A DNA stretch of 64,000 nt, taken from contig CP073261.1 of NCBI GenBank assembly GCA_019739335.1, positions 3,152,001 to 3,216,000 of the forward strand. Reading direction: 5' to 3'. The translations under genes and the position numbers were made by a program. Numbering within the stretch: the first letter of the stretch is position 1; each line of letters opens with the position of its first letter. Below, one piece after another: positions 1-64,000 of this stretch. Source of the stretch: Erythrobacter sp. (GTDB lineage: Bacteria > Pseudomonadota > Alphaproteobacteria > Sphingomonadales > Sphingomonadaceae). The notes beneath the pieces were generated by a model that saw only the letters and a program-made list of their open reading frames with translations, ran no database searches and had not been told where the DNA came from.

Positions 1-357
1 CCGACCATGCTCACCAATGTCACCCCGCAGATGACAATTTTGCAGGACGAGATTTTCGCGCCCGTTCTGCCGGTGATGACCTACGACAATCTCGACCAGG
101 TGATCGATTACATCGCCGCGCGCGACAAGCCGCTGGCACTGTACATGTTCAGCCCCAGCGAGGAGAACATGGAGCGGGTGCTCCAGCGCACTTCGTCAGG
201 CGGCGCCACGCTGAACGGGGTGTTCTCACACTATCTCGAAAACCGCCTGCCCTTCGGCGGCGTGAACGGCAGCGGAACCGGCAGCTATCACGGCTATTGG
301 GGCTTCAAGGCCTTCAGCCACGAACGGGCGGTGTACCGGCATATGGCTCCGGCCTGA
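1..357 (+). CDS. Aldehyde dehydrogenase, C-terminal end only (coniferyl-aldehyde-dehydrogenase-like)
   Basis: The reading frame is open from base 1, so the gene starts upstream; only the last 118 residues are present. The fragment has the EIFAPVLPV segment (equivalent to the EIFGPV cofactor-binding motif of NAD(P)-dependent aldehyde dehydrogenases) and the C-terminal PFGGVNGSGTGSYHG motif of class-3-like enzymes, which include coniferyl aldehyde dehydrogenases. The catalytic Cys lies outside the window. The last 44 bases overlap the convergent PAP2 gene. Substrate is not determinable from this end; the neighbouring aromatic-type genes make an aromatic or fatty aldehyde plausible. Confidence 0.85.
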   Translation, partial: PTMLTNVTPQMTILQDEIFAPVLPVMTYDNLDQVIDYIAARDKPLALYMFSPSEENMERVLQRTSSGGATLNGVFSHYLENRLPFGGVNGSGTGSYHGYWGFKAFSHERAVYRHMAPA

Positions 358-1303
358 GCGGAGCCAGCCGCGCCCGGAACAGCGCGCGCAAGGCGACATG
401 GCAGCCAACCGCCGCCATCGCGCCCACCACGCCGTCCAGCGCATAGTGCCAGCCCAGCGCAATCGACATGCCGAAGACCGTCAGGAAAGCGAGCAAGGCC
501 AGAGGCAGCAGCCGCCGCGCGCTGGTCCAGACTGCGATCACCACCCATGTGCTGGTGGTGACATGCATGGACGGCATGGCGGAAATTCCGTTGCCCGCAC
601 CGGTGCTGCCGCTAGCGTAGAACTGCCAGAGGTAGTCGGCCACTCCCGCCGTTTCCGGATTGACCGGCATGGCGGCAAAGCGCGGGCCGTAACCCATCGC
701 CTCGTAGAAGATCGGCCCCGCGGCGGGCAGCGCGGAGTGCACCAGCGGCGCAACCAGCGTCCACAGCACGAAATATCCCAGCAATACGGCAGAGCGATCG
801 GGCGAGCTTGGCGCGGCGATTGCCAGCAGCAGCCCGAGCATGATCGAAAGGAACCACACCGGGTGATAGATCAGCCCGGCGGCGGGAAAGTTGAGCCATT
901 GCAATAATGTCCACGGCTCATGCCCCAGGAACAGCGCCCCATCGAGATCGGCCAGCAGCGGATCGGCCCAGAACGGCACCAGCACATTGAGAAGCGGCTT
1001 GATCCACATGAAAGCGACCAGATTGAGCCCCGCGAGCGCCATGAACAGCCCCGCCCCGGCGATCCGCCAGTGGTTCGCGCGCACGAAGCGGATGGTGGCC
1101 GAAAGCGGGCTTTTCTCACCCTGCACCGCCATCGCCGCGAAGCCGAGGATTAAGCCCAGCACTGCACTCCCGGCGATCCATGCGGGCAGGATTCCCAATG
1201 CGGGCAGCAAATCGCTCGCCGCTGGCGTGTGCCACAAGGCAAACAGGATCGCCCCCGCTGTCAGCAGCAGGCAGGGAATGAACCAGTTGCGCTCGATCGT
1301 CAC
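314..1303 (-). CDS. PAP2-superfamily integral membrane phosphatase/phosphotransferase
   Basis: A 329-residue polytopic membrane protein with about eight hydrophobic segments. It carries the PAP2 signatures SAMPSMHV (residues 241-248, His247) and GWHYALDG (284-291, His286), which hold the phosphohistidine nucleophile and acid/base residues of lipid phosphatases and inositolphosphoryl transferases (Aur1/Ipt1-like). The start is GTG at 1303; no ATG gives a better N-terminus. It is divergent from the AraC gene and its 3' end overlaps the aldehyde dehydrogenase. A role in turnover of lipid or polyprenyl phosphates is inferred from the family; the substrate is unknown. Confidence 0.8.
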   Translation of the reverse strand: MTIERNWFIPCLLLTAGAILFALWHTPAASDLLPALGILPAWIAGSAVLGLILGFAAMAVQGEKSPLSATIRFVRANHWRIAGAGLFMALAGLNLVAFMWIKPLLNVLVPFWADPLLADLDGALFLGHEPWTLLQWLNFPAAGLIYHPVWFLSIMLGLLLAIAAPSSPDRSAVLLGYFVLWTLVAPLVHSALPAAGPIFYEAMGYGPRFAAMPVNPETAGVADYLWQFYASGSTGAGNGISAMPSMHVTTSTWVVIAVWTSARRLLPLALLAFLTVFGMSIALGWHYALDGVVGAMAAVGCHVALRALFRARLAPLRPEPYAGTPPVRG

Positions 1304-1422
1304 GGGCGCGGTGTTATCGGATCATGGTTAAGGTGGTGCTAAAGTCGCACGTCAGTGAGGAAAGCGCCTGTCAATTGTCCAGCGGGCTTGCCAGAATGGA
1401 CTATTGCGAGGTAAATCGTCCC

Positions 1423-2403
1423 ATGACGCCTGAAGCGAAACCGCCGACCAAGGATGTCGAGAGCTGGACCTCGGATGGCCTGGCGCGTCCCGAAGCGATC
1501 AGCCAGTGGCGCGAATGGGCCGCTTCCACCATCGCCCCGGTGGAAGTCGAGGTGTTCGATCCCAACGCTTTCGCCGCGCGCTGGACCAGCCACGGCATCG
1601 GTCAGTTGCGGCTGCTCCACCTCCACGCCCCGGCACAGCGGGTGACGCATACCGGGCTGGAAGGCAGCGCCGGTCGCGCCGCGCCCTCGATCCAGCTGGT
1701 CTATGCCCGCCAAGGCGCGCTCAAGACGACGATGCAGGGCAAACGATTCACCGTGGAGCCGGGGCAATTCGTGCTGGTGGACAATACCAAGTACTACCAG
1801 ATGGAAATGGCGACGCCGCACGAAGCGCTTGACCTGATGATGCCCGCCGCCTGGCTGGAAAAGCACTTGCCCGATCCCGATGCCCTGCTGGCGCAGCCGA
1901 TCAGCGCGCGCGGGGGCTGGGGTGCGCCGCTCGGTGCGCTGCTGGAAACGATGGCGGACGGGCTGGACAACGCCCCCCTCCCCCGCCCGCTGATCGCCGA
2001 GCAGGTCGGCAGCCTGCTGGCGCTCGCCACCGGTTTTCACGAACCGGGCGAAAGCACTCGCCATCGCGGGCAACTGGCGCGGCGGATCCTGCGGCGGATC
2101 GAAAGCGACTATGCCGATCCCGATCTCGGCCCGGAAAAGGTAGCGGAAGATTGCGGTATCTCGAAGCGCTATCTGCAAACGCTGCTGGCGGGCAGCGGCA
2201 CCAGCTTCGTGCAGGAACTGAACGCGATGCGGCTGGACCGCGCGGGTGACCTGCTGATCGATCCGCGTGCGCGCAGCCTCTCGGTCGCCGATATCGCCTA
2301 TCGCACCGGCTTTCTCGATCCGGGCTATTTCACGCGCCTGTTCCGCAAGCGCTTCGGCATTACGCCGAGCCAGTGGCGCGCGGGCCATGCGCCGAACAAC
2401 TGA
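1423..2403 (+). CDS. AraC-family transcriptional regulator
   Basis: The protein has 326 residues from ATG 1423; in-frame starts at 1324 and 1396 would add up to 33 residues of unlikely sequence. The N-terminal half is a cupin-like effector-binding domain of the AraC_binding_2 kind. The C-terminal 100 residues hold two helix-turn-helix units: VAEDCGISKRYLQTLL and, near the end, the typical IAYRTGFLDPGYFTRLFRKR followed by FGITPSQWR. It sits directly upstream, on the same strand, of the hydrolase/dikinase/carboxylase genes and is the obvious candidate for controlling them in response to an aromatic substrate. That control is inferred. Confidence 0.88.
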   Translation: MTPEAKPPTKDVESWTSDGLARPEAISQWREWAASTIAPVEVEVFDPNAFAARWTSHGIGQLRLLHLHAPAQRVTHTGLEGSAGRAAPSIQLVYARQGALKTTMQGKRFTVEPGQFVLVDNTKYYQMEMATPHEALDLMMPAAWLEKHLPDPDALLAQPISARGGWGAPLGALLETMADGLDNAPLPRPLIAEQVGSLLALATGFHEPGESTRHRGQLARRILRRIESDYADPDLGPEKVAEDCGISKRYLQTLLAGSGTSFVQELNAMRLDRAGDLLIDPRARSLSVADIAYRTGFLDPGYFTRLFRKRFGITPSQWRAGHAPNN

Positions 2404-2422
2404 ACGGGATCGGGCAGGAAGC

Positions 2423-3289
2423 GTGAAATTGGTGTTTGCCGTAGTGCTGCTGGGAGTGCTCGCGTTGGGCATATCCTACGCCGTTTCGCCCCTGCGCACC
2501 TTCAACGCGCTGGTGCCCAAGGATGCAGGCAGCCGGAAAATCGTGGATGGCATCGCCTATGGCACGGGAGAGCGGCGCATGCTGGATATCTATGCTCCGG
2601 TGGATGCAGCCAACATCCCGCGCCCGGTGATCGTCTGGTTCTACGGCGGCAGCTGGAATTCGGGCAGCCGCCACGGTTACGACTTCGCCGCGCGGGCGCT
2701 GGCGGCGCAGGGGTTCGTTGTCGTCGTGCCCGATTACCGTTTAGTGCCGGAAGTGCATTTCCCCGGTTTCGTGGAAGATGGCGCGGCCGCAGTGCGCTGG
2801 GTCCGGGCGAATATCGGCGAGCATGGCGGCGATGGCGAGCGGATCGTCCTCGCCGGGCATTCGGCGGGTGCCTATATCGCCGCGATGCTGGCTAACGATC
2901 CGCGCTGGCTGGGCGATGATCGCGCCGCAGTGGCGGGCATGGTCGGGCTGGCAGGTCCATACGATTTCGTGCCCTTCGATACTGATTCCTCGATTGCGGC
3001 CTTTGGCGACTGGCCCGAAGCCGCCGACACCCAGCCGATTACCTTCGCCGATGCCAGCGCCCCACCGGCGCTGCTGCTGACGGGTGAGGACGACACCACC
3101 GTCAAGCCGCGCAACAGCGCAGCTCTCGCGGCCCGGCTCAAGGCAGCCGGGGTCGAGGCCGAAGTGGTGCGCTATGCCGGGGTGGACCATATCGACGTGG
3201 TGATCGCCCTCGCCCGCCCCCTGCGCAGCCGCGCGCCAGTGCTGGAGGATATGGCCCGCTTCACCCGCCGGGTCACGACCCCACAATAA
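2423..3289 (+). CDS. Alpha/beta hydrolase, carboxylesterase-like (BD-FAE/lipase type)
   Basis: The start is GTG 2423, preceded by an AGGAA ribosome site 5 bases upstream, giving 288 residues. The frame is open further upstream but only inside the AraC gene. The N-terminus is a single hydrophobic segment (VFAVVLLGVLALGISYAV), a signal anchor or uncleaved signal peptide. Core motifs are WFYGGSWNSG (oxyanion hole), the nucleophile elbow GHSAG, TGEDDTTV (Asp loop) and VDHIDVV (catalytic His). It probably hydrolyses an ester at or outside the inner membrane. It lies 19 bases after the AraC gene and 148 before the dikinase genes, so membership in the aromatic cluster is possible but not shown. Confidence 0.82.
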   Translation: MKLVFAVVLLGVLALGISYAVSPLRTFNALVPKDAGSRKIVDGIAYGTGERRMLDIYAPVDAANIPRPVIVWFYGGSWNSGSRHGYDFAARALAAQGFVVVVPDYRLVPEVHFPGFVEDGAAAVRWVRANIGEHGGDGERIVLAGHSAGAYIAAMLANDPRWLGDDRAAVAGMVGLAGPYDFVPFDTDSSIAAFGDWPEAADTQPITFADASAPPALLLTGEDDTTVKPRNSAALAARLKAAGVEAEVVRYAGVDHIDVVIALARPLRSRAPVLEDMARFTRRVTTPQ

Positions 3290-3437
3290 GACAAAATCGC
3301 TATCGCATTCATCCCACTCGCCCTGCGCGCGAATCCTTTGCCCTTGCCCCTCGCAAGGCATAGCATCCCGCTCAATCCCGAGCCCCAGGCGAGACGGCGA
3401 AAAGCCGCCGCCGCTCGGGTCGCATACGAGAGGATGC

Positions 3438-5288
3438 ATGATGCCCGAAGCCAAAAGCTTTCCGCTGCCGTCGAGCGTGGCGGTGACCCCCGGTACCGAA
3501 GCGGCACAGGCCGCCTATCCCTACTACTGCCAGTTCGTGCCCGAGGATGACGAGCGGTTCTGGTTCTACAATTCGATGCACTTCCCTGAACCGATGCATC
3601 ATTTCGACATGATCACGGCAGAGGCCGCCTATTGCGCGCTGGGGGCGTTCAATACCCGCGTGCATGTGCTGCCGACCACCAAGGGCATCGATCACCGCAT
3701 CATCAACGGGCGCGTGTTCATCGGCGGGGTGCCGGTCACCGATCCGGAGGAAGTCGCTGCCCGCGTGGTCGAATTCCAGCAGCGCGGATTCTATTACTAC
3801 GAGCACTGGGAAGAGCTTTACGCCAGCTGGAAAGTGAAGATGAAGACGTTGATCGCGGAGGCGCAGGCGCTGCCCGATCCCTCGCTGCCCGAACTGGAGC
3901 CGATCGAGACGACGCATACCGGCAAGGGCGTCGCTGCCAATCACGCGCTGATAGATACCTACCGGAAGACGCTAGAAGGCTATTTCCGGATGTGGCACCA
4001 CCACTTCGAATTCCTGCTGCTAGGCTACGGCGCGTACCTGACCTTCTTCGACTTCTGCAAGAAGGCCTTCCCGGAGATTTCCGACCAGGCGATCAGCCGG
4101 ATGGTGGCGGGAATGGAAGCGGAAATCTTCCGGCCGGACGAAGAGATCAAGCGCCTTGCCCGCCGTGCGGTAGAACTGGGGGTGGACGACCAGTTCACTT
4201 CCGGGATGGACATCGCGCAGGTGCTGGCCGATCTCGACGCGCTGGGCGATCACGGCAAGGAATGGCTGGTCGAGCTCGATACCAGCCGCAACCCGTGGTT
4301 CAACGTCAATGTCGGCGACGGCTTCTACCATTATCACCGCAGCTGGAACGACGACCTGTCGATGCCCTTCTCCGCCCTGCCCGGCTATATCGCCAAGGTG
4401 AAGGCTGGCGAGAATATCGAGCGGCCGATGGAACGGCTGATCGAGGAGCGCGAGGCGCTGGTCGCCGACTATCGCGAACTGCTCGATACCGAGGAGGACC
4501 GGGCGACCTACGATCAGTTGATCGGACTCGCACACCGGGTTTTTCCCTATGTCGAAGGGCATAAGTTCTACTGCGAGCATTGGTACACGAACCTGTTTTT
4601 CAACAAGATCAGGGCGTTCGGTACCCTGCTGGTGGAACACGGCTTCTTCGAGCACGAGGAGGACGTGTTCCACCTCACCCATTACGAACTCGAAAGCGCG
4701 ATCGTCGATCTGATGCTCGCCTGGTCCAGCGGGTCGCCGCCGCTCGGGCCGAAGCGCTGGCCCGCGATTGTCGAACAGCGCAAGGCGGCGATTGCGGTCT
4801 GGGCGGAGGAGACGGTGCCCCCTGCGCTCGGTCATGTGCCCGATGTGATCGACGATCCGGCCATCGTGATGCTGTGGGGGATCACCCGCGACAATCTCGA
4901 TGCCTGGCTGTCCGATGGCGAAGGCGATCCCAACGAGCTGAAGGGCTTTGCTGCCTGTTCGGGCGTGGTCGAAGGCATCGCGCGGGTGGTGAAATCGGCG
5001 AAGGAAATCGACCGCATTCAGCAGGGCGATATCCTTGTCTGTCAGGTCACCAATCCCACGTGGTCGCCGCTGTTCCAGCGGATCAGCGCGGCGGTTTCCG
5101 ATATCGGCGGCTCGATGAGCCACATGGCGATTGTCGCGCGCGAGTACGGCCTGCCTGCCGTGGTCGGCACCGGTTCGGCGACGCAGAAGATCAAGGACGG
5201 CGCGCGGATCAGGGTGGATGGTGGCAAGGGGACGGTGACTATCCTCGAACAGCCTGCCGAGGTCGAGCGCGCGCTGGAGGACGCCTGA
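3438..5288 (+). CDS. Phenylphosphate-synthase-like dikinase, PEP-utilizing catalytic subunit
   Basis: A 616-residue protein whose last 100 residues are the swivelling phosphohistidine domain of PEP synthase/PPDK. The motif GGSMSHMAIVAREYGLPAVVG contains the catalytic His at about residue 562. The rest lacks an ATP-grasp domain; that is supplied by the next gene, 3 bases downstream. This split, and the sizes (616 + 348 residues), match subunits 1 and 2 of phenylphosphate synthase (Thauera aromatica) and the kinases of acetovanillone pathways (AcvAB of SYK-6, HpeHI of Rhodococcus). The expected reaction is transfer of the beta-phosphoryl of ATP, via phospho-His, to a phenolic hydroxyl, releasing AMP and Pi. 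The start ATG follows GAGAGG. The exact phenol is inferred. Confidence 0.82.
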   Translation: MMPEAKSFPLPSSVAVTPGTEAAQAAYPYYCQFVPEDDERFWFYNSMHFPEPMHHFDMITAEAAYCALGAFNTRVHVLPTTKGIDHRIINGRVFIGGVPVTDPEEVAARVVEFQQRGFYYYEHWEELYASWKVKMKTLIAEAQALPDPSLPELEPIETTHTGKGVAANHALIDTYRKTLEGYFRMWHHHFEFLLLGYGAYLTFFDFCKKAFPEISDQAISRMVAGMEAEIFRPDEEIKRLARRAVELGVDDQFTSGMDIAQVLADLDALGDHGKEWLVELDTSRNPWFNVNVGDGFYHYHRSWNDDLSMPFSALPGYIAKVKAGENIERPMERLIEEREALVADYRELLDTEEDRATYDQLIGLAHRVFPYVEGHKFYCEHWYTNLFFNKIRAFGTLLVEHGFFEHEEDVFHLTHYELESAIVDLMLAWSSGSPPLGPKRWPAIVEQRKAAIAVWAEETVPPALGHVPDVIDDPAIVMLWGITRDNLDAWLSDGEGDPNELKGFAACSGVVEGIARVVKSAKEIDRIQQGDILVCQVTNPTWSPLFQRISAAVSDIGGSMSHMAIVAREYGLPAVVGTGSATQKIKDGARIRVDGGKGTVTILEQPAEVERALEDA

Positions 5289-5291
5289 ACC

Positions 5292-6338
5292 ATGCAGGCA
5301 GTGGCATGGTTCGCCGATGTCGGCATTGCCGATCGCCCGACCGTGGGCGGCAAGGGCGGTTCGCTCGGCGAACTGACGCAGGCGGGCATCGCCGTGCCGC
5401 CCGGCTTCGTCGTGACGACTGCCGCGTTCGAGCAATTCCTCGCGCTGCTCGAAGCCAACGCGCCGCTGCGCGAACTGGTCGAAGGCCTCGATCCCAACGA
5501 CCTGGGCGCCGCCACCAAATTGTCCGAACAATTGCGCGCACTGGTGCTGGAAGAACCAATGCCCGACGACCTCGATACCGCCCTCACCCAGGCGCACCAG
5601 CAGCTCTGTGCCGATAACCAGCCCGTTGCCGTCCGCTCATCCGCGACCACGGAGGATGCCGAGGACGCCAGCTTTGCCGGTTTGCAGGACACCTTCCTCT
5701 GGGTACTCGATGCCGCTTCGATGGTGCAGAAGGTGCGCGAATGCTGGGCCAGCCTCTATTCGGTTGAGAGCATGACCTACCGTCGCAAGCACGCGATTCC
5801 CGAAGCGCAGGTGGCGATGGCGGTGGTGGTGCAGCGGATGGTCGATGCCAAATGCGCAGGGGTGATGTTCACCCGCTCGCCCACCACGGGGGACAAGTCG
5901 GTTATCACGATCGAGGGTGCCTGGGGTCTCGGCAGCGCGGTCGTTTCGGGCGAGGTCACGCCCGACAAATGGGTGCTGGGGAAGATCACCGGAGAAATTT
6001 CCGCCCGCGACATATCGGACAAGCACGCCCGGCAGGTCCCTGCTCCCGGTGGCGGAATCGTCGAGGTGGAGAACGATGCGGACCTCCGCCATTCCCCCTG
6101 CCTCACCGATGACGAACTGATGGCCCTGCGCGAAGTCGGCCGCAAGGTGGAGCGGCATTACGGCAAGCCGCAGGATATCGAATGGGCGGTGGACAAGGCG
6201 GGCGGCGTGGTCCTGCTCCAGTCACGCCCGGAAACGGTTTGGGCGGTGAAAGATGCCCAGGCAAAACCCGTTGCTCCGCCGAGCGACAACCCGCTCGCGC
6301 ACGTGATGGGCATTTTCGGCGGGGGCGCGCGCCCATGA
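5292..6338 (+). CDS. Dikinase ATP-binding subunit (PEP/pyruvate-binding domain protein)
   Basis: A 348-residue protein equal to the N-terminal ATP-grasp half of PEP synthase. Visible motifs are VGGKGGSLGEL and GIAVPPGFVVTT (residues 18-43), VRSSATTEDAEDASFAG (114-130, nucleotide-binding loop), EGAWGLGSAVVSGEVTPD and the closing LLQSRPETVW. It has no phosphohistidine domain, so it must work with the preceding subunit, phosphorylating its His from ATP. In phenylphosphate synthase the equivalent is subunit 2 (about 40 kDa). The start is 3 bases after the upstream stop, and the stop overlaps the biotin-carrier start as ATGA, implying coupled synthesis. The CBS-type third subunit of phenylphosphate synthase is not seen. 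Confidence 0.85.
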   Translation: MQAVAWFADVGIADRPTVGGKGGSLGELTQAGIAVPPGFVVTTAAFEQFLALLEANAPLRELVEGLDPNDLGAATKLSEQLRALVLEEPMPDDLDTALTQAHQQLCADNQPVAVRSSATTEDAEDASFAGLQDTFLWVLDAASMVQKVRECWASLYSVESMTYRRKHAIPEAQVAMAVVVQRMVDAKCAGVMFTRSPTTGDKSVITIEGAWGLGSAVVSGEVTPDKWVLGKITGEISARDISDKHARQVPAPGGGIVEVENDADLRHSPCLTDDELMALREVGRKVERHYGKPQDIEWAVDKAGGVVLLQSRPETVWAVKDAQAKPVAPPSDNPLAHVMGIFGGGARP

Positions 6339-6826
6339 CTTCTGGACCGAGCCTGACCGGCAAGGACATCGCCGAAATCGCCCGCCTGCTCGACGCGAGC
6401 CATTTCACCGCGCTCGACCTGCAACTGGGCGAGATGAAACTGCGGATTCGGCGTGAGGGTGCGCGGGAGGAGGAATACCCACCTCAGCGAGTCCCCGCGA
6501 AGGCGGGGACCTCAGGCGAAGATGCACCAGATCCCCGCCTGCGCGGGGATTCAGTGAAGGATCAAGCGGCAGAAGCAGGCGCAGGCGAAGTCGACGTCAT
6601 CGCCCCACTGCTCGGCAACTATTACGCTGCGCCCCGTCCCGGCGAAGACCCCTTCGTGCAGGTGGGCGACCGGGTTGGGGAAGACACCGTGATCGCCATC
6701 ATCGAAGTGATGAAGCTGATGAACTCGGTCCGCGCAGGGGTTTCCGGCACGGTCACGGCGGTGCTGGTGGAGAATGGCTGCGCGGTTGAGGCTGGGCAGG
6801 CGCTGATCCGGGTGAGGGCTGACTGA
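6335..6826 (+). CDS. Biotin carboxyl carrier protein (AccB-like) with repeat-derived linker
   Basis: A 163-residue protein. Residues 10-40 (DIAEIARLLDASHFTALDLQ, then GEMKLRIRR) resemble the AccB N-terminal helix and strand. Residues 84-163 form a biotinyl domain with IIEVMKLMNSV, where Lys127 in VMKL is the biotinylation site; the common motif is AMKM, so the flanks differ. The domain joins the carboxyltransferase at 6950. The linker at about residues 53-73 (VPAKAGT to PRLRGDS) is encoded by two hairpins of a dispersed genomic repeat, explaining its unusual composition. Start ATG overlaps the previous stop (ATGA). The gene is shorter than fused pyruvate carboxylases, and no biotin carboxylase domain is present. 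Confidence 0.85.
   Translation: MTSGPSLTGKDIAEIARLLDASHFTALDLQLGEMKLRIRREGAREEEYPPQRVPAKAGTSGEDAPDPRLRGDSVKDQAAEAGAGEVDVIAPLLGNYYAAPRPGEDPFVQVGDRVGEDTVIAIIEVMKLMNSVRAGVSGTVTAVLVENGCAVEAGQALIRVRAD
6491..6550 (+). repeat. Two short palindromic repeat units inside the biotin-carrier gene
   Basis: Two GC-rich hairpins lie 20 bases apart: gtccccgcgaaggcggggac (6491-6510) and atccccgcctgcgcggggat (6531-6550). This is the kind of dispersed palindrome often seen between genes in alphaproteobacteria. Here it is translated in frame (VPAKAGT and PRLRGDS) in the flexible linker of the carrier protein. Confidence 0.75.
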
Positions 6827-6851
6827 TGACCTTCGCTACGCCCACCCTCCT

Positions 6852-6933
6852 CGTCACCCCGGACTTGATCCGAGTCCCGCTTTTCTGCGGCACTCACAAG
6901 GTAGCGGGACCCCGGGTCAAGCCCGGGGTGACG
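6852..6933. repeat. Intergenic inverted repeat (REP-like), CGTCACCCCGG type
   Basis: The outer arms CGTCACCCCGGACTTGATCC and GGGTCAAGCCCGGGGTGACG are near-perfect inverted repeats. Inner arms, AGTCCCGCT and AGCGGGACC, extend the stem. The element fills almost the whole gap between the carrier gene and the carboxyltransferase gene and could form a large hairpin in the mRNA that tunes the carrier:transferase ratio. It is a dispersed-repeat type, not a factor-independent terminator (no T run). Confidence 0.75.
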
Positions 6934-6949
6934 TAAGGAAATAGACGAA

Positions 6950-8410
6950 ATGGCCCGTATAGACATCGTCGAAACCTCCTTGCGCGATGGCAACCAGTGC
7001 CTGTGGGGGGCGACCGGGATCGACACCGCCAAGACGCTGACCGTAGCACCCGCCATGGAACGCGCAGGTTATCGCGCGATTGATTTCACCACCTCGACCC
7101 ACATGGGTGTGGCGGTGCGGTTCAAGCAGGAAGACCCGTGGGAACGCATCCGGGCGATGGCGGAGATCTGCCGCAAGACGCCGCTGCAATTCCTCAGCAC
7201 CGGCTTCCGTTTCATCGCCTGGGAAACCGCCACCCCGGATTTCATGGAACTGGCCTTCCGCACATTGGCGCGCAACGGCATCCGCCGCTTCGCCCTCGCC
7301 GATCCGATGAACGATGCCGCGTCGAACGCCGAAGTCGCGGGCATGGTGAAGCGCGCGGGCGGCGAACAGGTGGTCGGCGCGCTGGTCTATTCGATCAGCC
7401 CGATCCATGACGATGCGCACTATGCCGCCGCCGCGCGGACGATGGCGGCCTGCCCGCATATCGATGCGCTCTACATCAAGGACCCCGGTGGCCTGCTCAC
7501 CCCCAAGCGCGCGGGCACGCTGATCCCGGCGATCCTCGCCGAAATCGGCGATATGCCGCTGGAACTGCACAACCACTGCACCATCGGCCTTGCCGAACCC
7601 GCCTGCCTCGAAGCCGCCGATCTGGGCGTGGCAGCGGTGCAATGCGCCAGTGGCGGCGCGGCGGACGGCACCAGCAATCCGCCGATCACCCGCATGATCG
7701 CCAACCTGCGCGCGGCGGGCCACACCGTCGATGTCGATGACGAAGCGGTGGAGGAAGTCTCCGCCTTCTTCACCGCGATGGCGGCGGCGGAAGACCTGAC
7801 CACCGGCTCGCCGCGCGCGTTCGACGCTGCCTATTTCCAGCACAACCTGCCCGGCGGCATGGTTGGCACCATGCGGCGCCACTTGGCCGATCACGGCTGC
7901 CCCGAAAAGGAAGGCGCGGTTATCGAGGAAATGGGCCGCGTGCGCCGCGAACTGGGCTGGCCGATCGTGATGACCCCTTTCGCGCAGATGCTGCAAACGC
8001 AAGCGGTGATGAACGTGACCGCTGCCGAGCGCTGGAGCGTGATCCCGGACGAGATCATCCGCTTCGCCATTGGCCGGTTCGGGCGGCCCAATGCGCCGGT
8101 CGATCCGGATGTGATGGACCGGATCATGGCCAACCCGCGCACCAAGCAGTTGCAGGAAGAGACCGGCATGGCCGACGTCAAGACGCTGCGCAGCAAGCTG
8201 GGCGAGCGGCTCTCCGAAGAGGAATTCCTGCTGCGCGCGACCATGCCGGAGAACCTGGTCGAAGCGATGCGCAAGGCCGGACCAGCCGAACGCGCTTACG
8301 AACCGCGCAAGATCCCGCTGATGAACCTGCTGCGCGACCTCCTCGCCCGCACCGATCTGGACGAGGTAAACATCGAAAAGGGCGACATGAAGCTGGAACT
8401 GCGGGTGTGA
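6950..8410 (+). CDS. Biotin-dependent carboxyltransferase (pyruvate carboxylase CT / oxaloacetate decarboxylase alpha-like)
   Basis: A 486-residue TIM-barrel carboxyltransferase of the HMGL-like family. TSLRDGNQCLW (residues 9-19, Asp13), VRFKQEDPWERIR, YIKDPGGLLTP (Lys177, equivalent to the carboxylated metal-site Lys of KDMAG) and LELHNH (His207 and His209, metal ligands) are all present. The barrel is followed by the conserved carboxylase domain. Unlike pyruvate carboxylase or OadA it has no biotinyl domain; instead it ends in NIEKGDMKLELRV, a tail resembling the AccB N-terminus of the upstream carrier. By analogy with acetovanillone carboxylases it should move CO2 from carboxybiotin to the methyl carbon of a phosphorylated aryl methyl ketone; the substrate is inferred. 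Confidence 0.85.
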   Translation: MARIDIVETSLRDGNQCLWGATGIDTAKTLTVAPAMERAGYRAIDFTTSTHMGVAVRFKQEDPWERIRAMAEICRKTPLQFLSTGFRFIAWETATPDFMELAFRTLARNGIRRFALADPMNDAASNAEVAGMVKRAGGEQVVGALVYSISPIHDDAHYAAAARTMAACPHIDALYIKDPGGLLTPKRAGTLIPAILAEIGDMPLELHNHCTIGLAEPACLEAADLGVAAVQCASGGAADGTSNPPITRMIANLRAAGHTVDVDDEAVEEVSAFFTAMAAAEDLTTGSPRAFDAAYFQHNLPGGMVGTMRRHLADHGCPEKEGAVIEEMGRVRRELGWPIVMTPFAQMLQTQAVMNVTAAERWSVIPDEIIRFAIGRFGRPNAPVDPDVMDRIMANPRTKQLQEETGMADVKTLRSKLGERLSEEEFLLRATMPENLVEAMRKAGPAERAYEPRKIPLMNLLRDLLARTDLDEVNIEKGDMKLELRV

Positions 8411-8424
8411 GGCTTTGGCCAGAC

Positions 8425-8527
8425 CGTCATTGCGAGGAGCCGAAGCGACGCGGCAATCCATCTCCGGCCGTATCGAGATATCGCGAGGGCAGGTGATGGA
8501 TTGCTTCGCCTACTGCTCGCAATGACG
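8425..8527. repeat. Intergenic inverted repeat, CGTCATTGCGAG type, copy 1
   Basis: Left arm CGTCATTGCGAGGAGC...GGCAATCCA and right arm TGGATTGCTTCG...CTCGCAATGACG are inverted copies of one another. The element occupies most of the gap between the carboxyltransferase and HAD genes. A second copy lies at 23211-23312, with the same arms but a different centre, so this is a dispersed mobile palindrome (MITE/REP-like). Confidence 0.8.
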
Positions 8528-8542
8528 AAAAGGTGAATCTCC

Positions 8543-9367
8543 ATGCGCACACCCAAGGGCTTCATGTTCGATCTCGACGGAACGCTGATCCTCTCGAACC
8601 GCTCGCTCGGCGGCTACACCGCCATTCCCGGCGCGAAGGAGGCGCTGGAGGAACTCGACGCGCTTGGCATTCCGTGGATCGCGCTCACCAACGGCAGCGC
8701 CTTCGCGAGCGACGTGCAGGCGCCCAAGCTGCGCGCGGTCGGCCTGCCGGTGGCGGACGAACGGCTGTTCACACCCAATTCGGTGGCCGCCAGGGTGATT
8801 GCGGATCGCGGCTATCAGCGGGTGCTGGTGCTCGGCAATGCCGGAGTGATCGCGGCGCTCGAACAGCTCGGCGTCACCTGCGTCGGCCCTGACGCGGCGG
8901 ACCACGCGGGCTGCGACGCGGTCTATGTCGCCTGGCATCCGGACTGCTCGATGCCGCACCTCCACGCCGCCTGCGAGGCAGTGCTGGACAACGGCGCGGC
9001 GCTGCTCACCGCGTCGGACGTGCCGTTCTTCGCCACCCGCGAGGGGCGCAGCTTTGGCTATTCGTGTGCGATCAACGGGGCGATCGCGCGGGTGACCGGG
9101 TCCGAGCCCGAAGCGACCGGCAAGCCCTCCGCCCACGCGATGGCCTTCGTCGCCGCCCAAATGGGCCTAGCGCCCGAAGATGTCGCCATCGTCGGGGACG
9201 ACGCCAAGGCGGAAATGCAGATGGCGCAGGAAGGCGGGGCCATCGGCATTGCCGTCACCAGCGGCTCGACGAGCGCGGAGCAATGGGCGAGCCAGGTGCC
9301 CGAACGCACGCCGCATCTGGTGATCGATAGCGTGGGCGATCTGGTGGCGGCCTGCGGCTTGCGGTAA
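8543..9367 (+). CDS. HAD-superfamily phosphatase, subfamily IIA (NagD-like)
   Basis: A 274-residue HAD hydrolase with motif I FDLDGTL (Asp10 nucleophile, Asp12), motif II LTNGS and motif IV VGDDAKAEMQMA; the central C2-type cap marks subfamily IIA (NagD/4-nitrophenylphosphatase-like). ATG 8543 follows AAAAGGTGAATCTCC. In the acetovanillone and phenylphosphate systems a HAD-type phosphatase removes the activating phosphate after carboxylation. Its place between the carboxyltransferase and DUF3445 genes fits that role, but a general sugar-phosphate or nucleotide phosphatase cannot be excluded. Confidence 0.8.
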   Translation: MRTPKGFMFDLDGTLILSNRSLGGYTAIPGAKEALEELDALGIPWIALTNGSAFASDVQAPKLRAVGLPVADERLFTPNSVAARVIADRGYQRVLVLGNAGVIAALEQLGVTCVGPDAADHAGCDAVYVAWHPDCSMPHLHAACEAVLDNGAALLTASDVPFFATREGRSFGYSCAINGAIARVTGSEPEATGKPSAHAMAFVAAQMGLAPEDVAIVGDDAKAEMQMAQEGGAIGIAVTSGSTSAEQWASQVPERTPHLVIDSVGDLVAACGLR

Positions 9368-9375
9368 CGCAGAGC

Positions 9376-10164
9376 ATGGCCTCGCTCGGATTCAGCGTCG
9401 ATGAACTGCTCCCGCGTGCCCGCGCGGGTGGCGCGCTGAAAATGGGGCTGGCGGCGCTTTCTGAATCCGAATGGCTCCAGCCGCAGCCTGACCTCGCAGC
9501 GCGCGCGGCAGCCTTCGACCAATATCCTGAAAGCGTGCAACTCACTCCAGAAGCGGTGGCTGCGGGCGAAGAACTGGCGGCTATGGTTGGCACTAGTGGC
9601 GGGCTGGAAGGCGCTGCGCGCGCGATGTGGGAGGACATGTGCCTGCTCGCCCCCGATTCAGAGGGCGTGTACCGCCTGATCGGTGCGGCGGTGGCCTTCC
9701 CCACCGACTGGCACCCGGCGGACAAGCTCGGCCTGCCACTGATCGGGCTGCACAAGCCGATCCACGGCTATGCCGACCAGCTCGCCAGCGGGGTCGATCA
9801 CTTCATGGCCAAGCTACAACCAGGGCGGATATTCGGGCGCTGCAACTGGTTCGTCAGTCCTACGGACGCGCTGCGCTGGATCGAAACGGATCCGCCGGAA
9901 GTGAGCTTCGCCCATGTCACCGCGCAGAACGCGGGCGAAGCCCTGTTCGTCCGCAGCGAACGCCAGACCCTGCGTCGCCTGCCGCAAACTGGCGTGATTG
10001 TGTTCACTATCGGAGTATATGTGACGGCTTTGGGTCATCTCGCTCCGGCCAATTTGGACCGAATGGCAGAGGCCTTGCAGACCATTCCCCGACAGGAAGC
10101 AGAACGACGTGGTTCACCGCATTTTGCGTCGCAGCTCATCGCTTTCGCTTCCAACGCTGCCTAA
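9376..10164 (+). CDS. DUF3445 protein, heme-dependent oxidative demethylase-like
   Basis: A 262-residue soluble protein with the DUF3445 pattern: FPTDWHPADKLGLPLIGLHKPIHGYADQL, then VDHFMAKLQPGR and RCNWFVSP in the middle, and RSERQTLRRLPQTGVIVFTI late in the chain. The characterised member of this family is the alpha subunit of heme-dependent oxidative N-demethylase, which demethylates dimethylamine. The gene starts 8 bases after the HAD gene, so it is co-transcribed with the dikinase/carboxylase set. Its 3' end overlaps the convergent HlyD gene by 4 bases. Demethylation of an aryl methyl ether such as a methoxyphenol is a speculative role from context. Confidence 0.7.
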   Translation: MASLGFSVDELLPRARAGGALKMGLAALSESEWLQPQPDLAARAAAFDQYPESVQLTPEAVAAGEELAAMVGTSGGLEGAARAMWEDMCLLAPDSEGVYRLIGAAVAFPTDWHPADKLGLPLIGLHKPIHGYADQLASGVDHFMAKLQPGRIFGRCNWFVSPTDALRWIETDPPEVSFAHVTAQNAGEALFVRSERQTLRRLPQTGVIVFTIGVYVTALGHLAPANLDRMAEALQTIPRQEAERRGSPHFASQLIAFASNAA

Positions 10165-11315
10165 CGCTCTTGCAGGGAATCCCGCGTTGTCTTGAGCAGC
10201 GGCTTGGTCAGATATTCCCAAACCGTCTGGCTGCCGGTGAGGATTTCCGCTGTCGCTGTCATTCCCGGTTGCAGGTCGATCCGCTCACCCTCGCGGCGGG
10301 GGCGCATAGATGAGGTTTCGACTTCGAGATTAACTCGGTAATAGACGTTGGTTGTGCCGTCCTCACGCTCCTCGGAAAGCGTATCGGGGCTGATGTAGAC
10401 CACTTCTCCATCGCCCGATCCGTAGACCGCGCTGTCATAGGCATCGAAATTCACCCGCGCGCGCTGGCCGTTGGAAACGAACGCAATATCGCGGGGTGGT
10501 ACCTGCGCCTCGACAATCATTCTCTCGCCAGTGGGGACGATCTGCAGCACCTCGTCCCCCGGCCGCAACACCCCGCCCACCGTGGTCAGGCGGACGTTCT
10601 TGACGATCCCATCGGTCGGCGCAACCAGCGAGGCGGCACGCAGGGAATCCTGCCGCTGAGTGAGCAATTGCTGGGCCGCAACCAGTTCTTCCTCGGTCTC
10701 GGCAAATTCGGATTGCAGATCGCGGATATATTGCGCGCGGATGTTCGAAATGCGGCCCTGCGTCTCCACAATGGCTCGCTGCATCCGGATGATTTCGGAC
10801 CGCGCGACATCGCCCGTTTCCACCAGCGGCTGGTTGAGATCGAGTTCCTGTTGCTGGAGCGCTGCCATGCTCGAGAGCGAACCGATCTCGGCCTGCAAGG
10901 CGGCGCGGCGGCGCGTGTACAATTGCCGCTGGTTGGCGGTAAACTCGGGGAAATCGGCCAGCGAGGCCGGAAAATTCAGCGCCTTGTCGAACAGTTCGGC
11001 ATCGATCCGGGCCATCCGGCTTTCGAGCGCCGCCACGCGTCCTCGTGCTTCCTCCGCACCTGCCACCAGTTGCACCGTATCGAGTTCGACCAGCAATTGC
11101 CCTGCCGTTACCCGGTCGCCCTCGCGCACGAGAATGCGAGCGATGGCACCTCCTTCCTCGCTTTGCACCACTTGCACGCGGGCAAAGGGCACGACGCGAC
11201 CCGGAGCGCGGGTCACCTGATCGAGCTGGGCCCATTGCGACCAGGCGATGAGCCCCACCAGCGTGACGCATATGGCAATGATGATCCAGTGGGATGGGCG
11301 GAGGCGCTGCATCAC
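10161..11315 (-). CDS. HlyD-family membrane fusion protein of a type I secretion system
   Basis: A 384-residue adaptor with one N-terminal membrane segment (residues 13-27, IIIAICVTLVGLIAW). A biotinyl/lipoyl-like half motif (APGRVVPFARVQVVQSEEGG) is followed by a long coiled-coil hairpin (about 90-240) and the C-terminal beta domain with GVLRPGDEVLQIVP. It bridges the inner-membrane ABC exporter and the outer-membrane channel. The start ATG overlaps the stop of the ABC gene (ATGA), and order TolC-ABC-HlyD is one operon. It is LapC-like in size. Confidence 0.88.
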   Translation of the reverse strand: MMQRLRPSHWIIIAICVTLVGLIAWSQWAQLDQVTRAPGRVVPFARVQVVQSEEGGAIARILVREGDRVTAGQLLVELDTVQLVAGAEEARGRVAALESRMARIDAELFDKALNFPASLADFPEFTANQRQLYTRRRAALQAEIGSLSSMAALQQQELDLNQPLVETGDVARSEIIRMQRAIVETQGRISNIRAQYIRDLQSEFAETEEELVAAQQLLTQRQDSLRAASLVAPTDGIVKNVRLTTVGGVLRPGDEVLQIVPTGERMIVEAQVPPRDIAFVSNGQRARVNFDAYDSAVYGSGDGEVVYISPDTLSEEREDGTTNVYYRVNLEVETSSMRPRREGERIDLQPGMTATAEILTGSQTVWEYLTKPLLKTTRDSLQER

Positions 11316-13456
11316 GATGCCTTCTTGGTGCTAATGGAGGAAGTGACAGTGCCTTCGGTGCTTGGCCGTGCCCCGGTCCCGGACTTGGGTGCATTCGGAT
11401 CGGCCAGCTTGCGCGGCGCAAGTTCGCGCAACACGTCCTGTGTCGGCCCGTCCTTCACTACTTTGCCGCCCGCCATTACCACGATTCGGGTAAAACGGGG
11501 GAGCAACGAGAGCTTGTGCGTAACCATCACCAAGATGGTGTCAGCTCCCAATGCGCTCTCGATAGCTTCGAGCGCGCTGCTTTCGGTCGCCTGATCGAGC
11601 GCCGCTGTGGGTTCATCGAGCAGCCAGACCTTCGGCCTTGCCAGCAGTAGCCGATTCAGCCCGACCATCGCTCGCTGTCCGCCGGACAAACCGCGCCCAC
11701 CTTCCTGTATCTGCAAGGAAAGGCCATCGGGCTGCCCGGCGATCATTGTATCGAGCCGGGTCTGCCGCGCAACCGCCATGATTTCCTCGTCGCTGACATC
11801 GCCCAGCCCCATCGACAGATTGTCCCGCAAGCTGCCGTTGATCAGCCGCGCATCCTGCGTGACATAGCCGATGTGGCGGCGGGCGATATCTTCAGCCACC
11901 TGGTTAAGGTCGAGCCCGCCGAGCAGCACGCTGCCCTGTTGCGGCGAATAGAGCCCGCTCATCAGCTTGAGCAGTGTGGATTTGCCCGAACCGATCCCGC
12001 CGATCACGCCCACCCGCTCGCCCGGCGCGATCTTCAGATTCTCGATCTCCAGTGCCGCGCGCTTGGTGCCGGAATAGGCGAACATGGCATCGCGGATTTC
12101 GTAAGCACCCTGCAGGCTGTCAGGCCGCAACGCGCCTGCTCCCGTCGAGGGATCAAGCGGCAGCGCCATGATCGAATCGAGCGCCTTGATCGAGCTTTTG
12201 GCATAGCCCCACTGAACGATCAGGTTAGGCAACTGCGCCACCAGCGGGCCGTTGATCCGGCCGGCGATGATTGAGCAGGCGAGCAGCGCGCCGGTGGTGA
12301 TCTGCCCCTCGGCGGCGAGGTAGGCACCCCAGCCCATCAGCGCGACATAGGCGACCTGTTGCAAGGTAGAAAACAATGATCCGGCAACGGCGGAAGCCTT
12401 CTTCACCGGCATTTCGTAGTGATGGATTTCACGCACCAGCCGGTTCCAGCGGCCCATCATGAACCACCCACCGCGATTGGCTTTCACGGTTTCAGTGGCA
12501 TCGAGCGATTCCACCAGCATCCCGTTCTTGCGATTGCCACTGACCTGGGCGCGATCGGTGCCCTTTCGGATAATGCGCGAGAGGATCATCGCCATGATCA
12601 ACGCCACCGGCAAGCTGATGATCGGGATCAGCGCCAGCGGCCCGCCGATCCATGATATGACGACAATGAAGAATATCGCGAATGGAAGATCCGCCAGCAT
12701 GAACAGCGAGCCGGAAGAAAGCACCTGCCTCACCTGTTCCTGCCCGCGTAGCTGTGCCGCCAACGTTCCGACCCCAGGCGGGCGCGCATCAAGCCGGATC
12801 GCCTGCGCACGGGCGAAGAAGAACTCGCTCACCTCGGCGTCGATGTCCTGCGCCTCCCGCTCGATCAGCAGCGCACGCGATGAACGAAGGGCGAGGTCGA
12901 GCAGCAAGGCAAAGCCGACCCCAGCTGTCAACACGAACAGCGTGTTGTAACTCGCAAGCGGAATTACCCGGTCATACAGTTGCATCGAATAAAGCGAAGT
13001 CGCCAGCGTGAGCAGGTTGGCGAACACGGTGGCGAGACCGGCCATCACCAGCGGCTGCTTGCGCCGCTTGATCGCGCGCCAGAACACCGCCAGCGCTCCG
13101 CCGCCGTCTGCCTTCAGCGGATCGGGCAGGTGCATCGTGAAAAATCGCTGGTCAGGATCGTAGGGCAGGCTGGCGCGTTCGCCTACCAACGCCATCACAT
13201 CGTCCCCGTCCCACTGCTGGACGACTGCCCAGCCACAGGTCTGGTCATAAACGATCAGCGGGAACTGATCGGGGCGCGGGCGGCCCTGGATCCGGCGCGC
13301 GGGTTCCCAGCCGAGCACGGCGATCAGGCCGGGAAGCGCATCGACCCCCTCAGCGAGTTCGACCTCGCGCAGCTCCATTTTCCAGTGCGGTGACAACGGC
13401 GTGCCGGTGGCCCTGGCGTAATTCTCTATCGCGCGCTCTACGCTGCCGTCACTCAC
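11312..13456 (-). CDS. Type I secretion ABC transporter, permease and ATPase fused
   Basis: A 714-residue exporter. Residues 1-130 form a C39-peptidase-like domain without the catalytic Cys (as in HlyB/LapB). A six-helix transmembrane domain covers about 150-430, and the C-terminal ATPase has Walker A GGIGSGKST, the signature GLSGGQR and Walker B VWLLDEPTAALD. It drives one-step export of an unfolded substrate together with the HlyD and TolC proteins of the same operon. The C-terminal tail (about 40 residues rich in Ser/Thr/Pro) is an extension beyond the ATPase. Start ATG overlaps the TolC stop (ATGA). Confidence 0.9.
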   Translation of the reverse strand: MSDGSVERAIENYARATGTPLSPHWKMELREVELAEGVDALPGLIAVLGWEPARRIQGRPRPDQFPLIVYDQTCGWAVVQQWDGDDVMALVGERASLPYDPDQRFFTMHLPDPLKADGGGALAVFWRAIKRRKQPLVMAGLATVFANLLTLATSLYSMQLYDRVIPLASYNTLFVLTAGVGFALLLDLALRSSRALLIEREAQDIDAEVSEFFFARAQAIRLDARPPGVGTLAAQLRGQEQVRQVLSSGSLFMLADLPFAIFFIVVISWIGGPLALIPIISLPVALIMAMILSRIIRKGTDRAQVSGNRKNGMLVESLDATETVKANRGGWFMMGRWNRLVREIHHYEMPVKKASAVAGSLFSTLQQVAYVALMGWGAYLAAEGQITTGALLACSIIAGRINGPLVAQLPNLIVQWGYAKSSIKALDSIMALPLDPSTGAGALRPDSLQGAYEIRDAMFAYSGTKRAALEIENLKIAPGERVGVIGGIGSGKSTLLKLMSGLYSPQQGSVLLGGLDLNQVAEDIARRHIGYVTQDARLINGSLRDNLSMGLGDVSDEEIMAVARQTRLDTMIAGQPDGLSLQIQEGGRGLSGGQRAMVGLNRLLLARPKVWLLDEPTAALDQATESSALEAIESALGADTILVMVTHKLSLLPRFTRIVVMAGGKVVKDGPTQDVLRELAPRKLADPNAPKSGTGARPSTEGTVTSSISTKKAS

Positions 13457-14781
13457 TGCCGTTCCCCTGCACTATCGGGCTGCCAGCGACAGGCGAGCGC
13501 GAGAATGCGCGCCGTGCCCGCCGCCGCGCTGACCCGCGCATCGCTTTCCGAAAGCCGCGCATTGGCGGCTTCGCGCGTCGCATTCATCACATCCAGCCAG
13601 CTCCGCCTACCGGCAATGAACTGGCGCTGGTAGCTGGCGATGATCTCGTCTGCCGCGTCGGCTGCTATCACACCGGCCTCAATCCGCCGCTCCGCCGCCC
13701 GAACCAGCACGTAATCGCGGCGCAATTGTTCGCGCAAGGTGCGTTCGGTTTCGGAAAATTCCGCCAAGGCCCGCTGGATTCGTGCCTCGCTCGCTTCCAC
13801 TTGGGTAAGCTGCGCCTGACCGGGTCCAAGCTGCGCCCGCAACACCAGCGCGGCGCGCGCTCCGGTGATTTCGTTCTGCGACAACTGCAGCAGCAATTGC
13901 GGTAACCGGTCGGCAAACGCGATGTCCCGCTGAGCTTCTGCAACAGCTATCAGACTGGTCAGCGAATCCAGACTGGGACTGCATCCCAAAGCCTCGGCGA
14001 GCGCAATCTCCTCTGGCGGCAAGGTGCGCGAAACGCCCGTCGGCGGCAGGATCGGATCGACTGCAACGCCGCCCGTCAACTCGCGCAGCCGGATCAGCGC
14101 CGAATCGCGCGCTTCCTGCGTGCTGGCGAGATCCAGTTCGACCTGCGCAGTGCGCGACCGGCCTAGCGTCAGGTCCGCCAGCGGGGACACTTCCTGCGTT
14201 ACCCGCCGTCCGATGGCTTCGAGCAACTGGTTGTGCTGGGCCAGACTGCTTTCGAGGACAGTAAGTCGTTCTGCCGCAAGCACGTAATCGTAATAAGCGG
14301 ATGTCACCCGCAACACGATATCGCGCTCGGCCTCCCCCACCCGGTCCTCGCCAACACGCCGTGCCGCGCGGGCGCGGTCGATCTCGCCGGTGATGCGCCC
14401 ACCCGCCCAGATCGGCTGTTCGAGTGTGGCGTTGAAGGCAATGCCGTCCTCATCTGTGAAGGACGAGCCTTCGGTCGCCAGCAACGCCTCCACCGAGAGG
14501 CTCGGATAGCGCCGCCAGCGTGCAGAGCGGAACTCCGCATCTAGTGCGTTTGCCTCGGCCTCTGCGGCGCCGACCAACGGATGCGTTTGCGCCGCCAGCG
14601 CCGCCGCGAGATCAAGCGGATCGGGTATCGCAGCCGGGGCGGGCGGGCGCAGCAGCGGCACATCGGCCGCAGGCGGGCCGTAAGTCTGCACCGCCAAAGG
14701 CTCATTTGCATCCTGCGCGCTCAGCCCCGCCGAACCGGCGAGCAGCGATAAGGCAATGGCAGGCTTGGCGAAGGCGCGCAT
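13453..14781 (-). CDS. TolC-family outer membrane channel of the type I secretion system
   Basis: 442 residues from ATG 14781, chosen because it places a signal peptide at the N-terminus (MRAFAKPAIALSLLAGSAGLSA, cleavage after SAQ or LSA). The frame is open 34 codons further upstream without such a feature. Two repeats of the OEP helical domain are visible (PLVGAAEAEANALDAEFRSA and later ITGARAALVLRAQLGPGQAQ). It is the first gene of the TolC-ABC-HlyD operon. The gap of 127 bases to the MocA gene must hold the promoter. Confidence 0.87.
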   Translation of the reverse strand: MRAFAKPAIALSLLAGSAGLSAQDANEPLAVQTYGPPAADVPLLRPPAPAAIPDPLDLAAALAAQTHPLVGAAEAEANALDAEFRSARWRRYPSLSVEALLATEGSSFTDEDGIAFNATLEQPIWAGGRITGEIDRARAARRVGEDRVGEAERDIVLRVTSAYYDYVLAAERLTVLESSLAQHNQLLEAIGRRVTQEVSPLADLTLGRSRTAQVELDLASTQEARDSALIRLRELTGGVAVDPILPPTGVSRTLPPEEIALAEALGCSPSLDSLTSLIAVAEAQRDIAFADRLPQLLLQLSQNEITGARAALVLRAQLGPGQAQLTQVEASEARIQRALAEFSETERTLREQLRRDYVLVRAAERRIEAGVIAADAADEIIASYQRQFIAGRRSWLDVMNATREAANARLSESDARVSAAAGTARILALACRWQPDSAGERQ

Positions 14782-14908
14782 CGGATCCGTTCGGCGGGGG
14801 AGGACCGATTTGCCCGGTGGCAAGTCGGACAGATCATTCGCATTGGCACACCCCCCGGAATGCCGCTGCGCCTTGTCCCTCACCTATTCGACATTTCGGC
14901 GAGCCAAA

Positions 14909-15505
14909 TCAACCTGCTTGTTGGCGCATGACCAGAAGCTGAGTGTCGATCTCGGCCAAGTCGGCATCGGTATCAACATCACTAAGCGTACCGGGGGGCG
15001 CTTCTATGCAACGGAGATCGGGGACTTGGCGCAAGAATGGGCCTGCTCCGCGTCCTCCCGCGAGTTCGGCAAGCGGAGCGAGCTTCTCGTTCGGCACGAA
15101 GATTGGAACGCCGGGGGTTCCATCAGGATACGTTGTGGCTGCCAACTGCTGTGATTCCACCAAGGCCTGCAAATGGGACGGAGGAACAAGGGGCATATCC
15201 GCAAGCAGAAGTAGCAGTTCGGCCCCGTCTGCAATAGCCGTCCGGGCGGCCAAAGCCACAGACGAACCCTGCCCTTCGCTGGCGACGGGGTTGATACAGA
15301 TTGCCCAGCACTCGGCCCCCTCTGCGAAAGCGGGAGGGTCTTTCCCGGTAACGATAATCCCGGGCGCTAGCCCGGCCTCGGCCACCGCCTCCAGCACCCA
15401 TCGGCCAAGCGGCTTGCCTGCGCAGAGGGCGTCAAGCTTCCCGCCGCCGAAGCGGCTCGCGCTGCCAGCAGCAAGCACCGCGACGAGCAGCGGGCGATCA
15501 GCCAT
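14909..15505 (-). CDS. MobA/MocA-like molybdenum cofactor nucleotidyltransferase
   Basis: 198 residues from ATG 15505. The N-terminus VAVLAAGSASRFGGGKLDA is the NTP-transferase P-loop-like signature (LAAGxSxRxGxxK) of MobA/MocA/IspD-like enzymes, and LLLADMPLVPPSHL holds the metal-binding Asp. The family adds CMP or GMP to molybdopterin. Its start overlaps the stop of the XdhC gene by 8 bases, so the two are made together; XdhC and MocA are the standard pair that matures and inserts cofactor in xanthine-dehydrogenase-type enzymes. No such enzyme is in the window. Confidence 0.82.
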   Translation of the reverse strand: MADRPLLVAVLAAGSASRFGGGKLDALCAGKPLGRWVLEAVAEAGLAPGIIVTGKDPPAFAEGAECWAICINPVASEGQGSSVALAARTAIADGAELLLLLADMPLVPPSHLQALVESQQLAATTYPDGTPGVPIFVPNEKLAPLAELAGGRGAGPFLRQVPDLRCIEAPPGTLSDVDTDADLAEIDTQLLVMRQQAG

Positions 15506-16343
15506 TGCCAGAATGGTGTGGATGGCGCGCTTCGTATGCGCCAGCGATGCCAGCCAGCACACTCAGCGCAAGGCCCACAGGCTCGCGACTGTGCTTGACC
15601 GTGCCGATCGGACTAAGGATGCGCGCCACCTGTTGCGGCGCGAAGCCTGCTTCTGCCAGTGCGGCCTCACGTGCCGAGCGTGCAGGTGCACCGCCTTGCG
15701 CGCCAATGAAAAAAGCAGGAGTAGTGAGCGCCCATTCGAGGATGGCGCGTTCCCATTCGTGATCGTGGAACAGCAGCACCACGGCGGACCATCTGTCGGC
15801 AGAAAGAAAATCGGGACGCTGGCTCAGCGATAGCGCGTCGCGCTCCCTCACTTCCACCGGCAACCCCGCAGCCATCGCGATATGCGCCATCGCTGCCAGT
15901 TCCGGCCCCTCACCCAGCAGCAGCAAGTGCAGTGCGGGGACAAAGCGGCGCTGCGGCAAGGGGGAGAATTCCGGCAATGCCAGCCGCGCTTCGCAGCGCT
16001 CCTCGAGTTCTCCGACCACGGCGCGACAGGCTGACCTGTCGGGCGCAGGATCGATCAGGATATCCAGCCCGCCACCGCATGGAAGGCGGAAATCGACCAT
16101 CGGCGAGCCAGCACCATACCGTAGAACCCGCTGCTCGCCGCCTGCCAGTACTTGCCGCGCGATTTCGGCCTCCAGGCACCCGTCGGCAAGGCTACCGACA
16201 ACGCTGCCATCGGGATGCACCGCCAGTTGCGCTCCCAATCGGCGCGAGAAGCTGCCGTCGATATTCACTATAGTGCACAGCCCTACCCCCGGCGTGCAGG
16301 CCGCGCGCAGGGCAGCATGGTCATCGGCGAAAGGCAGGGTCAC
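15498..16343 (-). CDS. XdhC/CoxI-family molybdenum cofactor insertion protein
   Basis: A 281-residue protein with the XdhC/CoxI N-terminal domain (CTIVNIDGSFSRRLGAQLAV, then GSLADGCLEAEIA) and the C-terminal Rossmann domain that ends with IGAQGG...RILSPIG. These proteins bind molybdopterin cytosine or guanine cofactor and deliver its sulfurated form to hydroxylases. It follows the metallo-beta-lactamase gene by 15 bases and overlaps the MocA gene, so it belongs to the HupE-like/MBL/XdhC/MocA operon. Confidence 0.85.
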   Translation of the reverse strand: MTLPFADDHAALRAACTPGVGLCTIVNIDGSFSRRLGAQLAVHPDGSVVGSLADGCLEAEIARQVLAGGEQRVLRYGAGSPMVDFRLPCGGGLDILIDPAPDRSACRAVVGELEERCEARLALPEFSPLPQRRFVPALHLLLLGEGPELAAMAHIAMAAGLPVEVRERDALSLSQRPDFLSADRWSAVVLLFHDHEWERAILEWALTTPAFFIGAQGGAPARSAREAALAEAGFAPQQVARILSPIGTVKHSREPVGLALSVLAGIAGAYEARHPHHSGNG

Positions 16344-16358
16344 GCCGGGACTGGTGGA

Positions 16359-17309
16359 CTATTGCTCCTCGGGCGGCAAGTTCATGATGAGCGCGGGAGT
16401 CTCGCCGCGCAATTCCTGCATTGCGATCCGCAAGTTGATCCGCGCCCGGCTGCGCGGGGTGCCGCCGTATTCGAGACCTGGCATACGATCAGCGCCCATG
16501 AACACTGCGAAACTGGGTACGGCGTTCAGCCGCGCCATCGCATCATCCTCGGTACCGCCAGTCTGCACCGTCTGTTCGGCAATCTGCAGAAGTCCGCGGT
16601 TGAAGGTGATGAAACTGAGAAATTCCGCGCGGGTGCTAACATCGCCATGACCGGTGATCACCGTGTCGGCATCGGGGATGTTATAATAGGCGGCGGTCAG
16701 TGTAGTCGGCAGTGCAAGCATCGAACCGCCCGATCCCGGATCGATCAGCGGGCTCATGTGCCAGGCATAGGCATCGCCCGCCATCAACACACGATCGGCG
16801 GGGAAGAAAACGAAAGCATCGCCATCGGTGTGCGCTGCGCCGAACCAATGCAGCTCGATCCGGTCATCACCCTCGCCAAGCTCGCGGTAAGTTGTGAACT
16901 GCTGGTCCACCCGTGCGGGCGGGAATGGCCCCCCCCCAGCCGCCATGCGCGCGGCGGTATTGGCCTGCGCCACTACCTGCACGCCGGGATTGTCGGCGAA
17001 AAAAGCATTGGAGCCGATGTGATCGGGGTGCGAATGGGTGTTGATCACCATACCCACCGGCAGATCGGTGATCTTGCGCACTTCGGCGAGGATGCCCTCA
17101 CCCTGCCCCGGCACTTTGGTGTCCACCAGCACCACGTCTCCGGAACGGACAAACGCAACGGTGTTCCCCCCCGCACCGGCGATCTTGTAGACGTGTTCGG
17201 AAACCTGTTCGATGTTCTCGATGCCCGGAAGCCCTTGCGCTGCCACAGCAGTTACTGCGCCACCAGCAAGAAGAATGCCCGTCAGGACTGCTATACGCTG
17301 CATCGTCAC
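16359..17309 (-). CDS. Secreted MBL-fold metallo-hydrolase
   Basis: A 316-residue protein with a signal peptide (residues 1-24, hydrophobic core IAVLTGILLAGGAVTAVAA) and the metallo-beta-lactamase motif NTHSHPDHIGSN, plus LFHW-like FGAAHTDGDAFVF and TGHGDVST holding further metal ligands. Export to the periplasm is therefore expected. The start overlaps the stop of the HupE-like gene by 4 bases, and XdhC follows 15 bases later. The substrate is not recognisable; sequence is closer to the SoxH/quinoprotein-relay kind of MBL protein than to true beta-lactamases. Confidence 0.8.
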   Translation of the reverse strand: MTMQRIAVLTGILLAGGAVTAVAAQGLPGIENIEQVSEHVYKIAGAGGNTVAFVRSGDVVLVDTKVPGQGEGILAEVRKITDLPVGMVINTHSHPDHIGSNAFFADNPGVQVVAQANTAARMAAGGGPFPPARVDQQFTTYRELGEGDDRIELHWFGAAHTDGDAFVFFPADRVLMAGDAYAWHMSPLIDPGSGGSMLALPTTLTAAYYNIPDADTVITGHGDVSTRAEFLSFITFNRGLLQIAEQTVQTGGTEDDAMARLNAVPSFAVFMGADRMPGLEYGGTPRSRARINLRIAMQELRGETPALIMNLPPEEQ

Positions 17310-18397
17310 CCGCTCCCCATATTCCAGACTCTGTCAACGAACCAATAGGCCCCTGCCAGCACGACTGCAAGCGAACCGCCCAAAACAATGCGCTTTGCCC
17401 ATGCCGCGCTGCGCTGCCGGATCGCTGCCAACAGCAGCGCGAAAGGGATGACGACAGCAAGCTGACCCAGTTCCACCCCCAGATTGAACCCCAGCAACGA
17501 CCAGCCGAGATTGCCCGCCGGAAGCCCGAATTCGCGCAAGACGAAGGCAAAACCGAAGCCGTGGATCAGTCCGAAAGCGACGGCGAAGATCGGGCGCAGG
17601 TCGCGATCTCCCGGCTTGCGCAGCAGGTTGTCCGCGCCAACCACCACGATGCTGAGCGCAATCAGCGGCTCGATGAGCCAGGCGGGCGGTGCGAAGATCT
17701 CCAGCGCGGCCAGCGCCAGGGTGATCGAGTGGCCGAGCGTGAACATGGTGACGATCAGCGCCAGCCGCCGCAGCGATCCGCCGAGCAGGATCAGCCCAAT
17801 CAAGAACAGCACGTGGTCCGGGCCGATCAGTACATGATGTGCTCCGGAAGGCACAAAAGTGGTCAGCGTCGCCAGCACGCCCGCTGCGGTTCCGGCAAAG
17901 TGGGTCTGCGACCCGCTGCCCTCGGCGAACAGGAACTGCTGCCGCAATTCGCCACTTTCGTAAATGTTCACGAAGGTCTGGTGCGAGGAATCATAGGGAA
18001 ACAGCGCGGGTGCTATGCTGAGTTCCGGAGGCGGTGGAGACTCGATCACAAACCGCAGTCGGATCGCATCGTCCTGCGGCGCGGCAGCGATTCCCATGAA
18101 TCGCACCACCAGCGCTTCCCCTTCTCCAGTAGACAAGCGCAGGCGCGGCGCAATGAGACCCTTGATTGCAGCGTATTGCGCGGCTAATACACTTTGGTCG
18201 AACAGTGTCGACGGTTCGGCGATACCGAGTTCATGCGCAAGGTCGCTTGCATGCACCGTGAGCGTGCCTTCGATCCGCTGCTCTTGCAAGTCGAGGTCCA
18301 CATAGCTGAACGGCGCGGGATGAGCCTGCGCGGAACCCGGCAGCACCAACGCGAAGGCGGCGAGTACCGCGAGTAGAAGGCGAAAAGTATAGAGCAT
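17306..18397 (-). CDS. HupE/UreJ_2-family membrane protein
   Basis: 363 residues from ATG 18397, which gives a clean signal peptide ending PGSAQA; the open frame extends 25 codons upstream without support. A periplasmic N-terminal domain (about 25-170) is followed by seven or eight membrane segments. These carry the family's His-rich motifs: SGAHHVLIGPDHVLFLIGL, FTLGHSITLA and GLIHGFGFAF. HupE/UreJ relatives move nickel or cobalt, but members of this longer family are uncharacterised. First gene of the operon with MBL, XdhC and MocA; its start codon lies within one arm of an inverted repeat. Confidence 0.8.
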   Translation of the reverse strand: MLYTFRLLLAVLAAFALVLPGSAQAHPAPFSYVDLDLQEQRIEGTLTVHASDLAHELGIAEPSTLFDQSVLAAQYAAIKGLIAPRLRLSTGEGEALVVRFMGIAAAPQDDAIRLRFVIESPPPPELSIAPALFPYDSSHQTFVNIYESGELRQQFLFAEGSGSQTHFAGTAAGVLATLTTFVPSGAHHVLIGPDHVLFLIGLILLGGSLRRLALIVTMFTLGHSITLALAALEIFAPPAWLIEPLIALSIVVVGADNLLRKPGDRDLRPIFAVAFGLIHGFGFAFVLREFGLPAGNLGWSLLGFNLGVELGQLAVVIPFALLLAAIRQRSAAWAKRIVLGGSLAVVLAGAYWFVDRVWNMGSG

Positions 18398-18452
18398 TGT
18401 CACATAGTTGCGCAAAGGCCACGAAATCCGGCGCAGTTCTCCATGTGACAAT
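18396..18452. promoter_or_regulatory. Perfect 10-bp inverted repeat in the divergent promoter region
   Basis: ATTGTCACAT (18396-18405) and ATGTGACAAT (18443-18452) are exact inverted copies 37 bases apart. They lie between the divergent HupE-like and efflux operons, with the left arm overlapping the HupE-like start codon. This could be a repressor operator acting by looping; no regulator gene is adjacent. Confidence 0.4.
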
Positions 18453-18523
18453 CCTGTAATTGGAACAAGCATTAAGGGCCGCTAAGGCGCGATCGGGGAC
18501 GGAACATCGGGGGACTGCATTTC

Positions 18524-19969
18524 ATGCTTGCCAGGCGCAATCGCGCACGACTGCTGACGACGGCACCGCTGCTGTTTGCGCTGGGTGCCTGCGCCACTAC
18601 GGAAGTGGACGTACCCGCGCCCACGGTCGAAGTGCCCGCCGAATGGGCGCTGAGCAATCCCGCGCCGATTTCCACCGACCTTACACAATACTGGACGCTG
18701 CTAGACGATCCGCTGCTGACGCAATTCGTCGAGCAGGCGATTGTCGAGAACCGTGATCTGGCGGTAAGCGCGGCCCGGCTCGATCAGGCGCGCGCTTCGC
18801 TATTGCAGGCTCGTGCAGGCTTTTTCCCTTCAATCGGCGCGAACGGCGGGGTCAACCGCGATGTCGGGGACCGGGCGCGCGACGGGGTGCAGTTCTCCAT
18901 CGGTGCCGATGCATCTTGGGAAGCCGACCTGTTCGGGCAGATTTCCGGCAGCGTCCGCGCCTCGGAGGCGGAGCTCGCTTCGGCAGGTTATTCGCAGGCA
19001 GACCTGCAGCGGTTGATCGTAGGACAAGTGGCAATCGCCACGATCAACGCCCGCGCGACCGCGCAGCAACTCGCCATCGCCCGCAATTCGTTGGCCTTTC
19101 AGGACGACAACCTGCAGATCGCCCGCTGGCGGAATCAGGCGGGGCTGGTGTCCAGCCTCGATGTCGAACAGGCACGCGCCCAGCGCGCGCAGACTGCGGC
19201 CAGTATTCCGCTGCTCGAAAGCAGCCTTGCTTCCACCGCCAACGCGATTTCCACGCTGATCGGGGAACCTCCCGGCCGGGTCCTGCTGGCGTTCGAGAAC
19301 AACCCGGCCCCTGTTCCCGCCCCGCCGCTGCTCGCCGGGTTCGAAGCGCCCGCCGACGTGCTTCGCCGCCGCCCCGATGTGCGCGCGGCGGAAGCCTCTC
19401 TGGTGGCCAGCAGCGCGCGGATTGGCGTTGCGCGGGCGCAATTGTTGCCGCTGGTTCGGCTGACCGGCTCGATCGGCACTGGCTCGGCCAATCTGGGCAG
19501 CCTGCTCGACATCATCAGCGGAAACCTGTTCGCGGGTGTCAGCCAATTGATATTCGATGGCGGGCGCACAAGGGCGCAGATCGACAGCGCCGAAGCGGTG
19601 GCGCGCGGCAGTCTCGCCAGTTGGGAACAGGCGATCCTTGTCGCTCTCGAAGATGTCGAAAGCGCAGCGGTGGACCAGCGCACGTCCGACCAGCGGGTGG
19701 ACCTCAATGCCGAGGGCGTGGACGCGGCGGAGATTTCCGCGCTGCTAGCGCGCAGCCAGTATCAGGCCGGGCTTACCGACTTCCGCAATCTGCTAACTTC
19801 CGAAAGCCAGTTGCTGTCGGCCCGCAACGCACTCGTCGGTGCCGAGGCTGATCGCGCCATCGCCTTCGTCCGACTTACGCAGGCGCTGGGCGGCGGTTGG
19901 ACCGCTGCCGATCTCGATTTCCCGCTGCCCGATGAGACATCCGGGCCAGACGACAGGAACCCCGAATGA
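18524..19969 (+). CDS. Efflux outer membrane factor, NodT family (lipoprotein)
   Basis: A 481-residue outer-membrane channel protein. The N-terminus has a lipoprotein signal with lipobox LGAC (Cys at about residue 24), followed by two OEP repeats and the typical NodT motifs WWTLLDDPLLTQFVEQAI-like start and LRRRPDVRAAEASL, YQAGLTDFRNLL. It forms the outer membrane exit of a tripartite pump with the MacA-like and MacB-like proteins encoded next. ATG follows GGGGGACTGCATTTC. Its stop overlaps the next start (ATGA). Confidence 0.9.
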   Translation: MLARRNRARLLTTAPLLFALGACATTEVDVPAPTVEVPAEWALSNPAPISTDLTQYWTLLDDPLLTQFVEQAIVENRDLAVSAARLDQARASLLQARAGFFPSIGANGGVNRDVGDRARDGVQFSIGADASWEADLFGQISGSVRASEAELASAGYSQADLQRLIVGQVAIATINARATAQQLAIARNSLAFQDDNLQIARWRNQAGLVSSLDVEQARAQRAQTAASIPLLESSLASTANAISTLIGEPPGRVLLAFENNPAPVPAPPLLAGFEAPADVLRRRPDVRAAEASLVASSARIGVARAQLLPLVRLTGSIGTGSANLGSLLDIISGNLFAGVSQLIFDGGRTRAQIDSAEAVARGSLASWEQAILVALEDVESAAVDQRTSDQRVDLNAEGVDAAEISALLARSQYQAGLTDFRNLLTSESQLLSARNALVGAEADRAIAFVRLTQALGGGWTAADLDFPLPDETSGPDDRNPE

Positions 19970-21270
19970 GCCAGACCGACCCTACCCCCGCCAGCGAAGC
20001 CGATATCGAGACCTATCTCGGCAGCGGCGGCCCGAAGAAATGGTACAAGCGCAAGCGGGTATGGCTCGGTGCCCTGCTGCTGCTGTTCATCGGCTTCATT
20101 GTCTGGTCGGCCATGCAAGATCCGCCGAAGCCCGATTACATCACCGCCGAAGTGCAAAGCCGCTCGCTCGATTTGTCGGTCACCGCCACCGGCAATCTGC
20201 GCCCGACCAACCAGGTCGAGGTCGGTTCCGAAGTGTCGGGCCGGATCGATCGCATCCTGGTGGATGTGAATGACCGGGTGACCCAAGGCCAGGTGCTGGC
20301 GATTATCAATACCGACGTGATTCAGGACCAGATCGCCCAAGGGCGCGCCAATCTCAATGCCGCGCGGGCGCAGGTGGCACAGGCGCAGGCGACGCTTGAC
20401 GGCGACCAGTCGCAGCTCAATCGCCTGCTCGAAGTACAGCGCCTCTCTGGCGGACGGGTGCCGAGCGAGTCGGAGATCGACATCGCCCGCGCCGCCGTCA
20501 ATCGTGGGGTGGCCAGCGTGGCCGCCGCCCGCGCCAATGTCGCCGCTTCGCAGGCGCAGCTTTCGACGGCGCAAACCAGCTATGAACGCGCCGTCATCCG
20601 CTCACCCGTGGCAGGCGTAGTGCTGGCGCGGCAGGTGGAACCGGGGCAGACCGTGGCCGCCAGCTTCAACACCCCGACCCTGTTCGTCCTCGCCGAAGAC
20701 CTGGCGACCATGCAGCTGCGCGTGGCGCTCGACGAAGCCGATGTCGGGCAGGTCGCCGCCGGGCAGGAAGCGACTTTCACCGTCGATGCCTATCCCGGCC
20801 GCCGTTTCCCTGCCACGGTGGAGCGGGTGGACCTTGCTTCCAACAACATCGCCACCGCCGCGCAGCAACAGCAGCAGGGCCAGCAAGTGGTAAGTTACGA
20901 AGCGCGGCTGATTGTCGGGAACAGCGAAGGCCTGCTCCGCCCCGGCATGACCGCCACCGCGACCGTCGCCACCCAGAGCACCGGTACGGCCATGCTGGTG
21001 CCCAACGGCGCGCTGCGCTTCAACCCGGATGAAGAGGAAGAGACCGGCGGCATCTTCGGCCCGCAAGAAATGGGGCTAGAGCAAAACGACGAAGCCAGCA
21101 TCGGCGTCGGCAGCCGCCAGCGGGTGCACATTGTCGACGCCAATGGCGACCTGCATGAGATCGAGGTCGTGACCGGCGCGAGCGATGGACGCTTCACCGT
21201 AGTGACTTCCGAGGAGCTGGAACCTGGAATGGAAGTCGTCACCGGCATCCGCGCGGCGGGAGCCGAGTGA
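19966..21270 (+). CDS. MacA-like periplasmic adaptor protein of an efflux pump
   Basis: A 434-residue membrane fusion protein. One membrane helix near residues 30-46 (VWLGALLLLFIGFIVW) is followed by the lipoyl-like domain (VTATGNLRPTNQVEVGSEVS), a coiled-coil hairpin (about 120-200) and the beta-barrel and membrane-proximal domains to the end (GSRQRVHIVDANGDLHEIEV). This layout, followed by separate MacB-type ATPase and permease genes, defines a MacAB-like exporter. A long N-terminal cytoplasmic stretch is present. It is translationally coupled to the preceding gene. Confidence 0.9.
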   Translation: MSQTDPTPASEADIETYLGSGGPKKWYKRKRVWLGALLLLFIGFIVWSAMQDPPKPDYITAEVQSRSLDLSVTATGNLRPTNQVEVGSEVSGRIDRILVDVNDRVTQGQVLAIINTDVIQDQIAQGRANLNAARAQVAQAQATLDGDQSQLNRLLEVQRLSGGRVPSESEIDIARAAVNRGVASVAAARANVAASQAQLSTAQTSYERAVIRSPVAGVVLARQVEPGQTVAASFNTPTLFVLAEDLATMQLRVALDEADVGQVAAGQEATFTVDAYPGRRFPATVERVDLASNNIATAAQQQQQGQQVVSYEARLIVGNSEGLLRPGMTATATVATQSTGTAMLVPNGALRFNPDEEEETGGIFGPQEMGLEQNDEASIGVGSRQRVHIVDANGDLHEIEVVTGASDGRFTVVTSEELEPGMEVVTGIRAAGAE

Positions 21271-21277
21271 GCGCATC

Positions 21278-22000
21278 GTGACCGAAGCGCCTCTTATCGA
21301 ACTCGAAGGCATTACCAAGACCTTCGGCACCGGACCGGCAGCGTTCCAGGCGCTGAAGGGCGTGGATATGGCGATCCAGCGCGGCGATTTCGTCGCCGTG
21401 ATGGGTCCGTCCGGGTCGGGCAAATCGACGACAATGAACATCCTCGGCTGTCTGGACGTGCCGACCAGCGGCAAGTTCCGCTTTCGCGGCGTGGAAGTGC
21501 AGGCACTGACCCGCGACCAGCGCAGCCTGCTGCGGCGGCGCTATCTCGGCTTCGTGTTCCAGGGCTTCAACCTGCTGGCGCGCACCACCGCGCTGGAGAA
21601 TGTCGAGCTGCCGCTGCTCTATCGAGGCGAAAGCAAGAAGGCGCGCCGGGTCGCTGCCGAAAAGTCGCTCGATCTGGTCGGGCTGCTGCCGTGGGCGGAC
21701 CATACTCCGGCGGAACTTTCCGGCGGGCAGCAGCAGCGCGTCGCCATCGCCCGCGCGCTGGTGACCGACCCGGACGTGCTGCTGGCGGACGAACCCACTG
21801 GTAACCTCGACACCGAACGCTCGCTCGAAATCATGGAACTGCTCACCGACCTGAACCGGAAAGGCATCACCATCCTGATGGTGACGCACGAAATGGAAAT
21901 GGCCGAATACGCCAAAACCATCGTCCATTTTCGTGACGGGCTGGTGGAACGGATCGATCGCGGACACAAATCGGGTTCGCCGATCATGGGCCACGCCTGA
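21278..22000 (+). CDS. MacB-type ABC transporter ATP-binding protein
   Basis: A 240-residue ATPase with Walker A GPSGSGKST, Q-loop GFVFQGFNLL, signature ELSGGQQQR and Walker B LLADEPTGNLD. The LolD/MacB subfamily is indicated by NLLARTTALENVELPL. Start is GTG 21278, 7 bases after the MacA stop; the stop codon shares one base with the next ATG (TGATG). It powers the permease encoded next, in a pump where ATPase and permease are separate chains rather than fused as in E. coli MacB. Confidence 0.92.
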   Translation: MTEAPLIELEGITKTFGTGPAAFQALKGVDMAIQRGDFVAVMGPSGSGKSTTMNILGCLDVPTSGKFRFRGVEVQALTRDQRSLLRRRYLGFVFQGFNLLARTTALENVELPLLYRGESKKARRVAAEKSLDLVGLLPWADHTPAELSGGQQQRVAIARALVTDPDVLLADEPTGNLDTERSLEIMELLTDLNRKGITILMVTHEMEMAEYAKTIVHFRDGLVERIDRGHKSGSPIMGHA

Positions 22001-23205
22001 TGCGGATGTTTGGCGCCACCTTGCTGCTCGCCTTTCGCGAAATCCGGCGGCACCTGCTGCGCAGCTTCCTGACGACGCTGGGGATCATCATCGGCGTGGC
22101 TGCGGTGATTACCATGGTAACGCTGGGTCGCGGCTTGACCGCCAGCGTGCAGGAAGAGGTATCGGGTCTCGGCTCAGACGTTTTCATCGTTTTCCCCACG
22201 CGCGTCGATCCGAATGTCTCGCCCCCGCCGTTCGATGATGAAGATGTGCGAATGGTGGAAATGCAAATTCCCGGAGTTGAGGGGGCGGCGGGTTCCGTGA
22301 ACGCCAACGCGGTCGCCTTTCACAACGGGCAGGACTGGCAGACCAGCGTACAAGGCGGCGACAGCGAGTTTTTCACGGCCCAGTCTATCGAAGTGGTCGA
22401 GGGTCGCGGGTTCAGCACCGAAGAGGAAGCGCGCGGCGAAAGCGTGTGCATCATCGGCCCGACCATCGTGGAAAAAATATTCGTTGAGGATGCGGTGATC
22501 GGCGAGGAGATGCGCGTGGGCGATGTCTCCTGTCAGGTTATCGGCGTGATCGACGAACGTGCCAGCGCCGTGGGCGGCGGGAATGATGCAAACGACATTG
22601 TGTTCATGCCGCTGAAAACTGTGCAGCGTCGTTTTACCGGCAGTAACAATGTGCAGTTCTTCGTGGTCAAGTACGATCCGACCTATTCGAGCGCAACAAT
22701 CCAGCAGCAACTAATCGACCTGCTGCGCGAACGGCGGGTGATCCAGGAAGGCGAGGACAACGATTTCAACATCGTCGATACCGCACAGATCAACGACACG
22801 GTGAACACCGTCACCGGCACGATGACGCTGGTGGTGACGGTCATCGCCGCGATCAGCCTGCTGGTGGGCGGCATCGGGATCATGAACATCATGCTGGTGA
22901 GCGTGACCGAGCGCACCCGCGAAATCGGCATCCGCCTGGCCATCGGTGCCTTGGCAAAGGAAGTGCGGCTGCAATTCCTCACCGAGGCGGTGGTGCTGTG
23001 CTGCTTTGGCGGATTGGTGGGGATTGCGCTGGCTTTCGGCCTGTCTTTCTCGCTGTCGCAGGCGATTGATCTGCCGTTCGCATTCGATCCGGTGGTGAAC
23101 GTGCTGAGCTTCGTATTCAGCGCGATAATGGGGATTATCTTCGGCTACTATCCCGCCCATCGCGCCAGCCAGTTGGACCCGATCGACGCGCTGCGGCACG
23201 AATAG
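22000..23205 (+). CDS. MacB-type ABC transporter permease (FtsX-like)
   Basis: A 401-residue permease with one N-terminal membrane helix (SFLTTLGIIIGVAAVITMV, about 22-40), a periplasmic MacB_PCD domain of about 230 residues, then three helices in the C-terminal FtsX domain (LLVGGIGIMNIMLVSVTERTREIGIRLAIGA). Two Cys in the periplasmic domain (ESVCIIG, DVSCQVIG) could form a disulfide. It ends the efflux operon of four coupled genes; an inverted repeat element follows 5 bases after the stop. The exported compound is unknown. Confidence 0.9.
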   Translation: MRMFGATLLLAFREIRRHLLRSFLTTLGIIIGVAAVITMVTLGRGLTASVQEEVSGLGSDVFIVFPTRVDPNVSPPPFDDEDVRMVEMQIPGVEGAAGSVNANAVAFHNGQDWQTSVQGGDSEFFTAQSIEVVEGRGFSTEEEARGESVCIIGPTIVEKIFVEDAVIGEEMRVGDVSCQVIGVIDERASAVGGGNDANDIVFMPLKTVQRRFTGSNNVQFFVVKYDPTYSSATIQQQLIDLLRERRVIQEGEDNDFNIVDTAQINDTVNTVTGTMTLVVTVIAAISLLVGGIGIMNIMLVSVTERTREIGIRLAIGALAKEVRLQFLTEAVVLCCFGGLVGIALAFGLSFSLSQAIDLPFAFDPVVNVLSFVFSAIMGIIFGYYPAHRASQLDPIDALRHE

Positions 23206-23210
23206 CGAGC

Positions 23211-23312
23211 CGTGATTGCGAGGAGCCGCAGGCAACGCGGCAATCCAGTCCTGCGCATTGTGCAAAAGAGCCAACGGCAGGACTGGATTGCTTCACCACG
23301 TTCGCAATGACG
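23211..23312. repeat. Intergenic inverted repeat, CGTCATTGCGAG type, copy 2
   Basis: Arms CGTGATTGCGAGGAGC...GGCAATCCAGTCCTG and CAGGACTGGATTGCTTC...CGCAATGACG form a long imperfect hairpin, between the efflux operon and the convergent pirin gene. The outer 12 to 15 bases match copy 1 at 8425-8527, while the interior differs. It could also act as a bidirectional transcript end by position. Confidence 0.8.
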
Positions 23313-23323
23313 AATGTGGCTGC

Positions 23324-24022
23324 TCAGGCGTCGACAAGCACAAGTTCGCTATCCTCCAGCGCGGTAATCCGCAGCACGTCCACCTCGGCCACGGCCACCC
23401 CGTCGCGGGCCTCGGCCACTTCGCCGCCGACCTGCACCTTGCCGGTGGCAGGCACAAGATAGGCCTTGCGCCCGCCGAGAGCGTAGGTGACTTCCTCACC
23501 GGCCTTGACAGTAGCTCCGAGCACGCGGGCATCGGTATTGATCCTCAGGGCATCGGCATCTTCCGCCTCGTCGCGCCCGCTGGCGAGCACAACGAAGCGT
23601 CCGTCGCGTGCTTCCTTCGGGAAGGACTTTTCGCCCCAGCGCGGGGCGATGCCGCGACGATCGGCCATGATCCACAGCTGAAAGGAATGCAGTTCCTCAT
23701 CCTCCAGATTGTATTCGGCGTGGGTAATGCCCGTGCCCGCGCTCATCACCTGCACGTCGCCCGCAGCGGTGCGCCCTTCATTGCCAAGCGAATCACGGTG
23801 GCTGATCGCGCCTTTGCGGACATAGGTGATGATTTCCATGTCGCTGTGCGGATGCGGCGGAAAGCCGGTCTTGGGAGCGATCACGTCATCGTTCCACACC
23901 CGCAGCTTGCCCCAGTTCATCCGGCTCTGGTCGAAATAGTCGGCGAAGGAAAAGTGGAAATTGGCCTTGAGCCAGCCGTGGTCCGACTTGCCGAGCGTTT
24001 CGAACTTGCGCACTTCGATCAT
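23324..24022 (-). CDS. Pirin family protein
   Basis: A 232-residue double cupin. The pirin N-terminal motif FPPHPHSDMEIITYVRKGAISHRDS contains the metal-binding His residues, and GTGITHAEYN holds the next ones; the pirin C-terminal domain follows. Bacterial pirins act as quercetinase-like dioxygenases or regulators of metabolism; none of these activities can be assigned from sequence alone. ATG 24022 begins MIEVRKFETLG, a typical pirin start. It lies downstream of fahA on the same strand, 84 bases away. Confidence 0.88.
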   Translation of the reverse strand: MIEVRKFETLGKSDHGWLKANFHFSFADYFDQSRMNWGKLRVWNDDVIAPKTGFPPHPHSDMEIITYVRKGAISHRDSLGNEGRTAAGDVQVMSAGTGITHAEYNLEDEELHSFQLWIMADRRGIAPRWGEKSFPKEARDGRFVVLASGRDEAEDADALRINTDARVLGATVKAGEEVTYALGGRKAYLVPATGKVQVGGEVAEARDGVAVAEVDVLRITALEDSELVLVDA

Positions 24023-24106
24023 CGCGTGTCTCCTTTGCCGCAGGAGATGGGGAGCGGTAGAGGCGCTGCAATGCCGCCCTTTGTTGGGGTTGCCAAAGCG
24101 CGGCTT

Positions 24107-25402
24107 TCAGCCCCGGATAGTCGCGTGGCACTCCCCCAGACCGATGCGGGCGAAGCCCTCGCGTTCGGCCCAGGCTGTCATCACCACTTCGTCGCCATCC
24201 TCAAGGAAAGTGCGCGTCTCGCCGTTCGGCAAAGTAATCGCCACCTTGCCGCCCTGCGACAGTTCCATCAGGCTCCCCTCGCCCCCCGGTTCACCGCTGG
24301 TGAGCGTGCCGGTGCCGAGCAGGTCGCCCGGCTGAAGATTGCACCCGCCCGCCGCGTGGTGCGTGATCAGTTGCGCGGCGGTCCAGTACATCGCCGTCAT
24401 GGGGCCGCGGCTGAGGCGGTATGGCGAATCGCCCGCTTCGCGCATCTGGCGCGTCGAAAGTGCCACTTCCATGGTGATGCCGAAGGCCCCCTGCGCCTGA
24501 TCGGCCTCGTCCCACAGATAGGGCAGCGGGGCGGGGTCGCCTGTGGGACGCGGCGGCTGCGCAGTGCGGAAGGGCGCAAGGGCGTCCGTGGTCACCACCC
24601 AGGGGGACACTGTGGAATGGAAGTTCTTGGCGAGGAACGGGCCGAGCGGCTGGTATTCCCACGCCTGCAAATCGCGCGCCGACCAGTCGTTGAGGATCGA
24701 GATTCCGGCGATGTGTTCGCCCGCTTCGCCGATGGGGATCGGTTCGCCCAGTTCGTTGCCCTGCCCCACCCAGATTGCCATCTCCAGCTCGTAATCGAGC
24801 CGCATCGAGGGGCCGTAGCTTGGAGCCTCGGCATCGGGGGCCTTGGTCTGCCCGCTCGGCCGCTTCACATCGACACCGGAAACGCGGATCGACGAGGAGC
24901 GTCCGTGGTAGCCGATGGGGACATACTTGTAGTTCGGCAGCAGCGGATTGTCCGGACGGAACAGCTTGCCGATGTTCTCGGCATGATGGATGCCGGTGTA
25001 AAAATCGGTGTAGTCCATGACGAGGAACGGGACGTGCATCTCGCAGTCGGCAGCACGGTGCAGCGCGGGTTCGATCTCGGCGCGCTGCGCCTCGTCCGTC
25101 AGCAGGCGGAACACCGCTTGGCGCAGCGCCCGCAGCGGCGCGCGGCCACCCGCAAAAAGCGCGTTGAGCACCGGGGCATTGGCGGTGAGCGCAGCATCCT
25201 GCGCCGGGTCGTCCAGCATCATCCCGATGGCCGCCAGATCGAGGATCATGTCACCGATGGCGATGCCTCCGCGCGGCGGTTTGCCCCCAAGCGAGAACAC
25301 CCCCAGTGGCAGATTCTGCACCGGAAAATGCGGATGCCCGTTGGCGCTTTCGACCCAGCTGGTCGCGGCGGGATCGTGGGTGAAATCGAGTTCGGTAGTC
25401 AT
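24107..25402 (-). CDS. fahA: Fumarylacetoacetase
   Basis: A 431-residue enzyme of full family length. It splits fumarylacetoacetate into fumarate and acetoacetate, the last step of tyrosine/homogentisate catabolism. Characteristic segments are the N-terminal SH3-like domain ([11 protein letters not shown]), the metal- and substrate-binding [22 protein letters not shown] (catalytic His within), [18 protein letters not shown] and [26 protein letters not shown]. The start overlaps the hmgA stop by 4 bases (ATGA), so hmgA-fahA is one operon. Confidence 0.95.
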
Positions 25403-26682
25403 GGCAATTTGGCTTTCGGAAATCCGGCCCAGCAGGCTTCGTAATCGCTTTGCAGCAGCCCGCCGGTCATGGCGAATGGGGTGGTCTGGATGATCGCGCG
25501 GCTTTCGAACATGAAGGCCAGTGTATCAGCGATCTTCACCGGCCCCAGTTCCGCTGCCATTGCCCGCGCTGTGCTTTCGACATCGGGGCCATGGCCGTTG
25601 AACTGGTTGTGCAAGCTCGCCCCGCCGGGTGCAAAGCCGCCGCCCTCTTTCGCGTCGTAAGCGCCGTACACCAGCCCCATGAATTCGCTCATCACGTTGC
25701 GGTGGAACCACGGCGGGCGGAAAGTATCCTCCCCCACCATCCAGCGCGGCGGGAAGATCACGAAGTCGCAATTGGCCGTGCCGGGAGTGTCGCTGGGGCT
25801 GGTGAGAACGGTGAAGATCGAGGGATCGGGGTGATCGAAGCTGACCGTGCCGATGGTGTTGAACCGCGCCAGATCGTAGCGGCAGGGTGCCGAATTGCCG
25901 TGCCAGGCAACCACGTCGAACGGCGAATGGTCGATCGTGGTGGTCCACAGCCGACCGTTGAATTTTTGCACTATCTCGAACGGCTCGTCACGGTCCTCAA
26001 ACCAGGCGACAGGACTTTCGAAATCGCGGGGATTGGCAAGGCCGTTGGCACCGATGGGGCCAAGGTCGGGCAGCCGGAAGGGCGCACCGAAGTTCTCGCA
26101 GACGTAGCCGCGTGCCGGTCCGTCGCTCAATTCGACACGGAAACGCATTCCCTTGGGCACCAGCGCCATATGGCCGGGAGGAACCTCCATCCGCCCCAGT
26201 TCGGTGACGATCCGCAGCGCGCCCTGCTGCGGCAGGATGAGCATTTCGCCATCGCTGTTCTGGAACGCGCGCGTCTCCATGCTCTGCGTGACGGCATAAA
26301 GGTGAATGCCGATCCCGCCTGAGGACGGATCGCCGTTGCCGCCGTAGGTCACCAGTCCGTCAACGAAATCGACCTCGCCCTCGGGCAGCGGCAGCGGGTC
26401 CCAGCGCAGGCGATTGGGCGTGGTGTGAGTGCCATCTGGAGCAGCGAAGCGCGCCGCTCCGTCGTAAGGGACGAAAGCCCCGTGCTGCGTCGTGGGCCGC
26501 ATCCGGTAGAGCCAACTACGGCGGTTCTCGCTGCGCGGTGCGGTGAAGGCGCTGGTGCTGAACTGCTCGGCGTAGAGCCCGAACGCCGGGCGTTGCGGGC
26601 TGTTACGCCCCACCGGCAGCGTGCCCGCCACCGCCTCGGTAGCAAAGTGATTGAGAAATCCCGTCTGATAGGTCATCGGCAT
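25399..26682 (-). CDS. hmgA: Homogentisate 1,2-dioxygenase
   Basis: A 427-residue non-heme iron cupin that opens the ring of homogentisate to maleylacetoacetate. Family segments seen are [23 protein letters not shown] at the start, [31 protein letters not shown] (Fe-binding His and Glu region) and [14 protein letters not shown] near the C-terminus. A second in-frame ATG two codons later is an equally good start. It is divergent from maiA with 72 bases between, which should hold both promoters, and is coupled to fahA. Confidence 0.95.
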
Positions 26683-26754
26683 TTGGTATCACCTGAAACT
26701 TTACCCGACAATGGGCATGACTGCTATCTGCGCAGATGCGAGAAGGAGGCCACG

Positions 26755-27387
26755 ATGAAGCTTTACGGATATTGGCGCAGTTCCACCAGCTATCGCCTGC
26801 GGATTGCGCTGGAACTGAAAGGGCTGGCCTACGAAAGCTGCCCGGTGAACCTGCTCGAAAGCGCCCAGCGCGCTCCAGAATTCACGCGCCGCAATCCTTT
26901 TGCCGGAGTGCCGATGCTGGAGGCCGAGGGCCGTGACCGTGCACAAAGCATGGCGATCATCGAGTGGCTCGACGAACGCTGGCCGGAAAACCCGCTGCTA
27001 CCCAAGGATATCGAACAGCGCTTCACCGCCCGCGAACTGGCCTATGCGATGGCCACTGAACTGCACGCCCCACTCAACATGAAAGTGCTCAATTACCTCA
27101 AGACCGAACTGGGCCACGATCAGGCAGAAGTTGACACGTGGTATCGCCATTGGCTCGGCGTGACACTGCATCCCCTCGAATCGCGGCTGGCGCAACTCGA
27201 CACCAGGGACTTCCTGTTCGACAAGCCGGGACTCTTCGAAGCGGTGCTGATCCCGCAGATGCGCAATGCACGGCGATTCGATTTCGACCTGTCGGCCTGT
27301 CCGCACATGGAGCGGATCGAAGCGACATGCCTGGTGCATCCGGCCTTCGAACGGGCGCATCCGGACCGGCAGCCGGACGCCAGCTAA
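26755..27387 (+). CDS. maiA: Maleylacetoacetate isomerase
   Basis: A 210-residue glutathione-transferase-fold (zeta class) isomerase converting maleylacetoacetate to fumarylacetoacetate with glutathione. The zeta signature SSTSYRLRIAL is at residues 8-18 and NPFAGVPMLE follows. ATG 26755 is preceded by GAAGGAGG, a strong ribosome site, which decides the start over the upstream open frame. It completes the homogentisate set with the divergent hmgA-fahA. Its stop overlaps the convergent bioA stop by 4 bases. Confidence 0.93.
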   Translation: MKLYGYWRSSTSYRLRIALELKGLAYESCPVNLLESAQRAPEFTRRNPFAGVPMLEAEGRDRAQSMAIIEWLDERWPENPLLPKDIEQRFTARELAYAMATELHAPLNMKVLNYLKTELGHDQAEVDTWYRHWLGVTLHPLESRLAQLDTRDFLFDKPGLFEAVLIPQMRNARRFDFDLSACPHMERIEATCLVHPAFERAHPDRQPDAS

Positions 27388-28640
27388 AGGACTTCGCCAA
27401 GCACCTCGCCGATGGCATTGAACACGCGATCGAGCTGATCTTCGGTGATGCAATAGGGCGGCATCAGGTAAATCGTGTTACCGAGCGGGCGCAGCAGGAT
27501 GTCGCGGGCGTAGAAGCCGGCCTTAAGGCGGGGGCCAAGGTCGGAGAGGTAGCCGGCGTCTGCCACTTCCACATCGGCGGCAATGATGCTGCCGCACTGT
27601 CGCAAGTTTTTGAGCGGGTACTTTTCCGCCAATCGGGCGAACCCAGCCGCCTGCCGCACGGCCAGCGCGGCAATGCGATCCAGCACCGGCTCCTCGCGCC
27701 AAATGGCGAGATTGGCATTCGCCGCCGCGCAGGCGATCGGATTGGCCGTGTAGCTGGACGAGTGAAAGAACATCCTCGCCCGGTCGGTCGAATAATGCGC
27801 GTCGAAGATCGGCGCGGTGGCCATAGTCAACGCCAGCGGCATCGATCCGCCGGTCAGCCCTTTCGCCAGGCACAGGATGTCGGGCACGATCCCCGCCTGT
27901 TCGCAGGCCAGAAGCGTACCCGTGCGACCCCAGCCGGTCATCACCTCGTCGGCGATGAATAGCACACCGTGCGCGGAACAGATGGCACGCATCCGGGCGA
28001 GAACTTCGGGCGGATAGACCAGCATCCCGCCGGCGCCGAGTACCAGCGGCTCGGCGATGAAGGCAGCGACGTCGCCCGCGCGGCATGCCGCATCCAGCGC
28101 ATGGCAGGCTTCGTCTTCAAGGCATTGCGAAGGAAACGGAATGGTCCCGACATCGAACAGCAACGGCGCATAGGCGCGGTTGAACACGCCCCGCGCGCCC
28201 ACGCTCATCGCGCCGATGGTATCGCCGTGATAACTGTGTTCGAGCACAAGAACGCGCGCACGCGGTTCGCCGCGATTGTGCCAATATCCCAGAGCCATCT
28301 TGAGCGCGACTTCCACCGCCGTGGACCCGGAGTCGGAGAAGAATACATATTCCAGCTCGCGCGGCATGATCGCGGTGAGTCCGCGCGCCAGATTTTCGGC
28401 GGGCTGATGCGTCCAGCCGGCGAAGATCAGTTGGTCGAGCCTTGCCGCCTGCTCCTGGATCGCCGCAACGATCCGTGGATGGCTGTGACCGTGCGTCGTC
28501 ACCCACCAGCTTGAGATCGCGTCGATAACTTCGCGCCCATCGGCAGTGTGCAGCAGCGCCCCTTCTGCGCGCTCGACCAGGGGGATCGGTTCGCCCAGCC
28601 CGTGCTGGTGGAATGGATGCCAGACCGGCGACTTGCTCAT
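27384..28640 (-). CDS. bioA: Adenosylmethionine-8-amino-7-oxononanoate aminotransferase
   Basis: 418 residues from ATG 28640, which overlaps the bioD stop (ATGA); the frame upstream of this is an artefact over bioD. A class III PLP aminotransferase: [15 protein letters not shown] near the N-terminus is typical of Bio[12 protein letters not shown] (230-241) holds the PLP ring-binding Asp, and Lys260 in CLAKGLTGG is the PLP Schiff-base lysine. It makes 7,8-diaminononanoate using S-adenosylmethionine. Last gene of bioBFDA. Confidence 0.95.
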
Positions 28641-29254
28641 GCAAGCAGATCGGTGCGGATGTTGGCGGCGAACGCTTCCGCCAGGCTGGCCGCGTCGAGT
28701 GGGTCGAGCAGCGGCAGCCGGCCGAGCATCGGTGCGCCGCCCAAACGGGCGATGGCCGTCTCCGCCACCGGCTCGGGTGCGCCCACGAAGGCCACCCCTG
28801 CCACCGCGATGCACCGCGCGCGCAAAGCTTCCAGCGTCAGCAATGTATGGCTGATCGTGCCCAAGGTCGTCCGCGCGACGACCACGGCAGGCAGGCCCCA
28901 GCGCGCGAACAGGTCGGCGGCGGCCAGATCGTCGGTATAGGGCACCAGCGCCCCGCCCGCGCCTTCCACCACCAGGGGGCCTTCGACGTCCGGCAGCGCA
29001 AGCCGGGCCAAGTCGATCGCCACCCCGTCTATCCGCGCCGCCGCATGCGGCGAACACGGCGTGACCAAGCGATAGGCCTCAGGCAGCACCCGCGCCCCCG
29101 GAACCACCCGCGCGACTATCTCACTATCGGTCTCGTCCTCCAGCCCGCTCTGCACCGGCTTCCAGTAAGTGGCACCCAGTGCACCTGTCAGACCGGCGGC
29201 GAAGACCGTCTTGCCGATCCCGGTATCGGTTCCAGTGACGATCCAGCCCTTCAT
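28637..29254 (-). CDS. bioD: Dethiobiotin synthetase
   Basis: A 205-residue P-loop ATPase with Walker [17 protein letters not shown] (residues 6-21), YWKPVQSG (the substrate carbamate site) and [12 protein letters not shown]. It closes the ureido ring of dethiobiotin from diaminononanoate, CO2 and ATP. Both ends overlap neighbouring genes by ATGA (bioF upstream, bioA downstream), indicating tight coupling in the bioBFDA operon. Confidence 0.95.
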
Positions 29255-30405
29255 CGTAGCCTCCGCATGGCGTCGAGCACCCGCCCGACCTGCTCGCTGG
29301 TGTGCACGGCGGATAGCGAAAAGCGGATACGGCTCGCACCTTCAGGTACCGTGGGCGGGCGGATCGCCACACCCAGCACCCCTGCCGCTTCCAGCGCCGC
29401 GCTGGCCGCAAGTGCCTCCGCCTCGCCGCCGATCACCACTGGCACGATCTGCGTATCCGATGGACCGCAATCGTAGCCCAGATCGCGCAGCCCATCCCGC
29501 AACAGCCCCGCCAGCGCTTGCAGATGCGCACGCTCTACCGCCATCCCCAGCACCAGATCGAGTGCCGCATCGATGGCGCCGAGCACCGGCGGCGGCGGCG
29601 CAGTCGTGTAGATGAACCCGCTGCACGCGTTCACCAGGTAGTCGCGCACTTCCCCAGAAGCCGCGATATAGGCGCCGAAACTGCCGAGCGCCTTGCTGAA
29701 AGTGCCCATGACAATGTGGGGTTTGTCGGCCAGATCGGCCGTCAGCCCCGCCCCGCCAGGACCAAACACGCCGGTGGCATGGGCCTCATCCACGACCAGC
29801 AGCGCATCGTGTTTCCGCGCGATAGTCACCAGCCGCGCGAGGTCCGCCCGGTCGCCGTCCATGCTGAACACGCTTTCGGTGGCAATGATCCGGGCCGGGG
29901 CCTGTGCGCCGTGCGTGGCCAGCAGTTCCTCAAGGTGATCGTAATCGTTGTGGCGATAGCCGTGGTGCTTTGTCCGCCCGGCGGCAATACCGTGGTGAAT
30001 GCTGGCGTGCACCAGCCAGTCGGCGAACACCGCTGCCCCGGGTGCCAGTTTGAGCAAAGCCGGGAACAGCGCCGCATTGGCCTGCCAGCCGCTGGCGAAC
30101 AGCAGCGCGGCCTCGGTCCCCTTGAATGCCGCCACCCGCGCCTCCAACGCGACATGGGCTTCGAGCGTGCCCGAAACCAGCCGCGATGCCCGCGCCCCGG
30201 TGCCCATGCTTATCGCCCATTCCCCAGCGCGCCGCGCCAGCTCGGGGTGGCGGGCGAGGCCGAGGTAGTCGTTGCTCGAGAAATCGATCAGGTTGCGCCC
30301 GTCGCGCTGCACCATGCCAGAGCCGCCCGGCGTGACCGGGCGCAGCACGCGGTAACGATCGCTCGCCTTGCGCTGCTCCAAAGCTTCGGCAAACAATTCG
30401 CGCAT
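29251..30405 (-). CDS. bioF: 8-Amino-7-oxononanoate synthase
   Basis: A 384-residue alpha-oxoamine synthase. PLP lysine is Lys238 in [30 protein letters not shown] (206-220) and [16 protein letters not shown] are family motifs. It condenses pimeloyl thioester with alanine. It follows bioB by 7 bases and overlaps bioD. Confidence 0.95.
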
Positions 30406-30412
30406 GGCAGGC

Positions 30413-31456
30413 CTATTCGGCGGCCACGGCCCGCAACCCGCAAGGCCTGCCCGCCCGCATCGGCTCTTCCCCTGCCATCGCCTTCAACCCCAACCGCGCG
30501 AACAGCGCCGCGTCGCTGTCGTCGCCCGCATTGGGCGCGGTGAGCAGGCGATCGCCGGTGAAGATCGAATTCGCGCCTGCAAGGAAGCACAGCGCTTGCG
30601 TCGCATCGCTCATGCTTTCGCGCCCGGCGGAGAGCCGCACCATGCTCAATGGCATGGCAATACGCGCGACGGCTACGGTGCGGACGAATTCGATATCGTC
30701 GATCTTGGCCATGGGGGTATCGGCGAGCATATCGCCCAGCACCGTGCCCTTGACCGGCACCAGCGCGTTGACCGGCACAGATTCGGGATGGCGCTCAAGC
30801 GTCGCCAATGTGTGGACGAAGCCCACCCGGTCGGCCCGCGTTTCGCCCATGCCGACGATCCCGCCGCTGCACACGTTGATCCCCGCCTGCCGCACATTTG
30901 CCAGCGTCGCCAGCCGGTCCTCGTACTTGCGGGTGGTGATGACGCGCTCGTAGTACTCCGGTCCGGTATCGACATTGTGGTTGTAGTAATCGAGCCCCGC
31001 TTCGGCGAGCTGGTCGGCTTGCTTCGGGGTGAGCATCCCCAGCGTCATGCAGGTTTCCAGCCCCATGGCCCGCACGCCCCTCACGATCTCGACGATCGCG
31101 GGCATGTCCCGGTCCTTGGGATTGCGCCAGGCGGCGCCCATGCAGAACCGCTGCGATCCGGCATCGCGCGCCTGCGCGGCGCTTTGCAGCACCTGGCGCA
31201 CGTCCATCAGCTTCGTCGCTTCAACCCCGCTATCGGCCGAGGCGCTTTGCGAGCAATAGCCGCAATCCTCCGGGCAGCCGCCGGTCTTGATGCTGAGCAG
31301 CGTGCATAGCTGCACTTCGTCCGCCGCATGATGCTGGCGGTGGATCGAGGCAGCGCGAAACAGCAGTTCGGTAAACGGCAGGTCGAACAATGCGGCGATT
31401 TCTTCGCGCGTCCAGTCGGTGCGGATAACAGGCGGTGTGGCTTCGGGCGATTTCAT
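30413..31456 (-). CDS. bioB: Biotin synthase (radical SAM)
   Basis: 347 residues from ATG 31456; the frame is open 35 codons further but the extension has no BioB likeness. The radical-SAM cluster motif [13 protein letters not shown] provides Cys61, Cys65 and Cys68, and the family segments [28 protein letters not shown] and [10 protein letters not shown] are present. It inserts sulfur into dethiobiotin. It heads the bioBFDA operon, whose promoter must lie in 31457-31699, shared with the divergent response regulator. Biotin is needed by the carrier protein at 6335, among others. Confidence 0.95.
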
Positions 31457-31699
31457 GCTTCCGGCAATGGCGAAAAAGCCGCCGCAGGTAAAGCGGGCTC
31501 GACAGGTATCGCGGCGCGGATAGCTTGGCTGCGCGGAGCGCCGAATGTGACTGGCTCTCAAGTAACCCGCGCTACCTCAATTGTAAAATCTCGTAACCAT
31601 TACATCCAATTCAGGGGCAATTTATGGTCAATCTTTCAACAATCTCCTAGAGGCAACGGGGGAAGCCGTGGCGAAAGCTGCGGCTGTGGGTATTTCGGG

Positions 31700-32428
31700 T
31701 TGAAAAAATTGAGAATAGCAATCGCTGACGACAATCAGGAGGTGCTGGACCAGATCTCCTCTTGTCTTGCGCCAACCGGTTATGATTTCGATCGTTTCCG
31801 GAACGGCAAGGACTTGCTCGTCGCGCTACGGCGCGAAACTTATGACGTGGTGCTGGTGGACTGGAACATGCCCGGCGCCACCGGGCTGGAGATCGTGCGG
31901 TGGGGCGTCGAAACGCTCGAACAGCCGCCTGCCTTCATCCTCATTACCAGCAGATCCGACAAGGCGGATATCGTGCGAGGGCTGGAAATCGGGGCGAGCG
32001 ATTACATCGTCAAGCCCGAGAGCGAAGTGGTCATCGTCGCTAGGATTGAAGCTGCGGCGCGCCGTCGTGGCACCCCTGTTAAGCCGGAACGATACCAGAC
32101 TTACGGGCAGTACCGGATCGACCGGCACAACGACGGGATCGAACGGAACGGCGAGGAAGTGCGGCTGACCGCAAAAGAATTCAAGGTTGCGGCGCTGTTC
32201 TTCGATAACCTCAACCGACCCTTGTCGCGCAGCTATATCTTCTCGCAAATCTGGGGAAATATGGGCGATATCACCACCCGTACGCTGGATATGCATGTCT
32301 CGCGGGTGCGTTCAAAACTGGAATTGCGCCCGCACAACGGCTTTGCCATTCAAACTGTCTTCGGCTTCGGCTATCGCATGGATGCGTTTTTCGAAGGGGC
32401 CGGGGATGAAGAGACTGTGGAAGCCTGA
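31700..32428 (+). CDS. OmpR/PhoB-type response regulator
   Basis: About 242 residues if translation begins at TTG 31700; TTG 31709 is an alternative and no ATG or GTG fits. A receiver domain starts at once (LRIAIADDNQE) with the phosphoacceptor Asp54 in VVLVDWNMPG and Lys in YIVKPES. A winged-helix Trans_reg_C domain follows, with ALFFDNLNRPLSRSYIFSQIWG and ISPPVRTLDMHVSRVRSKL-like sequence near the end. The last 23 bases overlap the lipoprotein gene. The CHASE2 kinase at 32962, on the opposite strand just beyond, is the probable partner. Confidence 0.85.
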   Translation: MKKLRIAIADDNQEVLDQISSCLAPTGYDFDRFRNGKDLLVALRRETYDVVLVDWNMPGATGLEIVRWGVETLEQPPAFILITSRSDKADIVRGLEIGASDYIVKPESEVVIVARIEAAARRRGTPVKPERYQTYGQYRIDRHNDGIERNGEEVRLTAKEFKVAALFFDNLNRPLSRSYIFSQIWGNMGDITTRTLDMHVSRVRSKLELRPHNGFAIQTVFGFGYRMDAFFEGAGDEETVEA

Positions 32429-32951
32429 GGCGACAATCTTTCGGACATCGTGGGCCGCGCTGGGAGTGGCGACCTTGCTTGGCGGATGTGCGGTCTCCAC
32501 ACCCGTCAGCATTGCTTCCACCGATGGGCGCCTACCCGCCGAGGCTGCGGTGCAGATGGCGCCTTTCGAGTCGGACGGATCGCTGCGCGGCAATTTTGGC
32601 GCAGCGCTGGCTGAGGCGCTGGCAGCGCGTTCGATCACCACCGCGCAGGGCGCACCGATTATCGCCGAATTTGCGATAGCCGTGCGCGAGGCGGAGGCGG
32701 GAATTGCCGATCCTGCCGGGTCCACAAATGACTCAATCGACTGGGAATCGCGCCCGCGTCCGCGCGACTGGTTCGACACTTGCAATGCCACGCGGCTGCG
32801 CGCCACGCTGTTGCTGCTGGACCGCACGGAAGGCACCATCCGCTATCGTGGCGTCGCCGAGACCGATGACTGCAACTACGACGAAGTCCATCTTGCCGAA
32901 CTGGCGGAAGCGCTGGTGAGCGATGCTCAGGGCGAGTTTGTCCAGCGATAA
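32406..32951 (+). CDS. Hypothetical lipoprotein
   Basis: A 181-residue protein of unknown function, from ATG 32406 (preceded by AAGGGGCCGGGG) inside the end of the response regulator gene. The N-terminus is a lipoprotein signal with lipobox LLGGC (Cys28). The mature part has no recognised domain; it is acidic with a DWFDTCNATRLRATLLLLDR segment and three further Cys late in the chain. Overlap with the regulator suggests co-expression and a role in the same signalling module, in the envelope. Confidence 0.7.
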   Translation: MKRLWKPEATIFRTSWAALGVATLLGGCAVSTPVSIASTDGRLPAEAAVQMAPFESDGSLRGNFGAALAEALAARSITTAQGAPIIAEFAIAVREAEAGIADPAGSTNDSIDWESRPRPRDWFDTCNATRLRATLLLLDRTEGTIRYRGVAETDDCNYDEVHLAELAEALVSDAQGEFVQR

Positions 32952-32961
32952 CCTTCCCGAC

Positions 32962-35133
32962 CTAGCCCGCACGCTGCTGCGGCAGATCAATTACGAACGC
33001 TGTGCCGACGCCATCTCCATGCTCCACCCGGACCGTGCCCCCGTGCTTGTCCACCACCCGCTTGACGAAGGTCAGTCCCAGCCCCACGCTTGGCCCGGCT
33101 CGATGCTCGTGCGCCCCGAAGCGGGCGAAGGGATCGGCAAGGCGTTCTGGGGGCAGGCCCGGCCCTTCATCCTGCACCGTCAGGCGCACCGTGTCAGGTG
33201 ATGGCGCTTCCAGAGCGATCGTGACGGTGCTGCCGGCAGGCGCAAACTTGATTGCATTGCCGACCAGATTGTCGAGCAGCCGTGCCAGCAGCGCCGCGTC
33301 AACCTCAGCGAAGGATAACTCTTCAGGCAGGTGCGGCACCACTTTCATCTGTTTGCTCCGAGCAGCGGCATAGGCCCGGTCACAAGCCTCTTCGACCAAG
33401 GCGCCAAGGTCGCAATCCGCAAATTCCGGTCCGGTCTCTTCGAGCCGCGCAATCTGTACGAAGTCGTCGGCCAGTTTCAGTGTGCGTTCGGCCTGCACGC
33501 GGATGCGGCTGGCGATTTGCGCGGGCTGTTCATCTTTGGCCAGCCGCCCTGACAGGCCGATGATCGCCACCTGCGGGGTGCGCATATCGTGCGAGAGGAA
33601 TTCGAGCATTTCGCGCCGCTCATCCTCGCGCCGCCGTGTGTCGGTAATATCGCGCAAGGCCATGATTTCGCCGCTGCCCTCGGCATCCTCGAGCGCGAAA
33701 GCCGCACGCGCCACGAGAAAAGTGCGACCATCGGGGAAAGTGATTTCGGCGGCTTCACGGGGGTGGCTCGCGCCCACGCCGTCGAGCAGTCCGGCCAGCG
33801 ATGGCGGAGCATCTTCGCTCCACTCTGGAAACAGCTCCTGCGCGATGCGGTTCGCCATCACCACATCGCCCGCCTTGTCGCGCACCAGGATGGCGTCGGG
33901 TGCGGCCTCGATCACCTTGCGCAAGAAGGCAAAACTGCGGCTGACGTGCCCCACCAGCCGATGCATCCGCGCCACCTGCCGGGCGATCAGGTCGAACCCT
34001 TCCCCTTCGGCACGGATGCCTCCTTGCGGCAGCAGGAAAGCGGCTTCTTCATCGAGATAGGCGCTGACCGAAGTGAGCCTGCGCCAGCTCCACAGTGGAT
34101 AGGCGAGCAGCACTGCCAGCAGGGCAACACCGGGCGCGAGCCATAGCCTCGCCGCCACCACCAGCAGCACAGCCAGCGCCAGTGTCGCAGCCGCAATCGC
34201 CAGGGTGGCGATCAGGCCCGAACGCGGCGACATTCTCCAGAACACCAGGAACTGCACCAGCAGCGCGAGCGCGGCGAGCAGGCCGGACCAGAACGGCGGC
34301 AGATCGCGCACAAGTACGCCGTGGCGCAAGGCATCGTAGAGATTGGCCTGCGTCTCCACCCCCGGCAGCACCGCCACCGCACCCGCGCCCACCGCGTAGC
34401 GATCACCCATCCCCTGCGCCGTGGCTCCCACCAGAACGATCCTGTCGCGCAGGAATTCTGCCGGCACATTGCCGGCGATTACATCGGCGGCGGAAACGGC
34501 AGGATAGCTGCCCGCCGGATGGAAGGAGATGACGGGCCGTTCGCCAAATGCCGCATCATGCGCAGGCTCGCCTTGCCGCAATCCCGCCAGTACGAACTGC
34601 GGCCAGGTTTCCCCGTCTGCCGAAACTGCCAGATCGAACCGTCGCAAGACACCATCGGAGTCCGGAGTAATCGCCACATGTCCCAGTCCGGCTGCGCTTT
34701 CGGCAATCCCGGCAATCGGCAGTACCGCGATCGTGCCCGAGAGCGCATCGGGCCGGGGCGCGAAAGTCATGGGCAGGATTACTTGCCCGTGCCGCGCGAT
34801 AGCCTCTGCCAGCGCTTCGTCCTCCGCTTCCAGCAACGGTTCGAGGAACAGCACATCGTACAGCACCGTTCCGCTTTGCGCTTCCGCCAACCGGTCCACC
34901 AATTGCGCGTGGCGCGAGCGCGGCCAAGGGAAAGGACCAAGCCGGTGAAGGCTGGCATCGTCGAAAGCGACGATAACCACGTCGGGCGAAACCTCCTGCC
35001 GGGCCAGCGCTGCGGCGCGATCCAGGAGGCTGCTGTCAAACCGATTGGCCAGATCCCAGCGCGCGGCGAAAAACGCGAGAGCGATCCCGGCAGCAAGCAG
35101 GACGATCCATTCGATGAACAGGCGGCGTGCCAT
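32962..35133 (-). CDS. CHASE2-domain sensor histidine kinase
   Basis: A 723-residue membrane kinase. Membrane segment 8-25 is followed by a large periplasmic CHASE2 domain (about 30-270; VVIVAFDDASLHRLGPFPWPR, LLGHVAITPDSDGVLRR-like, DRIVLVGATAQGMGDRYAV), three more helices (about 280-350), a PAS-like region (405-500), and the kinase core. His515 in FLSHDMRTP, the N box NLVGNAIKFAP, G1 DEGPGLP and G2 GLGLTFVKRVV are present. It lies 10 bases past the lipoprotein stop on the opposite strand. The LysM/FecR gene is directly upstream of it on the same strand, so the two form an operon. Confidence 0.88.
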   Translation of the reverse strand: MARRLFIEWIVLLAAGIALAFFAARWDLANRFDSSLLDRAAALARQEVSPDVVIVAFDDASLHRLGPFPWPRSRHAQLVDRLAEAQSGTVLYDVLFLEPLLEAEDEALAEAIARHGQVILPMTFAPRPDALSGTIAVLPIAGIAESAAGLGHVAITPDSDGVLRRFDLAVSADGETWPQFVLAGLRQGEPAHDAAFGERPVISFHPAGSYPAVSAADVIAGNVPAEFLRDRIVLVGATAQGMGDRYAVGAGAVAVLPGVETQANLYDALRHGVLVRDLPPFWSGLLAALALLVQFLVFWRMSPRSGLIATLAIAAATLALAVLLVVAARLWLAPGVALLAVLLAYPLWSWRRLTSVSAYLDEEAAFLLPQGGIRAEGEGFDLIARQVARMHRLVGHVSRSFAFLRKVIEAAPDAILVRDKAGDVVMANRIAQELFPEWSEDAPPSLAGLLDGVGASHPREAAEITFPDGRTFLVARAAFALEDAEGSGEIMALRDITDTRRREDERREMLEFLSHDMRTPQVAIIGLSGRLAKDEQPAQIASRIRVQAERTLKLADDFVQIARLEETGPEFADCDLGALVEEACDRAYAAARSKQMKVVPHLPEELSFAEVDAALLARLLDNLVGNAIKFAPAGSTVTIALEAPSPDTVRLTVQDEGPGLPPERLADPFARFGAHEHRAGPSVGLGLTFVKRVVDKHGGTVRVEHGDGVGTAFVIDLPQQRAG

Positions 35134-35168
35134 GATCTGTCGTCAGCCCCGCCCCGCCTCGGCCCCGC

Positions 35169-36479
35169 CTATTCGGGCGAGACCGTCAGGCTCTGTTCGG
35201 GACCCCAGACCTTCAGCAGCCCTTCCTCGGCATCGGCCTGGATCGCCGCCACCCGCCAGATGTAGGTCCCTGGTGCCAGCCCGGTAATCACCGTGGCGCT
35301 GCCCGGAAGGGCCAGTTCGTCGTACAGCGGCGTGGCGGCCTCACCTTCGCGCCAAAGCTGGAAAGCGAAATGGGTAACGCCCTCCCCCTGCGGCAGCCAT
35401 GCGAAACGGAAGCCGTCCGCCAGTGGCGAGGCCTCGACTGTCGCTTCCACTCCAAGCCGCTTGCGCCGGAAAGAGAAAGTCTCGGAAAGACCTTCCACGC
35501 CGCTGGCAGCAATTCCGCGCGCACGGACGAAATAGCGCCCGTCTTCCAGCCTGGAAAACACGGTATCGCCATCGGCAGATACATCCTCGGCCAGCATTTC
35601 AAGAAAGCCCGCATCGCGCGCAATCTGGGTGCGCGATTCCTGCGCACCGGGTGGAGGCGTGACGGCAAAAGCCACCACTTCTTCCGTCTGCACCGCTCCC
35701 GGCGCGGCAATTGCAGCGGGAGGAAGCAGCAGTTCGGGCGCGCTCAGCCCTGCCTCACGCGCAGCAATGCCATACCCTTCGCCCGTCAGCCGCTCGTCTT
35801 CGGAGCGTTCGACCCAGACGGCACCCTCGATCACTTCGGTGGTGCCCAGCCCCGAAGCCTCGTCAAAACTCACCCGGTACTCGGTACCGCGCACCGCTGT
35901 GACCGCTACCGGCGTGCTGGTGCGGAACCGCTCGTCGCCGCGCAGGGTCGGTGCCTGCACCTCGCCGCGCCCGTTGAGAATGCGGAATTCCACATCGCGC
36001 AGGTCGCGCAGGGCATAGACCCGTGCCCGCTCCAGCCGGGCGTGGGAATTGGATGGCAGGGCAATCGCTGCGCCGTCAGGCGACTGGAAGGTGACAAAGC
36101 CACCCGCCCCCGTGCGGATCACTGCGCCTTCGGAAAGCGGCGCGCCGATTACAGGAGCCGCTCCGTCGATCGTCACCGGTCCGGAAAAGCTGCGCACCAC
36201 CAGCCCGGCAGGCCGCCACGCCAGCAGGTCGCGCGGCAGCAGCAATCGCGTGCCGACCGGAATGCGGCGGACATTGGTGATACGGTTGAGGCGCGTGATC
36301 GCGGCGAGCGAATCGCCGCGTTTGAGGAAACGCTGCTGGACCGATATCAGCGTGTCTCCAGGCTCCATATGATAGGTGATATAGCCATCGGTCGCTTGTG
36401 CCTGCGCACCGGATGCGAGCGCTACCGAAGCGAACAGCAAGGCCGCCAGCCCCATCCGTGCTTCAGCCATCATGCGCAT
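35169..36479 (-). CDS. Secreted LysM and FecR domain protein
   Basis: 436 residues from ATG 36479, which has a GGGGGAG ribosome site 9 bases upstream and a signal peptide (cleavage after GAQA, residue 27); a longer frame upstream has neither. LysM at about 33-85 (MEPGDTLISVQQRFLKRGDS) binds peptidoglycan. A FecR domain follows at about 95-230 (PVAVTAVRGTEYRVSFDEA), and the C-terminus has fibronectin-III-like segments (AWLPQGEGVTHFAFQLW). It ends 35 bases before the CHASE2 kinase start; FecR plus CHASE2 combinations are recurrent in sensing operons. The signal sensed is unknown. Confidence 0.85.
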   Translation of the reverse strand: MRMMAEARMGLAALLFASVALASGAQAQATDGYITYHMEPGDTLISVQQRFLKRGDSLAAITRLNRITNVRRIPVGTRLLLPRDLLAWRPAGLVVRSFSGPVTIDGAAPVIGAPLSEGAVIRTGAGGFVTFQSPDGAAIALPSNSHARLERARVYALRDLRDVEFRILNGRGEVQAPTLRGDERFRTSTPVAVTAVRGTEYRVSFDEASGLGTTEVIEGAVWVERSEDERLTGEGYGIAAREAGLSAPELLLPPAAIAAPGAVQTEEVVAFAVTPPPGAQESRTQIARDAGFLEMLAEDVSADGDTVFSRLEDGRYFVRARGIAASGVEGLSETFSFRRKRLGVEATVEASPLADGFRFAWLPQGEGVTHFAFQLWREGEAATPLYDELALPGSATVITGLAPGTYIWRVAAIQADAEEGLLKVWGPEQSLTVSPE

Positions 36480-36727
36480 CGATTGAAACTCCCCCTTTGC
36501 AGCCAAGGTTACGCCTTCTCGCCAGTGAGATGCAAGGCAGCAAAGTGCCGCGCCGGAGGCCCCGTCTTGCCCCCAGCACCTCGCGGAAGGGCGAGCATGC
36601 GAGAACGGGACGCTCCGGCGCGAACATGAAGGTTCCGGTATGCTTGCAATCCCTGCGACCACGGACAGGTGCGACCCTGAAGGACCCGATCGGGATTCTG
36701 GCGTGGAACAGTCAATCACCAGGGGGG

Positions 36728-36910
36728 CTAGTGAGCGCCTGCGCCGTCCGGAGACAAGACCGTCTGGGTGGACGATCCCGCAGCCTCTGCCGGGCCGCTT
36801 GAAAGTGCATTGGCGGCGAGAAAACAGCCGATTACGATCAGCGCGCAGACAGCGACGCCAATTCGCAACTTGGTAAGCGGTGGGCGGTGACCCTCTGCCG
36901 AACCAATCAT
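36728..36910 (-). CDS. Small hypothetical membrane protein
   Basis: A 60-residue ORF with ATG 36910 preceded by TTGGAGG at good spacing. One hydrophobic segment (LRIGVAVCALIVIGCFLAANAL, about residues 15-36) is flanked by a basic N-terminus, so it is probably a single-pass inner-membrane or exported peptide. It sits between the FecR operon and bchI, divergent from bchI, with the PpsR site in the shared region. No homologue recognised. Confidence 0.5.
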   Translation of the reverse strand: MIGSAEGHRPPLTKLRIGVAVCALIVIGCFLAANALSSGPAEAAGSSTQTVLSPDGAGAH

Positions 36911-37106
36911 TGTCGCGCCTCCAACGCCATAAAATACTGATCCTGCAAATAGCAGCGGTCCCAAGGGGACCCGAGTAAACATTTGTAAACCACATCCTGC
37001 CGGGCAAGACCGTGATGCGGAACCGGGGTAGCGCAATCCGATCGCCTGAATTGCCTGCCGAGGAACAATTCTGATCGCAATCTGCGCTTGCCCTGACGCG
37101 CGATAC

Positions 37107-37124
37107 TGTCCAGATAAGCTGACA
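37107..37124 (+). promoter_or_regulatory. PpsR/CrtJ-type operator upstream of bchI
   Basis: TGTCCAGATAAGCTGACA is an exact TGT-N12-ACA palindrome, the known PpsR/CrtJ binding consensus, ending 1 base before the bchI GTG start. It fits repression of the bchIDO operon under oxygen. Confidence 0.75.
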
Positions 37125-37125
37125 C

Positions 37126-38127
37126 GTGAGCAGATTTCCTTTCTCCGCAATCGTCGGTCAGGACGAGATGAAGCTGGCGCTGCTGGTGGCGGCGGTCGAT
37201 CCGGCTATCGGCGGGGTGATGGTGTTCGGCGATCGTGGCACCGGCAAGAGCACCGCCGCCCGCGCGCTGGCCGCGCTGCTGCCGCCGATCTCGGTGGCGG
37301 AGGATTGCCGCTACGGCTGCAAGCCTGAACAGGCGGGCACCTGCCCCGATCCCTGCACTTCGAAGCGAGCCCGCAAGGTGGCTGTGCCTTTCGTCGATAT
37401 GCCGCTGGGTGCGACCGAGGACCGGGTGCTGGGCGCGCTCGATCTGGAACGGGCGCTTCGCTCTGGCGAAAAGGCGTTCGAGCCGGGGCTGCTCGCCAAG
37501 GCGCACCGCGGGTTCCTTTATATCGACGAAATCAACCTGCTCGAAGACCACCTGGTGGACCTGCTGCTCGATGTCGCGGCATCGCGCGAAAACGTGGTCG
37601 AGCGTGAGGGGCTGTCGGTGCGCCACCGCGCGGCCTTCGTGTTGATCGGCAGCGGCAATCCCGAAGAGGGCGAGTTGCGCCCGCAATTGCTCGATCGCTT
37701 CGGCCTGTCGGTGGAAGTGCGCACGCCCAAGGCCATCGAGGATCGCGTCGAAATCATGCGCCGTTGCGGCGCGCAGGAGCGTGATCCTGCGGGTTTTGCG
37801 GAATCGTGGCAGGCCGAAGAAGCCAAGGTGGTGCAGCAGATCGCGCGGGGGCAGGCGCGGCTGGCGAAGCTGGACGTGCCCGACGACGTGCTCGCCGATG
37901 CCGCGCACCTCTGCGTGGCGGTGGGGGCAGACGGACTGCGCGGCGAATTGACGCTGATGCGCTCCGCCCGCGCGCTGGCGGCATTGCGCGGCGCGAAGGC
38001 GGTGCGGCGCGAGCATCTCACCGCGATTGCCCCGCTGGCGCTGCGCCATCGCCTGCGCCGCGACGTGCTCGACGAAACCGGATCGACCGTGCGGATCGAG
38101 CGGGCGATCACCGAACTGTTCGGATGA
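37126..38127 (+). CDS. bchI: Magnesium chelatase ATPase subunit I
   Basis: A 333-residue AAA+ ATPase that drives Mg insertion into protoporphyrin IX with BchD and BchH. Walker A is GDRGTGKST (35-43), Walker B LYIDEINLL (131-139), and the characteristic Cys-rich insert DCRYGCKPEQAGTCPDPC lies between them. Start GTG 37126 follows the PpsR site. Its stop overlaps bchD (ATGA). First gene of bchIDO. Confidence 0.96.
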   Translation: MSRFPFSAIVGQDEMKLALLVAAVDPAIGGVMVFGDRGTGKSTAARALAALLPPISVAEDCRYGCKPEQAGTCPDPCTSKRARKVAVPFVDMPLGATEDRVLGALDLERALRSGEKAFEPGLLAKAHRGFLYIDEINLLEDHLVDLLLDVAASRENVVEREGLSVRHRAAFVLIGSGNPEEGELRPQLLDRFGLSVEVRTPKAIEDRVEIMRRCGAQERDPAGFAESWQAEEAKVVQQIARGQARLAKLDVPDDVLADAAHLCVAVGADGLRGELTLMRSARALAALRGAKAVRREHLTAIAPLALRHRLRRDVLDETGSTVRIERAITELFG

Positions 38128-39800
38128 GCGGCGCGGCAGGCCCGCTGGCCGAGGCGATGCTGGCCGCGCGGCTGTTCCTGCTGGCCCCCCAATCGCTCGG
38201 CGGCATGGTGCTGCGCGGCGGTGGCCCGGCGCGGGACCTGGTGCTCGACACGATCCGCGCCGCCATCCCCACCCGCCGCATTCCGCCGCATGTCGATGAA
38301 GCGCGGCTACTCGGCGGAATCGATATCGTCGCCAGCCTCAGCGCCGGGAAGCCGGTGGAGCAGCGCGGCCTGCTCAGCGAAGCAGCGGGCAGCGCGCTGA
38401 TCGCGCCGATGGCCGAACGGATGGATGACGGGCTGGCCGGGAGGCTGGCGCAGGCGATGGACGCGCGCGCCGGATTTGCGCTGGTGCTGCTCGACGATGG
38501 GATCGCTGCCGATGAGCGCCCCCCCGCGTGCCTGAGCGACCGCGTAGCCTTCATTTGCGATCTGTCACAGACTGCCTCGCTCGATGTTGAAGCAGCATCC
38601 AGCGGCGCAATCCCGCTGACGGGAGTCGCCCCCCCCGGCGACGACGTACTTACCACCCTCGCCAGCGTCGCCAGCGCATTGGGCATCGACTCCGCTCGCC
38701 CCCTGCTGTTCGCCCTCAACGCAGCCAGAGCCAACGCCGCGCTCTCGGGTCGCCGCGAAATCGCCCAGCCCGATATCACCGCCGCCGCCCGCCTCGTGCT
38801 CGCCCCCCGCGCCACGCGGATCCCCGAAGCACCGCCCGCCGATGAGCCTGACCAAGCACCACCGCCCCCTCCCCCGCCCGAAAACGAAGGTGACGGCCAA
38901 AACCAGCAGACGCAGCAGGACATTCCCGAAGATCTCGTTCTAGAAGCCGCGCTGGCCGCGATCCCGCCCGATGTGCTCGAAATGATCGCCGGAGACCGCG
39001 CCAGACGCGGTGCGCAGGGTGGCGGTGGCGGAAGGCGGACGAAATCGAAACTGCGCGGCAAGCCGCTCGGCGCGCGTCCCGGCCTGCCGCGCGGCGGGGC
39101 AAGGCTGGCGCTGATCGACACGCTGCGTGCCGCCGTTCCGTGGCAACCGCTACGCCACCGCGAGTCGGGCGAATCCCGGCTGATCGTGCGCAAGGACGAT
39201 CTGCGCATTCGCCGGTTTGAGGAACGCGCCGCCACCGTCACGGTGTTCTGCGTCGATGCCTCCGGCTCCGCCGCCGCCGCGCGGCTGGCCGAGGCGAAAG
39301 GCGCGGTCGAACTGATTCTCGCGCAGGCCTATGTCAAACGCAGCGAAGTAGCGCTGATCGCCTTTCGCGGGGCGGATGCCGAATTTCTGCTGCCCCCCAC
39401 CCGCTCGCTCACCCGCGCCCGCCGCGCGCTGGCGGGGCTTCCGGGCGGTGGCGGCACTCCGCTGGCATCGGGTCTTGCGCTCGCCCGCGAACTGGGCACC
39501 ACCATCGCTGCACGCGGCAACACGCCGTTCCTCGTTTTCCTCACTGACGGCAGCGCCAACATTGCCGCCGATGGCACACCGGGCCGCCAGCGCGCGGGAG
39601 AAGATGCCCGCGCCGCTGCCCGCGCCATTGCCGCCAGCGGGCTGGACGCGCTGGTGATCGACATCGCCCCGCGCCCGCGCCCCGAAGCGCAGGAGATCGC
39701 CCGCACCATGCAGGCGCGCTACCTGCCGCTGCCGTTTGCCGACGCCAAGGCGCTGAGCAAGATCGTGCTTTCCGCCCAGCCCGAAGCGGCGACCGCATGA
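38124..39800 (+). CDS. bchD: Magnesium chelatase subunit D
   Basis: 558 residues from ATG 38124. An inactive AAA-like N-terminal half resembles BchI, then an acidic proline-rich linker (DEPDQAPPPPPPPENEGD, about 235-252), then a von Willebrand A domain with the MIDAS motif CVDASGSAAAARLAEAKGAV. The BchD ring pairs with the BchI hexamer as the motor of Mg chelatase. Both ends overlap neighbours as ATGA. An upstream open frame over bchI is not part of the gene. Confidence 0.95.
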   Translation: MSGAAGPLAEAMLAARLFLLAPQSLGGMVLRGGGPARDLVLDTIRAAIPTRRIPPHVDEARLLGGIDIVASLSAGKPVEQRGLLSEAAGSALIAPMAERMDDGLAGRLAQAMDARAGFALVLLDDGIAADERPPACLSDRVAFICDLSQTASLDVEAASSGAIPLTGVAPPGDDVLTTLASVASALGIDSARPLLFALNAARANAALSGRREIAQPDITAAARLVLAPRATRIPEAPPADEPDQAPPPPPPPENEGDGQNQQTQQDIPEDLVLEAALAAIPPDVLEMIAGDRARRGAQGGGGGRRTKSKLRGKPLGARPGLPRGGARLALIDTLRAAVPWQPLRHRESGESRLIVRKDDLRIRRFEERAATVTVFCVDASGSAAAARLAEAKGAVELILAQAYVKRSEVALIAFRGADAEFLLPPTRSLTRARRALAGLPGGGGTPLASGLALARELGTTIAARGNTPFLVFLTDGSANIAADGTPGRQRAGEDARAAARAIAASGLDALVIDIAPRPRPEAQEIARTMQARYLPLPFADAKALSKIVLSAQPEAATA

Positions 39801-40699
39801 GCGGGGCGCTGAACTGGGAGCGCGACGGACGAAACTGGCCGCACCGCGAGGCATCGCAGTTCGTCAAGGCGGGCGGGCTGGACTGGCATGTGCAGCGCAT
39901 GGGCAGTGGCCCCGAACTGCTGCTGCTGCACGGCACCGGGGCCTCCGCGCATAGCTGGCGCGCAGCGATGGAACTGCTGGCAGCAAACTTCACCCTGACG
40001 GTTCCCGACCTGCCCGGCCATGGCTTCACCAGCGGGCAACTGCGCGGCGGGGCGAGCCTGCCGAACGTCACCGCCGCGCTCGCCGCCTTGCTGGCCGAAT
40101 TGGGCGTCACGCCCGCCTTGGTCGCAGGCCATTCCGCAGGCTCTGCCATCGCGCTGGAATATGCCCGCCGAACCAGCCCCGCGCTCCCCGTGGTCGGCTT
40201 CAGCCCGGCGATCATGCCCTTTCCCGGCTTGGCCGCGCGGCTGTTTCCGGCGATGGCGAAGGTGCTGTTCGTCAATCCGCTCGTCCCGCGAATATTCGCC
40301 GCCACCGCGCGGATTCCGGGTGAGACCGGGCGGTTCCTGCGCCGCGCCACCGGCTCGGCCGTCGCTCCCGCTGACCTCGCTTGCTATCAAGTGCTGATGG
40401 GCAATGCGCGCCATTGCGAAGGCGCGCTGGCGATGATGGCGAACTGGGATCTCGACGCTTTCTCCGCCAGCCTCAAGGACATACCCAATCCGGTGCTGTT
40501 GGTACACGGACGCAAGGACAAGGCCGTGCCCACCGGCTCGGTCGAAGCCGCCGCCGCGCGGCTGCCCCATGCGCGGCTGGAACTGCTGCCCGATCTGGGG
40601 CACCTTGCGCACGAGGAAGCGCCCGATGCGGCGGCGCGGCTGATTACCCTGTTTGCGCGCGAACAGGGCGTGTTGCAGGCACTGGAGGCAAGCCAATGA
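39797..40699 (+). CDS. bchO: Magnesium chelatase accessory alpha/beta hydrolase
   Basis: A 300-residue alpha/beta hydrolase with HGTGASAHSW (oxyanion loop), the nucleophile elbow GHSAGSAIALEYARR and VLLVHGRKDKAVP near the end. BchO is found with bchI and bchD in photosynthesis clusters and is required for, or aids, bacteriochlorophyll synthesis; its chemistry is not settled. It overlaps bchD and the small ORF after it by ATGA. Confidence 0.92.
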   Translation: MSGALNWERDGRNWPHREASQFVKAGGLDWHVQRMGSGPELLLLHGTGASAHSWRAAMELLAANFTLTVPDLPGHGFTSGQLRGGASLPNVTAALAALLAELGVTPALVAGHSAGSAIALEYARRTSPALPVVGFSPAIMPFPGLAARLFPAMAKVLFVNPLVPRIFAATARIPGETGRFLRRATGSAVAPADLACYQVLMGNARHCEGALAMMANWDLDAFSASLKDIPNPVLLVHGRKDKAVPTGSVEAAAARLPHARLELLPDLGHLAHEEAPDAAARLITLFAREQGVLQALEASQ

Positions 40700-40884
40700 A
40701 CAGCGTCGGCGAAAACTTCGGCTGGATCGAAATCCTTTTCACCGCCTCCATTGCGCTCGGCTTCGGCTTCTACCAGCTGTGGTCGGTCAACCGCGAGATT
40801 GCCCGCGAAAAGCAAGCCAAACGCGAGGACTCAGCGCCCAGCGCGGGGCATCCGGTAGGGGAGCATGAACTGGACGACCGGTGA
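40696..40884 (+). CDS. Small membrane protein after bchO
   Basis: A 62-residue ORF coupled to bchO by an ATGA overlap. One hydrophobic helix (IEILFTASIALGFGFYQLWSV, about 11-31) is followed by a charged tail, suggesting a single-pass inner-membrane protein with N-terminus out. Its last 54 bases run into the 3' end of crtC on the opposite strand. No function known; the position suggests association with bacteriochlorophyll synthesis. Confidence 0.6.
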   Translation: MNSVGENFGWIEILFTASIALGFGFYQLWSVNREIAREKQAKREDSAPSAGHPVGEHELDDR

Positions 40885-41754
40885 AGCGAAGCGATCGAGA
40901 TCGAGGCTTTCCTGCACCGCCACTGCCGCTTCGCCGAACAGCCGCGTCTTGAGCGTGGAGCGGGCGTAGAACGGCGCATCCTCCCAGGTCTTGATCACGC
41001 TGGCATGGCCGCGATCGGCGCGGGTCTTGCGCTCCATCTGCCACAATGTGTTGGGCAAAGGCGCGACCAGCGGGGGCTCCTCGATCTGCGGCATCCCATC
41101 CGCGCCGAAGCGCAGCGCGCTGGCGAAATGCGATCCATCCCGCCGTACCCCTTCGTAGCAGACCACCCCGCCTTTTGCGGTATGCGCACGCGACCAGTGC
41201 CAGACGCGGAAGCCCTTTTCGAGCGACTCGCTGCCGAAATTCGAATCGAGATAGGCCCCGCCCTGCCAGCGCAGCCCCGGCTTTTGCATGTCCACCTCGA
41301 TCCGTGCGCGCGGTGCAAGACAGTGCCAGCGATGGCGCGACTGCGGATCGAGCGCGAAAGCGACCCCGTTCAGCGCTTCGGGAATGATGCGAATCTTGCC
41401 GCGCACCGGGCGCTGCCACGGGTTGAACAGCCGCTTGTCCCGCTCGACAATGTCGATTTCCAGCGCCTCTCCGGTCCAGCGCAGGCTGCTCGGCCCGATG
41501 GCGAGCAGATCGGCATCACGCGCCACCGCGCGGCTCGGACGTTCGGTCATCGTCCAGCGGGCGCGAGGGCCGTAGAGCGCCACGTTGAGTGCCGCATGAT
41601 CGAGCGGATCGCGGCGCCCGCTGGCCTTGTAATAGGGCGAGAATACGCTGCCCAGAAAGGCGATGATCGTCAGCCCGTGGCGTCCGTCGTCGCTGAGCGC
41701 ATCGACATACCACCAGCCGTAGCCGCCGGGCGGGACCTCCGCGTCGAAGCGAGG
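40831..41754 (-). CDS. crtC: Hydroxyneurosporene synthase / carotenoid 1,2-hydratase (5' end uncertain)
   Basis: Sequence from about RFDAEVPPGGYGWWYVDALS onward (near 41754) is CrtC-like to the end, including FLGSVFSPYYKASGR and DSNFGSESLEKGFRVWHWSR. CrtC hydrates the psi end of acyclic carotenoids on the spheroidene/spirilloxanthin route. The frame has no ATG, GTG or TTG between 42039 and the CrtC region, so the coordinate given is where the homology begins, not a start. Starting at ATG 42039 would overlap crtD by 370 bases out of frame, which is implausible. Either a frameshift (biological or in the sequence) or an unusual start is involved. CrtD's last 25 residues read across this same DNA. 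Confidence 0.75.
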   Translation of the reverse strand, partial: PRFDAEVPPGGYGWWYVDALSDDGRHGLTIIAFLGSVFSPYYKASGRRDPLDHAALNVALYGPRARWTMTERPSRAVARDADLLAIGPSSLRWTGEALEIDIVERDKRLFNPWQRPVRGKIRIIPEALNGVAFALDPQSRHRWHCLAPRARIEVDMQKPGLRWQGGAYLDSNFGSESLEKGFRVWHWSRAHTAKGGVVCYEGVRRDGSHFASALRFGADGMPQIEEPPLVAPLPNTLWQMERKTRADRGHASVIKTWEDAPFYARSTLKTRLFGEAAVAVQESLDLDRFASPVVQFMLPYRMPRAGR

Positions 41755-43229
41755 TCTTGCAGCACTGTGTTCGCCGCCAGCTGCCCGGACAAGGCGGCCA
41801 TCGGCACCCCGGCCCCCGGATGGGTACTTCCACCCGCGCAGTAAAGCCCAGGGATCCGCGTCCGCGTGCCCTGCCGGAGGAAGGACGCCGCCCAGCCGCG
41901 CGAGGCCCGTCCATAGATCGCTCCGCCGGTCGAGGGCAAAAGCGCGTTGAATTCGTTCGGCGTCAGCAGGTGCTGCTCCAGCGGGTCCTCCAGCTCCAGC
42001 CCGCAGCGCGCGAGGCTCGCTCTCATGGCCGATGTGCATTGCTCTCTCTCCTGCGGTGAATAGGTGTGGGTGTCGCCGTTGGCGGGCGCATTGACGATTA
42101 TCTGGAGCCGTTCTCGGCCCTGCGGTTCTGCGCCGCTCCCGGCTTCACGATCCTGCGCGCAGACATAGACGGTGGGATCGGCGGGCGGCCTGCCGCTGGC
42201 AATATCGGCGAATTCGCGCGGATAATCGGGCGAGAAGAACACGTTGTGCCGTTTGAGCGGAAAGCCGCTGGTCTTGGCATGGGCGAGCCAGACCATCGCC
42301 GACAGCGAACGGGCCTTGGGCTTGATCGGGCGCACCGCGCGGCGCGCATCGTCGCCAAAAGCACCGTCGGCCAAGGCGGCGGGATCGGCGTTGACGATCA
42401 CCCGGTCCGCGGCGAGCCGTTCGCCGGTAGCGAGGATTACGCCCGACACGATGCTCCCGCTTGTCTCGATCCGCGAAACGCGCGTGCCGAAGCGGTAGCT
42501 TGCGCCCTGCCCCTGGCCCAGCCTTTGCAACGCCCCGGCAAGCGCACTCAGCCCACCGTCGATCAGCCAGACACCCTGCGACTCGACGTGGGCGATAAGC
42601 ATCAGCGTGGCGGGCGAGGCGAAGGGGGAAGATCCGCAATAGGTGGAATAGCGAGCAAACAACTGGCGCAGTCGCGGATCGGCGAAGTGTTCGCCGAGCA
42701 CTTTCCACAGGTTCTCGTAGGGGCGGATCGCGTGCAGGTCGCCTAGCCGCGACAGGCCGATGCGCCACATCAGCGGGACTGGCCAGTGAACCTTGCCCTG
42801 CCGCAGCAGGCTCTTGTCGAGAATGGTGAAGATGCGCGCGGCCTCGGCACGGAAGGCGCGATAGCCGCGTGCAGCCTGCGCACCGGCGAAATCTCCGATG
42901 GCATCCTCGCTCCGGGCAGGATCGGCGAACAGGTCGAGTCGCTCGTCCGTCGACCACGCATGGCGGGCCAGCGTTTCGGCGGGCCGGGCGTTGACGTGGT
43001 CGGCCAGTTCAGAACCGCAGGCGCGGAAAATATCGTCGAACACGTCGCGCAGGGTAAAGACCGTCGGCCCCGCGTCGATCTCCGCGCCATCCACCGACAA
43101 TTGCCGCGCCTTGCCTCCGGGATGCGCTTCCTTCTCCAGCACCGTTACCCGGCACCCGCGCGCGGCCAGCAGTGCGGCAGCAGTCAGCCCGCCGATACCT
43201 GCTCCGATAATCGCGACATGCTCCGGCAC
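41670..43229 (-). CDS. crtD: Methoxyneurosporene dehydrogenase (carotenoid 3,4-desaturase)
   Basis: A 519-residue phytoene-desaturase-family flavoprotein. FAD-binding IIGAGIGGLTAAALLAARG is at residues 6-24 and the C-terminal motif GLYCAGGSTHPGAGVPMAALSGQ near 465-487. It adds the 3,4 double bond to hydroxylated carotenoids. Start GTG 43229 is preceded by GGAGGG. The normal family end is about LQDLAS; the following 25 residues read through the beginning of crtC. It is divergent from crtF and should form a crtDC operon. Confidence 0.92.
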   Translation of the reverse strand: MPEHVAIIGAGIGGLTAAALLAARGCRVTVLEKEAHPGGKARQLSVDGAEIDAGPTVFTLRDVFDDIFRACGSELADHVNARPAETLARHAWSTDERLDLFADPARSEDAIGDFAGAQAARGYRAFRAEAARIFTILDKSLLRQGKVHWPVPLMWRIGLSRLGDLHAIRPYENLWKVLGEHFADPRLRQLFARYSTYCGSSPFASPATLMLIAHVESQGVWLIDGGLSALAGALQRLGQGQGASYRFGTRVSRIETSGSIVSGVILATGERLAADRVIVNADPAALADGAFGDDARRAVRPIKPKARSLSAMVWLAHAKTSGFPLKRHNVFFSPDYPREFADIASGRPPADPTVYVCAQDREAGSGAEPQGRERLQIIVNAPANGDTHTYSPQEREQCTSAMRASLARCGLELEDPLEQHLLTPNEFNALLPSTGGAIYGRASRGWAASFLRQGTRTRIPGLYCAGGSTHPGAGVPMAALSGQLAANTVLQDLASTRRSRPAATAGGMSMRSATTDATG

Positions 43230-43274
43230 CCGGTAGCCCTCCAGATGGAAGATGATTGACCTTTACACGCCATC

Positions 43275-43292
43275 TGTCCAGTTGATTGGACA
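43275..43292 (+). promoter_or_regulatory. PpsR/CrtJ-type operator between crtD and crtF
   Basis: TGTCCAGTTGATTGGACA is a perfect TGT-N12-ACA palindrome (inner CCA...TGG also symmetric) in the crtD/crtF divergent gap. Its last base is the A of the crtF ATG, so one site could repress both transcripts. Confidence 0.75.
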
Positions 43293-44407
43293 TGGATCAG
43301 GCGAAATCGAACCGGGAGGCTAAGGGCCTGCCCGAATGGAAGAGCCGCTGGGTCGCCTGGCGCAATCGGCTGATGGCCTCGCCGGACTTCCAGAAATGGG
43401 CATCGGCGGTGTGGCCGGTTAGCCTGATTGCCCGCCGTCGTGCGGGTGGTCTGTTCGACCTGGTGGCAGGCTTTGCTTACTCGCAGACACTGTTGTGCGC
43501 CGTTGAAAGCGGTTTGCTCGACCTGCTGGCGGAAGGCCCGTGCGACGCCGATGCGGTTGCCAAGCACTGCGATCTCTCGCCCGATGCGGCGCTGCGACTC
43601 GTGCGCGCGGCGGCGGCGCTGGATCTGGCAGAGGAGGTCTCTCCCGGCTGGTGGATGCTCGGCCAGCAAGGCGCTGCCCTGCACGCCAATCCCGGCGCGA
43701 AGGCGATGATCCGCCACCACAAGTTGCTCTATGCCGACCTCGCCGATCCGCTGGCGCTGCTCCGCGCAGACCGCCAACAGGAGACGCACCTTTCGCGCTT
43801 CTGGCACTACGCTGCCGCGGAAAACAGCGCCGAAGCAGCGGCCTACTCGGAACTGATGGCCACGTCGCAGGCGCTCGTCTCACAGCAATTGCTCGATGCC
43901 TACGACTTCTCCCGACACCAAGCCCTGCTCGATGTCGGCGGCGGGCATGGAGCATTCGCCAAGGCCGTCACCGCGCGGCACCCGCAGTTGCGAATCGGCG
44001 TGTTCGACCTGCCGCCCGTACTCGAGTCGGCCTCGCTCCCGGCAGCATTCGCGCGCCATCCGGGCGACTTTTTCAAGACCCCCCTTCCCTCCGGTTACGA
44101 TTGCATCACCCTCAACCGCATTCTACACGATCACGACGACGAGGCCGCAATCAATATCCTCAAAGCAAGCCGCCGCGCCCTCCCCCCCGGCGGGCGACTC
44201 GTGATTGCCGAGCCGATGGCGAATACACCCGGCGCAAAGCCGATGGGGGACGCCTATTTCGGGCTCTATCTCTGGGCAATGAACTCCGGAAGGCCCCGCA
44301 CAGTCGATTCAATCGGCACGATGCTGGAGGAAGCCGGATTTGCGCGCTGGAAAGCGCTCCGCACCCGCCAACCTGTCATCGCAAGTGCAATTGTCAGTTT
44401 TGTTTGA
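43292..44407 (+). CDS. crtF: Hydroxyneurosporene O-methyltransferase
   Basis: A 371-residue SAM-dependent methyltransferase of the plant-O-methyltransferase/CrtF type, with an N-terminal dimerisation winged helix (LVAGFAYSQTLLCAVESGLLDLL) and the SAM motif LLDVGGGHGAFAKAV. It methylates the 1-hydroxyl of carotenoids. ATG 43292 is chosen; an in-frame TTG two codons upstream is the alternative. The gene precedes bchC by 117 bases. Confidence 0.92.
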   Translation: MDQAKSNREAKGLPEWKSRWVAWRNRLMASPDFQKWASAVWPVSLIARRRAGGLFDLVAGFAYSQTLLCAVESGLLDLLAEGPCDADAVAKHCDLSPDAALRLVRAAAALDLAEEVSPGWWMLGQQGAALHANPGAKAMIRHHKLLYADLADPLALLRADRQQETHLSRFWHYAAAENSAEAAAYSELMATSQALVSQQLLDAYDFSRHQALLDVGGGHGAFAKAVTARHPQLRIGVFDLPPVLESASLPAAFARHPGDFFKTPLPSGYDCITLNRILHDHDDEAAINILKASRRALPPGGRLVIAEPMANTPGAKPMGDAYFGLYLWAMNSGRPRTVDSIGTMLEEAGFARWKALRTRQPVIASAIVSFV

Positions 44408-44417
44408 CACCCTATAT

Positions 44418-44435
44418 TGTCCGAAACATTTGACA
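44418..44435 (+). promoter_or_regulatory. PpsR/CrtJ-type operator upstream of bchC
   Basis: TGTCCGAAACATTTGACA is an exact TGT-N12-ACA palindrome, starting 10 bases after the crtF stop. TTGACA at 44404-44409 just upstream and TTGACA at 44430-44435 inside it are -35-like. It is the likely control point of the bchCXYZ-puf superoperon. Confidence 0.75.
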
Positions 44436-44524
44436 CCCGTAGCTGTCTTGCTAAGGTGACCCTGCAAAAGAGTATCGCGAGATACCGAAGACCCACGGGG
44501 GTCGGAAAGGGGCGACCGGGCATA

Positions 44525-45460
44525 ATGGATGCATATGCGGTCATTTTGGATGCACCCAGACAGCTGTCGCTAAGACCGCTGACATTGACCCCTTGCGGCC
44601 CCTCGGACCTCGTCGTCCAGATCCATTACAGCGGCATCAGCACCGGCACAGAAAAGCTGTTCTGGAGCGGGGAAATGCCGCGTTTTCCGGGCATGGGCTA
44701 TCCGCTGGTACCCGGTTACGAGTCGGTGGGCCGGGTGATCGATGGCGGCGCCGAAGTCACCGAACGCATTGGCGACTGGGTCTTCGTTCCCGGAGCCACC
44801 TGCTACCAGGACGCCTTCGGCCTTTTCGGCGGCACGGCAGAAAAAGTCGTCCTGCCCTCCGCCCGCGCCCTCCCCGTTTCCGAGTCGCTCGGCCATGAAG
44901 GCGTGCTGTTTGCCCTCGCCGCCACCGCACTCCATGCCATTGCCGGGGGCAAGCCTCCCGAACTGATCGTCGGACACGGCACGCTGGGCCGTCTGCTCGC
45001 CCGCCTGACCATCGCCATGGGCGTACCCGCACCTGTGGTGTGGGACAACAAGGCCAATCGTCGCATCGGCGGCGCCGGGTACGAAGTGCTCGCCCCCAAG
45101 GATGACGACCGCAAGGACTACGCGACCATCTACGATGCCAGCGGCTTTGCCGACGGGATCGACACGCTGATCGGGCGGCTCGCCCACAGCGGCGAGCTGG
45201 TGCTGGCGGGCTTCTACGCCAACCGTCCCAGCTTCGCTTTCCCCGCCGCCTTCCAGCGCGAAGCGCGCCTGCGGATCGCTGCCGAATGGAAACCGGAAGA
45301 CCTTTCCGCCACCCGTGACCTGATCGAGCGCGGCGCGCTCGACCTGGGTGGCCTCATTACCGACGTCCGCCCAGCCGGCGAGGCCGACAAGGCCTACCCC
45401 GCTGCCTTTCACGATACCGATTGCCTGAAAATGGTGCTCGACTGGAGCCAGACCGCATGA
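44525..45460 (+). CDS. bchC: 3-Hydroxyethyl bacteriochlorophyllide a dehydrogenase
   Basis: 311 residues from ATG 44525; the frame is open 36 codons further up but through the operator. An alcohol-dehydrogenase-like protein (MDR fold): IHYSGISTGTEKLFWSGEMP and GYPLVPGYESVGRVIDGG are BchC family segments. It oxidises the 3-hydroxyethyl group to acetyl in bacteriochlorophyll a synthesis. Its stop overlaps bchX (ATGA). Confidence 0.93.
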   Translation: MDAYAVILDAPRQLSLRPLTLTPCGPSDLVVQIHYSGISTGTEKLFWSGEMPRFPGMGYPLVPGYESVGRVIDGGAEVTERIGDWVFVPGATCYQDAFGLFGGTAEKVVLPSARALPVSESLGHEGVLFALAATALHAIAGGKPPELIVGHGTLGRLLARLTIAMGVPAPVVWDNKANRRIGGAGYEVLAPKDDDRKDYATIYDASGFADGIDTLIGRLAHSGELVLAGFYANRPSFAFPAAFQREARLRIAAEWKPEDLSATRDLIERGALDLGGLITDVRPAGEADKAYPAAFHDTDCLKMVLDWSQTA

Positions 45461-46455
45461 CCATGCTTGATACCGATATTGCCCTGCGGGACGAGGCGGC
45501 GATCGAGCCCGATCCTGTCCACGCTCGGCCCGAAGATGGCGAAGTGAAATCCGAAACGCAGATCATCGCGATCTACGGCAAGGGCGGCAGCGGCAAGAGC
45601 TTCGCGCTTTCCAACCTCAGCTACATGATGGCGCAGCAGGGCAAGCGCGTGCTGCTGATCGGTTGCGATCCGAAGAGCGACACCACCAGCCTGCTGTTCG
45701 GCGGCAAGAGCTGCCCCACGATCATCGAAACCAGCTCGATCAAGAAGCTGGCCGGCGAGGAAGTGCGGATCGAAGACGTGTGCTTCCAGCGCGATGGCGT
45801 GTTCGCGATGGAACTCGGCGGCCCGGAAGTCGGCCGCGGCTGCGGCGGGCGCGGGATCATTCACGGGTTCGAACTGCTCGAAAAGCTGGGCTTCCACGAT
45901 TGGGGCTTCGATTACGTGCTGCTCGATTTCCTCGGCGATGTGGTCTGCGGCGGGTTCGGCCTGCCGATCGCGCGGGACATGTGCCAGAAGGTGATTGTGG
46001 TCGGATCGAACGACCTGCAATCGCTCTATGTCGCCAACAATGTCTGCAAGGCGGTGGAATACTTCCGCAAGATGGGCGGCAATGTCGGCGTGGCCGGCAT
46101 GATCGTGAACAAGGATGACGGCACGGGCGAAGCCAAAGCCTTTGCCGATGCGGTCGGCATTCCGGTGCTCACTGCCATCCCCGCGAACGAGGATATTCGC
46201 CGCAAGTCGGCCAATTACCAGATCATCGGCACGCGGGACAGCGAATGGGCCGGCCTGTTCGAAGAACTGGCGAGCAATGTCGCCAGCGCGCCGCCGCTCC
46301 AGCCCAAGCCGCTCGACCAAGACGGCCTGCTCGGCCTGTTCTCGCCCGAGGAAACCGGCGGCAACGTGACGCTGCGGCCCGCCACCCAGGCGGATATGCG
46401 CGGTGGTACCTTCGAACCCAAGCCCAGCCTCGAAGTGATTTATGACGAGGCCTGA
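45457..46455 (+). CDS. bchX: Chlorophyllide reductase iron protein subunit X
   Basis: 332 residues from ATG 45457. A NifH-like ATPase with P-loop GKGGSGKS (41-48), and Cys ligands of the intersubunit [4Fe-4S] cluster in GRGCGGRG and DVVCGGFG. It passes electrons, with ATP hydrolysis, to BchYZ, which reduces ring B of chlorophyllide a. Usual BchX length. It is coupled to bchC by ATGA and 3 bases before bchY. Confidence 0.96.
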   Translation: MTMLDTDIALRDEAAIEPDPVHARPEDGEVKSETQIIAIYGKGGSGKSFALSNLSYMMAQQGKRVLLIGCDPKSDTTSLLFGGKSCPTIIETSSIKKLAGEEVRIEDVCFQRDGVFAMELGGPEVGRGCGGRGIIHGFELLEKLGFHDWGFDYVLLDFLGDVVCGGFGLPIARDMCQKVIVVGSNDLQSLYVANNVCKAVEYFRKMGGNVGVAGMIVNKDDGTGEAKAFADAVGIPVLTAIPANEDIRRKSANYQIIGTRDSEWAGLFEELASNVASAPPLQPKPLDQDGLLGLFSPEETGGNVTLRPATQADMRGGTFEPKPSLEVIYDEA

Positions 46456-46458
46456 AGC

Positions 46459-48003
46459 ATGAGCGATCTCGCCCCCGAAATGGCCCGCCAGCCTGACCGG
46501 ATCGCGCTCGATCCCGTCGATAGCGGCGGGGGCTGCCACGGCGGCGCGGAAACCATGCGCGAAGCCGCGCGGACGGCGGGCAACAGCGAAGTGCTCGATC
46601 GCTATGCCGCTGATTACCCGGTGGATGCCGCCAAAGGCCCGCACGATCAGCCACAAAGCATGTGCCCGGCCTTCGGTTCGCTGCGGGTGGGCCTGCGGAT
46701 GCGCCGCACGGCCACGGTGCTCTCGGGTTCGGCCTGCTGCGTTTACGGGCTGACCTTCACCAGCCATTTCTACGGCGCGCGGCGGACGGTGGGCTACGTG
46801 CCCTTCAGTTCCGAAACGCTCGTTACCGGCAAGCTGTTCGAGGATATCAAGGAAGCAGTCGAGAATCTCGCCGATCCCACGCTCTACGACACCATCGTCG
46901 TCACCAACCTCTGCGTTCCCACCGCCAGCGGCGTGCCACTGCGGCTGCTGGGCAAACAGGTCAACGGCGTGCGGATCATCGGCATCGACGTTCCGGGGTT
47001 CGGCATTCCGACCCATGCCGAGGCCAAGGACGTTCTCGCGGGCGCGATGCTCGCCTATGCGCGGGAAGAGGTCAGCCAAGGCCCCGTCGCCGCGCCGCGC
47101 AATCGATCGGACCTGCCAACAGTGACTCTCCTGGGTGAGATGTTCCCTGCTGACCCGGTTGGCATAGGCATGCTGCTGGAGCCCCTGGGCCTCGCGGCAG
47201 GTCCGGTCGTTCCCACCCGCGAGTGGCGCGAACTCTACGGCGCGCTCGATTGCGCCGTGGTGGCCGCGATTCATCCTTTCTACACCGCCAGCGTCCGCGA
47301 ATTCGAAGCAGCGGGGCGCACTGTTGTCGGTTCTGCTCCGGTTGGGGTCGAAGGCACGGCGGCCTGGCTCGATGCCATCGGCGCGGCGTGCAACGTGGCG
47401 CAGGACACAATCGATGCGGCCAAAGATCGCTTCATCCCGGCCATCCGCGCGGCGCTCGCCGCCAACCCGGTGCGCGGGCGGATTACCGTGTCGGGCTATG
47501 AAGGCTCCGAACTGCTGGTGGCGCGGCTGCTGATCGAAAGTGGCGCGGATGTGCCCTATGTCGGCACTGCCTGCCCGAAGACCTGCTGGTCCGATCCGGA
47601 CCGCGAATGGCTCGAAGCGCGCGGCGTGCGGGTGAATTATCGCGCCAGCCTCGAGGAAGATATCGCGGCAGTCGAGCAATACCGCCCCGATCTCGCCATC
47701 GGCACCACTCCGGTAGTCCAGTACGCCAAGCAGAAGGCGATCCCTTCGCTCTACTTCACCAACCTGATCTCCGCCCGCCCGCTGATGGGCATCGCGGGGG
47801 CGGGCAGTCTGGCGCATGTCGTCAACGGCGCGATGGGGAACAAGGCGCGGATGGAGAGCATGCGCGAATTCTTCGAAGGCGTGGGCACCGGGCATACCAG
47901 CGGCATCTGGGACGACACCCCGCAGGACCGGCCGCAGTTCAAGAAGAAATACGCGGCGCTCAACGAAGCCGCACGCAAGGCTGCGGAGGCGATCGGCTCA
48001 TGA
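46459..48003 (+). CDS. bchY: Chlorophyllide reductase subunit Y
   Basis: A 514-residue NifD-like catalytic subunit. Cys residues for the [4Fe-4S] cluster are visible in [18 protein letters not shown] and NLCVPTASG. It is the alpha-type partner of BchZ. Its stop overlaps bchZ as ATGA. Full family length. Confidence 0.95.
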
Positions 48004-49445
48004 CCCTGATCCTCGATCATGATCGGGCCGGCGGCTACTGGGGCGCGGTCTACGTGTTCACCGCCATCAAGGGCCTGCAGGTCATCATCGATGGCCCGGT
48101 CGGCTGCGAGAACCTGCCCGTCACCTCGGTGCTGCATTACACCGACGGCCTGCCCCCGCACGAGTTGCCCGTCGTCGTCACCGGCCTGGGTGAGGAAGAA
48201 CTGGGCAAGACCGGCACCGAAGGCGCGATGATGCGCGCGTGGAAAGTGCTCGACTCCGAATTGCCCGCCGTGGTCGTCACCGGTTCCATCGCCGAGATGA
48301 TCGGCGGCGGGGTGACTCCCCAGGGCACCAATATCAAGCGCTTCCTCCCGCGCACCATCGACGAGGACCAGTGGCAGAGCGCCGACCGCGCGATGAGCTG
48401 GCTGTGGACCGAATTCGGCCCCAAGTCGGTGCCCGCGGTCAAGCCGGTGAAGGAGGGCGAGAAGCCCAGGGTCAATATCCTCGGCCCCGCCTACGGCATG
48501 TTCAACATGGCCAGCGATCTGGCCGAAGTGCGCCGCCTGATCGAAGGCATCGGCGCGGAAGTGAACATGTCCTTCCCGCTCGGTAGTCATCTCGCCGACG
48601 TGCGGCGGCTGGGGGACGCGCAGGCCAATGTCTGCCTTTACCGCGAATTCGGGCGCAACTTGTGCGAACTGATGGAGCGGCCGTTTTTCCAGGCTCCCAT
48701 CGGGCTTGACAGCACCACGAAATTCCTCCGCGCCCTGGGGGCCGAGCTGGGACTCGATCCCGAACCGTTCATCGAGCGCGAGAAGCACACCACGATCAAG
48801 CCGCTGTGGGACCTGTGGCGCTCGGTGACGCAGGATTTCTTCGCCACGGCCAGCTTCGGCATCGTCGCCAACGAGACCTATGCGCGCGGCATCAGCAAAT
48901 TCCTGCGGGACGACATGGGCCTGCCCTGCACTTTCGCTTTCAGCCGCTCGGCCGGAGTGAAGCCGGACAACGCCGCCGTGCGAGAAGCGATCCGCAGCAA
49001 TCCGCCGCTGGTGGTGTTCGGCAGCTACAACGAACGGATGTACATGGCCGAGTGCGGCGCGCGCGGGATCTATATCCCGGCCAGCTTCCCCGGCGCGGCG
49101 ATCCGCCGCCATCCCGGCACCCCTTTCATGGGCTATTCGGGCGCGACCTACCTGGTGCAGGAAGTGTGCAATGCGCTGTTCGACGCGCTGTTCCACATCC
49201 TTCCGCTCGGCAGCGAGCTCGACAAGGTCGATGCCACCCCTGCCCGCGCCCACCGCGAAATGGCCTGGGATGCCGATGCCAAGGCCAAGCTCGATGCACT
49301 GGTCGAAGCGCAGCCGGTGCTGATCCGCATTTCCGCCGCCAAGCGCCTGCGCGATGCCGCCGAAGCCGCTTCGCGCCGCGCAGGCGAAAGCCGTGTTACC
49401 GCCGAACTGCTCGCCGATGCCCTCCTCGCCGGAGCCGGCACATGA
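48000..49445 (+). CDS. bchZ: Chlorophyllide reductase subunit Z
   Basis: 481 residues from ATG 48000; an upstream open frame over bchY is not real. A NifK-like subunit with [20 protein letters not shown] (cluster Cys at 38) near the N-terminus and the C-terminal PCP-reductase-like domain ([20 protein letters not shown]). With BchX and BchY it makes bacteriochlorin. Its stop overlaps the small ORF at 49442 (ATGA); the internal puf promoter known in relatives would lie in this gene. Confidence 0.95.
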
Positions 49446-49567
49446 ACGCGCGCAACCCAATCGCCCCCGTAACCGGGGCCACGAAATCCGCCCGGAGCAA
49501 TCCGGACGGGTACCGAGGGAGGCACTCCGCCTCTCGCACCATCCATAAGAATGGAGAAATGCTATGA
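49442..49567 (+). CDS. 41-codon ORF between bchZ and pufB (pufQ position)
   Basis: A 41-residue basic, hydrophilic ORF joined by ATGA overlaps to bchZ on one side and pufB on the other. It has no membrane segment, so it does not look like Rhodobacter PufQ, which occupies this place. It may serve only as a coupling leader that delivers ribosomes to pufB. RBS GGAGAAATGCT for pufB lies at its end. A coincidental frame is possible. Confidence 0.45.
49517..49535 (+). other. Possible mRNA hairpin upstream of pufB
   Basis: GGGAGGC, loop ACTCC, GCCTCTC forms a 7-bp stem (one G-U pair) 28 bases before the pufB start. It resembles the stem-loops that protect the 5' end of the processed pufBA message in relatives. 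Too short to be certain. Confidence 0.3.
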
Positions 49568-49719
49568 GTGATCCTGATGATCGCTTCGGCCTGAGGACCT
49601 ACCTCACGCCCGAAGAGGCCAAGGAATTCCACAAGCTGTTCATGAGCAGCTTCATCGGCTTCACGGCGGTTGCCGTGGTTGCCCATGTCCTTGTCTACGT
49701 CTGGCGCCCCTGGCTCTGA
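49564..49719 (+). CDS. pufB: Light-harvesting 1 beta polypeptide
   Basis: A 51-residue LH1 beta chain. Its transmembrane helix ([18 protein letters not shown]) carries the bacteriochlorophyll-binding His in AVVAH, and the C-terminus WRPWL is the conserved LH1 beta ending. ATG 49564 is preceded by GGAG at 8 to 9 bases. It is followed 71 bases later by pufA and makes the LH1 ring around the reaction centre. Confidence 0.95.
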
Positions 49720-49790
49720 CCTGACGCATCGCCCGCGGCGATACGCGTCACGGGGGAACGAAGAACCACTCTGCAAAAGGAAACAAACCC

Positions 49791-49973
49791 ATGTGGAGAA
49801 CCTGGCTTATTTTCGATCCGCGCAGGGCCCTTGTAGCCCTGTTCGTCTTCCTGTTCGTGCTGGCAATCGTGATTCACTTCATCCTGCTCAGCACCGACAC
49901 CTACAATTGGATCGATGGTCCGAATTCGGTCCAGGGAGCAACGGCCGCTGCCGCGGCTCCCGCCGCAACCTGA
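49791..49973 (+). CDS. pufA: Light-harvesting 1 alpha polypeptide
   Basis: A 60-residue LH1 alpha chain: [20 protein letters not shown] is the typical amphipathic start, and the membrane helix [12 protein letters not shown] holds the ligand His (A-x-x-x-H). A Pro/Ala tail follows ([11 protein letters not shown]). RBS AAAGGAAA lies upstream. It pairs with pufB; the puf stem-loop follows. Confidence 0.95.
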
Positions 49974-49988
49974 CTGAAATCTGTGCGA

Positions 49989-50017
49989 GAGGCGGCGGGC
50001 CGACTGTCCGTCGCCTC
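49989..50017 (+). other. pufA-pufL intercistronic stem-loop
   Basis: GAGGCG (49989-49994) and CGCCTC (50012-50017) form a stem, with further CGG/CCG pairing inside. It lies between pufA and pufL, where relatives have a hairpin that raises pufBA mRNA stability and gives excess LH1 over reaction centre. Confidence 0.6.
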
Positions 50018-50074
50018 CCCGGGTGAAGTGAGGGAACATTAATCCTGCCGGTTCTGGTGGGGGAGGGTAAAGCT

Positions 50075-50899
50075 ATGGCGCTCCTGAGTTTCGAGCGGAA
50101 GTATCGTGTGCGCGGTGGGACGCTGATCGGCGGCGACCTGTTCGATTTCTGGGTCGGCCCATTCTACGTGGGCTTCTTCGGAGTGGTGACGGCGATCTTC
50201 GCCTCACTGGGAACGGCGCTGATCTTCTATGCCGCCTCGCAGGGGCCGACATGGAACCCGTGGCTGATATCCATCGCTCCGCCCGATTTGTCCTACGGCC
50301 TCGGCCTTGCCCCGCTGCTCGAAGGCGGCTTCTGGCAGGTGATCACCGTCTGCGCGATCATTTCCTTCACTTCCTGGGCACTGCGAGAGGTGGAGATCTG
50401 CCGCAAGCTGGGCATGGGATACCATGTGCCGGTGGCCTTCGGCTTCGCCATCTTCGCCTATGTCAGCCTGGTGGTGATCCGCCCGATCCTGCTCGGCGGC
50501 TGGCACTTCGGCTTCCCTTACGGGATTTTCAGCCACCTCGACTGGGTATCCAACACCGGATACCAGTACCTGCACTTCCACTACAATCCGGCGCATATGC
50601 TTGCGGTGAGCTTCTTCTTCACCACCACCCTGGCGCTGGCGCTGCACGGGGCCCTGGTCCTGTCGGCCACCAATCCCGCACCGGGACAGGACGTGAAGAC
50701 GCCGGAATATGAAGACACCTTCTTCCGCGACCTGATCGGCTATTCGGTCGGCACGCTGGGCATCCACCGCGTGGGCCTGCTGCTGGCGCTGAATGCCGGC
50801 TTCTGGAGCGCGGTATGCATCATCATCAGTGGACCGCTGTGGACCAAAGGCTGGCCCGAATGGTGGACCTGGTGGCTCAATCTCCCGATCTGGTCGTGA
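50075..50899 (+). CDS. pufL: Photosynthetic reaction centre L subunit
   Basis: 274 residues from ATG 50075, preceded by GGGAGGGTAAAGCT; a frame open 6 codons upstream is not needed. The start [20 protein letters not shown] is the standard PufL N-terminus. Five membrane helices follow, with the His in [16 protein letters not shown] and the C-terminal His in [15 protein letters not shown] binding bacteriochlorophyll, quinone or the non-heme iron. It binds the special pair with PufM. Confidence 0.97.
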
Positions 50900-50913
50900 A
50901 GGGGCACTGACTT

Positions 50914-51903
50914 ATGGCTCGCTATCAAAACATCTTCACTCAGGTCCAGCTGATCGCCCCCAACGAGGGCGGCATCGCCCTGCCTCGCGGCGGTGAACCA
51001 CGGATCAACCTGTTCTCGCGCAGCGGCCTGATGGGGCGGCTGGGGCAAGGCCAACTCGGGCCGATCTACCTCGGCTGGTCGGGTCTCGCCTCGCTGATGT
51101 TCGGCTTCCTCGCGATCGAGATCATCGGGCTCAACATGCTCGCCTCGGTCAACTGGGATCCGATCGAGTTCATCCGGCAACTGCCGTGGCTGGCGCTCGA
51201 GCCGCCGGGGCCGGAGTATGGCTTCACCCCGTTCGTACCCTTGGCCGAAGGCGGCTGGTGGATCCTCGCCGGCTTCAGCCTGACCACGGCGATCATCCTG
51301 TGGTGGGTGCGCACCTATCGCCGCGCCCGCGCGCTGGGAATGGGTACACACGTTGCCTGGGCCTTCGCCGCTGCAATCTGGCTCTATCTGGTGCTCGGCT
51401 TCATCCGCCCGATGTTCATGGGCAGCTGGGCGGAGGCGGTGCCCTTCGGCATCTTCCCGCACCTTGACTGGACCGCCGCCTTCTCGATCCGCTACGGCAA
51501 CCTGTTCTACAATCCGTTCCACGCCCTCTCGATCGCCTTCCTCTATGGCTCAACCCTGCTCTTCGCGATGCACGGGGCGACGATCCTGGCGGTCGGCCGT
51601 TACGGCGGCGAGCGCGAGATCGAACAGATCACGGATCGCGGCACTGCGGCCGAACGCGGGGCGCTGTTCTGGCGCTGGACGATGGGCTTCAACGCCACGA
51701 TGGAATCGGTCCATCGCTGGGCCTGGTGGTTCGCGGTGCTGACCACGCTGACCGGCGGGATCGGCATCCTGCTGACCGGCACGGTGGTGGATAACTGGTA
51801 TCTCTGGGCGCAGGAGCACGGTTACGCTCCCGCTTATCCCGCCAGCGGGATTGTCGATCCAGCAGGTTTGGCGCCAGAAGGCTTGGGGAGTGTGACAGAA
51901 TGA
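50914..51903 (+). CDS. pufM: Photosynthetic reaction centre M subunit
   Basis: A 329-residue M subunit with the standard start [11 protein letters not shown], five membrane helices, the special-pair ligand region [20 protein letters not shown] and [20 protein letters not shown] with the iron-binding His. Its stop overlaps the pufC start (ATGA), so PufC is translated in step. Confidence 0.97.
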
Positions 51904-52976
51904 ACAGGAGAACCGGCCTCAACCTGACATTGCTGGCGGCCTTGCCGCTGACACTGACAGCCTGCGAACTTGCCCCCAAGACTTCGCAACAGAACGGATT
52001 TCGCGGCACGGGGATGGACCAGATATTCGTCCAGACTTCCGAAATCCGGGACGAAGTCCCCGCCCCGCCCTACGAGCTTCCCGCCGACACCGGCGGCCCG
52101 CGCGCGGGCGAGGTTTACGAGAACGTGCAGGTGCTCGGCGACATCTCGGCGGACGAGTTCAACTACCTGATGGCGGCGATCACCGAATGGGTATCGCCCG
52201 AACAGGGCTGCAATTACTGCCACAATCCGGCAAACATGGCATCGGACGAAGTCTATACCAAGGTCGTCGCCCGCAACATGCTGCTCATGACGCAGAATGT
52301 GAATGCGAACTGGTCCAGCCATGTTGCCGAAACGGGTGTGACCTGCTGGACCTGCCATCGCGGCAACAACATACCGGAAGAATACTGGACCTTGCCGGTC
52401 GAGGGGAACAACCGCTCGATCATCGGCAACCGGAATGGCCAGAACAATCCGGTGTCCAACACCGCCTACAGCTCATTGCCGCAGGAATCGGTGGCGGCGT
52501 ATCTGCTGGGCGAACTGGACAACAATGCGATCCGCGTGGCTTCAACCACCATGCACCCGACCTCAGCGAACACGCTGTCGACGATGAGCACCGAACAGAC
52601 ATACTCGCTGATGATGCATATGTCGGATTCGCTTGGCGTGAACTGCACCTATTGCCACAATTCGCAGAACTTCGCCGACTGGAACATCAGTGCCCCGCCG
52701 CGGCAGACCGCGTGGCACGGGATCCGCATGGTTCGCAACATGAACGAAGAGTATATCACCCCGCTCGCCAGTGTGTTCCCGGCCAACCGGCTGGGTGCGG
52801 CAGGCGATCCGTTCAAGGTGAATTGCACCACCTGCCATCAGGGCCAGAACCTGCCGCTGGGCGGGGTCTCGATGGTGGTCGATTATCCGGCACTGCGGCA
52901 GCTCTACACTCCTACGGCTCCGACCGCAGAAGAACCCGCGCTGCCCGCCAGCCCGGCGAGCACCGATACCGAATAG
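51900..52976 (+). CDS. pufC: Reaction centre tetraheme cytochrome c subunit
   Basis: A 358-residue lipoprotein (lipobox LTAC at about Cys22) exported to the periplasm. Four heme-binding CxxCH motifs are present in order: CNYCH, CWTCH, CTYCH and CTTCH. It re-reduces the oxidised special pair. Last gene of the pufBALMC operon, 12 bases before the convergent small gene and the strong hairpin. Many relatives lack pufC, so its presence is a useful marker. Confidence 0.96.
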
Positions 52977-52988
52977 GTACTTGCAGGA

Positions 52989-53243
52989 TCAGTCCCGCCG
53001 TTTCGCACGGCGGGACAGGTCTGCCAGATGCACCGGGAAAGACAGCGCCAGCGGCAGCGCAATCCAGATCCAATCCGCCCCCACCAATGCGGCGCGCAGG
53101 GCGAGCAGCATCAGCACCGCAGGCAGCAGGAGAAGCGCAAGATCGCTCACCCGCCAGCCGCGCCACAGCAGATACACCGTTTCGATCAGGATAACCGCCA
53201 GCACCACGTCCACCGCGCGCCCGCTGGCGAAGAACTCCACCAC
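52989..53243 (-). CDS. Small hypothetical membrane protein after tspO
   Basis: 84 residues from GTG 53243, with TGAGG upstream. Three hydrophobic segments (DVVLAVILIETVYLLW, LALLLLPAVLMLLALRAAL and IWIALPLALSFPVHLADL) mark an integral membrane protein. It begins 11 bases after the tspO stop, so it is the last gene of the ppaA-ppsR-bchG-pucC-bchP-tspO chain. No function recognised; the family looks like small phototroph-associated membrane proteins. Confidence 0.6.
   Translation of the reverse strand: MVEFFASGRAVDVVLAVILIETVYLLWRGWRVSDLALLLLPAVLMLLALRAALVGADWIWIALPLALSFPVHLADLSRRAKRRD
52992..53016. terminator. Perfect hairpin between convergent puf and bchP transcripts
   Basis: GTCCCGCCGT, loop TTCGC, ACGGCGGGAC: a perfect 10-bp GC-rich stem lying 16 bases after the pufC stop, inside the 3' end of the convergent 84-residue gene. 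It lacks a long T tract, so it is either a bidirectional Rho-type end or an mRNA 3' stabiliser. It could serve both strands. Confidence 0.55.
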
Positions 53244-53254
53244 GCTTAGCGACC

Positions 53255-53743
53255 TCAGCCGAACGGGCCGTTGAGCTGGACGATCTGCCAGTTGAGCGCG
53301 CCCGCGATGGTCACCCAGATAAGGTAGGGCAGCAGCAGCAAGCTCGCCGTGCGAGACAGCCGCCAGCAATAGGCGATCAGCACCGCGATCGAGAGCCACA
53401 GAGCGATCAGCTCGAAGAAGGCCCAGTCTGGCCGCTGCATCCGGAAGAACAGCAGGCTCCACAGTATATTAAGGAAGCCATTCAGCGCAAACAGCCCGAT
53501 CAGTGTGTCCGAAACCCTGGTGCTGGGCGAAGCGCGCCAGGCGGATACAATGGCAACCGCCACCAGCGCAAAGATCACGGTCCAGACAATCGGGAAGGCA
53601 GCGCGAGGTGGGTTCCAGTCCGGCTTGGCCAGCCCTTCGTACCACGGCCCCAGATCGGTGATCGTCCCCCCCACTGTCGCGACGGCCAACGCCGCCAGCC
53701 CGGCGACGACGACGGGGAGAATCCAGCTTTTGCTCATGCTCAT
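53255..53743 (-). CDS. tspO: TspO/MBR-family tryptophan-rich sensory protein
   Basis: 162 residues from ATG 53743, which overlaps the bchP stop (ATGA). Five membrane helices carry the TspO motifs GPWYEGLAKPDWNPPRAAFPIVWTVI and ALNGFLNILWSLLFF. Bacterial TspO binds tetrapyrroles and, in Rhodobacter, represses photosynthesis genes in response to oxygen. Its place after bchP fits a regulatory role in porphyrin traffic. Confidence 0.92.
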   Translation of the reverse strand: MSMSKSWILPVVVAGLAALAVATVGGTITDLGPWYEGLAKPDWNPPRAAFPIVWTVIFALVAVAIVSAWRASPSTRVSDTLIGLFALNGFLNILWSLLFFRMQRPDWAFFELIALWLSIAVLIAYCWRLSRTASLLLLPYLIWVTIAGALNWQIVQLNGPFG

Positions 53744-54936
53744 TGCGTGACAGGTCTCAATCCCAGCAGATGCGCGGTATCCTTCACGAAGATGCGCAAA
53801 TGGGCAAGCGGGCGTGCGCGCACCAGCCGCTTGTTCATATAGGCCTGCCAGGTGAGCTGCTGCACGTCCTTGTCGGCGCACATGGCGACAAACCTCTCGC
53901 GGCGCTTGTCGCTCGAATACCAGAAGGACTGCATCATCCCGAGGATCCAGAACACCCGTCCGTGTTCACGCAGGAACTGCTTGCGCGCGCGCTTGAGCAC
54001 GGCGGGCTGGTCGCTGGCGATAAAGGCATCGGCAGTTTGGGCGGCGATACGGCCGCAGGTCATGGCGTAGAAAATACCTTCACCCGATGCGGGCGCGACC
54101 ACGCCGGCGGCATCGCCTGCAACCAGCACGTCGCGGCCATTGTCCCAGCGCTTCAGTGGCTTGAGCGGGATCGGTGCGCCTTCACGGCGGATCGTTTCGC
54201 AGTCCGCCAGCCCCATCTCCTCGCGCATGGTGTGCACCGCGCCGCGCAGCGACCAGCCCTTGTTGGCACTGCCCACGCCGATGCTCGCCTGCTCGCCGTG
54301 GGGGAAGACCCAGGCGTAGAAATCGGGCGAGAGGTGGCCCTGATATAGCACGTCGCAGCGCGAACCGTCGAACCCCTCAGGGGTGCTGGCAGGGGACTTG
54401 ATGACTTCGTGATAGGCGAAAACGCAGGGGATATCCTCTGCGCCCTGCAGGTTCTCGCGCGCCACGGCCGAGCGGGCACCGTCCGCGCCGATCACCAGTT
54501 TCGCGCGGGCTTGCCGCATTTCCCCGCCGCGTTCCTCGCGGTAGCAGACCAGCGGCCCGCTCCCGCCGTCGCGCTCGATATGATCGAAAGTGCCCTTGCG
54601 CCGTTCCGCCCCGGCGGCTTCCGCCCGCACCCGCAGCCATTCGTCGAATTCGCCGCGATCGACCATGCCGACATAGCCGATCTCACCCACCGGCATATCC
54701 ACCGCGCGGTTCGACGGCGCGACCATCCGCGCCGAGCGCGCCTTCGCCACCAGCAGCGATTGGGGAATCTCGAATTCTTCGAGCAGCCGTGGCGGCACCG
54801 CCCCGCCGCAGGGCTTGATCCGCCCTGCCCGGTCCAGCAGCAGCACGCTGCGCCCGGCTCTCGCAAGGTCCCAGGCCGCCGTTGCGCCCGAAGGCCCGCC
54901 TCCGACCACCACGACATCGAATTGTGCAGTGCTCAT
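53740..54936 (-). CDS. bchP: Geranylgeranyl diphosphate reductase (bacteriochlorophyll)
   Basis: A 398-residue flavoprotein with FAD motif VVVVGGGPSGATAAWDLARAG at residues 8-28. It reduces geranylgeranyl on bacteriochlorophyll a to phytyl. Family length. It overlaps pucC upstream and tspO downstream (ATGA). Confidence 0.93.
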   Translation of the reverse strand: MSTAQFDVVVVGGGPSGATAAWDLARAGRSVLLLDRAGRIKPCGGAVPPRLLEEFEIPQSLLVAKARSARMVAPSNRAVDMPVGEIGYVGMVDRGEFDEWLRVRAEAAGAERRKGTFDHIERDGGSGPLVCYREERGGEMRQARAKLVIGADGARSAVARENLQGAEDIPCVFAYHEVIKSPASTPEGFDGSRCDVLYQGHLSPDFYAWVFPHGEQASIGVGSANKGWSLRGAVHTMREEMGLADCETIRREGAPIPLKPLKRWDNGRDVLVAGDAAGVVAPASGEGIFYAMTCGRIAAQTADAFIASDQPAVLKRARKQFLREHGRVFWILGMMQSFWYSSDKRRERFVAMCADKDVQQLTWQAYMNKRLVRARPLAHLRIFVKDTAHLLGLRPVTQ

Positions 54937-56276
54937 GCCGTTACCAACTCCCCGTTAGCTTGCTTGCGACGTTTCGATGCGCGCACGGCAAGCAGTGCCG
55001 CGACGATGAAAAGTGCTGCTTCTAAAGCAAAAATGAGCTGGAAGGCCGCGCCGTCCTGCCCGCCGTTTGCGGCTTGCCAACTGCGCGCCATGTCCACGCC
55101 CACCGCGCCGATCAGCCCGCCTGCGCCAAAGGCAATCGCCTGCGATGCGCCCCAGACGCCCATGCGAACGCCTTCGCGGGTCGTTTCTCCGGCGCCAGCC
55201 AGCCCCATCATCGAACCAATGGCGGCCACCGCGAAAATGCCGTTGCAGAACCCCAGCGCGAAGACATTGGCGGCCAGCGGCCAGCCATCGCCAGCCTGCG
55301 CTGCCACGGCCAGCCCGGCGAGCGCCAGCGCCGATCCGGTGCAGCCGACCATGATCCACACCCGCAGTTCCACCGGCATTCGCCCGGCAAATGCGCTGCC
55401 GCCTACGCCGGCGGCAATCATGCCGAGCAGGACCCCGCCGTGTTGCATTCCGGCAAGGCTGGTCGATTCGCCCGGCGTCATACCGAACACCAGTCCCGCA
55501 AAGGGCTCAAGGATCAGGTCCTGCATCGAATAGGCGAGCATTGAGACGAAGATGAACAGGGTGAAGCGGCGCGCTTCGGGTTCGTGGAAAATCTCGCGGA
55601 TCGCGGGGGCGAAACCGGGGGAAGGACCTGCGCTGTCTTCGCGCTCCGCCACGAACAGTGTCGCGGTGTCCTCCAAACGGTACATCGCCAGCACGCAGAC
55701 CAGCAGCGCTCCCGCCACCACGCCGCCCGCAACCTGCATCAGCCGTTCGGGCGAGAACGGATCGAGCAGCGCGCCTGCTATGCCAGCGGAAATCACGATC
55801 CCGCTCACCATCATGATCCAGGTGGTTGCCGCCGCAGCAGCGCGTCGTTCGGGCGCGACGCCTGAGGCCAGCAGCGCCAGCATCGACGTCCCCCCCGCGC
55901 CTACCCCGGCGCCGATCAGCGTGAAAGCCAGCGCCGCCAGCGCGAAAGCGGCGAGCGATGGCTCCGCCAGCATGATCGTCGCCTGCACCGCCAGCAGTCC
56001 GCCAAGGCCGAGCACCGCCACGCCGCCCACGATCCAGGGCGTCCGCCGCCTCCCCAGATCCGAACCGTGGCCCCACAAGGGCCGCGTCAGCTGCACGGCG
56101 TAATGCCACGCCACCAGCCCCGCCGGGATCGCCGCTGCTAACGCATATTCGACGACCATGACCCGGTTAAGCAGCGATGTCGCCAGCATCACGATCGCGC
56201 CGATTGAGGCCTGCACTGCGCCCAATCGGACAATCGAGACCCATCCGAGGCCCTTGGAAGCGACGGGATTGCTCAT
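54933..56276 (-). CDS. pucC: PucC-family MFS protein (light-harvesting complex assembly)
   Basis: 447 residues from ATG 56276, which overlaps the bchG stop; a longer open frame over bchG is not real. It is an MFS-fold protein with about 12 membrane helices: LWGHGSDLGRRRTPWIVGG is the typical loop and MLALLASGVAPERRAAAAA a BCH2/PucC segment. In relatives this family (LhaA/PucC/Bch2) delivers bacteriochlorophyll to LH1 or LH2 assembly. There is no LH2 in the window, so an LH1 role is likely. Confidence 0.88.
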   Translation of the reverse strand: MSNPVASKGLGWVSIVRLGAVQASIGAIVMLATSLLNRVMVVEYALAAAIPAGLVAWHYAVQLTRPLWGHGSDLGRRRTPWIVGGVAVLGLGGLLAVQATIMLAEPSLAAFALAALAFTLIGAGVGAGGTSMLALLASGVAPERRAAAAATTWIMMVSGIVISAGIAGALLDPFSPERLMQVAGGVVAGALLVCVLAMYRLEDTATLFVAEREDSAGPSPGFAPAIREIFHEPEARRFTLFIFVSMLAYSMQDLILEPFAGLVFGMTPGESTSLAGMQHGGVLLGMIAAGVGGSAFAGRMPVELRVWIMVGCTGSALALAGLAVAAQAGDGWPLAANVFALGFCNGIFAVAAIGSMMGLAGAGETTREGVRMGVWGASQAIAFGAGGLIGAVGVDMARSWQAANGGQDGAAFQLIFALEAALFIVAALLAVRASKRRKQANGELVTA

Positions 56277-57175
56277 ACGTAGCCCCCCAGCCCGAGCGAT
56301 GCCGCCAGCATCCCCAGCACATAGAGCGTGACCCCCGTCGCGTTGTACCAGGGCGCATGTCGGGCGGGATCCGAGATGAGACGCGGCATCAGCGCGAGTT
56401 GCACCAGCAGCAGAACACTCACGGCTATCGCCGAGATCGTCATGCCCCACTGCGCCAGCAGTGCCACCACCGCTATTTGCGGTACAGCCATCACCACGCA
56501 GGCCAGCCGCGCCGCACGCCCGACGCCCAGCGTGACGGGGAGCGAGCGCAGGCCGGTGGCCTTGTCCCCCTCCACCGCCTTGAAATCATTGAGCGTCATG
56601 ATGCCATGCGCGCCGAAACTGTAGAGCCCCAGCACGATCAGCACGGTGCCCGGCGGCAAAGCGCCCGCCATCACACTTGCACCGGTGAACCAGCTCAGCC
56701 CTTCATAGGTCAGTGCCACAACTGCCGGGCCGAGCCAGCCGCTGGTCTTGAAGCGGAACGGAGGCGCGGAATAGGCCCATGCGCAGGCGAGGCCGAGCAC
56801 CGTTGCCGCGAACACCCACGGCCCGGTGAGCCAGGCCACCGCCAGCGACAGCAGTGTCCCCGCACTTGCCACGCGCAGGCCCCAGGTGCCGCCTACCCGC
56901 CCCGAGGGAATCGGCCGGTTCGGCTCATTGATTGCATCGACATGCCGGTCGAACCAGTCATTCACCGCTTGGCTGGTGCCGCAGACCAGCGGCCCGGTGA
57001 GGGCAATTCCGGCGATCAGGAACGGCCAGCGCGTGTCCAGCGGCATCCCGCTCGACACCACTCCGCACATGAAGGCCCACATGGGCGGAAACCACGTAAT
57101 CGGCTTCAAAAGTTCCAGCACATCGCGCGCCGCCGGAGGCGGGACGCGAGTTGTGGAGACAAGCGATTGATCCAT
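56273..57175 (-). CDS. bchG: Bacteriochlorophyll synthase (geranylgeranyl transferase)
   Basis: A 300-residue UbiA-type prenyltransferase with the Mg-diphosphate motif AVNDWFDRHVDAINEPNRPI (N/DxxxD) and YSFGAHGIMTLNDFKAVEGD (second Asp-rich motif). It esterifies bacteriochlorophyllide with geranylgeranyl diphosphate. A PpsR-like palindrome lies 30 bases upstream of its ATG. Confidence 0.95.
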   Translation of the reverse strand: MDQSLVSTTRVPPPAARDVLELLKPITWFPPMWAFMCGVVSSGMPLDTRWPFLIAGIALTGPLVCGTSQAVNDWFDRHVDAINEPNRPIPSGRVGGTWGLRVASAGTLLSLAVAWLTGPWVFAATVLGLACAWAYSAPPFRFKTSGWLGPAVVALTYEGLSWFTGASVMAGALPPGTVLIVLGLYSFGAHGIMTLNDFKAVEGDKATGLRSLPVTLGVGRAARLACVVMAVPQIAVVALLAQWGMTISAIAVSVLLLVQLALMPRLISDPARHAPWYNATGVTLYVLGMLAASLGLGGYV

Positions 57176-57204
57176 CCGGCAAGGCTATGCCTGACAGGTT
57201 GAAG

Positions 57205-57222
57205 CGTCAAATTATTTTGACA
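57205..57222 (-). promoter_or_regulatory. PpsR-like operator upstream of bchG
   Basis: On the minus strand TGTCAAAATAATTTGACG is TGT-N12-ACG, one mismatch from TGT-N12-ACA. The core GTCAAAATAATTTGAC is almost perfectly symmetric. It lies between the ppsR stop and bchG start, so bchG-pucC-bchP can be repressed separately from ppsR. Confidence 0.6.
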
Positions 57223-57235
57223 GTTAGTCTTCGGA

Positions 57236-58657
57236 TTACTCCGATTCAGCGTCCAGATTTCCCATTCCATGCCGATGCAGCTTGGAGTAGAGGCTCTGGC
57301 GGCTGAGGCCGAGAATCTCGGCAGCGGAGGCGCGGTTATCCGACGTGTGCGTGAGCGCAGCCTCAATGCACAGCCGTTCGATCAGGTCGGTACTTTCGCG
57401 CACGATGTCCTTCAGCGACATTCGTCCAACCAGTTCGGTCAACTGCTCCACCGAACGCGGAAGATCGCTCGCCACCGGCGGCAGATCGCGCAGTCGGCGG
57501 CCTACCGGGCGGATAACCAGTCCCATATAAGGCTCTTCGCCATCGGTCTGGACTGCGGAAAGCTCCACCGGCTCTCCGGCGAAACTGTCACTCGCTCCAA
57601 CCACGGTACTAACGTTGCGGGCAAAGCCATGTTTGGCGAGCTGTCCACGCACCAGTTCCAGATCAATCCCCGGTCGACCGACATAGTCGCCCAGCGGCTG
57701 GTTCAGCAGGTGATCGACACTGGCCACCCCGACCAGATCGGCAAATTGCGCATTGGCGGCGGCGATGTTTAGCTTCGAGTCGGCTAGCACGAAGGCGTCC
57801 GGCATGCGCTCTATCACCGCCAGCACCGGCCCGGAGACTTCATCTCCATGAGTCGTACCCGAACGCATTCGCAAGAGCAGGTACTGCGTGCCGCGCTGGC
57901 GGAAGCTTGACGCCTTTAGGGTCAGTTCCTCGCCGCCATCCGCGAGCGCCAGAGTTATCGGTGAAACGGCATTCGATGCAGCGGCAGAACCGAGGAAGGC
58001 GATCAGCGCATCGCGGGAAGCACGCGGGAACAGACCCGCCACCTTGCTGTCCACCAGATCGCCCGATGCCGCCTTGAGCAAGCGATGGGCTGCGGGATTG
58101 GCTTCGCGGATGCGGTAGCCGTCACCCTCCACCACCAGGGTTGCTTCTGACACGGTATCGAACAGCAGGCGATAGCGGTTTTCGGCCTGCCGCAATCGCA
58201 TGTAATCGCGTTCGAGCGCTTGCTGGGCTTGCAGGAAACGCTGCTGCAACGCCGATTCTTCACGCATGTCTCGTCCGAGTGCGAGGCAGCGCTCCGAATT
58301 CTCGAAAGCCACCAGCGCATAACGCACCGGCGCATCGCCATCTTCGCTAAAGTGGTTGATTTGCCGCCAGCGCTGGGCCTTGCCTTCGCGCATTGACCCC
58401 AGCATTTCCATCACCTTGGCACGGCTCTCGACAGTCACGGTGTCAACCAGATCACGGCCAATCCAGCTTTCAACCTGCGGAAAAAAATGCGGATCGGCGC
58501 TGCCGCCGACGATCGTGCCATCGCGATCGAGTACGAGGCAGATGTCGCCGGCAATCAGCGCCAGCCTAGCGGCGGCCGTGGGATCGGAATCATCAAAAAT
58601 ACCGGCGAAATCACCGTATTGAAGCTTGCCTTCGATACTATGTTTTCGAGTGAGCAT
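57236..58657 (-). CDS. ppsR: Photosynthesis gene repressor PpsR/CrtJ
   Basis: A 473-residue redox-responsive repressor: an N-terminal region, PAS domains at about 30-140, 165-275 and 290-395, and a C-terminal Fis-type helix-turn-helix (AAEILGLSRQSLYSKLHRHG). Cys430 in IERLCIEAAL, just before the HTH, is the conserved redox Cys (Cys424/Cys420 in Rhodobacter). A further Cys lies in DICLVLDRDG (about residue 39). It binds TGT-N12-ACA sites such as those found here. It follows ppaA by 12 bases, so the repressor and antirepressor are co-expressed. Confidence 0.95.
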   Translation of the reverse strand: MLTRKHSIEGKLQYGDFAGIFDDSDPTAAARLALIAGDICLVLDRDGTIVGGSADPHFFPQVESWIGRDLVDTVTVESRAKVMEMLGSMREGKAQRWRQINHFSEDGDAPVRYALVAFENSERCLALGRDMREESALQQRFLQAQQALERDYMRLRQAENRYRLLFDTVSEATLVVEGDGYRIREANPAAHRLLKAASGDLVDSKVAGLFPRASRDALIAFLGSAAASNAVSPITLALADGGEELTLKASSFRQRGTQYLLLRMRSGTTHGDEVSGPVLAVIERMPDAFVLADSKLNIAAANAQFADLVGVASVDHLLNQPLGDYVGRPGIDLELVRGQLAKHGFARNVSTVVGASDSFAGEPVELSAVQTDGEEPYMGLVIRPVGRRLRDLPPVASDLPRSVEQLTELVGRMSLKDIVRESTDLIERLCIEAALTHTSDNRASAAEILGLSRQSLYSKLHRHGMGNLDAESE

Positions 58658-58669
58658 TCTGGCTCCGGA

Positions 58670-59596
58670 TCATGCTTCGAAGCAGAAATTCCCCCTCGAA
58701 ACGGGGACGATCCTGTCTGCCAGGATCAGTGCTGAATTTGCGTCGATGGCAGTGCCATCAGCGCCTGCCCTGTCGGCCAAGGCTGGGTTGGCATTGATAG
58801 CCCGACCGCCGACTATAACCTTGACCGAGCGGCATTTTGAGACGCTGCGAATGGCCGTAAGCAGGCTTGCAATCTCGCCGCTAGGGCAGTCGGTGCTGAC
58901 CGTCAATCCCACCAGTTCGAACTCGCGATCGGAAATAACCCGTAGCAATTCGGACCTTTGCGGCTCAACCAAGGCCTCGCTATCCCATCCTGCGCGGGCA
59001 AATACTTCCTCCACCATCAGCGTGCCGAAGCAATGCTGTTCGCCCGGCATCGGGCTGAACAGCGCGCTGCGCGCAGGTTCGAACTCTTCGGGAGTCGCCG
59101 GTGAACGCTGGGCAATTTCCCGCATGACTTCCTGCAGTCGCCACAGCCCCATCGTCACATCGACGAAATCGCAGCGGTCCTCCTCCCAGTACTCGCCCAG
59201 CCGCCGTGCGGCAGGAGCCAGAAGCTGGACGAAAACATCCTCGGGGGTAATGCCGCGGACGAGGAAATGTTCGACCTCCAGCATCAACTCATTGGCCTCG
59301 AGTTCAAGCGCCATCGGCGCAAAAGCTTCGGCTTCTTCGAGCGAAACGGCCCGTAGGTCTTCGACTATCCGCACCCGCCGGACAATGCTGCCATCACGCT
59401 GGTGCGCGACCAGCAGACGGGGAAGAATCTCCTGTTCGATGAGGCTATCGACCGGGCCGCCTTCCGGTGACGGAACCATTGCCCCCTTCATTCGTGATCG
59501 GAAAGTATGAAAGGCGGAGGACGACCCCAGCGTGTCGCCAGTCCCTGAAAGCTTCGGGCGCGCCCTCCCGGAGCCTGCGCCAAATGCCGATGCCAT
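58670..59596 (-). CDS. ppaA: PpaA/AerR antirepressor, B12-binding-type
   Basis: 308 residues from ATG 59596, preceded by GGGAGAG; the frame starts 13 codons further up as well. It has the SCHIC domain of the cobalamin-binding fold: LLAPAARRLGEYWEEDRCDFVDVTMG, MPGEQHCFGTLMVEEVFARAGWD and LVGLTVSTDCPSGEIASL, with VKVIVGGRAINANPALADRAGADG. In relatives PpaA/AerR binds B12 or heme and prevents PpsR/CrtJ binding. The His in GEQH is the candidate ligand. First gene of its chain, divergent from bchF. Confidence 0.9.
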   Translation of the reverse strand: MASAFGAGSGRARPKLSGTGDTLGSSSAFHTFRSRMKGAMVPSPEGGPVDSLIEQEILPRLLVAHQRDGSIVRRVRIVEDLRAVSLEEAEAFAPMALELEANELMLEVEHFLVRGITPEDVFVQLLAPAARRLGEYWEEDRCDFVDVTMGLWRLQEVMREIAQRSPATPEEFEPARSALFSPMPGEQHCFGTLMVEEVFARAGWDSEALVEPQRSELLRVISDREFELVGLTVSTDCPSGEIASLLTAIRSVSKCRSVKVIVGGRAINANPALADRAGADGTAIDANSALILADRIVPVSRGNFCFEA

Positions 59597-59718
59597 AGTA
59601 TGCTCTCCCGTCCGGAGCGGCGCGGATCGCGTCATCCTTTCCCAAGCAGATACATAGTCTGAGTCGATAAAGGTGAGCCAAGGCTAATCACATTAGGAGC
59701 GATTGGCAAACCGTAAAG

Positions 59719-59755
59719 TGTCAAATAAATTTGTCGTCCAGTTTAGTTGACACTT
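59719..59755. promoter_or_regulatory. Divergent ppaA-bchF operator region
   Basis: TGTCAAATAAATTTGTCG (59719-59736) resembles the PpsR site of bchG but lacks the final ACA. AAGTGTCAA (59716-59724) and TTGACACTT (59747-59755) are a perfect 9-bp inverted repeat spanning it. The right arm contains a -35-like TTGACA (59747-59752) oriented to bchF. It probably controls bchFNBH and possibly ppaA. Confidence 0.55.
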
Positions 59756-59798
59756 TGCTCATAAGAGGCGTAGTCTCCAGCATCAGCAAGGCGAAGGA

Positions 59799-61636
<1,838 letters not shown>

Positions 61637-61640
61637 GCCG

Positions 61641-63218
61641 ATGCAGCTCGCCGTCTGGACATACGAAGGCCCGCCCCACGTTGGCGCGATGCGCGTGGCG
61701 ACGGCGATGGAGGGGATGCACTATGTCCTCCACGCGCCGCAGGGCGATACCTATGCCGACCTGCTGTTCACGATGATCGAGCGGCGCGGCAAGCGCCCGC
61801 CGGTTACCTATACCACCTTCCAGGCACGCGATCTCGGCAAGGATACCGCGCAACTGTTCCAGGATGCAGCGCGCGATGCCTATGCCCGCTTCGCTCCGCA
61901 GGCGATGATGGTAGGCGCCAGTTGCACCGCCGAACTGATCCAGGACGATCCCGCCGGCCTCGCCGAAGCGATGCGCCTGCCCTGCCCGGTCATTCCGCTC
62001 GAACTGCCGAGCTACCAGCGCAAGGAAAACTGGGGCGCGGCGGAGAGCTTTTACCAGGTCGTCCGCACGCTGGCCGATCAGACCGTGCGACCGCGCGGTG
62101 GTGAAAAGGCGCTGGTCAATGTGCTCGGCCCCGCAGCGCTCGGCTTCCGCCATCGCGACGATCTGGTGGAAGTGCGCAAGATTCTCGACGCGCTGGGCGT
62201 CGAAGTGAACTGCGTGGCCCCGCTGGGTGCTTCGCCTGCCGACATCGCCCGCATCGGCGCGGCCGATTTCAACGTGGTGCTCTATCCCGAAATCGGCGAG
62301 GAAGCTGCGCGCTGGCTGGAAAAGGCCTTCAACCAGCCCGCCGTCCGCGTCGTGCCCATCGGCGTTGGTGCGACCCGCGAATTCATCACCGCTGTTGCCG
62401 CCTTGGCTGGAGTCGATCCCGCCCCGGCGCTGGGCGATCTGGCATCGCGGATGCCGTGGTGGAGCCGCTCGGTCGATTCGACCTACCTTACCGGCAAGCG
62501 CGTTTTCATCTTCGGCGATGCCACCCACGCTGTCGCCGCTGCCCGCATCGCCCGCGACGAGCTCGGCTTCGAAGTCTGTGGCCTCGGCTGTTACAACCGC
62601 GAATTCGCCCGCGAACTACGCAATGCCGCCAAGCTCTACGGGCTCGATCCGCTGATTACCGACGACCACATGGAAGTCGAGGACGCCATCGCCGCCGCCT
62701 CGCCCGAACTGGTGCTGGGCACGCAGATGGAGCGCCACATCGCCAAGCGGCTGGGCCTGCCCTGCGCGGTGATTTCCTCCCCGGTCCACGTGCAGGACTT
62801 CCCCGCCCGCCACAGCCCGCAAATGGGCTTCGAAGGCGCGAACGTGATTTTCGATACCTGGGTTCACCCGCTGGTGATGGGGCTGGAAGAGCACCTGCTG
62901 ACGATGTTCCGCGAGGATTTCGAATTCTCCGACACGGCGGGGGCGAGCCATCTCCATTCTCCCCTCCCGCTTGCGGGAGGGGCCGGGGGTGGGCCTGTAG
63001 CATCGCAAGGCTCGGCTGTCGCCTCGCCCCCACCCCTAGCCCCTCCCGCAAGCGGGATGGGGGTTTGGTCTGACGAGGCCGAGCGCGAGCTGAAGAAGAT
63101 CCCCTTCTTCGTCCGCGGCAAGGCGCGTCGCAATACCGAGCTTTACGCTGCCGACCACGGCCGCGCGCAGATCGATCTGGCGACGCTGTACGATGCAAAG
63201 GCGCATTATGCCCGCTAA
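61641..63218 (+). CDS. bchB: Light-independent protochlorophyllide reductase subunit B, with repeat-derived linker
   Basis: A 525-residue NifK-like subunit: [20 protein letters not shown] carries the cluster Cys, and the C-terminal PCP-reductase domain is [18 protein letters not shown]...YDAKAHYAR. Between the catalytic domain and that C-terminal part, residues about 441-474 ([12 protein letters not shown]...[10 protein letters not shown]) are the translation of a palindromic repeat (62961-63062) inserted in frame; the rest matches BchB. Overall length is normal because this linker is variable in the family. bchH starts 11 bases inside the end. Confidence 0.93.
62961..63062. repeat. Palindromic repeat inserted in bchB
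   Basis: Left arm CCCCTCCCGCTTGCGGGAGG and right arm CCCTCCCGCAAGCGGGATGG are inverted copies that extend outwards into GGGGTGGG/CCCCACCC tracts. The 102-base element is a multiple of three and keeps the reading frame. It resembles the dispersed intergenic palindromes of sphingomonads. Confidence 0.8.
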
Positions 63219-64000
63219 CTTCGCGCCTCTCACCTGGCCCCCGGTCCGTGTCGCCATCATCACGCTGGACAACCACCTGCGCGGCGCTGTCGATCGCGCC
63301 GACAGCCTGCTGCACAAAGAGAACATCGAACTGTCGCTCCATGCTGCGTCCGACTGGGACGACGGTGCGATTGCGCTGGAGCACAGCAAGAAAGCCATTG
63401 CCGAAGCCGACTTCGTCATCGTCACCATGCTGTTCCTCGACGATCACGTGCGCGCCATCCTGCCGACGCTCGAAGCGCGGCGCGAGAATTGCGACGCGAT
63501 GGTCTGCATGATGTCGGCGGGCGAAGTCGTGCGGCTCACCCGCATGGGCAATTACCGCATGGATGCGCCCGCCAAGGGGCCGCTGGCGCTGCTCAAGAAG
63601 TTGCGCGGCAATGCCGGGAAGAATGGCAAGCCGGGCGGCAGTTCGGGCGCGGGGCAGATGAAAATGCTGCGCCGCCTGCCCAAGATCCTGCGCTTCATCC
63701 CCGGCACCGCACAGGATGTGCGCGCCTATTTCCTCACCCTGCAATACTGGCTGGCGGGTTCGGAAGAGAACATGGTGGCGATGGTTCGCGCGCTGATCGA
63801 CCGCTATGCGGCGGGCGAGCGGCTGGTGCGGCGCGGCACGACCGGGGCGGCGGCGCCGCTCGAATATCCCGAAACCGGCGTCTATCACCCGCGCACCGAA
63901 CAGAAAATCAGCGAAAGTCTGCGCCTGCTGCCGCGCGGTGGCGGCGCGAACGGCACTGTCGGCGTGCTGCTGCTGCGGTCCTACCTGCTGGGCAAGGATA
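63208..64000 (+). CDS. bchH: Magnesium chelatase subunit H, N-terminal part (runs off the window)
   Basis: The first 264 codons of the large porphyrin-binding subunit. [20 protein letters not shown] and [42 protein letters not shown] are CobN/BchH N-terminal segments. ATG 63208 overlaps the last codons of bchB. It completes Mg chelatase with bchI and bchD. The 3' end, and probably bchL and bchM, lie beyond base 64000. Confidence 0.95.

What the first reader, a model, noticed from the sequence alone, without database searches (positions are those of the whole stretch)
2423..10164. Acetovanillone-type (acv/hpe-like) phosphorylation-carboxylation cluster in a phototroph
The gene set encodes a split dikinase like phenylphosphate synthase (616 + 348 residues, catalytic His near 562), a biotin carrier protein, a biotin carboxyltransferase and a HAD phosphatase, directly after an AraC regulator. 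Known acetovanillone/4-hydroxyacetophenone pathways (Acv of Sphingobium SYK-6, Hpe of Rhodococcus) use exactly this logic. Linking it to an aerobic anoxygenic phototroph would extend lignin-aromatic metabolism to such organisms. The assignment to a particular ketone is an inference.
Basis: partly seen in the sequence, partly recalled or inferred. Interest (0 to 1): 0.7.

Follow-up and report, generated by a model that had tools for sequence, protein, structure and literature searches.

The report
Lignin-ketone operon lacking its biotin carboxylase
A phototrophic bacterium carries the gene set that other bacteria use to break down the lignin fragment acetovanillone, but one of the three parts of its key enzyme is missing here and in several unrelated bacteria, so a part of the cell's fat-making machinery may stand in for it.

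Summary
The gene set is real. It matches acvABCDEF of Sphingobium SYK-6 in order and sequence, minus one gene: dikinase subunits 85% and 71% identical with the same catalytic His562, biotin carrier 49%, carboxyltransferase 70%, phosphatase 62%, AraC regulator 74%. The host encodes PufLM, LigM, LigAB-type dioxygenase and two PobA proteins.

It is not in the operon, and the genome holds no orthologue; its best BC is AccC at 51%. Of 81 related operons (80 fetched plus the window) 41 lack BC, 38 have it, 2 are cut off. The carboxyltransferase tree needs five changes and rejects a single BC-less clade. BC-less operons show purifying selection. Carrier residue 37 is basic in 38 of 40 BC-less proteins, 0 of 30 with BC, and 22 of 22 AccB rows.

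Best reading: a working Acv/Hpe pathway whose carboxylase borrows the housekeeping AccC; a new variant of a known pathway. The loss is shown; the borrowing and the substrate are inferred.

The parts
1324..2403 (+). AraC-family regulator, likely activator of the cluster
   Evidence: Pfam HTH_18 and AraC_binding_2; 74% identical to the AraC protein next to SYK-6 acv; AraC gene in the same place in most relatives shown
2423..3289 (+). alpha/beta hydrolase (BD-FAE / Abhydrolase_3), accessory; substrate unknown
   Evidence: Pfam E 2.1e-32; a homologue in 7 of 40 BC-less and 0 of 38 BC-bearing loci
3438..5288 (+). AcvA/HpeH-type dikinase subunit (substrate and swivel domains), catalytic His562
   Evidence: PEP-utilizers; 85% to SYK-6 AcvA, same motif and His number
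5292..6338 (+). AcvB/HpeI-type ATP-grasp dikinase subunit
   Evidence: PPDK_N E 1.2e-102; 71% to SYK-6
6335..6826 (+). biotin carboxyl carrier protein (biotinyl Lys127) with AccB-type basic residue 37
   Evidence: Biotin_lipoyl; 49% to SYK-6 carrier; residue 37 analysis
6827..6949 (.). gap where BC-bearing relatives have a ~450-codon biotin carboxylase gene; holds a repeat-like palindrome (arms near 6853 and 6915)
   Evidence: sequence; position of BC in relatives; repeat arms
6950..8410 (+). carboxyltransferase subunit (pyruvate carboxylase/OadA type); metal-site residues D13, K177, H207, H209 invariant in 15 aligned relatives
   Evidence: PYC_OADA and HMGL-like; invariant columns; 70% to SYK-6. 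The role of these four residues is recalled from pyruvate carboxylases
8543..9367 (+). HAD-IIA type phosphatase (AcvF/HpeD type)
   Evidence: Hydrolase_6 and Hydrolase_like; 62% to SYK-6
9376..10164 (+). HODM_asu-like haem protein, accessory; role unknown
   Evidence: PF11927 E 1.2e-40; PDB 5lte E 1.4e-6; in 9 of 40 BC-less and 0 of 38 BC-bearing loci

Best explanation
This is an acetovanillone/4-hydroxyacetophenone (Acv/Hpe) pathway operon in a phototrophic relative of Alteraurantiacibacter (family Erythrobacteraceae by its named relatives). The two-part dikinase phosphorylates the phenol hydroxyl. The biotin carrier and carboxyltransferase add CO2 to the acetyl methyl group. The HAD phosphatase removes the phosphate, leaving an aryl beta-keto acid that other enzymes cut to vanillate or 4-hydroxybenzoate. 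The operon-encoded biotin carboxylase has been lost in this lineage and, separately, in others. I infer that the housekeeping AccC of acetyl-CoA carboxylase, the only free-standing BC left in this genome, loads carboxyl groups onto the pathway's carrier protein, whose N-terminal hairpin is changed accordingly. Shown: gene set, orthology, absence of BC, repeated loss, purifying selection, carrier change that goes with BC loss. Inferred: enzymatic activity, substrate, and AccC as partner.
For: Orthology and order with the SYK-6 acv locus. BC absent from the operon and from the genome: the complete-looking one-contig G000 holds AccC (51% to SYK-6 BC, passes the TIGR00514 cut-off) and two longer BC-containing subunits of 688 and 637 aa. 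Of 28 acv-bearing genomes searched, 9 hold a BC orthologue at 71-100% and 19 have nothing above 52% (four of the 19 are 73-87% complete or fragmentary, so single cases could be gaps). Of 16 further genomes, 12 BC-less ones stop at 48-52% and 4 BC-bearing ones reach 69-72% (two of the 12 repeat genomes). Five changes of BC state on the carboxyltransferase tree, AU p 1.06e-65 against one BC-less clade. dN/dS 0.022-0.303 over 46 gene comparisons in 10 BC-less pairs. Basic residue 37 in the carrier: BC-less 38 of 40, BC-bearing 0 of 30, AccB 22 of 22 rows (G000 twice). In the Chloroflexus BC1 crystal structure the carrier's N-terminal beta-hairpin contacts the BC N-terminal sub-domain, and its deletion lowers BC activity (PMC11077971, section 6).
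Against: No experiment. The AccB-likeness of BC-less carriers is modest: N-terminal AccB profile score -18.0 against -26.6 for BC-bearing alphaproteobacteria, true AccB 107.5; the shift is not confined to the docking part (biotinyl domain 54.3 against 28.3), and in acidobacteria the biotinyl domain goes the other way (29.1 against 37.3). Of 20 N-terminal columns that differ, 5 match AccB in the BC-less group, 3 in the BC-bearing group, 12 in neither. Residue 37 was picked after looking; on the tree there are only 4 independent pairs (3.7 go the same way, none the other), p 0.125. The same paper says that E. coli BCCP-BC is held by the carrier core and that hairpin conformations differ greatly. 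The own AccB is only 33% identical to the carrier.
Confidence: 0.6

Rival explanations
1. BC is supplied by one of the two longer BC-containing acyl-CoA carboxylase subunits (PccA- or MccA-like) instead of AccC.
For: Both are present in G000 (688 and 637 aa). In six loci (five BC-less: L126, L127, L128, L131, L147; one BC-bearing: L146) the operon is followed by genes that I read as methylmalonyl-CoA epimerase and mutase.
Against: These proteins appear to carry their own fused carrier domain (length, by eye), so their BC domain is expected to serve in cis; the neighbourhood is also seen with a BC-bearing operon.
Confidence: 0.1
2. The BC-less enzyme is a transcarboxylase: the carrier takes its carboxyl group from an organic donor such as methylmalonyl-CoA or oxaloacetate, so the pathway step needs no ATP.
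For: The carboxyltransferase is homologous to the transcarboxylase 5S subunit (PDB 1s3h, 1rqb; E 2.6e-45 and 1.2e-44), and that enzyme has no BC (recalled). Five BC-less operons sit beside genes read as methylmalonyl-CoA epimerase and mutase.
Against: No 12S-type second carboxyltransferase in the operon. The BC-facing N-terminal part of the carrier has not decayed but changed in a constrained way. Its nearest solved relatives are a pyruvate carboxylase subunit and OadA, not 5S.
Confidence: 0.08
3. The operon is a decaying remnant without carboxylase activity; at most the dikinase and phosphatase still act, for example in phosphorylating phenols.
For: A missing catalytic component is what decay would look like. 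Repeat-like palindromes sit in the carrier gene and both following gaps.
Against: All five remaining genes are intact in the window and under purifying selection across 10 BC-less pairs (dN/dS 0.022-0.303). The carboxyltransferase is as constrained as in BC-bearing pairs, the biotin site VMKL is kept in 41 of 41 BC-less carriers, and the five-gene unit persists in families and phyla far apart.
Confidence: 0.12
4. The operon acts on another phenolic ketone or phenol (for example 4-hydroxypropiophenone, or a cresol-type phenol) and acetovanillone is incidental.
For: Specificity cannot be read from sequence. The dikinase family also serves phenol and 4-cresol (PMC9618137, PMC12167813).
Against: 85% identity of the substrate-binding dikinase subunit to SYK-6 AcvA, a complete carboxylation-dephosphorylation set, and LigM, LigAB-type and PobA genes in the genome.
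Confidence: 0.1

Closest known systems
acvABCDEF of Sphingobium lignivorans SYK-6 (acetovanillone/acetosyringone)
   Same: Same gene order, AraC gene upstream, 49-85% protein identity, same catalytic His562. [quoted passage not shown] the SYK-6 paper itself is not held).
   Different: SYK-6 has a biotin carboxylase gene between carrier and carboxyltransferase; here it is missing. The window adds an esterase-like gene and a HODM_asu-like gene. The carrier is the most diverged part (49%).
hpeHICBADEF of Rhodococcus rhodochrous GD02
   Same: Same biochemical set as described: two-part dikinase, biotin carrier, carboxyltransferase, NagD-like phosphatase (PMC9618137, parts 1-4 of 6).
   Different: GD02 has its own biotin carboxylase HpeA plus HpeE and HpeF in the operon; none of these three lies in the window's operon. 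The sequences were not compared here.
Xcc carboxylase of Aromatoleum aromaticum EbN1
   Same: Described as about 50% identical to HpeCBA and clustered with hpeHI homologues (PMC9618137).
   Different: Anaerobic pathway with three subunits; not compared here.
Propionibacterium transcarboxylase (5S, 12S, 1.3S)
   Same: Carboxyltransferase and carrier are homologous to 5S and 1.3S, and it works without a biotin carboxylase (recalled).
   Different: No 12S-type partner in the operon; sequence is nearer to pyruvate carboxylase beta and OadA.
Carboxylases that share one biotin carboxylase (for example actinobacterial AccA3 systems)
   Same: Principle of one BC serving several carboxyltransferases (recalled, not searched).
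   Different: There the shared subunit is a BC-carrier fusion; here a free AccC would serve a second, separate carrier protein.

Membership tests
Acv/Hpe hydroxyphenylethanone pathway | two-component dikinase of the AcvAB/HpeHI type with swivel His in T/SXXGGXXXH | tested here: met
   85% and 71% to SYK-6; SDIGGSMSH, His562; motif as given in PMC12167813 (passage)
Acv/Hpe hydroxyphenylethanone pathway | biotin carboxyl carrier protein with biotinyl lysine | tested here: met
   Biotin_lipoyl E 6.4e-17; EVMKLMN, Lys127; 49% to SYK-6
Acv/Hpe hydroxyphenylethanone pathway | OadA/PycB-type carboxyltransferase | tested here: met
   PYC_OADA; 70% to SYK-6; inside the SYK-6 carboxyltransferase group of the tree, support 100/99
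Acv/Hpe hydroxyphenylethanone pathway | dedicated biotin carboxylase (AcvD/HpeA) | tested here: not met
   absent from operon and genome; hence filed as a variant, not as a standard member
Acv/Hpe hydroxyphenylethanone pathway | HAD phosphatase (AcvF/HpeD) | tested here: met
   62% to SYK-6
Acv/Hpe hydroxyphenylethanone pathway | enzymes that cut the aryl beta-keto acid (HpeE/HpeF or VceA/VceB) | tested here: inconclusive
   BKACE (PF05853) 0 matches (that VceA is of this family is recalled and unsure). Best homologue of the amidohydrolase found beside relatives' operons is 39% and LigW2-like. HpeE and VceB not searched.
Acv/Hpe hydroxyphenylethanone pathway | conversion of acetovanillone or 4-hydroxyacetophenone | not testable with these tools
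   needs cells or enzymes
Phenylphosphate synthase/carboxylase (anaerobic phenol) | carboxylase not of the biotin type | tested here: not met
   the operon encodes a biotin carrier and an OadA-type carboxyltransferase; the paper states that the phenylphosphate carboxylase is not homologous to HpeCBA (PMC9618137)
Transcarboxylase (Propionibacterium type) | 5S-like and 12S-like carboxyltransferases plus carrier, no BC | tested here: inconclusive
   5S-like homology and no BC, but no 12S-type gene among the operon's genes; a 12S-like partner elsewhere in the genome was not searched for

The most novel reading that the evidence does not exclude
The BC-less carboxylase is an ATP-independent transcarboxylase: in Erythrobacteraceae, acidobacteria and others the lignin ketone is carboxylated by transfer from methylmalonyl-CoA, malonyl-CoA or oxaloacetate through a dedicated carrier, so aromatic catabolism draws its carboxyl group from central metabolism and not from bicarbonate.
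Probability: 0.08. Interest if true: 0.8.

Novelty: new variant of a known kind. Interest (0 to 1): 0.5.

Why it matters
If AccC is the partner, the rate-limiting enzyme of fatty-acid synthesis and a lignin catabolic pathway share a subunit, which would couple the two, and anyone moving this operon into another host would have to supply a matching biotin carboxylase. It also offers repeated natural experiments (five changes of BC state on one tree) on what a carrier protein needs in order to change its biotin carboxylase. It extends the gene set to phototrophic and other Erythrobacteraceae and to acidobacteria. One published survey figure, as quoted in PMC13101465, counts kinase and carboxylase clustered in 52 of 836 cases; whether that survey noticed missing BC genes I could not check (paper not held).

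Tried and rejected
Considered and set aside. (1) BC moved elsewhere in the genome: rejected for G000 by PF02786 and by the SYK-6 BC. (2) BC missed by gene calling: rejected by tblastn on the loci and by the short gaps (largest gap in a BC-less locus 240 bp). (3) One old loss inherited by all: rejected by the tree and AU test, with the limit that one fork near the window could be one loss plus a regain (L134/L144). (4) BC-less carrier simply replaced by the own AccB: rejected, 33% identity, and AccB forms its own clade. (5) AccB mimicry as a clean, docking-specific signal: not borne out; the profile shift is modest and spread over the protein. (6) The carrier tree separates all 33 alphaproteobacterial BC-less carriers from BC-bearing ones (SH-aLRT 99), at odds with the carboxyltransferase tree, which puts Novosphingobium sp. 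B 225 beside a BC-bearing row. With other carrier families added the split weakens (SH-aLRT 84), so swap and convergence cannot be told apart. (7) The similarity of the carboxyltransferase C-terminus to the AccB N-terminus was seen by eye and not tested. (8) No structure was predicted; a complex of carrier and AccC could not be modelled with a single-chain tool.

Rows dropped: from the carrier comparison, 5 of 35 BC-bearing and 1 of 41 BC-less carriers whose called gene was under 140 aa. Three BC-bearing loci had no called carrier. Two loci (L130, L149) are cut before the carrier and have no BC status. The 80 loci are the best 80 of 394 and so do not sample distant members such as Rhodococcus. 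AccB rows come from the window's family only (22 rows, one genome twice); acidobacterial AccB proteins were only looked at.

Papers. PMC9618137: parts 1-4 of 6 and passages. PMC13101465, PMC11837543, PMC4737184, PMC12167813: passages. PMC11077971: passages, section 6, first part of the discussion. Higuchi 2022 and the MarK paper are not held. That a BC-less Acv/Hpe operon is unreported rests only on the searches and the parts read, and is therefore weak.


Full report
What is there. The stretch 1324-10164 holds, on the + strand, an AraC regulator, an alpha/beta hydrolase, the two subunits of a dikinase, a biotin carrier protein, an OadA/pyruvate-carboxylase-type carboxyltransferase, a HAD-IIA type phosphatase and a HODM_asu-like protein. 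The motif T/SXXGGXXXH and the role of its His are given in the HpeHI paper (PMC12167813, passage).

Orthology. A search of 298 genomes of the window's family with the carboxyltransferase gave matches in 72 genomes. Of these, 28 (the own genome included) are at 71-100% identity; ten places at 45-48% belong to operons with a different upstream gene; the rest are lower. The best 80 of 394 matches in the named genome collection include Sphingobium sp. SYK-6 itself (L154, NC_015976.1). Its order AraC, AcvA, AcvB, carrier, BC, carboxyltransferase, phosphatase matches the window gene for gene except for BC and the inserted hydrolase. Identities to SYK-6: AraC 74%, dikinase 85% and 71%, carrier 49%, carboxyltransferase 70%, phosphatase 62%. 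[quoted passage not shown]

Host. The genome is one contig of 3,220,578 bases. Photosynthetic reaction-centre genes lie at window 50162-50893 and 51064-51825. A same-genus genome, G014, has a contig of the same length (939,366) as the record of Alteraurantiacibacter aquimixticola, so the host is probably a relative in Erythrobacteraceae. Three of the six other genomes of its genus have the operon. Just upstream of the window lie genes for a p-hydroxycinnamoyl-CoA hydratase/lyase and both subunits of a protocatechuate 4,5-dioxygenase-type enzyme, all over their NCBIfam cut-offs. Elsewhere are a LigM orthologue (811 bits to PDB 5tl4), a second LigM-like protein (481 bits) and two p-hydroxybenzoate hydroxylases over the cut-off. 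The products expected from acetovanillone and 4-hydroxyacetophenone could therefore be used.

What is missing. In the published pathway the carboxylase has three parts, one of them a biotin carboxylase (PMC9618137; PMC13101465). The window has 123 bp between the carrier and carboxyltransferase genes, where BC-bearing relatives have a gene of about 450 codons. The genome holds three BC-type proteins: AccC, next to its own carrier AccB, and two longer subunits of 688 and 637 aa. The best matches the SYK-6 BC at 51%. Over 28 operon-bearing genomes, 9 have a BC orthologue at 71-100% and 19 have nothing above 52%. Four of those 19 are 73-87% complete or fragmentary, but G000 and several others are at 99-100%. 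In 16 further genomes, 12 BC-less ones reach only 48-52% and 4 BC-bearing ones 69-72% (G310 and G311 repeat G138 and G069).

Repeated loss. Over the 80 named loci plus the window, 41 lack BC, 38 have it and 2 are cut off. On the carboxyltransferase tree of 85 rows (4 outgroup rows) the BC state changes five times, and starred branches force five. Holding the BC-less rows together is rejected, AU p 1.06e-65. The BC-less groups are a large Erythrobacteraceae clade with the window, a four-row clade beside it, Novosphingobium sp. B 225, seven acidobacterial rows and one gammaproteobacterial MAG row whose contig starts inside the carrier gene. That BC was there first is an inference from its spread and from the outgroup operons, 9 of 10 of which show it, the tenth being cut. 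Near the window one loss plus one regain (L134, L144) is possible instead of two losses.

Still in use. In 10 BC-less pairs, dN/dS over 46 gene comparisons runs from 0.022 to 0.303; two BC-bearing pairs give 0.118-0.231. The biotin site VMKL is kept in 41 of 41 BC-less carriers. This speaks against decay.

How it probably works. The only free-standing BC in the genome is AccC. In the crystal structure of Chloroflexus BC1, the N-terminal beta-hairpin of the carrier contacts the BC N-terminal sub-domain, and removing it lowers BC activity (PMC11077971, section 6). In the corresponding hairpin of the Acv carriers, position 37 is Arg or Lys in 38 of 40 BC-less proteins, in 0 of 30 BC-bearing ones and in 22 of 22 AccB rows. 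On the tree this gives 4 independent pairs, on average 3.7 in the same direction and none against, p 0.125, which cannot reach significance with so few. The position was chosen after looking. A whole-profile comparison shows only a modest shift towards AccB, in the biotinyl domain as much as in the hairpin, and in acidobacteria only in the hairpin. The paper also notes that E. coli AccB and AccC are held by the carrier core. The carrier tree groups all alphaproteobacterial BC-less carriers apart from BC-bearing ones, less firmly when other families are added. I take this as support for a partner change of the carrier, with AccC the likeliest partner, at odds of about 0.6.

Steps shown and inferred. 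Shown: gene content, orthology, missing BC, its repeated loss, selection, and the association of carrier residue 37 with BC state. Inferred: phosphorylation, carboxylation and dephosphorylation of acetovanillone or 4-hydroxyacetophenone, AccC as the BC, and the use of the product. Not found: the last two enzymes. Relatives often carry a divergent amidohydrolase gene beside the operon (16 of 40 BC-less and 1 of 38 BC-bearing loci). CouO, the enzyme to which HpeF is 95% identical, is an amidohydrolase-superfamily protein (PMC4737184; PMC9618137 Table 1). The window's genome has only a 39% homologue, which is LigW2-like.

Verdict. The point of interest is what it did not see: a carboxylase that has lost its biotin carboxylase several times and appears to work on.

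Noticed in passing
window 6491-6551 (inside the carrier gene), 6853-6932, 8426-8530: Three different palindromic, REP-like repeats sit in the operon: one in frame in the linker of the carrier protein, one in each of the two following gaps. A copy of the first also lies inside the gene read as methylmalonyl-CoA mutase (L075:4583).
   Followed up: partly
L148:7466-9001 (Croceibacterium xixiisoli): This BC-bearing relative has an in-frame insertion of about 47 residues in its biotin carboxylase, from a repeat-like sequence (by eye), shortly before the glycine-rich loop; possibly an intermediate of loss.
   Followed up: partly
window 9376-10164 and relatives: A HODM_asu-like (haem-dependent oxidative N-demethylase alpha-like) gene accompanies 9 of 40 BC-less and 0 of 38 BC-bearing operons; role unknown.
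   Followed up: partly
L057:1574-2707 and the amidohydrolase gene beside it; similar genes in L117, L120, L122, L123, L125: A class III CoA-transferase (PF02515, scanned in L057 only) and an amidohydrolase (PF04909, scanned in L055 only) lie divergently from the AraC gene in several relatives; candidates for the CoA activation and beta-keto cleavage steps.
   Followed up: partly
L126, L127, L128, L131, L147 (BC-less), L146 (BC-bearing): The operon is directly followed by genes read (by eye) as methylmalonyl-CoA epimerase and mutase; a propionyl-CoA-yielding substrate or plain neighbourhood.
   Followed up: no
   Followed up: no
L052 (G032:C11): A more distant carboxyltransferase (32%) also follows a carrier gene with no BC called between them; not checked further.
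   Followed up: no
L199 (G000:352000-371500): A second aromatic gene group in the same genome: LigW2-like decarboxylase (509 bits to PDB 4inf) beside genes that look by eye like a vanillyl-alcohol-oxidase-type flavoprotein, an aldehyde dehydrogenase and a carotenoid-oxygenase-type (lignostilbene) dioxygenase.
   Followed up: partly
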